Of a DNA stretch of 64,000 nt, positions 1 to 64,000 are shown piece after piece. Positions within the stretch are counted from its first letter, which is position 1. Each line of letters starts with the position of its first letter. The notes beneath the pieces were generated by a model that saw nothing but the letters and a program-made list of their open reading frames with translations, did not search any database and was not told the DNA's origin. Position numbers and translations under genes: made by a program. Origin of the DNA: Apostichopus japonicus (taxonomy: Eukaryota; Echinodermata; Holothuroidea; Aspidochirotida; Stichopodidae); assembly GCF_037975245.1 (NCBI RefSeq), contig NC_092575.1:25285841-25349840 (forward strand), written 5' to 3'.

Positions 1-672
1 ACAGTAGAGTTTTTACTAATAAATCATTTAGGTAATCTTCGGTTATGATCAACATAATGTACACAGTGGCGGTGACGGCGAAGAGGGAGGAGAGGAAGGA
101 GGGATGAGGTGAAAGTTTCAAATATTCGCTCCTGCACCCACTCTTACCTACATACTCCCCTTTCCCCCATTCAGTGGCGTAGCCAGACTTTTCCATCTGG
201 GGGGGGGGGGCAAAGGGGGGGCGAAGGATCTGATTGGTGGGGCAGACTAAGCTAGTACAAAAGACATACCAAACAGTTTGCATGACAAACTGTGGCAAAT
301 CGGGTATTGTGTCAGCAATGTAGGGTACAGATGGTCACTCTAGTTAGCTGACGTTTTATGTTATTTCCACAGGTATTATTAACGATAAAACAGATCACTG
401 TAAAAGTCATCGATAATTCTCTTTAAAAATCTGAATAGACTATGCTCTTTCTGTCAGTATTCAAAGATGATCAGCATGATATCTGACTTGCCTGGGAGTG
501 TAACCACCCCCCCCCCCTCCCAATCAACAAAAGATGTTATCATTCCCCCTTCGGATCCTTCTTTTGCACTTTCTAGGGCTCACTCAAACAGTCTAGCGAA
601 GGTTAATTCGCCTATTCTGAAGACTGTCTGCGAACTTATCGACGAATTTCGCGCCCTATTACAGACAGACTT

Positions 673-870
673 TAAGGTGACCATATTTTCGTGATTGAAA
701 TCGGGGACATTTATTGCGTGACTGGGGCTGTCCCCCTCCCCTTTGGAAAATTTTCAAGTGCCTAAGGTGCTTAGATGTAAAATGGTGATACTTTGAAGCA
801 CTTTTTAAATCAATTTTATTTTCAAAAATGTAGCTTTTTCTTAAATGAAATCCACTTACTTTACGTGGAT
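673..870 (+). repeat. Left copy of an AGGTGACCA-ended dispersed repeat
   Basis: The segment begins AGGTGACCA and soon contains ATCGGGGACA, followed by a tract 'gtccccctcccctttggaaaattttcaa' type sequence. Related text occurs at 3900-4060 and 30980-31090. A mirror-image partner ending TGGTCACCT lies at 10030-10142, so this piece is also placed symmetrically in the two arms of the large element. No coding content is seen. Confidence 0.5.
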
Positions 871-908
871 CTTTGAGAGCTTGTGATTTGCTCATGCTCA
901 CACTAATC

Positions 909-1022
909 GGGCTGAAGTTGGCGAACAATAACAGCGACCAATAGCAGCGAACGTTAAGCATTACCAGCGACCATTACCAGCGAACAATAAGAGCGAACAC
1001 TAAGGGGAAAATGATACTACGG
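909..1022 (-). repeat. 13-bp tandem repeats, outer part of left inverted arm
   Basis: About six units of the form GCGAMCAATARCA follow one another, introduced by GCTGAAGTTGGC and closed by AATGATACTACGGAG. The reverse complement of the whole arrangement, including both borders, is found at 9707-9816. Together they form the outer, tandemly repeated part of the fold-back arms. Confidence 0.8.
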
Positions 1023-1164
1023 AGAAGTTTAAGGGCAATTCCAATGTTACATGGGGAAAAGTAAAGTTTTAAAAACTAAACTAATTGACACACTTATTTA
1101 ACAGAGTCATGGGTGTGTTATCAGACAATAACAGTTTTCAAATTGTGCAAGTAATAGCTGGCAA

Positions 1165-2020
1165 CCCTCTCTATCACCCCATCAAAACCACCTTGAGAAA
1201 AGATGTCATCAGAGAGGGCGTTAATAACGCCAAAACTCGACGCGAAGTCTCATCTACCGTTTATATACGGGTTTTCAACACGATTTTTGGCTAACAAATC
1301 AAATCTGTAACTCAGTATCATTGGGGTCCCCAAAGTAGCTGACGTTACCCACTATCACCCCATGCCAACAAACCTCGGGGACGGTATCATTTAGGGTGTT
1401 ATTAACACCCAAACTCGACGCAAAGTCTCATTTACAGTTTATATACGGGTTTTCAACACGATTTTTGGCTAACAAATCAAATCTGTAACTCAGTATCATT
1501 GGGGTCCCCATGGTAGCTGACGTCACCAGCTATCACCCCATACCAACAAACCTCGGGGGACGGTATCATTTAAGGTGTTATTAACACCCAAACTCGACGC
1601 AAAGTCGCATTTACAGTTTATATACGGTTTTTCAACACGATTTTTGGCTAACAAATCAAATCTGTAACTCAGTATCATTGGGGTCCCCATGGTAGCTGAC
1701 GTCACCAGCTATCACCCCATACCAACAAACCTCGGGGGACGGTATCATTTAAGGTGTTATTAACACCCAAACTCGACGCAAAGTCGCATTTACAGTTTAT
1801 ATACGGTTTTTCAACACGATTTTTGACTATCAAATCAAACTGATCTGTAACTCAGTATCATTGGGGTCCCCAAAGTAGCTGACGTTACCCTCTAGTACCC
1901 CATGCCAACAAAAATCGGGGACGGTATCATTTAGGGTGTTAACACCCAAACTCGAGGCAGAGTCTCAATTACCGTTAGTATACGGTTTTTCAACACAGTT
2001 TTTGGCTTACAAATCAATCT
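1165..2020 (-). repeat. 179-bp satellite, left array (about 5 units)
   Basis: Units recur every 179-180 bp, marked by GGTATCATTT near 1382, 1562, 1741 and 1922, preceded by one diverged unit. They are the reverse complement of the array at 7192-9290. Short open frames in this stretch are repeat artefacts. Confidence 0.9.
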
Positions 2021-2560
2021 TACTTTTGGAATTTGTCATTAAAATTAAAACCTGCAGGGTTCTCGCCCGCTTTTTTGTCAAACCGGGTGGTCTCAAGTGC
2101 CGATGATCAATTCGGATGCCAAAGGTATCCGCGCGATCGCGTAGCGTAGCGATCGCACTCTCGGCGTGTGGTCAAGGGGCAAAGTTCGTTGTGTGGGTCC
2201 AAGGGGCTAAGCCCCCGGAAGCTCCGCGATTTTCGTCTTTTCTAAGTAGGCAAACTGCTTGAAATTGACTTTTTCGAGCTATGATTTATAAATGCTCAAA
2301 TATTTTTCAATAACTTAGAGTTATACATGACTGCCGAATAATAAAGACAAAATAAACTGGTCTTGGTGATTCTTCCAGCAGCCAAGCCACTTGAAATTCG
2401 CGCTACTTTACAAAGCTATGATTTCTTAAATTTTCAAATGTATGGCAATAACCTGGACATTGCTGTTAGTTATACTCTACAGTATAAAGAAAAATAGTCA
2501 GCTGACCATTGACTAGAGTCAACTTTACATAAACTGCTACATAAACTGAATGACTATTTA
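2021..2560. other. Core of the large element, non-coding part
   Basis: No gene is visible. A GC-rich near-palindrome, CGATCGCGTAGCGTAGCGATCG, lies around 2132-2155 in otherwise AT-rich sequence; part of the neighbouring text (ccaaggggctaagcccccgg, about 2200-2219) can also fold. Confidence 0.5.
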
Positions 2561-2622
2561 TTTTTTGGTGTGTGTCACGGTGATTCAGTTGTGACTTCAT
2601 TTTTTTTCCTGCCCTGGTTTAG

Positions 2623-2833
2623 GTTATGTACGATGTTTAAATACAAACATTCTGGCATCTCTCAGTACCCAGAAAACACAAACTTCGTTCGCAACCTTTT
2701 GCTGTGTAAAAGCAGGGATCGTTTGTGTCGCGATATCACTATACTGAAGCGCTTACGTGATACCTGGAATGTGTTATTTGCCGTGGTTGCAGTTGGGAAT
2801 AGGAAGAGTGAACTGAAAAGTGTGAATATTTAG
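2623..2833 (+). CDS. Candidate terminal exon inside the large element
   Basis: A strong 3' splice site (a T-rich tract ending in TGCCCTGGTTTAG) is followed by an open frame of 69 codons to a TAG at 2831-2833. The peptide is basic and contains two Cys-Arg/Lys motifs (LLCKSRDRLCRD) and a Trp-containing hydrophobic stretch (DTWNVLFAVVAV). I do not recognise the family. It may be the last exon of an element-encoded gene or a chance frame. No matching upstream exon was found, and no clear polyadenylation signal follows within 300 bp. Confidence 0.25.
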
Positions 2834-3832
2834 TCGATGGTTTTATTCACATCAAAAATGTCAAAATGTTTCAGTAGTACTTGCTAACGTTGATTATTTA
2901 TAACAGCTATAAAACCAGGCACCCAACTTTCAAACAGCTAGGGCGCACAACTTTCGAACCGATCGGCGAGAGCCAAAATCAAATTCAAACCTGGAGCCCC
3001 GCCCGGTTAAATCGGACTGGCGAGAACCCTGGCGTTATTACCTGGTTAATACATATTCAAAATTCATGAAGGGCAACTTCAGAACATGGAACAAGAGTGA
3101 TCATCACAACCTGGGATAAATAACCTTATCATGCATGGATACAAATGTACTAATTGAATTAGTGCTCCTGCTTTTGTATTTTTGATGGTGAGTGTATCTT
3201 ATCAGATCTGTATTCAGCAGTTGTTAGATCTGTGGTAGAGAAACATTATCATTGGTTGAGTGCACTATAAAGGGAACACGCATACACCCTTTGTTCATTA
3301 TATGACGTTTGTAACTTATAAAATACAAGTTGATCCCTTCATATCCAATATATGTCTTCTGAAACATCACGAGGGTACCTTTGTTGGAACATAAAAGGAG
3401 ATTGAAGAATTTAGCCGACGATAGAAAACAAGATTTAGGTAACTGCAAGCCTGTTGATTATGCCCTTTAAAGGAGTTGGTTAACGGTATAGTACGGATTA
3501 AACCGATAGTGCCTAAAAAAAACAAAAAAACTTGAGGTTTCATCGGTTGTTGATTACACAGACTTGTGTAGGTACGTTTTGTTGACCTGGATTCAGGTCT
3601 CTCTAAATGATACACCAATAGTTAAAAGTCGAAAGAGCTATTTTTTAAATTTTCATTCCAGTGAAGTTAGAGCATGTGTACACATCAATGAAAGATGACC
3701 AAACTTGATCATAGTGTCCTTGAGTAGTGGGTCATATGGGTGTTTAGTAAGTTTATGCCAAAGGTTATACAGAGGTCATCTGGGTTAATTGTGTGAACAC
3801 ACTCAAAATGCTTCTCCTATAAGGGTGATCAC
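2834..3832. other. Core of the large element, no recognisable content
   Basis: AT-rich sequence with short unrelated open frames on both strands (for example 3224-3618 minus). I see no splice-supported exon, RNA gene or repeat. Confidence 0.4.
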
Positions 3833-4716
3833 CAGGGTTGTCACCAGACCATTTTTAGAGCCGGGTAATTTGTGACAGTGATCCGCGCCCTGGGGGAGGG
3901 GTATAAAGGGAGGGGGTGTCCCCCTCCCCTTTTGAAAAATTTTCAAATCCTGATGGTGCCTACATGCAAAATGGTGGCATTTAGAAAGGGTTTTGATCCT
4001 CAAAATTCTTCTGAGATACCTTTGTTTTTTCATGTGGATCACTGAATTTTCCTGGGATCTTTTTTGGTATTTTTTTGTATTTAGAGCCCCTCATCACTCA
4101 CCCCAGTGTTATTGTTCCAAATGCACATTGTTCTCATTTAGTATGCATGACCATTAAATCCCCCCAAAAAGGAATTCACATTTTACCTCTACGGCAGTGT
4201 ACGCGGGAAATCATTGGTACAGCAGGCTGTCGTCTGATGATTTGCATGCTACAGTACTGTACAACATTCTTACAATGTGCGTGAAACACTTGTTCTTAGT
4301 TAAACTTAGCAAATCGCCAAGAAACGATTGGCAGTGGAACGTCTCTACATGCATAGCTAAACAGCGAACAGTATCCAATGCACCGAGTCTTGTCTCGACA
4401 TGTTTTTCGAACCGTACTCAGTGCAACGTTTCCTAGCCTAATGTGCCTAAAGTCCACACAAAACGCGAGGCCTAATGTTACTACTAAAAATGATATGTAA
4501 CCCCGAAAGGATAAGGCACGAAGTTTCCTTCTTGCTTTTTATTACTTCTGGTAACCAGAACATATCGGGGAATAAAATAAACATGTATAAAAAGGTTTTG
4601 CCCTTCAACATGAAACTATTCTCGTTTAAAACTTTCTTTCAGTCAAAGTTCGTAAACTTCGTACTCGTGCTCGTAGGCCTACTCTGGATGTTTACAATAA
4701 ACAATTGCATATAACG

Positions 4717-5427
4717 CAGGTGCGTATCCAGGGGGGGGGCGTTGGGGGCGCGCGCCCCCCGGGTAAGGAAAAGAGGAGAGACAAAAAAGAGAAGAAAAAA
4801 GGGAAAAGGAGGGGAAAAAAGAAAAGGAGGAGAGGAAGGAAGGGAAAAGAAAAAGAAAAAAGAGAGAAAAAGGAGAAAAGGAGGGAGTAGAAGATAGCCA
4901 AGACCTCGGGAAGAGAAAGATCCCTATTATATACACAGGGTAGCCAGTGACAGATCAAGGATTACGGAGGGGGTGTGCGCCTCACACTACCCCTTACCCC
5001 GACAACTCCATTTTTGACGTTTCCGTTTTTCCTCTCTCACTAATGTACTTGAACTCGACCGAGTCGTCGGGGAACATAACGCATTTCGGGAAGGGGGAGA
5101 CCGCCCCCCCCCGAGCAAATTTTCTTTATGACATCGCTAGTAATTTCAAAATAGACAATGCTTAGATGCAACTTACAAGGCCTGGGAAGTGTCATTTCCA
5201 GCGATCTGGGAGGCATTTTCGGCCAACATTTTCTTGTACGCTCCGCGCCAACTCATGGTGGCGCTTCGCTTAGATAGTTTGCCTACAGGCTTCGCCCTCC
5301 CTTGGCAATTACTCGCTACACGCCTGTTCGAATTTGTAAAGCAAAGAGCAGATATAACATCATATCAATGAGCATTGAAATGCATGTTCCACGATGTACA
5401 GCCTCAAAAACTGTCAATGTGTGTAGT
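4717..5427 (+). mobile_element. GCGTATCCAG-family hAT-like element, copy 1 (3' truncated)
   Basis: It begins CAGGTGCGTATCCAGG followed by a G tract and a GA-rich strand-biased stretch (4765-4890), then a block shared almost base for base with 17309-18150. Shared landmarks are the GACAACTCCA region near 5000, the TCGACCGAGTCGTCGG region near 5057 and CGCTCCGCGCCAACTCATGG near 5241. The expected right end (CCTGGATACGCCCCTG) is missing. The long GA/CT open frames here are compositional. Confidence 0.75.
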
Positions 5428-5545
5428 CAAAGGCGTAGGAGCCAGATTGGATTTGGGGGCTGTAATGACTTGCCCGAAAAAAAAAGCCAAATTTTTTCGC
5501 GCAAGTCGCGCGCATTCAACATGTCGATGCCAATATCATATAGGC
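5428..5545 (+). mobile_element. GGCGTAGGAG-family hAT element, 5' end only
   Basis: The fragment starts CAAAGGCGTAGGAG directly after the octamer TGTGTAGT (5420-5427), exactly as in the full copy at 18151. The TTGCCCGAAAAA and CGCGC landmarks follow, then similarity is lost. Its right end is absent. Confidence 0.7.
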
Positions 5546-5662
5546 AAGATCGGTCATTACATTGTATGGCATCGTGTACCTTACGGTCCGTCAAAGTTGC
5601 ACAGTATACCGTGGGTAGCACCGCCCGGCGCCGCCCGGCGTGGTGACAACCCTGGTGATCAC

Positions 5663-7190
5663 CATGCTGGGTCATAGTGTTCACTTAATATGGAGACATA
5701 ATTATGGTGAGTTCAAAATATGGATGTCAAAGATCATCTACTTATCTTTTGCAGTAAGTTGTATGTAACTACCGAAGGTTCTTTTCGTGCAGTTTGCATT
5801 GGATTATGAAGAATGTTGGTCATAGTGTTACTTGAACAGTAGTGGTAAGAATTTGGGGCCAACGGTCATCCGGGGCCCAAATTTGCGATTTTGTGTACAA
5901 CACTGTGATTTTCTTCAGCAATAAAAGTTTTTTTTAAAAGAAATATGACTAAATTTTTCAATAAACTTTCAATTTTGTATAGTTCAAGAAGGTAATCCAT
6001 AATTAGTATACCCTGTAATTTGCTGAAAAAGTCATGGTCTTTTCTCTTCTCTTCTACTTAGATATTAATTTCATTACTTGTCGTTTGTTGCATGTCTATT
6101 GAAGAATTAGGTTCTTATCAGCTTACTGCTGAATGCCGGAAGATCTATGAAGATTCATGTGGAGTTTGTCTTCGTTTGTTTGTTGTGTGTATGTGTAACT
6201 AAAAAAGTCAATGCAACTTAAAACTTCATGAAATGTACTTATAACTTGAAAAGATATCAGCCCAGCTGCTTTTCACGTAGTTTTGGCCGTTATGCGTTTG
6301 ATTGCAAAAACTGGTACACAATCAAATCATCATCTTAACATTGTTGAAAATATGAAAATATCTCAACTACTTATACAGTAAGTACGTTATATACTGTGAC
6401 GGAATTGATGCTTTAACGCAAACGTATTTGAGAGAAATAACCAAAAACCATGGATTTGATCATCGTGTTTGCAACTCGGTGGTCCAACGTCTTAAAACAA
6501 TTCACATGCTTATATGCAATTAGGTTGATTGAAGACAATTTGAGAAAAATGCCACGATAACATTTATCGCTAACCAATTTATATGATATGTTTTGTCTAA
6601 ACCAAATTTACAGTTGGATCATTGTCATTAGACTACCCATCACATGTTATCTCAAATTGGTTCTATGGATCCCATTTTAGGAAAATCGGGCCTGAACTTT
6701 CACAATTTGCTTATACTGTCGACATGATTTTGTTGTCTGTCAAATAAATCCATCTTTAGTTCACGGCGATTAATTCCTTTGGTATTTAAAAGGAATACAA
6801 CATCGCTAAGCCTTCTATTCTCCATTGCGGTTGCATGTCGATAAACTTCTACACACATACTGAATGAAGTTTGGAGACATATTAACTATATTTTGACTAA
6901 CTCTTGTAATACGGTGAAATGTGACTGTACACTGACACTACAATCTATTCCGAATTGGTCCGGATATACTGATCGGGGAAGTTTCTTGTTATTTCATTTC
7001 AACGATACTATATGAGTAGGGTCATTTTAAGTTTACTTATGTATCTTTGTATATAATAAACGGTATTCCGTAAAAAAAATCATAGCTTTCCTAATAGCTT
7101 CATTTTAATTTACGGCTTTCTCAATTAATTTCTCTTCTTTCTATAATGTGAGACACATTCTCTCTACACTGAATATAAATCGGATAGCTT
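5663..7190. other. Core of the large element, right part, no gene seen
   Basis: About 1.5 kb of AT-rich sequence without a recognisable exon, RNA or repeat. Open frames are all shorter than chance expectation for coding sequence. Confidence 0.45.
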
Positions 7191-7191
7191 G

Positions 7192-9290
7192 CGTCGAGTT
7201 TAGGTGTTAATAACACCCTAAATGATACCGTCCCCCGAGGTTTGTGGTAAGGGGTGGTAGAGGGTGACGTCAGCTACGTTTTTGCTCCCCAATGATACTG
7301 AGTTACAGATTTGATTTATTAGCCAAAAATCGTGTTGAAAAACCGTATTTAAACTGTAGATGATACTTTTCGCCGAGTTTGGGTGTTAATAACACCCTAA
7401 ATGATACCGTCCCCCGAGGTTTGTTGGTATGGGGTGATAGAGGGTGACGTCAGCTACTTTGGGGACCCCAATGGTACTGAGTTACAGATTTGATTTGTTA
7501 GCCAAAAATCGTGTTGAAAAACCGTATATACTGTAAATGCGACTTTGCGTCGAGTTTGGGTGTTAATAACACCTTAAATGATACCGTCCCCCGAGGTTTG
7601 TTGGTATGAGGTGATAGAGGGTGACGTCAGCTACTTTGGGGACCCCAATGATACTGAGTTACAGATTTGATTTGTTAGCCAAAATCGTGTTGAAAAATCG
7701 TATTTAAACTGTAAATGCGACTGCGTTGAGTTTGGGTGTTAATAACACCTTAAATGATACCGTCCCCCGAGGTTTGTTGGTATGGGGTGATAGAGGGTGA
7801 CGTCAGCTACCATGGGGACCCCAATGATACTGAGTTACAGATTTGATTTGTTAGCCAAAAATCGTGTTGAAAAACCGTATATAAACTGTAAATGAGACTT
7901 TGCGTCGAGTTTGGGTGTTAATAACACCTTAAATGATACCGTCCCCCGAGGTTTGTTGGTATGGGGTGATAGAGGGTGACGTCAGCTACCATGGGGACCC
8001 CAATGATACTGAGTGACAGATTTGATTTGTTAGCCAAAAATCGTGTTGAAAAACCGTATTTAAACTGTAGATGATACTTTGCGTCGAGTTTGGGTGTTAA
8101 TAACACCCTAAATGATACCGTCCCCCGAGGTTTGTTGGTATGCGGTAATAGCTGGTGACGTCAGCTACCATGGGGACCCCAATGATACTGAGTGACAGAT
8201 TTGATTTGTTAGCCAAAAATCATGTTGAAAAACCGTATATAAACTGTAGATGATACTTTTCGTTGAGTTTGGGTGTTAAAAACACCATAAATGATACCGT
8301 TCCCCGAGGTTTGTTGGTATGACGTGATAACTGGTGACGTCAGCTACGTTTTTGCTCCCCGATGATACTGAGTTACAGATTTGATTTGTTAGCCAAAAAT
8401 CGTGTTGAAAAACCGTATATAAACTGTAAATGCGACTTTGCGTCGAGTTTGGGTGTTAATAACACCTTAAATGATACCGTCCCCCGAGGTTTGTTGGTAT
8501 GGGGTGATAGAAGGTGACGTCAGCTACCATGGGGACCCCAATGATACTGAGTTACAGATTTGATTTGTTAGCCAAAAATCCTGTTGAAAAACCGTATTTA
8601 AACTGTAGATGATACTTTTCGTCGAGTTTGGGTGTAAATAACACCCTAAATGATACCGTCCCCCGAGGTTTGTTGGTATGGGGTGATAGCTGGTGACGTC
8701 AGCTACTTTGGGGACCCCAATGATACTGAGTTACAGATTTGATTTGTTAGCCAAAAATCGTGTTGAAAAACCGTATTTAAACTGTAAATGCGACTTTGCG
8801 TCGAGTTTGGGTGTTAATAACACCCTAAATGATACCGTCCCCCGAGGTTTGTTGGTATGGGGTGATCGCTGGTGACGTCAGCTACGTTTTGCTCCCCGAT
8901 GATACTGAGTTACAGATTTGATTTGTTAGCCAAAAATCGTGTTGAAAAATCGTATATAAACTGTAAATGATACTTTGCGTTGAGTTTGGGTGTTAATAAC
9001 ACCATAAATGATACCTTCCCCTGAGGTTTATTGGTATGGGGTGATAGAGGGTGACGTCAGCTACTTTGGGGACCCCAATGATACTGAGTTACAGATTTGA
9101 TTTGTTAGCCAAAAATCGTGTTGAAAAACCGTATTTAAACTGTAAATGCGACTTTACGTCGAGTTTGGGTGTTAATAACACCCTAAATGATACCGTCCCC
9201 CGAGGTTTGTTGGTATGGGGTGATCGCTGGTGACGTCAGCTACGTTTTTGCTCCCCAATGATACTGAGTTACAGATTTGATTTGTTTGTT
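7192..9290 (+). repeat. 179-bp satellite, right array (12 units)
   Basis: ATGATACCGT recurs at 7222, 7401, 7578, 7754, 7933, 8112, 8291, 8471, 8650, 8829, 9008 and 9187, giving a period of 176-180 bp. Each unit carries three perfect or near-perfect palindromes: GGTGTTAATAACACC, GTGACGTCAG (with TGACGTCA) and TTGGGGACCCCAA. It also has a TATA-like ACCGTATATAAACTG in many units. Point differences between units are few. The array is the inverted counterpart of 1165-2020. Confidence 0.95.
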
Positions 9291-9706
9291 AGATGTGGTT
9301 TTGAATAACAGTATATATATGCTACGTTTTACTTTCAGTTGCCGAGTTAACGTTCACCCCACCCTTCTTTATGTTTCCCATTAAGCTTTGTTTGCAAATA
9401 TATTATCTTTTACCCTAAACTTACGCTTTTCGCTGATATTCGGGGCAGGTCTGATATTTTAAGAGCTATAATTTTGCTTTACCACGATAATGAGTTAGGC
9501 CATACCCTGACTTTGGGGATATTTTATACCCCGTTCCATAGTTACGAGTTGTCGGGTTTGAATCTCTTATAATATATTATTAAATGCATGGAAAGTCCAA
9601 AAGCCTGTCTTTCCCTCCTAATTGCAATCGATTGAAAGCATTCGATCATTCAATTTGCTTTAAACACATCATTTTTGCCACATGGCTCATTACGAAGGCC
9701 ACTACA
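9291..9706. other. Spacer between right satellite and 13-bp repeats
   Basis: Unique AT-rich sequence with no counterpart recognised in the left arm and no gene seen. Confidence 0.4.
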
Positions 9707-9816
9707 CAACTCCGTAGTATCATTTGCACTTTCTAGCATTTTTTGGTCGCCCTTATTGGTCGCTCTTATTGTTCGCTACTATTGGTCGCTGTTATTGTTC
9801 GCCAACTTCAGCCAGA
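9707..9816 (+). repeat. 13-bp tandem repeats, outer part of right inverted arm
   Basis: Units of the form TTGKTCGCTSTTA follow one another, introduced by CTCCGTAGTATCATT and closed by GCCAACTTCAGCC. This is the reverse complement of the left arm at 909-1022, including the bordering sequence. Confidence 0.8.
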
Positions 9817-10029
9817 TCTCACACTATAAGTGTCGTTGTGTCGCCGTAGTTGCCATTTATACGGTCGAAAGAGTGCTAGGCTAGATCGATCTAGCATATT
9901 TTTAACAGTGTTTCCACTTAACACTGGCCCACCTGAAATACTGGTTATAAGTTCCGTTTTGCGACTGCACACTTAACTAAATTTTGTTTTTACAATGATT
10001 TTACTAATAATGTGGGATATTTTCGAAAT

Positions 10030-10142
10030 TCCTGAACATTTTGACGAATCGGGGACATTTTCGGGGACACTTGTTCATCGGGAACAGCACACTGTAATCG
10101 GGGACTGTCCCCGAAAATCGGGGACGTCTGGTCACCTCGGGC
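10030..10142 (-). repeat. Right copy of the AGGTGACCA-ended repeat with TCGGGGAC motifs
   Basis: Five ATCGGGGAC-type motifs in about 100 bp end in TGGTCACCT at 10131-10139. It faces the related segment at 673 in mirror orientation. Confidence 0.5.
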
Positions 10143-10681
10143 CTATGAGCTCACTACGGAAATACAAACGTATATACTACTACTAGGCTGTTCTGTGTTG
10201 AATGTACCTAACCCAAGGAACACATCGCGATTGGTCGCGTGCGTAGGCGTAGCAAAACATGTTGTAAGTTTCAGTCAAAATGCAAATTGTTTCTAAATAC
10301 TTTGATATTCATTCTGCCATACACGTCACTCACGTGTGAATCATTTCGGAACACAATCCAGGGATCAGGGAAAACCATGTGAAGATAAACTGAACGTAGC
10401 CTCCGCTTGTGAGTGCCGCGGAGACCGTTTAAGTAAATTGCCAACCCGTTTCCACATTTGACAATACAGAGACAGTGGCGTTTTTTGCGCTGCTGCTTGG
10501 GTCAAATTCTTTTTCAAGGCAATGTTCCCATGGAAGTTATTTTTATTTTGGCCACCCAATTTCGCAGATAGAGAATTAGGTAAAAGTTAAAGAATAAAAA
10601 TTGCATAAAAACCATGGTAATATGCACATAGGCCCAGCAACATATTTAGTGTGCATTCAAGTTTTTTTTTTCTCAGTCAAT

Positions 10682-10773
10682 AATTCCATTTGGGGGGGGG
10701 GGGGCAAGTGGGGGGGGGGGGCAAGCATTTCAACTGGGGGGGGCTCCCGCCCCCTGCCCCCCCCCCCCCCCCG
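10682..10773. repeat. Homopolymeric G and C tracts at right end of large element
   Basis: Several runs of 8 to 20 G or C adjoin the right terminal repeat. The left end at 199-230 also has G runs just inside its terminal repeat, supporting kinship of the two ends. The open frames here are compositional. Confidence 0.6.
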
Positions 10774-10796
10774 CTGGCTACGCCAATGCCCCCATT

Positions 10797-13700
10797 CGAT
10801 GAAATCCTGAAAGAGTAGTATTGCCACTGCTCTTCCCAAAGGAGTCAGCTTTCCCCTTCCTTTGGCTGACACTACAGTAGTTCTCTAGTTGTGTTTACTC
10901 TTCCGCCCTGAAAACGTATTTACTTGTCTACTTTATTTTTGATATAGGTCTTGTTTTGCTAACCTGCATGACTTTGCATGCTTAGCAAGAGAGATGGAGA
11001 TTTTAAGCCGGGATTGGGAGCCTTGATGGGGAGAGGAGGGGGTGGGGGCTCGTACACTCCATACATGACTTTTGAAGAAAAATAATCCACCATGAAAAGT
11101 GTTTTATTTTATTTTTGTTATTTCTCAAACAAAAAAGTATCCCTTTGTTGAGAAATGAAGAAGAATTAAACCAGAATGGGCCGTTTTGTTGCAAAACTAA
11201 AAAAAAACAAAGAAAACAAAGAAAAGCAAGGAGTTAAAAAGTGTCTTTTTTCAAAAAAATAATTGAAAAAATCCAAATTGTGGTACAAAATGCACAGAAG
11301 ACTCATTTAGCAAGTGCGTTTGATGTTATCTTGAGGTTTGCCGCACCCTCATCCTTCCCCTCCCTCCCACTGCCCCTTCCCCCTCCCTCTTCTACTCCCA
11401 CACAGATGTGTGGATGAGGACGTTAATCATTTCGACTGACCCTAAAGTTGTTAAAGTGGAGGAGGGAAGTAGGTTCGTATCCCTGACAGAAAACCACGTT
11501 CAGAAATAATGTTATTATTGCAATGTGTCACGAAGTCGTGATGCTTATTTCGGTGTTGTATAGAACCTCATTGGTGACTAGCTATCACTAACAGGAGGAT
11601 TTGCAGAATGGTTGCTACATGTAGTTTTACACAAATGGCATGTGAAGATGTATATACTCGCCATATTTTCTATCGAACTTGGATTTAAACAAAGGAGAGT
11701 CATTGCCAATAGCAGCGGATTAAGTAAAACAAATCAATGTTATTTTCTTAGACGATAAGGTCATCGATTACGTCATATGTGGCCTCGTTCACATTTGAGA
11801 ACGCAAGGAGGATCATATCCATGTTTTCCCTGAAGAGGTAAGCAGGCTGAACACAGACGCGTCCACACATAAACACACACACACACACGCCAAGATGAAC
11901 GCATAGGTTCCTTGCTTTGCAAAAAGCAAGGAACCAAAAAAGTGTCAAATAAAAGCCTCTACCCGGAAACAACTGCAGCTATAGTGCGCGCGAAGTGCGT
12001 AGAAAATGTTAATGTTATCTAGCTTACATGCATGTGCAAGGAGTTATTAATTCTCACAGCATCAATGCAGCTTGTGCGCGCAAAGCGCGCCAATTCTTTA
12101 CCAAATTGACGCCCAAAATATTATCATTGTGTCAATTTAGCTATAGTATACACAATGCACGCGAAACAAGAAAGTGTTTTGGTACTTTGTCTCCTAAACT
12201 ACAGTCGTTTTGCTATTTAAGCTTTTCAATTCAACGGTGTTCGTATGTTTTACTACATTGCAAAATTATTACATTGGTAGCGTGACAGGACGAAAGTGGT
12301 TATTCAGATCTCTATGTAAGTAGACCAAAGTAAACCCATATCTGACACCTTTGTTGGGAAAAATTAAGCGAAAGTCACTCTCTACAGGGCAGACATGGTT
12401 TACACACAGAAAGCGGAAATAAATAAATACATCACTAATGTACGAGAATCTCGCACAAAGATACGCGTTGTTCGTATCTTTAACTACGCAATTATTTTTC
12501 TCAAGTGAGTGGGGCCTTTTGGTTATGCTATTTTAAAATAATATCGTACACACGCACAGTTTTTATTGGTACTTAGCGTTATAAAATTGTCCCAATTGGC
12601 TATTAAATCTGAGACTTCTTTCTTTGAAACTTAACAAATGATGTGTTACTATAGGCAGATACGAGTAAATGAAAATCCATAGCTACAGCTATGGAATGGT
12701 AGATTCATGAGGGAAGAGGTCAGTTGGGTGAGGGGAGGGGGTAGGGGAGGGGGGCAGTTCAAAAATATCACCGAATTACCAATTGTTATTAGCTAGGATG
12801 AACAGAGTGCATATATTCATAGCCGACAGGTCAGAGAAGAGTGAGGTACATAGTGCGATACGTGAAACTAGCACAAATTTGGAATCATGAAAAAGGGGGG
12901 ATTGACCCAGAAGTGGTTTAGCAGGAGCCTAGTGCTAAAAATTCCCAAGTTTGGGGGGAGGGGGTAGGATGCAGAAATGTGCATGATTTGAGTGGACATG
13001 TGTAAACAGAAGAAGCGTACATACTGTGATATATCTCCCTACATATACCTACAAACTAATGTCTGCCACATCTGTGCTGCATCCCTATAGTTAAACCTGA
13101 TTAAACTAAGACACTCTTTAAGTATCTAACAGTACGGTACATATGATATACTTAATAAAATCCTTAAGGGAGCAATAAAATATAATCAGTGATCAAGTAT
13201 ATTTCGGTCTTGATGATCCATACATAGTCCTATCTATCTTCTTTGTATTAAGCCGCAGAGCTTTTCTGTATACAAACCTACACTTCCCTGTGTTCTTAAT
13301 TTCAATATTATAGGAGAATACAGCACACCTGTCAGTGAATCGAGAAAATTCTACAATCCACATTTTACTTTTACACACTTAAACCTAAAAACAATTCAAT
13401 ATTAGATGGGGCATGTTGATCTATTAATTAAAAAAAAAATCTACTGATTTTCTTTTTCAAAGCTCTCTGAGTAGCCATTTTGTCGTGAAACAAGTTTTCA
13501 CTCTAGTCGCTTGTCCATTATTAAATTAATGACATCCCTAGCCAAAGGGAAAGTGCCAAATCTTTCCCAGCCATAACTTAAAAATATACCTTCAACAAGG
13601 AAGTGATGCTGATCACTTTAACAACTATAGTTAGAAAAAAGGTAACAGGGAGCCCTGCAAATCGCAGCATAGGCAAGTATATTATCTAAGCATGCAGGAT

Positions 13701-16700
13701 GGTAATGATCTAGAAATTTTAACAGATATTAAGTTACAAATTCATATCTAATAGATGACTCAAATTTGACTTAGACATGCTCGAAACAGTTATCAGTGGC
13801 TAAGATAGTACTTGGTATTTCCTTTTCATCTCACCACTCTATACTGGGCCTTGTACTGTTCATTGAACCACTCATACTGGCAGCATGCACATTTCCAAAC
13901 CTATATCTAATAGAAACTGCTCATATACTAAGTGTATTGGAACGTGACATGAAAGTGCAATATATATAAAATATCTGTCCCAACTGGATGCCACAATGAA
14001 TGTGTGAATTGGCTATTTATCCAACCTTCAACCGGTACTTAAATTGAGCAAAAATATGATGTGCTTTGTTCTTGAAAATATTAACTTTTGAAACTTCTTC
14101 CAGGAGGGAAAACTGTTCGCCAAAACTGTGAAAAACTTGGTAACAAAAACTTGTACAATGTTTGACAGTCGACAATCAAAAATTTGGCATGATTACCATC
14201 CTTAACATAAGCGCTACAATACTGCTGCTTATTAACAGCAACTATACTTAGGCCGATCTCATATTGCATAATCCGTCTGTTCAGTAAAGTTCTGATGTTT
14301 GTGCTGTAACTCAGGAAAATGCTTGTGGGAATAGGAATTGAAGCCAGTAGATTTTTCAAGCACCTGCAAAATCATGGCTAAGATTGTGAAATTCTCGGCC
14401 TGAACTATAGACAGCAAGGATGAGAGTGCTCTGGTCAAGAGGAGATATGTAAGTGAGAAGTAACTTTATTCATGTTTATCACAGGTCTGTCAACTATTGT
14501 AGGTTAACATTGCCCAATAATCAATTTCATTTGCTCTTTCCCACGCAGCAATGAGCTGAAGTGAAAGAAACACGTTCAGCTTCCTACATATGTCTTCATA
14601 ACAGGAAACCAAAATTCAACTTGCCGTTTCACTACTGAGACTTTCGCTTTCTTAGTCTGAAATGGGTAATTATTTGTGAACGAGTAACCTTTCCAATGAC
14701 CTAACTGTGCTCAGGTTCAAAGACCGACCGGACTTGGGGGGGGGGGGGGGGTAAAGAGAAAGACTCATTCGATCTTTGAACGTGGTCTTCCCTATTTAAT
14801 TTTCACAATGAACGATGCTTGTGGAAAACCATATAAGAGTGCGGATTTCAACAGCATTGTTCCTCCCCTTTAATGGTGACTGTCGATTTCCTTGAACCGG
14901 TTTTGGAGAAGCAGAGGAGGTGTCTTTTCAGAAAATATTACAATGATTCGTTTACATTGAGATTTGCCAAAAGACAAGGTGTTAGCAAATCATTAGTTTG
15001 TTTAGTTTTGTTTGAAGTAAGTCACTCCCAATCGGGTCAGTGTACGCGTATTTATACACTATCACAATGTAGTGTGTGTACGTCACTCCACAGGTTTTAT
15101 GTATGTCAGCAAATATGAATTATAGATCTACCTGATAGCTCTAACATACATTTGGGTGTTTTACGGAAGTGAAGTTGTGCACAAGGCATTAATATGAACA
15201 CAAACAACTTCATACATTGGAAAACATGGAATTCTCCTCCCCATCCTCGATTAAGAGTTATCAACTTTATATTATTACAAAAGAATACTAAAGTTTACCG
15301 TGCATTTGGCAGAATTGTTTCATTTATTTCAACCATTAAAATTACATCATCATTATTGATTAGTACTCAAAACCTACTTAAATTTTGTCATCAGATTAAT
15401 CAAATATTATACTCCCAGTAATATCAGAAAATATAATCATACATGTGACCCATTTAGTATCCATTATAGTTGATGAATCATCAAGAATGTCATAATTTCA
15501 TTCATTCCATCTATCCATCCAGCAGTCCTTCATTGTCATATATCCATTGAAACACACCCTCCCTACCTCTCCCCAGCCTCCTTTGCCTGGAACTGCTTCA
15601 CAACTTGCCCCTAATTAGCATCTCCCAAATGAGTCACTAATTTCAGTAAAAACCACATATCATATCTAGATACACAGAGTACTTCCTAGTAGGGACACTT
15701 CTCTCCAACATGGATTTGGCTCATATTTCACCGAAATGTCACATTGTAAGCGGCGTTAAATCTTAAATGCATGCAAAGCATCACCCGGCATTTCGATACA
15801 CATACACACACACGGTCAAACTTCATGGAGCTATACACCTGGTCAAATTAAATCGAAAGCCAGCCGATGTTCAGGAGAATCCCCCCCCCCCCCCAATCGA
15901 AACCTTGGAGTATTGAGTCAACAGTAGCAAGGCTAAAAGTGATTTCTAAATATCATGTTGTGATGAATGTTATTATTACAAGCTTTATGGTAAACACTGC
16001 CATGTTGAATGATTTATAGTTTCATTTCAAGGAATTATAATAGGAGGACAAATCACAGGTTGACCTATAGGCAGAATTTCAAGTCTTCTAAGATAAAAAA
16101 ATTAAAATTAAAATGAAGCCAGTGATTGTTTTATCAATACTTGATAAAAATCAACAACAAAAAAGCATGTTCTTTTTAACTTCACAAATGCAACACAGCA
16201 TCCATGGATGACATTCAACTCTAAACTGTCCTTGACAAATTTGTAATACATTGTAACGATGTCATTTAAGACCATTAATGTCTTTTTCTTTTCCCACTTT
16301 TGAGTTTTGTGTTGCATCAGAGGAACTGACTTATGGTCTGTATATTAGTAGACTAAATAGTCCAGTCATGTTTAATTGTTGAAGGTTAGTTGTGTCAACG
16401 ATAATTTCTCATTCCCTGACACCCCCCCCCCCCCTGAAGCAAACAAAAACACCTGGCTGAATGGGTGGGAGCCTCATTCAGGCTGTCTAATTTTAGCATT
16501 TTTATTTAATTTGTCTAAAACTCATAATTCGTCGTTTGTATGTTGTCAATATACCGAGAAGTTACAGAAGGCAATATACAGTAAATACATATTTGCAAAC
16601 ACCCAGTTTTTGGCTTAACATGATCTAGTAAATATATATTAAAAGAATTGCTGAGGGTGGATTAAAGTTATGTCTATAACTAGATTAATATTTTTTGATA

Positions 16701-16751
16701 AATACCATGGATGAATTACACGTTATGTAGTAAACAAATATCACTTAACAT
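10797..16751. other. 6-kb stretch with no supported gene
   Basis: I find no exon with convincing splice sites, no RNA gene and no recognised transposon. Minor features are a (CA)n run near 11872-11890, a run of 18 G at 14737-14752 and a C run at 15883-15894. A minus-strand open frame at 14081-14314 follows an acceptor-like TTTTCCTGAGTTACAG and is free of stops for 78 codons, but it matches nothing I recognise and could be chance. Confidence 0.4.
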
Positions 16752-17007
16752 TTAAAGGTAGACTGTATAGGCCCCCGAATTAAACACGCTACTGTATCAT
16801 TGCTAGAACTTTTCAAAAAGTACTTTCATAGAGGTCTTTACTCTCCAAATTGTTCTCAGACATTTTTAAGGAACACACAAGATGACTGAATGTCCCAGTG
16901 AGGAAAATCTCCTCGAAGGTTGTAATAAAAACAGTTTATGAATTTTGACCAAAGGTGACCATGTTTGAATATCTAGCATATTTGTGACCAATGCAGCATA
17001 CCTTTAA
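16752..17007. mobile_element. 256-bp MITE with TTAAAGGTA ends
   Basis: Perfect 9-bp inverted ends TTAAAGGTA (16752-16760) and TACCTTTAA (16999-17007) bound a non-coding AT-rich interior. This is typical of a miniature inverted-repeat element. A TA or TTAA-type duplication is possible but cannot be separated from the ends. Confidence 0.5.
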
Positions 17008-17308
17008 GGTCTTCCCAAGGCCATCTCAGATTGACATATTTCGATGTTTAAACACAAAATAATGACCTCCAGGTCACCATGACGTCACCCTTACAACAAT
17101 AGGATTGAGTGGGTGGTTGTCATCCAGACATGCTACTATACTACTAACGAGCGATACCGTCGAGAGTTTAGCCGGATTTGTTAGTTAAACTTTCCTTTGT
17201 CTGTTCGTTCGTGCTCATTGTCATAGTTTCGATATATTTTAGCGCACAAGATAATCCACGCCAACAGTTCAAAGTTCACGAGCATATTTCAATATCGTGT
17301 AGCATATA

Positions 17309-19193
17309 CAGGCGCGTATCCAGGGGGCGTTGGGGGCGCGCCCCCCGGGTAAGGAAAAGAGGAGAGAAAAGAAGAGAAGAAAAAAGGGAAAAAGAGGGGG
17401 GGGGGGGAAGAAAAGGAGGAGAGAAAGGAAGGGAAAAGAAAAAGAAGAAAGAGAGAAAAGGGAGAAAAGGAGGGAGTAGAAGATAGCCAAGACCTCGGGA
17501 AGAGAAAGAGGAACAGTTATAATTAAAGCGCTGATCACGATTATATACACAGGGTAGCCAGTGACAGATCGAGGAATACGGAGGGGGTGTGCGCCTCACC
17601 CTACCCCTTACACCAACAACTCCATTTTTGACGTTTCCATTTTTCCTCTCTCACTAATGTATCAATATATATACTATATATGGTCTATCATAACGCGTGT
17701 GTGTGCATGGACGCCTTAAACAACTGTACAATTGTGCTATGGAACCAACTGTGGCTGGTCTTGAACTCGACCGAGTCGTCGGGGGAACATGACGCATTTC
17801 GGGAAGGGGGAGACCGCCCCCCCCCCTCCCCTGAGCAAAGTTTCTTTATGACATCGCTAGTAATTTCAAAATAGACAACGCTTAGATGAAACTTACAAGG
17901 CCTGGGAAGTGTCATTTCCAGCGATCTGGGAGGCATTTTCGGCCAAAATTTTCTTGTACGCTCCGCGCCAACTCATGGTGGCGCTTCGCTTAGATAGTTT
18001 GCCTACAGGCTTCGCCCCTCCCTTGGCAAATTACTCGCTACACGCCTGTTCGAATTTGTAAAGCAAAGAGCAGATATCACATCATATCAGTGAGCATTGA
18101 AATGCATATTCCAGGATGAACAGCCTCAAAACTCTCTATTTGTGTGTAGTCAATGGCGTAGGAGCTTTGGAGATTTTGGGGCTGTAATGATTTGCCCGAC
18201 AATTATAACCAAAATTTACCAAAGTATACTGCCGGATTCTAATGTAAACAACGAAATGTCTTATGTAGATGGAGAAAAAGCATACAGGTCCAATTATGTC
18301 AAACTCTCTTTTACAGTAGTAATGTCGGCCAAGCTTAGAACTTTATTTTAATTACCAAGGAGATCATTTTTAAACTATTCATTGCTATTTAGTATTTTTT
18401 TTTCTTTCAGTAGGTGCCCGAAAAATTCTCAGCATATTGCCCGAATTTTCAGGTGGAAAAAATTGGTTGCGGGGGGGGGGGGGGGGGCCTGCAGCCCCGC
18501 CTCCTACGCCTATGTGTGTAGTGTTCGGTTTCGAAATATCTGATATCGGAAATATCTGCTATTTTTCATTTCCTTCAACCAAGTTTTATAATAGCCATTA
18601 TAAGAGGTTTTAATATTTCTACACCAATAAATTAACTGTGTCTGAATTTTCGAAAATTTCCTGACCAACATTCTTCATCATATTTTCCTCTACTCGTGCA
18701 ATTTTGACATGTCTGTTAAGGGGTTGAAGGAGGTTTTTCTATATTGCTTGTCCATAGATGACAATTTGTGCAACATTATGGGTATGTTTTGGAGTGATCT
18801 TATTCACGAGAAATGTGAATTTTCAAATTCTGAACAAATAATGGACTTAAAACCTTCAAAAGTGGGGCTTTCGGATATTGTGGGCCGTGTCGTAGAATCA
18901 CCTACAAAAGCAATGATCCACATGACATGCAATGAGGTCGAACATGATGTGTGACTGGTGACAATCTTCAAAAAGGTTATGGATGGAAAAAAAAAACTAT
19001 TGGGAAATACTTGGTTCTCAGGCAAAAGTGTACATCTGGTTGGTCATTTTCAAGCCCGAGAAGTGTCTTTTCCGGTGATCTGGGGGTATCAAAACCAGAA
19101 ATTTTCTTGTACGCTCCGCGCCAACTGATGGTGGCGCTCCGCTTAGATAGTCATTTACGCCCCCCGGGTTAGAAAATCCTGGATACGCCCCTG
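17309..19193 (+). mobile_element. GCGTATCCAG-family hAT-like element, copy 2 (full length)
   Basis: The left end is CAGGCGCGTATCCAGG and the right end CCTGGATACGCCCCTG (inverted match 14/16). The interior matches copy 1 closely from the GA-rich tract (17355-17470) to CGCTCCGCGCCAACTCATGG (17960), and continues after a nested insertion to a second CGCTCCGCGCCAACTGATGG near 19115. No 8-bp duplication remains (flanks AGCATATA and ATACAACA). No transposase is seen; a plus-strand frame at 18709-18954 is unassigned. Confidence 0.75.
18151..18514 (+). mobile_element. 364-bp GGCGTAGGAG hAT element with TGTGTAGT duplication
   Basis: The ends are CAATGGCGTAGGAG and CTCCTACGCCTATG. The octamer TGTGTAGT lies directly outside both (18143-18150 and 18515-18522). 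The interior has the paired GCCCGAAAAATTCTCAGC and TTGCCCGAATTTTCA landmarks and a long G run. It is inserted in copy 2 of the GCGTATCCAG family. Confidence 0.9.
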
Positions 19194-19643
19194 ATACAAC
19201 AATACAAAACTTTCAGTATGTACACTGTATAACGCTACGGTAAACAAAGTCCCAACGGTTGAACGTCACCAAACTTCCCCAAGATTGCGCAATACTATTG
19301 CGCAACATCGGGAACCCCTGATAGCGATATTTCGTAAAGGTTTATTCGAACTTTAAGTTTAGTGCCGCTGAAAGTGTCGACCAAAGCGAAGAAGCCTCAT
19401 TGGTTTATCAAAGCCGCAAGCTGACCGAAGTCAGTCTCAATTAGACTCATATATATTTAATGTCCATGATTATGAATTGTCAATCGTCAACAACCCCTTA
19501 TACTTTAGGAATCACAAATGATTTCGAGTTGGTAAGCAACATGTTTGATCTCTAAAGTAAGGCAAATATGTATGCATTGTAGGCATTTTAGATCCGCTGC
19601 AAGCAAGAACTCGCGAAGAAGCCTCATTGGCTTATCAAAGGCG

Positions 19644-19644
<1 letters not shown>
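19194..19644. other. Gene-free spacer with a short repeated motif
   Basis: The motif GAAGCCTCATTGG(T/C)TTATC occurs at about 19390 and 19618 as a direct repeat about 230 bp apart. Nothing else is recognised. Confidence 0.4.

Positions 19645-19729
<85 letters not shown>
19645..19729. repeat. (TA)n microsatellite
   Basis: About 42 uninterrupted TA units. Confidence 0.98.
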
Positions 19730-19730
<1 letters not shown>

Positions 19731-20640
19731 AGTGAGAGTGAAAACCAGATGGTAGCCTACTGGGGGCCGTGTCATTCGGCCATTGGTACTTTCCGCCATA
19801 GAAAAAGGGACGTTCGGCCATGGCAGTAAAGCAGTTTTCTATGGCAGAAATAGAACATTATCGTGAGTACGAGTAACGTTAATATGTAGGATAGAAATAC
19901 AAATGTAAAATGTTACCCATATTTTTCCACTAGCAACATTTACAACATTTTGTGTTCCTGTTAATAAAATATATGTGGAAAACTTTGAAATTCCCCGAAG
20001 CCTTGTTTGTCCTATAGTTAGGGGAGAAATATGTACCCGTTGCCTTTGCTTTGCGATATTTTTAACATGTATTGGTCGTTTTCAGTTATTCTCGGCACAC
20101 AGTACTTTCTGATGATTACTTTCCACTGAAAAATTTCTTGTGCGCGAAACTACTTTTTTTTTAAACTTACCAGTACACTATGTTGGAAAATTCGTATCTT
20201 CCTGCTTTCATTCAAACGCGGGAAACGGTGTAATAAGTCATGGCACTATAGCAGTACGATATCACATATTAATTGTAACATGATACCTAATCTAATGTTA
20301 TAAACAGGACTTTCTATATAAGGCTCTGATATATATCTTCTATAAAGTATAAACAACATTACTCGTGGCGTTGTACCATTCAGCATCTTTCTTGGACTTA
20401 ATATTTTCTTGATACTGCTCGTTAATTTCATAAGATAAATCTCATACCTCTGAAAGAAAATTTTATTGTTTCCTGAACGTCATTCTATTGCTGGCATCAT
20501 ATATAAACTATAGTATATATAGCAAATTAACATTCACTGGTCATATTTCAAATATAATACGACGAGTCTACTTCATTGTATCCACATTGACATATCTCGT
20601 TCCGTTCTTCGAATTAGACGTGAGGCATAAATATTTGTAA
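19730..20640. other. AT-rich stretch, nothing recognised
   Basis: No exon, RNA or transposon end is visible in this 0.9 kb. Confidence 0.4.
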
Positions 20641-20648
20641 CATCGATT

Positions 20649-20994
20649 CTGCCCCATATAATATATGCTGTGCATGTTGGGTATCATTTTCTACTTGCCT
20701 GTGATAAACAAAGAATCAGAGCATTCTTGAAGTATTTACAGGTTGGATTATGAGAGTATGGTTGATCAGGTCAATGGTGGAGCTAGGCGTGAATTTATCA
20801 GACTAAGTAGGAATATTCAAAGAGAAGAAAATCACCCGCTTCATGCAAAACTGAAATCACTGTGTCGACACACTAGCTATAATCTCAGGAATCGTGCATT
20901 GACACCAAAATTTAGAGTGCAAGTTTTCAGAAACTCGTTTGAATACAGAGCATCTATTTTTATTCAACATGACACTTTAAATGACTTAATTTGA
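20649..20994 (+). pseudogene. 3' end of a LINE reverse-transcriptase ORF, frameshifted
   Basis: The frame from 20649 reads LPHIIYAVHVGYHFLLACDK and continues QRIRAFLKYLQVGL to a TGA at 20751. The next frame takes over near 20743 and runs to the TGA at 20992-20994. It contains the run of basic and hydrophobic residues ending TSYNLRNRAL, then NSFEYRASIFIQ. This order (Tyr-rich 'LLYA..W' segment, 'R I..FL', then 'YNLR' and 'SF..R') is typical of the C-terminal region of non-LTR retrotransposon ORF2 proteins. Only about 115 residues remain, so it is a truncated, frameshifted relic. The downstream A-rich tail GAATAAACGAAACGAAAC (21153-21170) fits the 3' end of such an element. Confidence 0.65.
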
Positions 20995-21170
20995 TGTAAT
21001 TTGTATAGTTTCCACAATTTTTATTCCCTAATTGGGTTACTGTTTTCCTAACTTTTATACATTTTATGAATGCACATAACATTTTATTTATTTTATTTAT
21101 TATACTCACCATTTTCCTATTTATGAACTGTATTTTATGCAATTGATACTGGAATAAACGAAACGAAACT
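20995..21170 (+). mobile_element. LINE 3' untranslated end with ACGAA tail
   Basis: AT-rich sequence following the relic reading frame ends in an AAACGAAACGAAAC tail, a simple tail as seen on several LINE clades. Confidence 0.5.
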
Positions 21171-22080
21171 AGTGCCGCTCGGTACTTTTGGTGAAATTAC
21201 ATGAAGTTGGCTACTAAACGAGTAAGGCTGACTAATAGATATGAGGATTATGAATGTAGGATATCAGCACAGCTGGCCATGTACGTGTAGGAGATGTAGT
21301 GGCTTTATTACAGTGTGACATACAGGACTCCGAGCCAAGAATTTGATTTCTTTCAACGATGGGCTTGGAAAGTTGCGAATGGTAACTTGAGTCATACACA
21401 GTCTGTTCAATAATGTCCAAGTCTTGGTTATTGACTGAAAGCAATATTTCTAGCACCAGTTTTTCTTTAAAGAAACAATATTCAACTTTCTAATCATTTT
21501 TATAACAAGAAGTACATTTATTAATGATAACAATGTATCAAATACCCTTTTATATAATGGAAATGATGATACGGCACAAGGCTACATCCAACTATTCTGG
21601 GCTTATAGGATGAGACATGAATGATAAACTCTTTCCAAACTCTCTACAAACTGACTCAGTGTGAAAAAAAAGCACAACAACAACAACTGATAATAAAGAC
21701 GACCTTGATGTGCCCCGACAATGTTTATTATATATGTTGTAGATCCGAGAGAAGCAGCACAGAGAAGCACACATGTGCAGCACATCCCTCTATAGTATCC
21801 TTAATTGATCTCCACTATGCAGTCAAATGTTCAAACCTCTTCAATTGCCCTAACAAGCACATCATGCTCTAAGAATTTCAAACTACTCAGGCTCTACAAA
21901 TTTTGAAATAGGTCTATATTTAAAACAATTTAACAAACTGTTAACAAAAGTATAGGCTTACCTGTCCACGGCAAACATTTGTTAACCAACTCAAAGATAT
22001 AAAATGATGTAGGCTACTATTTTGGTTTGGGTGATACTCACTAACTGTTACAGTTTGCTGGCGTGACTAATCTGTTTGCC
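21171..22080. other. Gene-free spacer
   Basis: Only short frames on both strands; none has splice support or a recognised motif. Confidence 0.4.
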
Positions 22081-22091
22081 TGGTATCGTTT

Positions 22092-22195
22092 TTATGTATT
22101 GGTACAGATGTTGCACTAGTCCGGTGTTGTATCGGTTTAGATGGTGCACTAGGCTGTTGATGTATTGGTACAGATGGTGCACTAGGCTGAAGACT
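22092..22195 (+). repeat. 34-bp tandem repeat, three units
   Basis: TATTGGTACAGATG(G/T)TGCACTAG recurs three times, the middle unit being diverged. Open frames on both strands here reflect the repeat. Confidence 0.7.
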
Positions 22196-22855
22196 GGTGA
22201 CAACTGTAGGGATCCACTTACAGAAAAGAACACACTTACGAATGTTGGTAGGAGGAACAAAGCGGAACTAAGAAGCAGCTTGAAAGTTATCAAAATGGAA
22301 CAGAAAAATGTTGAATTATGCATATTAATTTTTGACAGGTATTGCCAGCACGGTCTACAAAAGAGGAACTAACTAGTAATGTCGGTTACACCCAAACTGT
22401 TTGACACGTGAATACTGACAATGACAAGCACAATGCCAAGTCTTTATAATTCAGCGACTATTCTACACTGTATAGGGCATATAAATAATAAAAGCCCACG
22501 CGCAAATCACATGATATGAAAGGAGGAAGTAGCAGTAACTGGTCCGAAAGTGTCGCATTCTACTTACAGCAGTCAACAAATATTACGAGAGATGTGGATG
22601 GGAAAAGGGGGTGTGAAGTGGTTCCTCAATTGATTCGGGTAATGTCCATCCAATTTTCGTTTACAACATGTCCAAGAAGCTATAGCTGTGACTGCAGAGA
22701 GCCTACAATTATGATTTTGTATTCAAATCAAACTGTATTTGTGTTCAAAGTTCGTTATTTGTGGTCAGTTTAATATATGGAAAGTACATATTTGAGTACT
22801 TGGGCAATATTAGTGATACTTATAGCCTATAGGCTGAAAACTGAAAACTTAAATT

Positions 22856-23235
22856 GGTCCACCGACTAACATAACGTTAGTCCATCTGGTGCCTCTACCG
22901 ACTAACATAGCCTTAGTCAGTTGCTATACCGACTAATTTATTCCTTAGTCAGTTGGATTTCTTAGGCGGCCATCTTAGTCCGTCAGCTTAGTCGATCAAC
23001 AATATCTTAGTCGGTAAATCTATATTAGTCAGTTACATTAGTTGGTGACATTAGTTGGTCTTTACCGACTAATTTATATGAGTCACCGACTAGTTTATAG
23101 CAGGTTTTACATTAGTCAGGATGGTGCCTCTCCCGACTAACCTTTCTTAGTCGGTATCGACTGACTAGTTGCACTGACTGGAATCAGTGAAAGAATTAAA
23201 CCCGACTAGTTTTACTGACTAGAATCACTGAAAGA
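22856..23235. repeat. Left inverted end: (ACCGACTAA...TTAGTC) repeats
   Basis: About nine small hairpin units of the form accgactaaNNNttagtc follow each other. The same motif appears inverted at 28635-28890, supporting a terminal role. Confidence 0.8.
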
Positions 23236-23527
23236 AAAGAGAGCAGAAGAAACACAAATAATGTGTACGTTGGCAATATTTATTTCTGATAAAACTTCTG
23301 ATGTCTACAAAAGCTGACTTTCGACAGATGGAGAAAAAATCACCGTAAACAAAAATCTGAAAATATAATTTTATTCCAACAAAGTTAAGACAAGTTCATG
23401 GATCAAACATGAATCGAAAAAGTATAGTACTGCACAATAATGCAAAGTTGAATCTTGGGCAAGAGTTCCTCACGACTTTCGTTTTAAAGTGGTACCCCAA
23501 ATCGATCACGAACAAAGAGTGTTTCTC

Positions 23528-26500
23528 TTAACTACAAATGGCCTCCCACTTGTCTTCAGGAAGCCAAAAATCTGCACCATTATTGACCTGTGAACAGAAA
23601 ATATGATATACGTGTAAGCACAGATACAGATATAGCACATGATAACTCACATTATCATAAACATACATTTACATTAAAATTTTATAACATATTGGGAGGT
23701 ATACATTTAAATCTAGGTCCCTCAAATTATAAGCCAGGAATAGCAGCTTTACCAAATAATAATTAGCTTTGCACAGCATAACACCAAATTATTTTTCAAA
23801 GCTTAATAATCATGTTAATCATGTTAATAATGATCCCAATAGACCGGGAGCCCAGAGGGTTTGGTTAGCTGGGAAGGTAACCAATTGCCTTGTACATCAC
23901 AATGTTTACAGTGCATTCCTGTATATGAGACCAGACGACTGACAAACCGGCTGTGGTGGGTGTGGCTGGGAGAGCAATTTTAAAGTCACCTGATAGCTAA
24001 CCTAGATCAGCTTTCATGGTAACCACATCAAAGTAAGTACAATGTGTCAGGTATGGCCCCAAGAGCAACAAATGACCATTGCCAGTAATTATTGGTGGCG
24101 GGGTACCCCTGCCAGTGATCAAATAATTGACCCCTTACGGCTGACCTAGGTCAGCTCATGAGGTAACCACTTGAAACCTACTGGAAAATGTTGGTTAGGA
24201 CTTCAGAAACAAGGGATGGACATTGCCAGTATTTTTTTATTGGTGGGGTACCCCTGCCAGTAGACCCCCAAATGCCCATCCCCCATTGACCAAGATGCGC
24301 TCATGATGTAACCAGTTGAAAACTACTGGAAAATGATAGGTATCACTTCATATGTAAGGGATGGGCATTTCCAGTAATTTATATTGATGGGGTACCCCTG
24401 CCAGTAGACCCCCAAATGCCGATCCCCCCCCCCCATTGACCTAGGTCAGCTCATGAGGTAACCAGTTGAAACCTACTGGGAAATGATAGGTATTACTTCA
24501 AATGTAAGTGATGGGCATTTCCAGTAATTTATATTGGTGGGGTACCCCTGCCAGTAGACCCCCAAAATGCACATTCCCTCATTGGCCTAGGTCAGCTCAT
24601 GAGATAACCAGTTGAAAACTAACTGGAAAATGATAGGTATCACTTCATATGTAAGGGATGGGCATTTCCAGTAATTTATATTGGTGGGGTAACCCTGCCA
24701 GTAGACCCCCTAAATGCCCATCCCCTCATTGACCTAGGTCAGCTCATGAGGTAACCAGTTGAAACCTACTGGAAAATGATAGGTATCACTTCATATGTAA
24801 GGGATGGGCATTTCCAGAAATTTATATTATTGGGGTACCCCTTCCAGTAGACCCCCAAAATGCCCATCCCCTCCCTGACCCAGGTCAGCTCATGAGGTAA
24901 CCAGTTGAAAACTACTGGAAAATGATTGGCAGGATTCTATATATTTTAGGGATGGGCACTTCCAGTAATTTCTATTAGTGGGGTACTCCTGCCAGTAGAC
25001 CCCCAAAATGCCCCTTCCCTCGTTGACCTAGGTCAGCTCATGAAGTATCCAGTTGAAAACTACTGGAAAATGATTGGCAGGACTCTATATGTAAGGGATG
25101 GGCATTTCTAGTAATTTATATTAGTGGGGTACCCCTGCCAGTAGACCCCCAAAATGCCCCTCCCCTCATCGATCTAGGTCAGCTCATGATTTAACCAGTT
25201 GAAACCTACTGGAAAATGATAGGTATCACTTCATATGTAAGGGATGGGCATTTCCAGTTATTTATATTGGTGGGCCACCACTACCAGAGTCCGCCCCCCC
25301 CCCCTCATTAAACTAGGTGAGCTTTTGGTGTGACCAATTGAAAACTACTGGAAAATGATAGGTAGGACTCCAGATTTAAGGAGAGTAATTTCCAGTTATT
25401 TCCACTGGTGGGGTACCCCTGTCCATTTTCCCAGCATCTCCAACCACTGTCTCACATTATATTATAGCTTACACCCCAAGACTCCCTTAAACACCCCAGA
25501 TACAGTGTAACCACTCATAGGTGGCCTCAAATGACTGAATACAACCTGTGTGGTTATTCAGGAAGTATGTTCTTGACAGTCAACGTTCATTTCATTCAGC
25601 TGTTCTGAAGTGGTCCGTTCAAGTTACCGTAGCTTTACTAATGCCAAGGTGATTGTCTGATTGGAACATGTGGTCCATGCCAGTGGCACCAGCCTGTTTC
25701 CAGGTGTCAAGGAAAAATATGTTAATCTGGTGAATAATTCACTGTTTGTGATTTTTGTTGCGAAACCAATTTCTTTCAGCATGGGGAGATTTTTTTGTGA
25801 AAAACCATAAAACATTAATCTACGACCTATGACCTGAAACTTGGTTTCTTTTCCAGTAGTTTTCAATTGGTCACACCATTAGCTCACCTATGTTAATAAG
25901 GGGGGGGGGGGGGGACTCTGGCAGTGGTGGCCTACCAATATAAAATACTGGAAATGCCCATCCTTACATATGAAGTGATACCTATCATTTTCCAGTAGGT
26001 TTCAACTGGTTAAATCATGAGCTCACCTAGGTCAATGAGGGGATGGGCATTTTGGGGGTCTACTGGCAGGGGTACCCCACTAATATACATTTCTGGAAAT
26101 GCCCATCCCTTACATATGAAGTGATACCTATCATTTTCCAGTAGGTTTCAAGTGGTTACCTCATGAGCTGACCTAGGTCAATGAGGGGATGGGCATTTTG
26201 GGGGGTCTACTGGAAGGGGTACCCCCCCCCCAATATAAATTACTGGAAATGCCCATCCCTTGCATATGAAGTGGTACCTATCATTTTCCAGTTAGTTTTC
26301 AACTGGTTACATCATGAGCTGACCTAGGTCAATGAGGTGATGGGCATTTTGGGGGTCTACTGGCAGGTGTACCCCACCAATATAAATTACTGGAAAGGCC
26401 CATCACTTACATATAGAGTCCTGCCAATCATTTTCCAGTAATTTTCAACTGGTTACCTCATGGGCTGACCTGGATGGGCACTTTGGGGGTCTACTGGCAG

Positions 26501-27555
26501 GGGTACCCCACTAATATAAATTTCTGGAAATGCCCATCACTTACATATGAAGTGATACCTATCATTTTCCAGTAGGTTTCAACTGGTTACCTTATGAGCT
26601 TACCTAGGTCAATGAGGGGATTGGCGTTTTGGGGGTCTACTGGCTGGGGTACCCCCCCCCCCCCCAATATAAATTACTGGAAATGCCCATCCCTTGCATA
26701 TGAAGAGATACCTATCATTTTCCAGTAAGTTTTCAACTGGTTACATCATGAGCTGACCTAGGTCAATGAGGTGATGGGCATTTTGGGGGTCTACTTGCAG
26801 GGGTACCCCACCAATAAAAATTACTGGCAATGCCCATCCCTTGTATCTGAAGTCCTAACCAACATTTTCCAGCAGGTTTCAAGTGGTTACCTCATGAGCT
26901 GACCTAGGTCAGCCGTGAGGGGTCAATTATTGATCACTGGCAGGGATACCCCACCACCAATAATTACTGGCGATGGTCATTTGTTGCTCTTGGGGTCATA
27001 CCTGACACATTGTACTTACTTTGATGTGGTTGCCATGAAAGCTGATCTAGGTTAGCTATTAGGTGACTTTAAAATTGCTCTTCCAGCCACACCCACCACA
27101 GCCGGTTTGCCAGTCGTCTGGTTTCATAAACAGGAATGCACTGTGAAATTGTGATGTACCAGGCAATTGGTTACCTTCCCAGCTAACGAAACCCTCTGGG
27201 CTCCCGCTCTACAAATTAGTAAAACTTTGACCAAACTTATGAAGCTTGCACGTAAATGATATACCAGACTGTTTCTTTAAAACAGGTTATGAAAAGTATC
27301 TTTAATATCATCAAACAGGGGGTACAATAGTTAAACTCACTCTTCCATCTTTTTTCTCTATGGTACTTGTTCCTTTGCTTTTTGGACTCTCGGATAAACT
27401 CTTTTGTTCTGCGAAGGGTATCAATATATCATCTTAATACATGTCTTTAAGCCGTATATAACACAGTTCTCCTCTTCTGTTGTTGCCTCCACACTGGTGT
27501 CGTACATCACAGGAAACCTCACCCTTGACTTGGATATTTGGCTTTTCAATTCTTC
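23528..27555 (-). CDS. Possible three-exon 3' gene fragment within the 6-kb block
   Basis: Minus-strand exon candidates are: 27523-27555 (acceptor TTTTTTCCAG, donor AGG/GTGAGG, EELKSQISKSR); 27341-27408 (acceptor CCCTTCGCAG, donor AGA/GTGAGT, basic SESPKSKGTSTIEKKDGR); and 23528-23587 (acceptor TTCTGTTCACAG, VNNGADFWLPEDKWEAICS then TAA). The last two join in phase 0 across an intron that contains the whole palindrome. The first also ends in phase 0 but does not join cleanly to the second, so it may be an alternative to it. Family unknown. The 5' part was not found. This could be a transposon gene or a captured host gene. Confidence 0.3.
23844..25440 (+). repeat. Left arm of a 3.4-kb palindrome, 146-bp tandem units
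   Basis: The arm opens with unique text (GGGTTTGGTTAGCTGGGAAGG) and then repeats a unit of about 146 bp. The unit carries GACCTAGGTCAGCTCATGAGG, CCAGTTGAAACCTACTGGAA and GGGGTACCCCTGCCAGTAGA, at 24309, 24458, 24605, 24751 and 24897 among others. GACCTAGGTC and GGGGTACCCC are themselves palindromes. Confidence 0.9.
25441..25849. other. Spacer at the centre of the palindrome
   Basis: About 400 bp of sequence that is not inverted-repeated. A minus-strand open frame of 80 codons (25624-25866) overlaps it and extends into the arm; it has no recognised motif. Confidence 0.5.
25850..27207 (-). repeat. Right arm of the 3.4-kb palindrome
   Basis: Reverse complement of 23844-25440: the same 146-bp units in opposite orientation, ending with the inverted copy of the unique flank (CCTTCCCAGCTAACGAAACCC). 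The right arm has fewer units than the left. Confidence 0.9.
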
Positions 27556-27607
27556 CTGGAAAAAAGAAACAGCAAAGTATTCATCATTTGAAAAAAATAA
27601 ATAAATA

Positions 27608-28630
27608 AAGTTGTCACAACAAAGTTATGTGAGATTTGCTTCCACTATAGTCTCAAAAAACAATCTCAAAGTTTGAAGCAGACTGTATAAAGCTGAACAT
27701 TTGAACCAGAGTGTCATCACCATTGCAACCAGAATCAAATGCCCAGAATACAGAGATAATAAAACATGGGCTAAATCTTTGTTTGTTTTTATGATCTATA
27801 ACAATATAAAATTTTAGAAACACAAATGCACTGAACCAACTTATTTATAGGCCTAATCGTTTTTAGTTGTTATTTTGCTTGCTCACATAACAAGCCTGTT
27901 TAGAACTAGGCTAGAGAAGAATCAGTACTTTGTTACACTAAGTTTGTCTTTCGGTCGTTTTAATTTAGTCTTACTAGTAGTACTAAAGTATATAATACCG
28001 GTGACTAGCCAACATAATTTGTTCAGCCTACAGTACTGTGACTGTAAGTTTGAAGGTCTAGCCTTGCTTATTCAATATCACATAGGTATACCCATTTAGA
28101 TTCACATGGGAAATTACAGGAAATCTTTACCAAATGAGTGTAGACTTCAAATAAACTATTGAGACTTATAGTCCCAGCATTTGTTTGGGGATAAATTAGA
28201 AGATTATGTGCCACTGTTCAATCTAGCCCAATACACACATAACACATTGTTAATTGGTGTTTAGAATGCACACTTAAGTGTTGAGAATGCACTGCAGTAC
28301 CCAGTAGAAGCCTATAGGCTACTTACTGGCATTGCACTTGTGTATTGCAAAACGCCAGTCTAACAACGGTTACACGTACTGCGTAGCGTAACACTAACCA
28401 TAATACAGTACTAGTGCCAGTGTGGCCTAACAATTAACTTTAATTTTAACTTCAAGTTAAAGGAATAACAGGTAGGCCGATGATGGCAGTTAAAACCGCC
28501 ATTCTTCTAAAGACCTTCTTGAGTGATTTACGGTTGAAAGTTGCTTAGAGTGATCGTATGAAACTATGCCAAGCCCAGCAAGCTGCCGTTGCCTCTCGGT
28601 TTCGAAATTGAATTGAATCGAATTGGGTTA
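27608..28630. other. Interior of the 6-kb block, 5' side of the putative exons
   Basis: AT-rich sequence; no further exon with convincing splice sites was found. A promoter for the minus-strand exons would have to lie here. Confidence 0.35.
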
Positions 28631-28634
28631 AAAT

Positions 28635-28890
28635 ACATTAGTCCGTCGACACCGACTAAGCTACGATTATGCATGGCGTAAATCGGGTGTCCGTATCGTT
28701 CTTAGTCCATGGGTTAAAATACCGTAGTCCGTCGCCACCGACTAAGCTGCGATTATATTTTCCTTAGTCAGTGTAAACTGACTAAGAAGAAGTTATGAAA
28801 CCGATTTTTGCTAGTCCGTGTGCATTGACTAACGTTACAGACTAATTTAACGTTAGTCCGTGGCAATATTGACTAGTTTATTTTTTCAGT
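28635..28890. repeat. Right inverted end: TTAGTC repeats
   Basis: CCGACTAAGC, TTAGTCCGTCG and related units recur in the orientation opposite to 22856-23235. The block closes with GACTAGTTTATTTTTTCAG. Confidence 0.8.
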
Positions 28891-28965
28891 GTATATGACT
28901 ACAAGTTTATTGCCTTCACACTGCTGTTCCAATGCACCGTGTTAATTACAATACCCTATACACAT

Positions 28966-29584
28966 CAGACGCGTATCCAGGGGGGGCGTTGGGGGCGCGC
29001 GCCCCCCGGGTAAGAAAAAAAGGAAAGAAAAAAGGGAAAAAAGAGGGGGAAAAAGAGAGGGAAAAAAGAGGAAGAGGAGAGGAAGGAAGGAAGGGAAAAG
29101 AAAAAGAAGAAAGAGAGAAAAAGGAGAAAAGAAGGGAGTAAAAGAAAAACGCCAAGACACCTGGAAGAGTAGGAGAAACAGTGACATCATTACAGTGCTG
29201 ATCCCTATTATATTCACAGGGTAGCCAGTGACTGATCAAGGATTTCGGAAGGGGCGTGCGCCTCACCCTACCCCTAACATCGTCAACTCCATTTTTGACG
29301 TTTCCATTTTGTCCTCTTTCAATAATGTATATGTACATATATACTATATATGGTCTATCATAACGCGTGTGTGTGTATATGAAACCTGCTATGAAACCAA
29401 CTGTGGCTGGTCTCGAACTCGACCGTGTCGTCGGGGAACATGACGCATTTTGGGAAGGGGCGACTGATCTAGGGGGTATCAAAACCAGAAAATTTTCTTG
29501 TACGCTGCGCGCCAACCGATGGTGGCGCTCCGCTTAGATAGTAATTGGCGCACCCCGGGTCAGAAAATCCTGGATACGCCCCTG
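28966..29584 (+). mobile_element. GCGTATCCAG-family hAT-like element, copy 3 (619 bp)
   Basis: The ends CAGACGCGTATCCAGG and CCTGGATACGCCCCTG are inverted repeats, and the interior matches the outer parts of copies 1 and 2 with an internal deletion. CACAT is present directly outside both ends (28961-28965, 29585-29589); this is shorter than the 8 bp expected and may be a decayed duplication or chance. The purine-rich tract again makes long spurious open frames on both strands. Confidence 0.8.
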
Positions 29585-29906
29585 CACATGGTACCGTTTA
29601 TGGAAAGCTCACAACGAACTTTCCTCATTCTGTATCTATAGCAAGGCCCTCTCACCGATGCGCGTGTACACATGAACACACCGGGATAAAGGTTAACAGT
29701 GGCGTAGATTAAAGAGAGCCAAACGTACCATAAATGTCGAAAAAAGAAATGAAGTGTCCCAGATAATATCTGTCCAATTCGATATCAACGTGTAACAATT
29801 ATAAGTGTTACAAAAAAAAACATTATGTTATTACGTCCATCAACATGTCAAAGTCAACATAAGCATGACATGTTCCTATGGAAATGCGCCATGTTGCTAT
29901 GAAATT

Positions 29907-30013
<107 letters not shown>

Positions 30014-30029
30014 CATAAGCGTACGGGAC

Positions 30030-30125
30030 CATTTCAGTTTGGGTGGGCAGAAAGTTTTGCGCCCGAAAGTTCCCGTGACACTATCTAAGCGGAGCGCCAC
30101 CATCGGTTGGCGCGTAGCGTAATTA
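30030..30125 (-). mobile_element. Fragment of GCGTATCCAG family, inverted
   Basis: CTATCTAAGCGGAGCGCCACC followed by GGTTGGCGCGTAGCGTA is the reverse complement of the conserved block near the right end of copies 2 and 3. Confidence 0.65.
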
Positions 30126-30629
30126 GAAGAAGAGAAAATGGTAACATCACTTTGAATGGGAAAAATAGGACAGTACATTTGTTAAGCTTTTATTTAGTTA
30201 CCGTATTTATTATTTTAACACAGTACTCAGCTATACTTCCAGAAAAAAAACATACATTGTTTAACGAAACGTAGGCGGGATAACGTCGCTGTGTCGGGTG
30301 AGACTGCAATTTGTCTAGCAAAAAAAGTATAAAAAATATATAAAAGAATAAGATAAACCTGCACTTCTAGGCTTGCAGGCACTCATTCCCCCCCCCCCCC
30401 CTCACCATCCATAAAAAAAGTTTCTTATATACACTCATGTCGGAGATGTCCAGGTATAAGCCTACAGTTAATTTTGGCCGACAGTGCAAAACGTGGTAGC
30501 CCAGATGAGCTGCGCTTACGGTGGTGTTACACGGAAATATTCTGGCATCATGATTCTAAATAAAGAAAATCATTAGGCTATATTTATATTAATGTCACAA
30601 AACAAATAACACAAAACGCTCTCCACGGA

Positions 30630-30806
30630 ATTGTCGGGCAAAAATTTGAAAAAGATTCGGGCAAGCTACTGCATATTTATTTACATATATTTTTGTCTCC
30701 TTTTGGGCTGCCCGAGTTTTCAGGACCTTTGCCCGAATTTCTTGTCCTTCTGGAAAATTGGGGGCAGTCTGCCCCCCCCCCCTGCCCCCCGCCTCGTACG
30801 CCTATG
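30630..30806 (+). mobile_element. GGCGTAGGAG-family fragment, 3' part
   Basis: TTGTCGGGCAAAAATTTG, GCCCGAGTTTTCAGG and the terminus GCCTCGTACGCCTATG match the right half of the elements at 18151 and 32897. The left end is lost. Confidence 0.65.
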
Positions 30807-30949
30807 TATATACTAACTTTGACACTTCACTTTCTTTTGCGATATTTATGGAATGTTTGGCTCTCCGTAGTAGATCTCTTTTTGACATTACGGGGATGAG
30901 GTTATCCACAGATATGAGATGAGGGGTGGCGAACCACGAGGAAAGTGCG

Positions 30950-31100
30950 ATCGCCAACAATCGCCGGGAAGGGGTACGAGAGGAGGGGTGTCCCTATCCC
31001 CTCCGGAAATTTGTGACAATTGAAATGTATTGAATAATGCAAAATGGTGCAACTTGGAGATGCTTTTTACACTGTTTCCTCTCATAGACCACACAAAATG
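30950..31100 (+). repeat. Relative of the 700-870 and 3900-4060 repeat
   Basis: A GGGGTGTCCCTATCCCCTCCGG tract is followed by 'tgcaaaatggtg' and a Ca/tt-rich stretch in the same order as at 3920-4040. It is a diverged dispersed repeat. Confidence 0.45.
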
Positions 31101-32724
31101 TTCCTATTTTAGATGTGAAAATGAAAAATATCCAACCTCCATGTGAAGAAATTTGTAACAATTCAACATAGCCTCTTGGGCATGTTCAAATCAATGTTTC
31201 AATTAACGAGTCAGCAAAGGTTTATTTTATGTCTATATACTTGGGATGAGATCACAATTTCTTATTTCTCACTTAGATAATTAGATTGCTTTATATCTCA
31301 TTAGTGCATAACAACGAAATACATTTCTTTAAAATCAGTTCAATAGCTGAAGAAACTAACATTTATGTGGAATATTGATAAATTTAATTGGAGGCGATGT
31401 GAAACAAGCTGTATTTAAAAGCTTTGATATGATGCTTCGCACTTTACACTTTAGTTTCGATAATTCTTAAGTCATGGCTTCACATGTAATAAATAATAAA
31501 TCTACAAGAATTTCCAGTGGCGTGGTTATTCATCAATTCAGCATACATCGGACTAAAAGATCCTGAGTGTGTTTTTAATATACTTTGTACACGACTTGCA
31601 GTCATCGATAAACAAGGAGGTTAATAAGGATAACTAATTTATTTTCCTTCTTTCACAGTTAAGTTTCAAAGGTGTGTGTTTTTTTAAGAAGATTCATGTA
31701 CAACTTGAAAGCAGAAATAAAATATTATTTATGGGTATGTGGGCAAGGTGGGGTGAGGGGGAGCATTCGGAAAAGTAATATTTAATACCTTTGTGTTTTG
31801 TACACACAATTGGTGACAAAAGTGACATATTTAGGTTCCACCTCTAATTTTTTTCAGAGAATTTAGTTTAGCGTAGTTTTTAAGGCTAGAATAGCGGCTT
31901 TGCCCGCGCGATTTATGTATTCATGACAAGTGGCAACAATGAAACATAGCTCTGCAATATCACACAGTTTTAGCGCCGATCTATCGGACGTTCATGTCTC
32001 TTCGGGCAGCCCTTGAAAATTTACAAAGTTTAGGGTTCACATTTATTCTTGGAACTGAATTTATTATACTCGTCATCGTGCCCGCAGGACAAATTATTTA
32101 AATAATTTGTACAGTTTCTCTAATTAAGCATTTCTGGATTTACAAAATATGGTGTGTATTTCCTCGACAGCACGTTTGTAGGCGGAGGTTAGTTTCAATC
32201 ATCAAACTCGTGATCATGCATGGGTGTTATAGTAGCACGCATATGCAATTAATATCCATAATTTGAAAGATTTACCTTAATTCGATCATTTTGAAAATGA
32301 TGGATGAGCTTGTAAAATGGCATGAAAGAAGGTACCCATATAATGAGTGTATTGCACGTATTAAAAGTTTACATATCGTCGGGGATAAAACCAAAAGACG
32401 ACCCTTGACTAATGAAGCGACTGGGGGATTTGAAAGAATGACTTTAGCCAGCATCTTTTATTTTGATATGTCATAGTTCCAGAATTAAGATTATAAACTG
32501 AGAGACGAATGCGTTTCTATACCTTCTCTTATCTCGAGAAAAAAAAATCAACTTTAAAATATGGTTATTCTCTCGAATAATCTAGAATAATTAAATAGTC
32601 AATTATTTATGACGTCGGCTTCCTAGTATACCGGACTAAAATGATAATGTTAAAACATTGTTTTAACATATTTATAACTCAACCAAAACATTTCCTATTA
32701 AATTCAGTTGAACAACTGATTAAC
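31101..32724. other. AT-rich stretch without recognisable genes
   Basis: No splice-supported exon, RNA gene or transposon end is seen. A plus-strand frame 32291-32476 (basic, KTKRRPLTNEATGGFER) has no context that supports it. Confidence 0.4.
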
Positions 32725-32732
32725 CTTGGAGG

Positions 32733-33790
32733 CAAGGGCGGCGGAACCGGGGGGCACAGGGGCACGTGCCCCCCCACTTTTCCTCAGGTAAAAAATGTGC
32801 CCTTTTTCTACATAAAAAATTCTAAATAAAAAAAGAGTTAACAAAGCGAAACCCACATCGAATGAAATATTTCGGGAAGTTTTAAATGTTTACTACCATA
32901 GGCGTAGGAGCCCAATTTGATTTTGGGGGCTGTAACGACTTGCCCGAAAAATATAACCAAAATTTTTCGCGCGCTCCGCGCGCGTTCAACATGTTAATTT
33001 GCATATCAAATAGGCATGCGTCGGTTATTACATCGCATGCCAATAACATACAATCATTTGCCGTGTTATTACCCTTCCATATTGGTTAGAATTATTGGGA
33101 AAGTCGTTACAATAATAATGATCATAATAATATCAGTTTAACCATTGAAAAACACATAGCAAATTATTTTTCTTTCAGTAGGTGCCCGAAAAATTCTCAG
33201 CATATTGCCCGAATTTTCACAAACTTTTTGGGTGGGCCCCCCCCCCCCGCCTCCTACACCTATGTTTACTACCACAAGGCTTCTAACATTCTGGTGAGTG
33301 CCATTATGCATATTCAATTTGCCAACAAAATCCTAATGCATTTCCAAAAATGCCTTGCTATATTACATTGTGACTTTGTAATAAGCATAAGCCATCTATA
33401 GCCTACTATGAATAATGAGTATAGTTTTAATATCCCTTAACCTACCCCATCCTTTCGTATTTTGACATATTTCATTTGCTTTCGTGCATGTATCGATCGC
33501 GTGTTCAGGGACTTGGACTTTATAATGATTTCACCTCATTTTGTCTCGAAAGAAAACTTGTTCCTTGTTTCCCAATTTGCACATTAGATATTGCAGTGCT
33601 AGTATGCATTGTTTCCTTGAGGGGGGGGGGGGGGCGTTGATGGAGTGATGCGTATACGCAAATAAGATGATACAATAAGAGTTGTAAAGGGTACTAAATA
33701 TCAGGCTGCATCAGTCCAATCGAATTTCTGCAAAGTGCCCTTCGACGTTGGTGCCCCCCCCCCAGATTAAAAATGCTTCCGCCGCCCTTG
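32733..33790. mobile_element. 1058-bp hAT-like element with CTTGGAGG duplication
   Basis: Perfect 14-bp inverted ends, CAAGGGCGGCGGAA and TTCCGCCGCCCTTG, are flanked by the identical octamer CTTGGAGG (32725-32732 and 33791-33798). Just inside the ends are C-rich and G-rich runs. The interior has no transposase frame and contains a second element at 32897-33264. Confidence 0.92.
32897..33264 (+). mobile_element. 368-bp GGCGTAGGAG hAT element nested in the above
   Basis: Ends CATAGGCGTAGGAG and CTCCTACACCTATG (13 of 14 inverted) with the octamer TTTACTAC on both sides (32889-32896 and 33265-33272). The interior shares TTGCCCGAAAAATATAACC and GCCCGAAAAATTCTCAGC with the copy at 18151. Confidence 0.93.
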
Positions 33791-33911
33791 CTTGGAGGAC
33801 ATTCATTACCACTTGTCTTGTCTTGCCTGCAAATACGCAGTATTTTGTAGTACGCGTGTAGTGCTTGCAGTATTAGGAAGAACATTTTGATTGCTCATGG
33901 TGTTCGTTTTC

Positions 33912-34275
33912 GGGCGTTTGAAAGCCATTTTAACTTTTAATCAGGAATTTTAGATATCTCGAAATAATTCCAGATATATCCATATATCTGAAATAGAATT
34001 TCAAATATCTCAAATTCAGATTCAGATATATCGAAAGCAATGAGATATCTCGAATTCAATTTCAGATATATGAAATAGAATTTTAGATATCTTGAATTCA
34101 ATTTCAGATATCTGACATGAATTCAAGATATCTGAAATTCTATTTCAGTTATCTGAAATGGAATACGATATATTTTAAATATCTGAAATAAAATTTTAGA
34201 TATCTAGAATAAGAAACAATTCCAGATATATAAAATTCCCGATTAAATGTTAAAATGGCTTTCCATACGGGCGGA
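33912..34275. mobile_element. MITE made of ATATCTGAAAT palindromes
   Basis: The outer 45 bases are inverted repeats: AAAGCCATTTTAACTTTTAA on the left and, reversed, AAAGCCATTTTAACATTTAA on the right. Between them some fifteen AGATATCT-type palindromic words alternate with GAATT. The whole can fold into one long hairpin. No target duplication is clear. Confidence 0.75.
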
Positions 34276-34849
34276 CAACACACCAGGGAGTATAATCATG
34301 TAGGTACCTACAAAGTGAGGGCGCTTGTGAGCGCCGTGGCAGGCTCAGAATAAGTTGGCTACGCAGCTAACCTATGAAACATGTACACAGAATATGAAAC
34401 TTTAAGCTTCAACGTCCAGTCATGTAGGTATCGTTCACTTGGTCGGTAATGCCAATATTGTATCCCGCACGCGTAATACAATAATAAGCCTAACATTTTC
34501 AAATTGAGTTGTGTGTTTTTTCTGAGAAACTGACTCAAAAAAAGTCCCCCAAAAAAAGCAACATAATATGACAATTTTACTGAAATTTAGCTGTGTTTAT
34601 TATTTTGACAGTGATTAAAGTAGTGTAGTTAACTTCATTTGAACACTGACGTAACATCCACATTGACATAGTAAAAGGCACATAGATGGCGTAATATAAT
34701 CTAATATATATTCGCTATAATAAACTATAACTCTGAGACGAAATAGAACTGTCACTAATTTGGGTGTTCGGAAATTAGAAAGAGACAAAAACATTAACTG
34801 AGCTTAAAATTCTACACAGCAAACTATTGGATAAGGCTCTTCGTGGTGG

Positions 34850-35092
<243 letters not shown>

Positions 35093-35427
35093 CCGTTGCA
35101 CTTAATGTTACGAGTAATATTTTATTAAAAGTCTATCTTTACTGAAATTCATATGAAAACCATTGTAATGCAATTTTTATTGCTGACACTAAATTAATTC
35201 GAACTTACCCCACACCCCCCTCCCCTCCATTTCAAAAGCCAAAACCAAAGCAAAACTACGCTGAAAATAAGAGCATTCCTCCCAGTAATTTCTGTATTTT
35301 GTGCTTATCTCGTGACCTGAACTGAAATTAAGAACAAAAGGCAGCTTTATTTGAAATCAGGAAACGGCTTATACACCTCTTTTACCCTGCCCTGAATATT
35401 ATAAAAACAAAATGTCTACAAAGTAAC

Positions 35428-38400
35428 TTAATAATAATAGTAACGGTAGACATCGTGGCAACAGCAGCCAGTCTGCACGCGTATGAGTGTCCAGCGATAG
35501 TCGCAACCTTGTCTCACGTATGCCCATTGATATCCGTATTGAGTCACACACTTGCCCTTGCATCTGCAAGGAGTATCTCTGTGGATTAAAAATAAGGTAG
35601 AAATTATTCAAGTTCCAATGTTATGCCACGGTGTCAATAAATCATGGAACTAACAATGATCAGTTCTATGTCGACTTAAGTTTTAAACTCATTTTCATGT
35701 CACCAAAATGACGTCATAGATGATGTAGGTTCTACACACTTTTGGATAGCTTTGTTTTATATCTCATAATTAAGAAAAGAATAAGGTCAACCGCCCCAAA
35801 ACTAGTAACCACGTATAGCACTGTCTAGTGATACTTTTTAAGAAAAAGTCGCCCAGGAAGAACCTGGGCACCAAAAACCAAACTACCAAACGATTGATCC
35901 GCTCTCAGCCCCAGACCTCTTGCATCGGGACTGTGACTGTGTGGTCATCGTCGGGTGTGCATCACCATTCCCCTCGAAAAGGAACAGATACTACACATGA
36001 TCTTAGCCAAAAGGCCGAGTACTGTCTAGTGATATACGTAAACATAATATTAAATATATGACTTTATTGTGACCTTAATACTGATTTCACTAATACGAGC
36101 CGATATGCATTCGTTGCATGGAATAAGGTATTGTAGTACACTAATACCAGCTGCCTATATATGCATTCATTGCATGGAATAATCGATTGTAGTACATTAC
36201 TCTGTATCATACATTGTATATACATTGTACTGCCGTCAGCAGCATATATAGACATTACTAGCTGGTCTCACAATGACGAGAACCCTATATATGTTTACAT
36301 TTGATTTATTAAAGTAGATGCAATGTTACACTCTTCACAATGAAAAGGAAGAGACATGTTATGGATCAATACCATCATTTTTTTAATTTATATTATTTTT
36401 GATTTTGTGTAAATATCCATACAAATTTTACTCATGAGGGTATGGGGAGGGGAGGGGAGGGGGATAGGGAATGAGAGCAACCACGTATACTACTTCTGGG
36501 GGGCTTTAGCGCCCCCCTCCCCAAGGAAAAAAATCAGGGGATAATCCCCCTAACTGGTTTTTAACGACACAAACATCCTAGTGTATAGTAAATATAACAT
36601 GCATATGCGGTATAACCTAAATAGTCGAAAATTATTAACAGTTGCAAAACATAGCACCATTTTGCATCTAATCACGTTCACGTTTACCAAAATTTGTTAG
36701 ACTCCTCTCTAGTCTTACCATCTGATACCCCTTCCCCCACCTCTTCCAGTACCAAACAAAGGTTGTTCTACCCCTGTGGAGGGATCAACCATTCCCCACG
36801 GTTACGGAGGAAATAATCTATTTTCCCTTAATATTTCAGTTTTGCTCACCTGCTGCAATATGCTTCGTAGAACCTTCTTGGATATATTACCCGCACGTAC
36901 TGGCCCCTGATAGTCTGTGCCCACGTGATTTCTGTGAATTGGCGATACACGTTGCATTGGTTTCTGGAGTAATAATACCACAGATGGGCTCTGGAGAAAA
37001 ACAAACGATTTTAAGTTTATTAAACAATGAAGAGTGATTACGTCATTCATAAATCTATCGTTATACTCGATATACACCGCAAATTCTTTAAAAAAAATTA
37101 ACTAAAATAAACTGTGTCACACAATAACCGAGGATTTTTGTAGGTGTGAGTGTCGCTTTAACCACATAGTAACTTGACGTTATCAATTTAACAAACAAAA
37201 TTAAAGGAAAAAGTGCATTTGCTTTTTAAAAAGTTGCGATATTTCGGGTAAAATCTACGATTATTCGCCCCCCCCCCCGCCCCAAAGATAATCGGCCCTA
37301 TATACAAACTGGTAGATTCATATATTTCATGTATTCCTTTGGTCAATAGATAACATATATAACAACTTTGATATTAAAATTTGATATTTGAAACTTGCAC
37401 GTCATACATCAGAAAAGTTTTCAAATCATCTTTACCGAAGGGGTATACCAACTTGTTAAAGGGAAGGTACGAGTGAACATTTTATTTGATTGATGAAAAA
37501 GGACCACATTTTACGCATTCTGCAGTGAAATTTCCATTCAATTCCTTTAAGTATGTATACGAAATAAGAACAATTGAAGTTAACGCGTTACGTACCAAAC
37601 GTAAACTTGACACAAGGTGTGATGTCTTAAATGCAAACTGAAAACAAAAGAAGCCTTTTATAATTTCTTACGTCCAATTGTCTACTTCATAATTAAACAG
37701 AATCTCAATATGAATAGATCAAATTCATTTAGTAAATTGTTAACTTTCCATTCGCTTACAAGTGAACATGAAAAAGCTTTTACAATCAAGAGGTCGAACA
37801 ATAAAGTGCAAGTTCAAGCAACAATATCATCACAACTGTTATTTTGCTTTGCTTCAAATTCACTTATTTTTCAATATTGTGACAATTGCAATTAGCATTA
37901 GCATCTCGAAGCGCAATGTAGAAATTGTATGTCAATCTTTAACCAGGATGTTAAGATTATGTTCCTCTTCCAGTGATAGCAATATTTCTAAAGTAAGTTA
38001 AGTTTTCAAGATATTAACCTTAAACAAAATATTTTTTAAAACTCTGGAATATTCCTTTAAGGCCAACTTGGTGATGACGCCAGCTTCTTGGTCCGGGCGT
38101 CAATGTTAATGTTAGACCATTGTTTTTATAAAATCGTTAAGAAAAAAACTTAACCCAAACCCTAACTTCATATTAAAAAACAGAGCACATTTAGAGGACA
38201 TTCACCACATTTTGTCCTCTTTTTTGACAAGTATTGTAAGAAAGCGAATTATGGTCCTTTAAAGTGTATTGTTTTCCTATTGTGTTATGTGGAGGTATCC
38301 GACCTTAACTGACCTGAAAGATCTGCTTTATTGGCTCCAATTATAGCACGCTACAGCTAGAAGTTTCTTGAGATTACGTAATCGACCTGCCATGGTCGTA

Positions 38401-41400
38401 AATCGACCTCAGGCTCAACAATTAGCCTGCATAGCTTCTCAACACCATTGTGTTAACACTTTGTGGTAATATGTTCAGTCTACAGTGTAGTTAATCATAC
38501 AGCGTTCACACAAAGACCCTCATACAAGAACAATATGCGGCAGGCGTAGCAGACTAATTGTCCTTTTTTACAAGTATTGTAAGCGAATTACGGCCACCTT
38601 AAAGTCTATTGTTTTCCTATTGTGCTATGTGGAGGTATCTGACCTTAACTGACCTGAAAGATCTGCTTTATTGGCTCCAATTATAGCACGCTGCAGCTAG
38701 AGCCATGGTCGTAAATCAACCGCAGGCTTAACAATTAGCATGAATAGCTTCTCAACACCATTGTGTAATCACTTTGTGGTAATAAGTTCAGTCTACGGTG
38801 TAGTTAATCTATACACCGTTCACACAAAGACCCTCCCTCATACAAGAAAAAAATATGCGGCAGGCGTCGCAGACTAATTGGTAAAAAGAGGTCATTTTAC
38901 GACCAAGTCAGGTCGATTACGTGATCTCAAGAAACTTTTCCATGATAGCGTGCTATAGTTGGTGTCTATATAGCATACTTTTAGTGGTCTCTGTGTTAGA
39001 CTATATACTCCAGACACGTTAACGATGAACGTTAACTGTTTATTGTCGAGGTCATTTTAACAATAATTTAAACAAAAAATGGATATAGAAATATTAGGTG
39101 GACTCATAGGTAGCTCAAGTCATGTTTTAAATGTACATGCTTGCCAACTCCCCCCCCCCCCCCCCTCCAACCCAACTTTATATCCTGTCCTATCATAGAG
39201 ATAAAGAAAGTATGAAATAATTTCGCTATACTTCTTATACTTATACTTTCTTACCTCTTTTGTCTAGTCGAAAGAGAGGCATCGAATTCCTCGCAATCTG
39301 CAAGAAGGTTGTCAGGAATGATAGATTCGTTGTTGAACGTTGGCTCACTAGTAATTTCTGACTCCCTGCCAGTGAAATCCTCTTGAACGATGTTTAAGTA
39401 AGTAGCGCGACTGCATGCAGAAAACAGACGAAACAAAATTGTGAGATATCCTTCTTTAAAAATAAAACAAACGAACACATAATATTACGTTTCATTCATA
39501 AGTTATAATGCTACTAATAATAATCAGCAGTTATTTTTACGACGCTTAAGTGACCACAAATGTGGGAGAAACCTACAAGGGCTTATGAATTACAACTTAC
39601 ACGTCGGGTGGCTTCCAATTCAACATTTTAACTCAAATTTGGAATATTTTCAATTTAGAAAGTAATTTGAGATGGGAAAACCGCAGATTGCTCTTGGATG
39701 AAAAGCCCACCTGTTACGTTGGAATGCGAGAGGTCTCGATAACTAATTTTAACGAGACACAAGCCTGGGTTCGTTTCCGTAAGGAACACAGACAAATTGA
39801 CGAGTCTAGAGATTTTAAATGAGAACGTAAACTATATTGAACAATGGATTTCGAACTAACAACAACAAGTGGTAATTACAAATATATAGAAAATTACTCA
39901 CAAACTTAACAAGACAGGATACACTTTAAAACACGCTGGTCTTTTCCAACGGCGATATCCCTCAGCGGCCACGACCTCGATGACGACGATTCTCGGTCCG
40001 TTGTACCGCGAAATTCACTGGTCCTCGACGAAGTTTCTCGCGATCCCAGAAACAGCAGTCACCTTCTTTCCGGCGATGCTCCAAAATAGAAGACGGACTT
40101 CCAGCCACAAAAGAGTGAAGCACAAGTCGAACTTCTCGCCGACTAAATATTACCAGAGTCAGTCCAAAATCAGCTTTATAGCCACCAACTCCTGGCGTAA
40201 CGAACTTCCTCAACGGAGACAGAAATTCTTCACCTTCTCCGCAATAACGACTGAAAACTGTAGTATCACAGTAAAGTCCTCTTCAAACTTCTGAATGGAA
40301 GTGTAGAATCAATCTTGGTATCGATATCTCAATCCTTCAGAAAATACTGGTAGTTGAGCACTGACGATATATAGTAGAATGGTATAATATGTGTCGTCGC
40401 TTGTATTCGTACAGAAACTGAGAAACTCTCCGATCTGGGCGGGTTTATATACGATTCGCCATGTCAAGAATCATCTAGATCTCTCTCGATACACCTGAGT
40501 AACAACGCGACCCGGTTTCTCTATTCTTGGAAGTCCTTTGCATCGCTCGCGAATATTCCAGAGAATCCACGAAGATGTGTACAGCTTACACGCGATCTCA
40601 CGTAAACCGACGTTAACCCGAGACCAGCGCGTCATCATAAGGAATATACCAGAACAATCGTGTATTATAACATTGTGACACGGTAACCCGACCTAATTTC
40701 TCAAATACTGATTTATCACGTAGGCAATTTTAAAGACTTTCTATAATATAACATTAGGTTTCTCATTAGCAGTAAGTAACTAGCGTTAGGCTACAATGGG
40801 CCCTCGTAACACCACCTTACTATGACCCGGCCGGGAATCGAACCCCGAACCTCCGGATTGCTAAGCCTCATTGCTTGAAATGCCACCGCCTTTATCCACT
40901 CGGCCACAGCACCGGTCATGTCTATACACGCAATGTACTTACGATCAATACGTGATACTTATAGTGTTTTGATATGTCTCGGTCGTCTCATAACTTGCCA
41001 ACATTCTTATCATACTGCATGCAGGTACATTGGTCTCCAATTCTGTTCCGATTCTACTTGTTTATTTATTGCTTGTCTCTTCCATTAAGATATAGATGTC
41101 GGTGAAGTCACTATACTCTGGTGAGTTTCTATTTAGTTTATTTAATCAGGCAATTAGTAGGGATGAACTGGATTTGGTATTTCAAATTCAGCCGGACAAC
41201 TGGACAAAACAAAACAAAAATCCGGCTGCGGAAGTCTAGCCGGCTTTACCTGATTTTCAAAATTAACATAACCTAACAGCTTCTTTGGTCTAAAGGGGGG
41301 GGGGGGGGGGGGGATTGTAAACGACATAGTCTGTATATTCTAACCTTCCTGTTTATGTTATCCAGTTTGTGATGATTCACAAATTATGAGATCTTCTTTA

Positions 41401-42496
41401 ATGAAAAACATCTTCAAATCCGACCGGGAATGTCGGCCGGATTTGAAATCCGGTGCATCATGTCCAATGGGATTCCGATATACGTAATCGGTAGGCCGTA
41501 GGGACACCGTCACATTTTATGTTGACTGAAAACTCGTCCCAGAAAACGGAGTGGGCGGTGAGAGAAGGGAGACTGGGGGCAAGCGAGGTCAAAGGTTAGC
41601 AGGGTGGAAATACGTAGTTACGTTCCTGCCGGATTTATTATCGACACATGACACCCCAGTCCCTCCTACCCCCCCCCATAACCCCCATCCCCTTCTAAGC
41701 TTCAAACCCTTTACCGACTATCTCGTCACCCAAGGGATACCAATTCAATATTAGCATGAACTCACAGATTAGAGCAGAAACTATCAGGGACTGCTTGGTC
41801 TTCCGAGGGCACGGTGATGCTCTTTATAGTTGGTGGGGGTTCCTCTTGATCACGTTGTGCAAGCACCGAGTTAAAAAAGAGCAGAAGTCCTAGGACACAC
41901 ATCTATAAATTATAAGACAGTATAGTTAAACGTCTGTATTTAGAAGACTGAGCCTTACATTGAATGATATTGAATACATGTTATTTATTCCAGGACATAA
42001 ATATCTTATATTTTCTTTTTAAGTTTTAGGCTGTAATATTAGTCTGTGTCCAGCCGTTTTAATTGATTAGGCTGAGATACTTAAAAGGCTGATTTCCCTA
42101 AATTTATATGTGGTTTAGATCCTTTTTAACGATCTAAAACATATCAAAATCAATATTGTCCTAACGTCATCAGACCTATACTATTAACCTTCACTAGCTC
42201 TTCTTTCGCAACACTAAAAATTATAATACGATACATGAATTCTAAATAAATATGTCCGTCCGGACATGATGACGTTGTAGATATTACCTCTGGAAAATTA
42301 ATCTGTCATTTATGATATAATTGATCTCACGATAGAAGAAGTTTCAGATAATAAAACAGTCGACTAACAAATAAACAATAACAAAGTTTTGTTGATAAAA
42401 CATAAAATTACGCTTATATTCTTCCTGCATTCACATTTAATGAAAAATTAGGAAGATATTAAACAATCAAGCTTTACTTACTGATTTGAAATGCAT
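35428..42496 (-). CDS. Secreted cystine-knot cytokine-like precursor, gene A
   Basis: Five coding exons on the minus strand: 42482-42496 (start ATG, MHFKS, donor TCA/GTAAGT), 41766-41902, 39255-39410, 36850-36990 and 35428-35578 (stop TAA). Intron 1 is phase 0; introns 2-4 are all phase 2 and all have GT-AG borders. The joined product is 199 residues. Residues 1-20 are a signal peptide (VLGLLLFFNSVLA). Residues 21-103 form an acidic pro-region ending in the furin-type site RQKR (100-103). Residues 104-199 are the mature domain with Cys 115, 148, 154, 156, 160, 175 and 188-190. TIRGQYVRVI, then YC and TPC, then the closing WTLIRVQTGCCCH, resemble neurotrophins (W-x2-IR-x2-T-x-C-x-C) and Spatzle-like ligands (PC, C-x-Q-x-Y, CC-x-C). 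Function as a secreted ligand is inference. Confidence 0.72.
35834..36020 (-). mobile_element. U2 snRNA-derived retroposon
   Basis: On the minus strand the insert begins CTCGGCCTTTTGGCTAAGAT and continues through the branch-recognition region GTAGTATCTGTTC, matching U2 snRNA from about its eighth nucleotide for some 38 nt. The remaining 150 bp are not U2; they contain a GCCCAGGTTCTTCCTGGGC hairpin and end in a short T/A-rich tail. A perfect 14-bp duplication, ACTGTCTAGTGATA, flanks it (35820-35833 and 36021-36034), which indicates LINE-type retroposition. It sits in the last intron of gene A. It is a chimera or SINE with a U2 head, not a functional U2 gene. Confidence 0.85.
37100..38230. other. 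Intron 3 of gene A, upper part
   Basis: AT-rich intronic sequence with a C run at 37270. No additional exon was identified. Confidence 0.5.
38233..38965. repeat. Tandem duplication with inverted tail in intron 3
   Basis: A block of about 330 bp (38233-38562, landmarks GTGGAGGTATCCGACCTTAA and AGATCTGCTTTATTGGCTCC) is repeated directly at 38572-38885. It is then followed by an inverted piece, GATTACGTGATCTCAAGAAAC with GATAGCGTGCTATAGTTGG, that pairs with 38330-38395. This resembles two tandem copies of a MITE-like unit with an inverted end. Confidence 0.65.
39711..40681 (-). mobile_element. Probable solo LTR
   Basis: On the minus strand the segment opens TGTCACAATGTTATAATACA and closes ...CATTCCAACGTAACA, giving TG...CA ends. 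A TATA box (TATATAAACCCGCCC, 40438-40452) sits about 230 bp downstream of the start, followed by a G/C-richer region. This is the layout of U3-R-U5. No internal retrotransposon domain and no clear duplication of the flanks was found, so the left border is uncertain. It lies in intron 2 of gene A; the open frames on both strands over 39962-40294 are attributed to it. Confidence 0.45.
40829..40913 (-). mobile_element. tRNA-derived SINE head
   Basis: The minus strand has an A box (TGGCCGAGTGG, 40897-40907) and a B box (GGTTCGATTCC, 40834-40844) 53 bp apart, with a serine/leucine-like long variable region. The acceptor arms do not pair (5' GGTGCTG against CCGGGTC), so this is not a working tRNA but a SINE head or tRNA pseudogene. 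Confidence 0.65.
41161..41455. mobile_element. MITE with GATGMACYGGATTTG ends
   Basis: GATGAACTGGATTTGG on the left faces CAAATCCGGTGCATC (as AAATCCGGTGCATC at right end) in inverted orientation, and further ATCCGGC/GCCGGAT words occur inside. A run of 17 G interrupts the middle. No duplication was found. Confidence 0.45.
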
Positions 42497-43038
42497 GATG
42501 GCGCTAGTACTGAATCGACTCCGTAAGCTACGTAGGGTAATAAAGAAAATGGTAAGAGTTAAAAAGTCTTTTATCAACGTGTTGTTCAAATGGATAAACC
42601 AGATTATAAAACAGTCATGATACTATAATAATTCAAAATATATAAAATCTTCATGACAACAGAAACGTATACAGAGGCTTTTCGCCGGTTGTTATAGTAA
42701 AATGTATAATATAATGCAATATGTTTGTATCATTTTCTCATTGACACATTAAAAATAATAACACTAACAGCAGTTAACTCTCTATGCGAGTTAGTATATA
42801 CCCATGAATATCCAGTTTAGAGCAAACTATATGATAATAAAATGAAAAAAAAAAATTGCTAATTTGTCTGTACAACGATTTTACCTCGAAAGGGTCGTTA
42901 CTTTACTAAAAGAAAAAGTTTGCCAGCGGCTCGTACAAGACTTGCTTCTCAAATGTATTATATAAGGGATACAAATTAAGACTGGCCAGGCTAACTTTAA
43001 TTTAGTCCAGCGAGAAATTACTGTTGAAATCTACTCAC

Positions 43039-43260
43039 CTGGTTGGATGATATCAATTTCGACTTCTGCAGCGATGCTCTTGAATTTCAGGAAAGATTTG
43101 AATAAATTGTTCATTTCGAAGTCCATATTTATATTCTGTTCTCTACTATTTTTTGCTGACTCCATTTCAATAGAAAAAGGACCAATTTGGTGTAAATCCA
43201 GTTTCTTGACGTCAAACATAAACTGACGAATCATCTGCACTGTTAAAGTTGACGTTTTAG
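43039..43260 (-). other. Non-coding first exon of gene A
   Basis: A consensus donor CAACCAG/GTGAGT ends at 43039, 511 bp upstream of the acceptor of the start-codon exon (42527). The sequence before the donor matches that of gene B at 56153. An 80-codon open frame covers it (43031-43273), but in gene B the equivalent frame is broken, so I treat it as 5' untranslated. The transcription start is not determined. Confidence 0.5.
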
Positions 43261-43261
43261 T

Positions 43262-43345
43262 GATAGTGGCCAATCAAAAGTAGACTTACTAATAGTTGAG
43301 CGGCAGACGATAGGTGAATCGTTCGTTCAAACATCTCTTGTGATT
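43262..43345 (-). promoter_or_regulatory. Putative promoter of gene A with CCAAT elements
   Basis: GGCCAATCAAAAGT (plus strand, 43269) and GATTGGCGG (43337, a CCAAT box on the minus strand) both have counterparts upstream of gene B (56424 and 56481). Their conservation between duplicated genes suggests a shared core promoter. No TATA box is evident. Confidence 0.35.
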
Positions 43346-43839
43346 GGCGGAGAAAAATCAACACTACTGAAGTTCCTCTTTTTTGGGGTGTGGGAGAATT
43401 AAAAATGACAATGCATACGTGCGTCATACAGGCTGAGTAATAACAACAGAATCTATGTTTTTTTTTATACTTTTTTACAATTTTTCCTCTAATTGCTATG
43501 AAATTATAAAAAGAAATATAGTGATTCTTTGTGCAACGTTAACCAAGCTATGCGGTTTTTATAAGTTTCTGTAAAACACAAAACACAGACAAGAGTGTGG
43601 GTGATATTTGTTTGTTTTAGATATACACTATTATTTGACCCGTTTGGTGGTTTAGGGGTCACCAAGATTCGGAGGTTGAACCCCCTGGGTTGGGTTCCAA
43701 AGTTAGAAGAACCAAGATAGTGCTTGCTCTCTCGTGGCAACATTTTAAGCACAATAATAGACGTCTGACAGAAGATGTACTCTTAATTCTTTTTTATTTA
43801 TTAACAATCGACCTTCTCCCGAGGCGGAGCGTCAATACA

Positions 43840-44205
43840 GTCAAGGGGCGGATGCCCCCCCCCCCCCCCTGACGGACTCAAATGGACTGCTGGCGCCCTT
43901 TTGAGGTCTTTACCAATTTTTAATTATTCGCGATTATTGAGTTTTTTATTGCGCTCTCATCTACCTATTGACATTTGTCACATTTTTTGGGCGATGACAC
44001 CTATTTATTCTTCGTTTATCTGCAAATAAGCCAGGCCCGGAAAGGGTCATTTCCGGCGATCTAGGGAGTATCTTTACTCAATTTTTTTTTATGTGCGCTA
44101 CGCGCCAATCGTGGTGGCGCTCTGCTTAGATAGTGTCGAAAGCGCCCCTACAGACCATTCTCGCCCCTCCTGACCAATACCCCTAGCTCCGCCACGGCCT
44201 TCTCC
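43840..44205 (+). mobile_element. hAT-like remnant related to the GCGTATCCAG family
   Basis: GGAAAGGGTCATTTCCGGCG, CGCTACGCGCCAATCGTGG and CTCTGCTTAGATAGTG follow the order seen near the right end of copies 2 and 3, then CTAGCTCCGCCACGG, a typical right terminus. The left limit is unclear, perhaps CAAGGGGCGGATGCCCC at 43843. Confidence 0.5.
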
Positions 44206-45060
44206 CTACCATTTCCCTCGTCGGCTACCATTAACGGCTCCTGGGGCAATGGTACTTTTGCCATTTCGATCAAAGGAACCCAAGAAATAATATCTTCATG
44301 TTATCAGTGGTTTCTAGTTTCTCCAATGTATTTCTGAAGTTCACACGCCCTCAAAACCCACACACGTTCGTCTCTCTTTTGTTTACGTTTATGTTCTCAG
44401 GTCTGCTCTCTAAATGGGATGATCACCACTCCACGCACCCTCTCTCTATCTAATTTGTACCCATCCCCACCCCCCCCCCCACCCCGCTATTACTCCCGTT
44501 TTTTTCCTATTCCAAAATTTAAAAAAAAAAACGTTTACAGCAAAATATAATTAATGAGCACAAAATCCCCGAGGATCCTTGAATTGATTAATTTGGGTCA
44601 TATACAGTACCCTGAATGCCCCCCCCCCCCCACTCTCGCCCCCTCTCTTCCCCGCTCTTCCTATCAGTCTTATTCCGTAAGAACAGATCGCATGCATTTG
44701 CAAGACAGATAATCTGTAGTTCATATTTATTTATAGATACATGTTGCAACACCTGTGACCTGTATTAATTGGTGCAATGAGGCAGTATATTTAATTTAAA
44801 AACTACACAATCAATTGACGTAGATGCAAATTAAACCTGTTTTGTGGTCGACACGAATTTGTGTAAAGAAGGATGTCAGGACATTGTTTAATTTACGGAC
44901 CAGCACACAAGTTATGAATACCTTTTCTGAAAAGCTCCTTTTCCCCACATTTTTAGTCACTAGTGATACTAAAACTAGACAAAACATGAGAGGTGCAAAC
45001 CAAGTTGACTGGTTCAATCATATTAAATATTGCAATATACTATACACAGCATCCAAGAGA
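44206..45060. other. Intergenic sequence between genes A and B
   Basis: No gene is recognised. The words GACGTAGATGCAAATTAAA at 44818 recur at 57502 upstream of gene B, another trace of the duplication. Confidence 0.4.
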
Positions 45061-45063
45061 AAT

Positions 45064-45272
45064 TTAAGGTACCTTATCTTCGACTAAGGCATCAACGTTG
45101 ACCATTCTGGGACAAAATTTCATCATAAATTATTTTGCAGTTAAATATTAAAAAATTTCAGGATATATTTGAGGTCAATAGTTAGTTATACACACCACAT
45201 TGTGAGCTCAGTTACTTTCATTATCTGTTAGTTAGGTGGAGTGTAGGGGTGAGGGCGGGGACTTGTCTGTGC
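45064..45272. repeat. Duplicated segment, upstream of gene A
   Basis: AAGGTACCTTATCTTCGA, TGAGGTCAATAGTTAGTTAT and GGGCGGGGACTTGTCTGTGC occur in the same order and orientation at 52485-52690, which lies in intron 1 of gene B. Identity is high at both ends and lower in the middle. It marks a tandem segmental duplication. Confidence 0.9.
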
Positions 45273-45629
45273 TTAATATAATCATAATCATAACCATAAT
45301 CATAATCATAATACAATTATATAGTGTTAAATACAGCTCTGGAAGAGCAGTGATCTGCAGCGCTTTACAAAAACAGTTACAATGTCCAAACGGGTTGTTT
45401 TTATATTGCAAACAAGGCGGATCGAAAGGGTAAGGCAACTTTGTAGAGTAAAGTTATCAATCTTGCCTTGAATAATTACTGAACTGACATGATATTATAC
45501 GACCCTTGAAGGGAACTACTAAAGGAACCCCCTCCCCACCCCTCCCCACCCCTCTACGTCCACACCTCTATGGAAGATAACAAATGACATCAATATAAGG
45601 GATAAAAATCTAGTTTTGTTCTCATCAGT

Positions 45630-45857
45630 TTAAGAATATTCACCCCAATAGCTTGATCTGAAGGACGCTACAAAATCATTTTCTTCTGTGTCATGTAGGA
45701 ATAAACAAGTGGAAATGCATTTTGGGTAAGTCGCATTATCTGAGAAATCTCGGCTGAGGTCAACGAAAATCAAATATGCATTGTCTCGTTCGGGTTTGCA
45801 GGAGTTTTTATGATATTTTACGTTTATGTTTAAGATATGTACCTGATATACATACAC
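45630..45857 (-). other. Unassigned open frame with cysteines
   Basis: The minus strand is open for 75 codons and reads like protein (CKPERDNAYLIFVDLSRDF, then YPKCISTCLFLHDTEEN, ending SYWGEYS and TAA). An acceptor-like TATATCAG precedes it at the edge of a (TA)n tract. It might be a terminal exon of an extracellular protein, but neither a family nor an upstream exon was found. Confidence 0.2.
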
Positions 45858-45858
45858 A

Positions 45859-45861
45859 ATA

Positions 45862-45913
<52 letters not shown>

Positions 45914-45930
45914 TTTATATATATATATAT
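45859..45930. repeat. (TA)n microsatellite
   Basis: Imperfect TA tract with two short interruptions. Confidence 0.95.
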
Positions 45931-46399
45931 AGGAGACTTGATCAAGTCAAATATTTACATGTAATTCAGGCTTTCTAATTAGTTCGAGGTCATTTGCTGT
46001 AGAAGAACCGCTCGGCAGTTTTGCAATTTGAACGTTTCAACACTTTATGTGTGGAATACGACCTATATCATTGGAGCCGATTCCGATTTCTTCCGAGTCT
46101 TTAACGTTTTTTTATGGATCCGTCGATTGTAAACAAGTTGAAGGTTGTTCTGTTATTGTATGTGTGCAACTTTCGTTAGCAATTTTGAGTAAGCACAATT
46201 CAATCCTGATATCCACAAACATTTATCACCGTCTCCCCCGCCTATGTCTAATATTTTTCGCCAAAACAAATGGTCGAACTGCTCAGAAATATTGCCAATC
46301 GAAAGGAATTTCTCAAGTAGAAGCTTGGCTGAGCTGATGCAAAGTTGCTACTATTGTTTTCGTTAATTAATTTTCTTCAGACTTCAGTATAAAACTTTC

Positions 46400-46920
46400 T
46401 TTGCGGGTGGGCGGCCGATGAATGCGGTGGGTGCAGTGGGTGCGGTGGGCAACAGTAGCATTGCGTATACACGTGCTTTTGTGAACTAATTATGTTAATG
46501 ATTATTTCATAACTTTCACATCTTTCTTGATCATTGTCTATATGGTCAACAATCACGACCCCCTCCCCCCATCCCTACCCCTCGTCCCTTTCATCGATGA
46601 CGTAAATTTGGAGCAGAACCATGAGAGGCGGCAGAACAGAAATTCATGGGCCCCACCTCCATCGTCTGTCGGTGCAAAACATTAATTTGCTAGTTCTTGC
46701 ATTTCAGTCATAGAAGAATTTACAACTCTTCTTGGTCAAGAACGTCCTTAGTACGGATCCAGAACTGTAATTGTGAATACCTCGTCTTTCAACCGCACAA
46801 CTTTTTTTTAACTTTATTAGTACAACCTTGCGTTCAAACCTAATTAAATACCTATAATTTGCGGTTTCGTTTTTGACTCTGATCGTTGAACGATTTGAGG
46901 TGTAAACTTTCCTTTGTTAC
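46400..46920. other. Intergenic, nothing recognised
   Basis: One short G/T-rich run (GGTGGGTGCAGTGGGTGCGG, 46426) but no gene or transposon end. Confidence 0.35.
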
Positions 46921-46924
46921 CCTG

Positions 46925-47107
46925 GAGGAAGACTCCGAACTCCCCACCCACCCAACCACCTCCTTTATATGGGCATTGGTTTCAACGACCCCGATGCCAC
47001 AGCCCCTCCTTTACAAAATCCTGGATCCACCTCTGGTCCGCCTCTGATCCGCCTCTGGTATGCCTCTGATCTGCCTCTGGTCTGCCTCTGATCCGCCTCT
47101 GGTCTGA
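46925..47107 (+). mobile_element. hAT-like right end expanded into an 11-bp tandem repeat
   Basis: The text CCCTCCTTTACAAAATCCTGGATCCACCTCTG (ending near 47036) is a typical hAT-like right terminus. Its last bases then continue as eight units of the form GATCCGCCTCTG/GGTCTGCCTCTG with an 11-bp period to 47107. Confidence 0.55.
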
Positions 47108-47984
47108 AACCCCACTGCCGGGCTGTATGGACTTGACATGTTATAATTAATCCTTTTACAGAATATCAAGTACCCTTTCCATGACATCAATTCAAAACTG
47201 ACAAACATTAGTGTTGGATGGCTCCTATTATACAGCTATAGTTTGTATCTTCGTTAGGAGGACGGGTGGGGGGGGGGGCGGATGGGGATTTGGTGACTGG
47301 CGAATGGGTAGGGGTGTGGGAAGCGGATATGCAAGGATTCAACCATGATGTATGCGGCTGGATAGAACCGGTCCGAAACTGAACGTTAACGTCTGATGGG
47401 TGAACCTGTGTTAGATTTCAAATACTACGCTAAAAACGCCGGAAACATGATAGTCCGTTTTTACCAATAAAAAGGTTAACATTTATTATTTCCATGCCCA
47501 TATATGTGTATTTGCAAAGATTTCAAAGAACCTAGATTATAGACTGTTTGAACTGCATCGAAATATTCGTAAAATTAGACCAATGGTATCACATTGTGAG
47601 TAACAACTCCGTTTTACTGCTCCTCGTAAAGTCCTTAATAGTGTTCTGGTTCCATAAAAATGTAAGAGGTTAGAATCCACAGAACAATACTCTTTCAAAC
47701 GTTTATTTTTCTAATTATTATTTAATAATCAGGACAAGATAGATCAGGTTTTGAGTGTGATCAATTGGCTCACCCCTTCTCCCACCACCCACTCATTCAA
47801 TCCCCCCCTCCCCCTTGTCCTCTTTCAAAAATCCCGAGAAAGTTATACTCTATTTGTTGAAAGGAAAGCTCATGAGATCCCTACGTATTTGGTTGTATTA
47901 GTAGATTTGGGATGCATTTCTCCAGTCTAAATATATGTGAACTTGGGACTTACGGAATTAAATTGGAGTCGAAAATAGTGAAAT

Positions 47985-48135
47985 AACTTGACACCAAATA
48001 ACATAGAGTTACATTTCATAACATTAGATACGATAACATATAATTACGTTACGTTACATAAGATAACATTACATTTCGTTACATTACATTAATTAATTAA
48101 CATTACATTACCTTACGTGACATTAACATATCACA
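47985..48135. repeat. Degenerate (ACATT)n repeat
   Basis: Alternating acatt, acgtt and ataac words with a 5-bp rhythm, no coding content. Confidence 0.8.
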
Positions 48136-48284
48136 AAAATTACAATTCATTATGTTTTTTTTTTTATAAAATGTACATGGTCACCGGAAACTTAAAGAAG
48201 CTGATTCACATCTTGTTAGGGTTTCTTAAAGAAGTAAAGTATAAAATATAGAATATTTTGTACCGTGCTTTGGAGTAACAAAGT

Positions 48285-54262
<5,978 letters not shown>

Positions 54263-54299
54263 TTTGACAGATGTCTTCGTTGAACAAGATGTCACTAAG

Positions 54300-55190
54300 G
54301 GAGAAAATGAAAGGTTTGACATAAATATTACACTTGTTTAGTCTGGTAGTTGCTGATGATTTTTCCAAAGCAAGGCATGAAGTTGTCTCAAGCACCGAGT
54401 ACTCTTATACTTTGATACAAGTCGTGAATAATCCAAAAAAAGGTGACTTTATGCCCACAATCTATTTGGATATGTTATAAACCATTAAAAAACACTTCGA
54501 TCAGTTCATGTTGTTTATCTATAGAACTTTTAAGTTTGGAGAAATGACCCTATAAAAACATCTGGGGTTCATCAATTAAAGTAACTGGATTATACAGTCT
54601 AATACACAAGTGTGTAGGTCAGCTCCTCGGATCAGGGAGTTCCTTTCTTAGATTCATCACAAAATGCAATAGACAAAACATATAGGCCAAAGACAATTTA
54701 TAGCTTCGAATAACATAGCACAATGCATTCAAATATGGACGAAAGGTCAATCATGCTCTGCTGTTTATTTTATTTTTTGTAATTTATTTAAGAGAAAATT
54801 AAATTAACTTTAACATGTAGGGCCTTCATTTGCACTAAGCTATAGCCTAAAAGAGCATTCCAGATATAGCAAAGCATAGTTTTGAAAGCTGAATATCTCG
54901 AAAGCCGGACTATATATACCATTAGCAATATACCCCTCTCTCCATTTCCTTAGACTATATGACATATTAAGACTAACAATCTGACTAAACTCATCTTTTC
55001 AACATAGAAGAGTTATTTAAATGTTACCGTTAATTGAACCTAACAGTGGCTGATCTACAGGCTTTCTCGAAAGAGCGGGACGGAGAGATCATTTTAAGCG
55101 AGTTTGAAATGACTAGGTCAGAGCGTCAGAGCTCGGTCAAAGTAAGGAATACTAGCTCACAGAGCGAGTATTTCTTGCTTTTCGTAGGCA
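54300..55190. other. Intron 0 of gene B, lower part
   Basis: AT-rich sequence between the start-codon exon and the hAT-like fragment at 55197. I see no exon, RNA gene or repeat. Confidence 0.4.
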
Positions 55191-55196
55191 AAAATA

Positions 55197-55470
55197 ATCA
55201 AGGGCGTAGGAACAGCCCCCCCCCCCCACTGAAAAATATGATGGGGTGGAAGTATCATTCCCCCCCCCCCGCTTCGCAAGGCAGAAAACCCCTTTTTCAT
55301 TTCCAAATGAGAAAAAAAAATCTCATTTGGAGCACCAATTGCAACTAAGGCCAGGTGAACATGCAAAATTATTTACAAAATGGAGTGGGTGTTGAAGTGT
55401 GCTATATTGCACCAAACTGCATCTGAGGCCACCTGGAAATGCAAAAAAAAAATCCAAAGGGGGAGGGGGA
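55197..55470 (-). mobile_element. Second copy of the 50192 family, 3' truncated
   Basis: It starts CAAGGGCGTAGGAA and shares TTTCATTTCCAAATGAGAAA and GGCCACCTGGAAATGC with 50192-50524 in reverse order. The other terminal repeat is missing, so no duplication can be tested. It lies in the first intron of gene B. Confidence 0.8.
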
Positions 55471-55549
55471 CACCCCTCCCCTTAGACCCCTCCCCCCATG
55501 TTATACTCGAAGGAGAAGAAAGTAGTTTCGCCCGTTCAAAGAAATAAAC

Positions 55550-55985
55550 CCATTTATTAATTAATTAATTAAACATCATTATACGTAATATGTTCATAAT
55601 GTAACACTTAGTCTCATTAATATCATATCGTTAATATTATAAAAAGAACAATAGCATACTTCATTGTCCTTTTAAATAGTTTTCTTTTCAGAATTGCAGG
55701 GCAAATTTGTATACAAAATTTGCTAATTTAACGGCTTCTAATTCAAGCGGAATTACGAAATGCCATTAAAAATAGCAGCATGTGGAGAGAACAAAACTCC
55801 CTTGAGAAAAGTGGAGGGAACATGGCCCACTGTTAATATACTGTATGTTGATGTTAATGTATGACAGGGTATACACTATACGAACAGTTGTTTCTGCTAC
55901 CTCGAAGTGACTTGAAATAAACAGTGAGCTTATTTGGCAAAGATAAGTGTGTGTATTACACCTTTAGGCTATAGCATCCAATATT
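55550..55985. other. Intron 0 of gene B, AT-rich
   Basis: Nothing recognised apart from a short TTAATTAATTAATTAA run at 55556. Confidence 0.4.
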
Positions 55986-55989
55986 AACG

Positions 55990-56135
55990 AGTTTTAAATA
56001 GCGAGAATTAAAATTAAACGAGACTTAACCGAGAATTAAAATAAGAAAATTAACTTTAAAATTAAAATTTAACGAAAATTAAACGAGAATTAAAATAATA
56101 AAATTAAAATAAAACGAGAATTAAAATAACGAGTT
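55990..56135. repeat. Degenerate AAAATTAAACGAGAATT repeat
   Basis: About eight copies of a 15-20 bp word with variable spacing, just 3' (minus strand) of the first exon donor of gene B. Confidence 0.8.
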
Positions 56136-56152
56136 TGAAGGTTTTCACTCAC

Positions 56153-56330
56153 CTGGTTGGTAGAATATCTTCTTGGTTTTGATTTCTTCAGATGCGCTGT
56201 CAAATGTCAGGAACGTTTGAAATCATTCCAAAATTCCAAGCTCTTTTATCACCTTTTTGCTCAACAGGTAGGCTATAGCAGTTACAGCAACGTGGAAAAA
56301 TCATCCAAACTTTCTGCATTTGACGTAGAA
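56153..56330 (-). other. Non-coding first exon of gene B
   Basis: The donor CAACCAG/GTGAGT ends at 56153, and the 60 bases before it (with TTCCTGACATTTGACAGCGC) align with the first exon of gene A. The upstream border is not defined. Confidence 0.5.
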
Positions 56331-56500
56331 TATAAATTAACCAATAGCGTAGAATTAAGCAATTGACGTAAACATAAATTAACCAATAGCGTGAACTGTA
56401 AATAAGACGGTGGTGTTATACAGACCAATCAAAAGTGTCGTTACTTAAAGTGTAGGCGATATTGTCAGCTCGGACGGCTTCGGATTGGCTAAAACATAAG
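56331..56500 (-). promoter_or_regulatory. Putative promoter of gene B
   Basis: ACCAATCAAAAGTG (56422) and GATTGGCT (56481) correspond to the CCAAT-like pair upstream of gene A. Two direct repeats of TTGACGTA...ATAAATTAACCAATAGCGT (about 56322 and 56362) lie between first exon and promoter. Confidence 0.35.
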
Positions 56501-57800
56501 AGACACGGGGATAATTGTTTTACGTATAAACTTCTAACCTCGTTTATTGACTATTTTGACGCAAGCTCGTCTGTTATTATACAAGGTTGGTAAAACAGAT
56601 CCGGGTTCTAAAGTTAAAAGAAGGTCTCCACAGGAGGAACTACCCGAACAAAAATCACAATTCAAACGATTACAGGGGATCGTTAAAGTTTTTCAATCTC
56701 TTTATTCTTCATTTCTTTGTAACATTCTTTCAATTACAGATTGTTCTGGATTCTACCATATTATACATGACATAAGCATTTTAATTCATAAACAGTTTTG
56801 AAAAATATCAAAACATACAGGGTAGGATCAAGTACTGTTATCGGACTCTGCTTTAATTCATTCCACATAAGAACAGAACTATATCAGGGATGGTGGAGCG
56901 AGTTGGGCCTCGGGGGGGGGAGCTGTGGAATTAAGCCCCCCCCCCCCACACACACACAGTTTTTATGCCATGTCTAACAGTTTGCAATTGAAAACCCAAA
57001 CGATAGACAAAAATTCTCTACATTAACTAATTATAATATAAAATATGTTACACAACAAGCTCGCGTGCATCGTAAATCGATATCACCGTAAAAGACATGC
57101 CTCGCTTCAATTCTCGAACGTTGATATTGACAGTCAAATGGACAATTCTTTGCTTCAAAAAACCCTTATTCCACGTAGTTTTAAAATACGTTCCCCAAAA
57201 TTACTATCAAAAATCGAAATTTTGCTAAAACACCGAGATCATTCAACAGTTTGATCTTACATTAACTTACGTAGTGATAGCCTACCACAATGAATACACC
57301 CACTCCTCCCTACCTCCCTCCCCGGTCCACTTAACCATAAAAAAAACAATATAAATATGACCCTGTTCCTAGGAGGTGGTCCTTCCTGGGGTAATGCGGC
57401 GTACACTGAAGGTAATTATTATTCATAATGATGACGCTATAGAAATGTATCCTGAATTACTAGCTCTACTGATTTTTGAAAACGGAACAAAGGCTCATTG
57501 ACGTAGATGCAAATTAAAGTTATTGTTTTGTACGCCGGATCCTGGGAGTCACACGATATCAGGATTGAATGGAGAAGCAAAACTGAACAGGTTACAACAA
57601 TCCCCTTAAAAAAACATGTTCATATTAATAGGACTATAATTTGATTCCTTATATTCGTTTAAAAGGAAACAATATCGCTGCTGACCTAATGATTTGTGGA
57701 AACTGCCTGTTTGGTAATTACACTGGCAGAAATGACAAAGAATCGGACATGTGGTGGGAAGGTGAAAATTATATGAAAATGATAATTTTGTTAAGTATAA
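56501..57800. other. Intergenic, nothing recognised
   Basis: Short G and C runs near 56915-56950 and the GACGTAGATGCAAATTAAA word at 57502, shared with 44818. No gene is supported. Confidence 0.4.
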
Positions 57801-57810
57801 CTGAAACATA

Positions 57811-57949
<139 letters not shown>

Positions 57950-58170
57950 CTAAGTGGATACATTTAAATTTAAAAAAAAAGAGAGTAACGTCACACTCTC
58001 TACTCCCATCGCCCTGCTACTGAGAAAAAACAGTTTATACAAGGGGCCAGTATGGACAAAAATAGAAAGGGTAACCTGGGTAGTACGTTTATGATAGCAT
58101 GGTTACAGAGAAATAAACCAACACGTAGTAATATTGAGTTTAGATCTTATAGATGCTGCTAAACTGAGGA

Positions 58171-58520
58171 CAGGGTCGGATTAAGAGCAACTGATGCCCT
58201 AAGCATAGCCCAACAATGGTGCCCCTTCGGCCCCTTCTGTATTACCTAACTGGTAAGACATTAAGACTCAATAAGTGCTGAAAGTGAAATAAAAGTTTGA
58301 AAATATATAACCCTTCTTTAGTTTTCTTCCAGGTCAGATCCCTGCAGACCCCTACGACTATATTAAATAAAAACTCTGTTTTCAGATTTTACTACAATTG
58401 AGTGAGTCAGTGAAAGAGTTAAGGGCATGATTTATAGGGGTGGGGGGGGGGAATCTGCGGTGCCCCCTTCCCATGGTGCCCAAAGCATGTGCTTATGTTG
58501 TTTAATGTTTAGTCCGGGGA
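58171..58520. mobile_element. hAT-like remnant beginning CAGGGTCGGATTAAGA
   Basis: CAGGGTCGGATTAAGAGC followed by a 'tgccctaagcatagcc' block, and later GGTGCCCAAAGCATGTGC, is the usual plan of a hAT-like element whose ends face each other. The right end (about TTTAGTCCGGGGACG) is too diverged to fix, and no duplication was found. Confidence 0.45.
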
Positions 58521-58529
58521 CGTCTAAGG

Positions 58530-60920
58530 ATATATACTTGGGTCATATAACAGTCAATACTAATAGCAGTCGTTGGTGAGCCAACTAGGGAGGGTCCTGT
58601 GTAACTACGAATTTTTGTTGTTGTTGAAATAACTACTTCTATAACAAGGAACGTCTAAGTAGTCGCTTCAAATGGCAATAGTTTGACGTACACGGATCAG
58701 TTGCCATGGAAACATGATAACAGCTCTGAATAGGCTTTTTTGTTGTGATCTTTTGAAGTCGCCCCCACAACAGGACTTTGCAAAATAATTCCACCAATAA
58801 TTGTGGTCACTTCTGTCTTTTTGTTTCGATTTGTCTTTAACATCTTTTTTTTCAGTTCTGTTGCGGTTTAAGAACCTCTGAGAACCAACGAAGCATGAAA
58901 ACAAGCGATTACAAAACTCTATCTTTCTATATTTTTTAAAACTTTTTTCTCGAGGCGCCTTCAATTTAAAAGAGTATTCGAATGAATAAGCAATTTTTTG
59001 TTAAGGATGATTAATTAGTAGTATCATTTTTTAAAGTGGAACATTAAGTGAACTTTATTCTGTTGTTGTGCTGTATTGTACGTGGAAGATATATGAATCC
59101 ATATGCGAGAAGTGCAGGGTGGAGAGATGGTTTTGAAGCGCTATACAAAATCAGTATTCGAATGAATAAGCAATTACTCATTAATAATGATTAAACTTGA
59201 TTCTGTTTTATTAATATTATTTGTATTAGATATATTAAACTATGTGCGAGAGGAGGGTGAGGGGAGGGGGGTGGGGAGGCTAGGGGCCGGACTCACGTAG
59301 CCCGGGAAAATATGGGATAAAGGGTAGTGCGCATACTCACCTTAGAGATAGATGCCCGGTCCGGCGGTCGGGGACCCTGTCGTTTAATCATACCTTTGCT
59401 ATCATATGGAGTAGTGGTTCAGTCTAATTTTAGTGTATAACTGACACGAACAGTATCCCATCTCCCCACCCCCCCTCCTTCCGCTCTCTCTCTCCCACAC
59501 CCTCTTCCCTATCCCTGTCCCTATCCCCACCCCCTTTTCATCTCTTCTTTTCCCCTCCCCTCTCTTTATTCTCCCGGTTTCAATTTCTTCAAGCCTGACC
59601 CTAACTACCAAATTGGTTGGACTTTAGTGTTACTTAACGATGAACGCAAAGCAGAATGTTCATTTATTTCAGGCACCTGTTTCACAAAAGTTTATTTTCG
59701 GTCGTACAATTATGACGATGGATGGCGATAGAGAAATAACAATGGAGGCCCCTTCCCCCACCCCATCTATAGTGGGGATGAAGAGGACCACATGATAGAG
59801 CTGGTTACATGTCTGCTTCTTGGGATTACTGACGGCTTATCCATTGAAACCATACGAGAGAACCGTTGCTTAGCAACTGATAAAAACGGCTATTATGAAA
59901 CGAAACATAAGAAACACGGCTTCAACAGGGGTTAGCAACAATATGCTCTTACCGACCATTTCTTACCAGAAGCTTCCAATGACTTTTATTCTGGGTATGT
60001 AGAAAGAAACTTACAAAAGAGACAGAAACCCCCCCCCCCCCTGGGATTACCGTCCACGCTTTTTCAACATGTATTGTTGTCATGGTAACAAGTTTGTATA
60101 TTTAAGGCAGTCTTTTCATTCTTCTGTCTATAAAGAAAACGGCAAATATTGCAGCAATAACAAAGAGGTAGATGAAAGAAATTAAGACAAATAGCGTCAA
60201 TCTTGCCCCAAAACAGACCCTCGAATCAGAAAACCCATAAACGCATTTATTCAAGACAGATAATTATATGATTCATGCATTGATGTTGTTGTTGTTGGTG
60301 GTGTTAATTACATATCCAAGAAACCTTTTCACTGCTTCAAACTACGAATTATTGATTCTTAACATAAATCGGTATATTGCCCACTAAAACACACACTTGA
60401 AACTGTTTCAACAAAACTACGAATATTTTTTCATTTCGGCAACGATTTCCTTTTTTCTTCTTTTTTGATGTAGCAATTTTTATCGGTCAAATTTGTTCAG
60501 TTCATCCTTATTTGCGTTTTACTAAGACATCAAAACTATGGTAATTATTGAATGATGATTACGTCATAAGATATTCTGAAAAACGTACCCATTGAAATTG
60601 CAAAAACGGTCGCGGCTATTGTTTTTTTTTCCCCTCTTGAAATATAAATCCCATTGAGTGGTGATATTACCCCCCTCCAACCACGCTCCTCACCCCACCC
60701 TTTAAATCGGTCGATATCAATGTAGATAGGCTATATGACCCTCAGAAAAATAATATTTTTTCATCACTTCTGAATTGTTACAGAGGATAGTGTCGGCGTA
60801 ATTTACCACTTGGAAAACTGTTTAGTCATCGTAATATCATATCATATGAGATATTATATGATATCTCTATAATGTAATATATCTCTTCAACAGCAAGTGG
60901 CGTACTACATGATATGAATC
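58530..60920. other. Intergenic stretch without supported genes
   Basis: Contains a C-run at 60032 and pyrimidine-rich tracts near 59465-59580. A minus-strand frame at 58668-58964 (98 codons, SCCGGDFKRSQQKS) is unassigned. A possible tiny exon 59339-59374 (minus, AAG/GTGAGT donor) lacks a partner. Confidence 0.4.
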
Positions 60921-60923
60921 GTC

Positions 60924-61882
60924 TTAGTACTGTGGGATGTACTCTTCATATAGCCAATGGAAATGGTCGTTTGGTCTTGCATGCGTATAATCAGTACCTG
61001 CAAAAATATTGAAATGATAAAGCAATAAAGATATGATAAAATTAACGACATAAATAGGGCAAAATACACTTACTGCTTAACAATAGCGGATGTTTCGTGT
61101 AGAAGATATTAGGTGCAAGACAATAAAATTTCTCCCTCTCCTTCCCTTCCGCACCTTCCCTTCTCTTCCGCCCCTTCCCTTCCGCCCCTTCCCTTCCCCA
61201 ATATTATGGGCAAGTTTTTTTTCTAATGTCACGTACACAACGCTAACTGACATACAAACCCATTTACAACAGGTGGCGTGACTATAAGTATATGTCCGCA
61301 TAGCATCCTTATTTATGTCGTCTGTGGCCAACCCCCATACCAAGCGTCCCTCTCATTAATTATATTGTATATTTCAGTTTCGGTATTAATTGATAATCCC
61401 TGCCAGTAACTCATATAGGAGAGTGGTGCGTATATAAAACATTCGACAATTTAAAAAAGGGTTATTGTTAAACGGAAACATCACCAATATCAACCAACGA
61501 AATTTCTATTACAATTTGTATAAAAGGCTAGCAATGTCTCGGTGTTGGCAGCAATTGAGCCGCTTTATTTATCTATTTTACTATGTCAAGATAAAATTCC
61601 GTCATATCAACGGAGCCTAACCTTTCATTTCTCAACCCCTTCTCTGCTTCATTTAGGTGAAGAATTACACTATAACTTCATTATCATGCACTGGGAACAC
61701 CCAAAATTGGTACCTACAGGTGAACTGTGGTATGAATACAACGAAGTGACATATAAAGCTAGTATTGGTAGTAGTTGCGCGAGAAGGTTTTACTTATGTA
61801 GGCCTTTAGGTATCCATGTTGTTCTGAAACGGTCATTTGGTTCGTCTCCAATATTCTAAGCTAAATATTAGTTTGAATATGC

Positions 61883-61925
<43 letters not shown>

Positions 61926-61940
61926 GTATATATATATATG

Positions 61941-62027
<87 letters not shown>

Positions 62028-62673
62028 TTCTACCTCTCCCCCTCACTTCCGTCCCTCTTACCCTACCTTCTTCCCTCTCTTTGTATATCAGAAGATATAG
62101 GGAGAGTTTCTTACCACATGCAGTCATGCCATCTTCCATAATATCGTAGAGAAACCAATACCAAGGGTAATTATTGTACAAGCCATTGATGCCAGACACT
62201 AAGGTACCGTATGTTGGGTCATAGTGTGATTCGAACCTGCAAGTACAATGGAAGCGATGACAATTGTTATAGAATGGCTCTACAAATGAAAGGATGTCTA
62301 TATCATAAATATCGGTGATCGCTTTAACTTTCATAATTGTTATAATTTTTGTTGTTCTATGCGTAATCACTGGTGTATAAACTAACTAATTAACGGAATT
62401 CTTGTATATATCCTGTATATTAATTTGACAATGAAAGATTTATATTTGAAGTTCTGGAGAACTGCAATATTAACCTCGTCGCCTACCAAAAGTCTCCCCG
62501 TGTGTATTCTTGGGCAAGTAACATTATCTGAGTGACAGTTGCGTTAACTGGGGCCATAACTTGTAGTAGATCGACCCCATGGAAAGGCTCCTCGCCTAGA
62601 CTGGTCACTGAGAGGAAATATGTATGTAATACCGTATCAGGAGTGATCTCTGGATAGTTCGGAGCTGGGTCAC
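60924..62673 (-). CDS. Transcobalamin/intrinsic-factor-like C-terminal domain (partial gene)
   Basis: Four minus-strand exons join with matching phases: 62487-62673 (acceptor CTTCGTCAG, phase 1), 62115-62236 (phase 2), 61268-61321 (phase 1) and 60924-60997 (phase 1, stop TAA). They give 144 C-terminal residues. The order [19 protein letters not shown], then [20 protein letters not shown], then a short Asp-rich strand and TYTYS, follows the DUF4430 fold at the C terminus of transcobalamin and gastric intrinsic factor. There the 'G-x-Y...I-N-G' and 'YW-x-F/Y' motifs are conserved. Many invertebrate secreted proteins have only this domain, so cobalamin binding is not established. The acceptor of the third exon has an alternative at 61351 that would add nine residues. 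The 5' exons and signal peptide are not in the window or not recognised. Confidence 0.65.
61330..61880. other. Intron of the transcobalamin-like gene, plus-strand frame
   Basis: A plus-strand open frame at 61542-61859 (105 codons) lies antisense in this intron. It reads partly like protein ([20 protein letters not shown]) but has no splice or start context that I can defend. Confidence 0.3.
61885..62026. repeat. (TA)n microsatellite with TG interruptions
   Basis: About 70 units with three GT interruptions, in the intron between the second and third recognised exons. Confidence 0.97.
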
Positions 62674-62751
62674 CTGACGAAGGAAAGAAAGAGAACATAT
62701 TCAATGTAAACTTCAAAGACTTGTAGAACGGGTACAACAACAGAGGCATTA

Positions 62752-63390
62752 GTACAATATCATGAGTACGAGTACAACACCATGAGTGCTAGTAAAACAA
62801 CATGAGTACGAGTACAATACCATGAGTACAACACCATGAGCGCGATTACAATACCATGAGTACGAGTACAACAGCAGGAATGAAAAGTACAACACCACGA
62901 GTGCAACTACACGAGTGCGAGTACAGCACCATGAGTGCGAATACAATACCGACAGCAGGAGTACGAGTACAGCACCATGAGTACGAGTACAAATCCACAA
63001 GTGCGAGTACATCACTATGATTTGGAGTAAAACAACACGAGTACGAGTTAAACACCACGAGTGCGAGTACAGCACCATGAGTACAAAACCATGAATACGA
63101 GTACAACACCATGGGTACGAATACAACACCGCAAGTACGTGTGCAACATAAGGTGTACGAGTACAGCAATATGAGTACGATTACAACACCATGAATGCGA
63201 GTATAACACCACGTGTGCAAAGTACGACACCGTGAGTACGAGTACAACGCCAGGAGTACAATACAACAACATGAGTATGAGTACCGACACTGTGAGCACG
63301 AGTGCATCAACGTGAGTGCGATTACAACACAACGGGAACGAGTAAAACACAACACCATAAGTGCGAGTACACTAACATGGGTACGAGCAC
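62752..63390 (+). repeat. 18-20 bp minisatellite, unit ATGAGTACGAGTACAACACC
   Basis: About 32 imperfect units of lengths 12 to 22 bp, all built from gagtacgagtacaacaccat. Long open frames on the minus strand (up to 170 codons, rich in Tyr, Ser, Cys and Val) are produced by the repeat and are not genes. Confidence 0.95.
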
Positions 63391-63399
63391 ACTAGAATT

Positions 63400-63800
63400 G
63401 CTCTCGATACAAGATTCGGGGACGCGGATGGGTATTTAGTCTTGGACTAGCATCTTAATCTGTGCTAGATTTCCAATCTGCCTCTAGTACGGGTACCTCA
63501 GTAGTATTTGAATATATTAGGACTGAGTACCACACGACTATGCAAGAATATACTGCATAGGTTACTTGCCTGCCTATGGCAAATAACCAAAAAGAACTTA
63601 AGTTTTCCTTTCTATTGATATCACCTGTCAGGTTACACCAACTATGCCTTCAGCTGATATAACAAACTAATTTTAGCATCTAGGTGAATGTACTTTTACT
63701 CACTTCAACCTATAGCCGTAATTAAATGTAGCATGAAATATAATGTAAGAGGAAGTACTAATTACAAATAAATAATCAGAATCTATAAATCTGAACGATT
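63400..63800. other. No recognisable content
   Basis: AT-rich unique sequence; a 5' exon of the transcobalamin-like gene would be expected upstream of 62673 but none is convincing here. Confidence 0.35.
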
Positions 63801-63802
63801 TG

Positions 63803-64000
63803 ACAGTTCCTCATCTTTATCTGATGCTAATGGTAGTACTACTCTATACTGTACTATAATATCATGCTTCAAAGCACTCGTCCAAACAGTATGAACAGTA
63901 CCTAATCTTGATCTGATTCTAATGCTGATATCACTCAATACTCTCCCCTACATCATGCTTCACAGCACTTGTACTGACAGTATGCACAGTTCCTAAGCTT
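63803..64000 (+). repeat. 91-bp tandem repeat running off the window
   Basis: ACAGT(T/A)CCT starts units at 63803, 63895 and 63986. The first two units share 'atctgatgctaat' and 'catcatgcttca...agcact' landmarks at about 75-80 percent identity by eye. Confidence 0.8.

What the first reader, a model, noticed from the sequence alone, without database searches (positions are those of the whole stretch)
35428..56153. Tandem pair of divergent cystine-knot cytokine-like genes assembled from micro-exons
Seen: two minus-strand genes with identical exon order, the same intron phases (0,2,2,2), a signal peptide, an acidic pro-region and a Cys-rich domain ending W-x2-(I/V)-(R/K)-V-x-(T/S)-G-C-C-C-H. Known: neurotrophins and Spatzle are secreted as precursors cut at basic sites, and their knots end in W-x2-IR-x2-T-x-C-x-C or CC-x-C. 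Inference: these are a little-described branch of that superfamily, too diverged and exon-split for standard gene callers.
Basis: partly seen in the sequence, partly recalled or inferred. Interest (0 to 1): 0.88.

Follow-up and report, generated by a model that had tools for sequence, protein, structure and literature searches.

The report
Divergent neurotrophin/Spätzle-like sea cucumber genes
This stretch of a sea cucumber genome holds two neighbouring genes for small secreted signalling proteins that look like far-diverged cousins of nerve growth factor and of the insect immune signal Spätzle, with extra cysteines and a gene layout of their own.

Summary
Two minus-strand genes, A (window 42496-35428, 199 aa) and B (54262-48285, 158 aa), each have five coding exons, GT-AG introns with phases 0,2,2,2, a hydrophobic N-terminus, an acidic pro-region and a C-terminal Cys-rich domain ending W-x2-[IV]-[RK]-V-x-[TS]-GCCCH. 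'Micro-exons' is wrong: exons 2-5 are 90-156 nt.

The genome is a sea cucumber's (five NGIWYamide repeats). It holds three relatives: B2 (complete, same phases), A2 (near-copy of A, exon 2 split by about 10.5 kb) and B3 (truncated, one cysteine lost).

Each knot alone finds only neurotrophins in the PDB (not significant). The five-member profile finds 18 neurotrophins in 19 hits, best E 0.031. Cys-fixed shuffles of the genome's own neurotrophin never reach its score (0 of 2000). The last exon folds alone as a long hairpin matching NGF, IL-17 and Spätzle weakly.

Best reading: secreted, pro-cleaved, probably disulphide-linked dimeric ligands, a third branch of the neurotrophin/Spätzle superfamily beside this genome's canonical neurotrophin and its Spätzle/NT2-like cluster. 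Receptor and expression are unknown; whole-domain structure was not predicted. New variant of a known kind.

The parts
35428..35578 (-). Gene A coding exon 5: second half of the knot (Cys III-VI and the hairpin ending WTLIRVQTGCCCH) and stop codon
   Evidence: homologous exon in four other loci
36850..36990 (-). Gene A coding exon 4: first half of the knot (Cys I and II, motif RRFYEAYC)
   Evidence: relatives
39255..39410 (-). Gene A coding exon 3: acidic pro-region ending in the RQKR furin-type site
41766..41902 (-). Gene A coding exon 2: hydrophobic core of the signal peptide and start of the pro-region
42482..42496 (-). Gene A coding exon 1 (ATG + 4 codons; the exon itself starts upstream, near 42527)
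43206..43296 (-). 5' block of gene A shared with gene B (promoter or first non-coding exon)
48285..48438 (-). Gene B coding exon 5: second half of the knot, ending [13 protein letters not shown] plus a short tail
49006..49137 (-). Gene B coding exon 4: first half of the knot (Cys I and II)
51208..51297 (-). Gene B coding exon 3: acidic pro-region with an RLPR site
52283..52380 (-). Gene B coding exon 2: signal peptide core
   Evidence: homologous exon in B2
54260..54262 (-). Gene B coding exon 1 (ATG only; exon starts near 54293)
   Evidence: similar first exon seen in B2
56363..56451 (-). 5' block of gene B shared with gene A

Best explanation
A and B are two members of a small, fast-evolving family of secreted cystine-knot signalling proteins in a sea cucumber, a third branch of the neurotrophin/Spätzle superfamily. 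Shown from sequence: a five-exon precursor with a hydrophobic N-terminus, an acidic pro-region and a C-terminal domain with the six neurotrophin-type knot cysteines (Cys III lost in B3) plus three further cysteines shared by all five copies (9 in the mature part of A, A2 and B2; 13 in B). Inferred: the signal peptide is removed on secretion; the pro-region is cut at RQKR (A) or RLPR (B); two knots pair as in NGF and Spätzle, and because the number of cysteines is odd at least one could form a bond between the two chains; the dimer binds the leucine-rich ectodomain of a Toll-type or Trk-type receptor. Which receptor, and whether the role is immune or neural, is not settled by the sequence; the tandem copies, fast change and Spz7-like extra cysteines lean slightly towards an immune or stress role.
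For: Same five exons and phases 0,2,2,2 in A, B and B2. 22 invariant columns over five copies, 8 of them Cys. An alignment of A and B2 with this genome's neurotrophin and one Spätzle-like protein puts all six knot cysteines in register in the four rows and shares F-x4-C at Cys II in all four (F-Y-E-x2-C in A and the neurotrophin) and W-x2-I at the end in three of four. PDB by sequence: only neurotrophins for A and for B alone, E 1.2-1.9; 18 of 19 hits for the profile, best E 0.031 (one of these, 'ovulation-inducing factor', is NGF by recall). Pfam: NGF to E 0.0015, Spaetzle to E 0.01. hhalign of the family against neurotrophin plus two Spätzle-like proteins: E 9.6e-5, probability 58. Cys-fixed shuffles reaching the score: 0 of 2000 for the neurotrophin, 0 of 2000 for L024, 22 of 2000 for L013; reciprocal test 0, 1, 12 and 1 of 2000 for A, A2, B and B2. 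Constraint: no frame-shifting gap in the compared coding exons of A/A2 or B2/B3 against 4.0 and 3.6 expected at the intron rate; knot exons of B2/B3 changed at 7 of 313 sites against 161 of 3262 in introns (p 0.034). Structure of exon 5: hairpin, block pLDDT 84-93 in its core; Foldseek 11 of 38 (A) and 10 of 36 (B) matches are NGF.
Confidence: 0.8

Rival explanations
1. They are divergent IL-17-type cytokines. IL-17 shares the cystine-knot fold and occurs in echinoderms.
Against: No IL-17 sequence appears in the PDB sequence searches and no IL-17 family in Pfam at E up to 10 (HMMER's filters drop most weak matches). The best Foldseek probability for A is NGF (0.90 at rmsd 1.5) against 0.41 or less for IL-17 rows, and B has only 2 IL-17 rows of 36. 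All six neurotrophin-type cysteines are in register with the neurotrophin of the same genome.
Confidence: 0.06
2. They belong to another cystine-knot family (Noggin/Trunk/PTTH, glycoprotein hormone, bursicon) and the neurotrophin likeness is convergence on the knot.
For: FSH chains are among the Foldseek matches of B (7 of 36). PTTH and Trunk are named often in a paper on moulting components that are present in non-moulting animals (PMC6660194, search listing only; detail recalled).
Against: Cys-fixed shuffles show likeness beyond cysteine spacing. No such family appears in Pfam at E up to 10.
Confidence: 0.04
3. The cluster is mostly decaying: A and B are relics without function.
For: A2 is split by about 10.5 kb in exon 2. 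B3 matches B2 only from intron 2 on and has lost a knot cysteine. A/A2 dN/dS is 1.57.
Against: A, B and B2 have complete frames, splice sites and cysteines. B and B2 are saturated at silent sites while keeping the domain (dN 0.505). Compared coding exons lack frame-shifting gaps.
Confidence: 0.06
4. They are not signals but secreted effectors or structural proteins built on the knot, as horseshoe-crab coagulogen is a clotting protein (recalled).
For: Coagulogen is the third Foldseek row of B (probability 0.51). Many cysteines in B (13).
Against: No direct evidence. Small size, pro-region and cleavage sites fit a ligand equally well or better (inference).
Confidence: 0.08

Closest known systems
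Canonical neurotrophins (NGF, BDNF, NT3, NT4; sea urchin Sp-NT; this genome's own at C1:6485324)
   Same: Secreted precursor; six knot cysteines in register; F-x4-C at Cys II; W-x2-I-x-[IV]-x-T-x-C-x-C at the end of A and of L012.
   Different: Knot split by an intron just after Cys II; three extra cysteines; no Asp at the hairpin position that Wilson 2009 calls strict in canonical neurotrophins (T in A, B2 and B3, N in A2 and B); PF00243 cut-off not met, whereas this genome's own neurotrophin has a 241-residue frame with the whole knot open in one exon and scores 92.9 bits.
Spätzle family and sea urchin Sp-NT2 type (this genome: cluster at C1:290-306 kb)
   Same: Multi-exon precursor, extra Cys next to Cys V, Spaetzle profile hit below cut-off for B, B2 and B3; Asn at the hairpin position in A2 and B, as Wilson reports for Sp-NT2 and many Spz.
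   Different: Ends GCCCH, not [PQ]SCC[SA]C as in the C1 cluster; no Pro before the final cysteines (L013 of the cluster has none either); the whole knot of L013 and L024 lies in one open frame, here it is split after Cys II.
Daphnia Spz7 (Wilson 2009)
   Same: By that text Spz7 has extra cysteines between III and IV and between IV and V; the window family has both. Both families are tandem-duplicated.
   Different: Crustacean-only in that paper; its sequence figure is not held, so homology of the extra cysteines could not be tested. Likely convergent (inference).
IL-17
   Same: Related cystine-knot hairpin by Foldseek.
   Different: No sequence match.

Membership tests
Neurotrophin/Spätzle superfamily | Six knot cysteines in neurotrophin order, ending C-x-C | tested here: met
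   A C115, C148, C154, C160, C188, C190 in register with L012 and L013; B3 lacks Cys III
Neurotrophin/Spätzle superfamily | Sequence likeness beyond cysteine spacing | tested here: met
   0 of 2000 shuffles for L012 and L024; weaker for L013 (22 of 2000) and, in the reciprocal test, for B (12 of 2000)
Neurotrophin/Spätzle superfamily | Secreted precursor with pro-region and basic cleavage site | tested here: inconclusive
   Hydrophobic N-terminus and acidic pro-region in A and B; RQKR in A, RLPR in B; no RxKR in A2 or B2; no predictor or peptide data
Neurotrophin/Spätzle superfamily | NGF-type fold | tested here: inconclusive
Canonical neurotrophin (Pfam PF00243) | Score over the curated cut-off of 27 bits | tested here: not met
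   19.1 bits (B3), 18.2 (B2), none for A, A2, B
Canonical neurotrophin (Pfam PF00243) | Asp at the hairpin position (mammalian Asp30) | tested here: not met
   Thr in A, B2 and B3, Asn in A2 and B (alignments; rule taken from PMC2772990)
Canonical neurotrophin (Pfam PF00243) | Precursor in one exon (Sp-NT and vertebrates, per PMC2772990) | tested here: not met
   Five coding exons
Spätzle (Pfam PF16077) | Score over the curated cut-off of 27 bits | tested here: not met
   16.9 bits (B2), 16.6 (B3), 16.1 (B), none for A and A2
Spätzle (Pfam PF16077) | Conserved Pro at the dimer interface (Pro136 of PMC2772990) | tested here: inconclusive
   No Pro just before the last cysteines in the five copies, but the figure that fixes the position is not held
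Spätzle (Pfam PF16077) | Binds and activates Toll | not testable with these tools
   needs protein
IL-17 | IL-17 sequence profile | tested here: not met
   No IL-17 family at E up to 10 for A, B or the five knots

The most novel reading that the evidence does not exclude
Sea cucumbers, perhaps echinoderms at large, have a third class of neurotrophin/Spätzle-type ligands with a nine-cysteine knot and GCCCH end, evolving fast in a tandem cluster as cytokines for Toll-type receptors. That would give deuterostomes a Spätzle-like protein ligand for Toll-family immunity.
Probability: 0.2. Interest if true: 0.8.

Novelty: new variant of a known kind. Interest (0 to 1): 0.5.

Why it matters
[quoted passage not shown]). 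A third branch that sits below profile cut-offs and is split over exons would mean such surveys may undercount these ligands outside arthropods and vertebrates. Sea cucumbers are known for regeneration and rely on innate immunity (recalled), so either a trophic or an immune ligand would be of use. It also makes testable whether a deuterostome Toll-type receptor has a Spätzle-like ligand.

Tried and rejected
A first guess at the C-terminal codons found nothing in the genome. The Spaetzle family search of the genome gave 0 matches at E 0.001 and 4 sub-cut-off matches at E 10; two of these, at C1:290-296 kb (L024, L025), look real and the other two (L026, L027) look like chance. The NGF family search gave 6 rows: one true neurotrophin (L012), B3, L013 kept as Spätzle-like, L014 an isolated 55-residue frame left unresolved, and two dropped because they hold stops (L015, L016). 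The L013 query gave 5 rows: itself, L024, the L025 place at E 1.2, and two dropped for stops (C5, C12). Of the 11 rows, nine are exons of the five copies and two (C11, C14) were dropped as chance. L006 (C15:26.65 Mb, E 0.5, with a stop) was dropped from all counts.

Positive selection on exon 4 of A/A2 was considered: 18 of 135 sites differ against 315 of 4816 in introns (p 0.0045), but two other, mainly intronic, stretches of the same alignment reach 19 changes in about the same length, so I do not claim it. B2/B3 coding exons taken together do not differ from introns (19 of 421 against 161 of 3262, p 0.81); only the knot exons are slower and the pro-region exon is faster (12 of 108, p 0.012). 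B2/B3 dN/dS is 0.66 from 7 changes, uninformative. The 4.0 frame-shifting gaps expected for A/A2 fall to 2.9 if gaps near simple repeats are left out (P of none 0.056). In some searches columns in poorly aligned neighbourhoods were skipped before counting (326 intron columns, 3 of exon 4 and 10 of the 5' flank; 152 intron and 24 tandem-repeat columns).

Pfam cobW hits (2 of 5 members, E 0.055) and the D7r4 hit were taken as chance. NCBIfam gave nothing (a prokaryote library). B2 exon 3 was found by a scan for a phase-compatible frame and is a candidate, though the frame is kept in B3. No tree was built: the domain is short and I had no other species. Foldseek's 'viral' library was not searched.

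Paper searches that listed no paper whose title or abstract start announces a neurotrophin/Spätzle-like family in sea cucumbers: no paper at all; listings of 20 or fewer rows; the library lacks most subscription journals. One search (hammerhead) listed one unrelated paper.
Full report
What was checked. The window is C15:25285841-25349840 of a 671.6-Mb genome in 35 contigs. Both genes of the finding are there. Each has five coding exons with AG/GT boundaries and phases 0,2,2,2. Gene A encodes 199 residues and gene B 158. Both begin with a hydrophobic stretch, continue with an acidic pro-region and end with a Cys-rich domain whose last strand is WTLIRVQTGCCCH or [14 protein letters not shown] shared 5' block suggests that the two genes are duplicates with their upstream region. 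Exons 2-5 are 90-156 nt, so 'micro-exons' does not apply.

Which animal. A pattern for echinoderm NG peptides (written from recall) finds five matches, all coding NGIWYGK followed by the start of a further codon compatible with Arg, within 179 bases of C5; the reversed control pattern gives one match in the genome. A PLoS One paper reports that the NGIWYamide precursor of Apostichopus japonicus has five copies, whereas the sea urchin peptide is NGFFFamide (PMC3432112, passages). The genome is therefore most likely a sea cucumber's; the species is not known.

The family in this genome. The last exon of A finds six places, five of them believable; the last exon of B finds the same five; a 104-residue query from B2 finds both knot exons of B2 and B3. 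The five copies are A and B (window), A2 (C15:25222.7-25238.6 kb, plus strand), B2 (C15:24828.9-24835.7 kb, plus strand) and B3 (knot exons at C23:6690.0-6691.7 kb, minus strand). Search counts are lower bounds by the tool's own statement. B2 is complete: five exons, phases 0,2,2,2, 171 residues (exon 3 a candidate). A2 matches A through exons and introns, introns differing at 315 of 4816 counted sites, but about 10.5 kb of other DNA sits inside its exon 2, between C15:25223410 and 25233882. B3 matches B2 only from intron 2 onwards, so no signal-peptide exons were found for it in the 20 kb fetched, and it has Phe in place of Cys III. So three copies look intact and two broken.

What kind of protein. 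Pfam finds nothing with the full precursors A and B. With the five knot domains, Spaetzle matches 3 of 5 (best E 0.01) and NGF 2 of 5 (best E 0.0015), all below the curated cut-offs; A and A2 match nothing. Against PDB sequences A alone gives five hits, all NGF (one filed as ovulation-inducing factor; E 1.2-1.7), and B alone gives one, neurotrophin-4 (E 1.9). Neither is significant alone, but two proteins that share about a third of their knot residues picked the same family out of 177,635 sequences. The five-member profile gives 19 hits, 18 of them neurotrophins, best E 0.031.

The same genome holds a canonical neurotrophin (L012, PF00243 at 92.9 bits) and a Spätzle/NT2-like cluster at C1:290-306 kb (L013, L024, L025). 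These gave an internal yardstick. hhalign of the family against L012, L013 and L024 gives E 9.6e-5 with probability 58 over 83 columns. When everything but cysteines was shuffled in the target, 0 of 2000 shuffles of L012 and 0 of 2000 of L024 reached the real score, 22 of 2000 for L013; the reverse test gave 0, 1, 12 and 1 of 2000 for A, A2, B and B2. The likeness is thus more than cysteine spacing, least clearly for B. Shared features: a hairpin motif, A-T-N-I-Y-G-x-x-V in A2 and A-Q-T-I-R-G-x-x-V in A, where NGF has A-T-D-I-K-G-x-x-V; F-Y-E-x2-C at Cys II in A, A2 and L012; and W-x2-I at the final strand of A, A2, B2, B3 and L012, W-x2-V in B.

Three endings. The canonical neurotrophin ends DTACNC, the C1 cluster IPSCCSC, VPSCCAC or IQSCCSC, and the window family [QRKE][TS]GCCCH. 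With Cys V and VI aligned, the extra cysteine of the C1 cluster lies before Cys V and that of the window family after it. The window family has two more shared cysteines, between III and IV and between IV and V (B3 lacks Cys III itself). Wilson 2009 describes additions in the same two intervals in Daphnia Spz7, also tandem-duplicated (PMC2772990 section 8); its figure is not held, so I could not align them. That paper also describes sea urchin Sp-NT (one exon) and Sp-NT2 (several exons, an extra Cys beside Cys V, a Pro at the dimer interface) (passages and section 16). The C1 cluster resembles Sp-NT2 by this description; the window family fits neither fully.

Selection. A against A2: 198 codons, dN 0.095, dS 0.060; no stop, and the two coding gaps are both three bases, whereas 46 of 56 intron gaps are not multiples of three; 4.0 frame-shifting gaps were expected (P of none 0.018, or 0.056 without gaps near simple repeats). 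B2 against B3, exons 3-5: no coding gap, 3.6 frame-shifting ones expected. The knot exons of B2/B3 are slower than introns (7 of 313 against 161 of 3262, p 0.034) and the pro-region exon faster (12 of 108, p 0.012); taken together the coding exons are not slower. Older pairs (A-B, A-B2, B-B2) are saturated at silent sites with dN 0.5-0.9. The picture is a constrained knot with a freely changing pro-region, and no purifying signal between A and A2, one of which is broken.

How it likely works. Shown: gene structure, precursor anatomy, cysteine framework, superfamily likeness. Inferred: secretion, cutting at RQKR (A) or RLPR (B), pairing of two knots, and a bond between chains because nine or thirteen cysteines cannot all pair within one chain (counts). 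The receptor is open: sea urchins have Trk and p75NTR (PMC2772990, passages), and Spätzle binds Toll in a mosquito (PDB titles). I lean slightly to a Toll-type receptor from the Spz7-like cysteines and tandem copies, at low confidence.

Verdict. A real, small family and a divergent third branch of the neurotrophin/Spätzle superfamily in a sea cucumber: new variant of a known kind. Main gaps: expression, other species, the whole-domain fold and the receptor.

Noticed in passing
window 51815-51882 (-), intron 2 of gene B: Hammerhead ribozyme: Rfam RF00163 at 34.9 bits over 51830-51871, just over its gathering score; the HH9 model matches at 36.7 bits, below its own cut-off. A long TA repeat lies about 120 bases away.
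   Followed up: partly
window 35834-36020 (-), intron 4 of gene A: Insertion of about 187 bp starting with the 5' part of U2 snRNA (37.7 bits, below gathering), flanked by the 14-base repeat TATCACTAGACAGT; A2 has one copy of the slightly changed site and no insertion, so it probably came after the A/A2 duplication.
   Followed up: partly
G000 C15:25223411-25233881 (L018 from 3411, L019 to 3881): About 10.5 kb of DNA with GGCGGTCC-type repeats at both ends interrupts exon 2 of A2. The element was not identified.
   Followed up: partly
G000 C1:290-306 kb (L013, L024, L025): Cluster of three Spätzle/Sp-NT2-like knots ending SCC[SA]C, all below Pfam cut-offs where scored.
   Followed up: partly
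G000 C1:6485324-6485629 (L012): Canonical neurotrophin with a 241-residue frame open in one exon and an RYKRR site.
   Followed up: partly
G000 C19:19517184-19517333 (L014): Short open frame ending FEWRRIAITCVCEC with an NGF match of 20.3 bits, below cut-off; may be another knot exon or chance.
   Followed up: no
window 45149-45321 and 52567-52739: 173-nt repeat, 86% identical without gaps, upstream of gene A and in intron 1 of gene B; probably a dispersed element.
   Followed up: no
window 35000-35100 and 62749-63391: Long simple repeats: an ATC run just 3' of gene A and a repetitive stretch that stays open in two frames.
   Followed up: no
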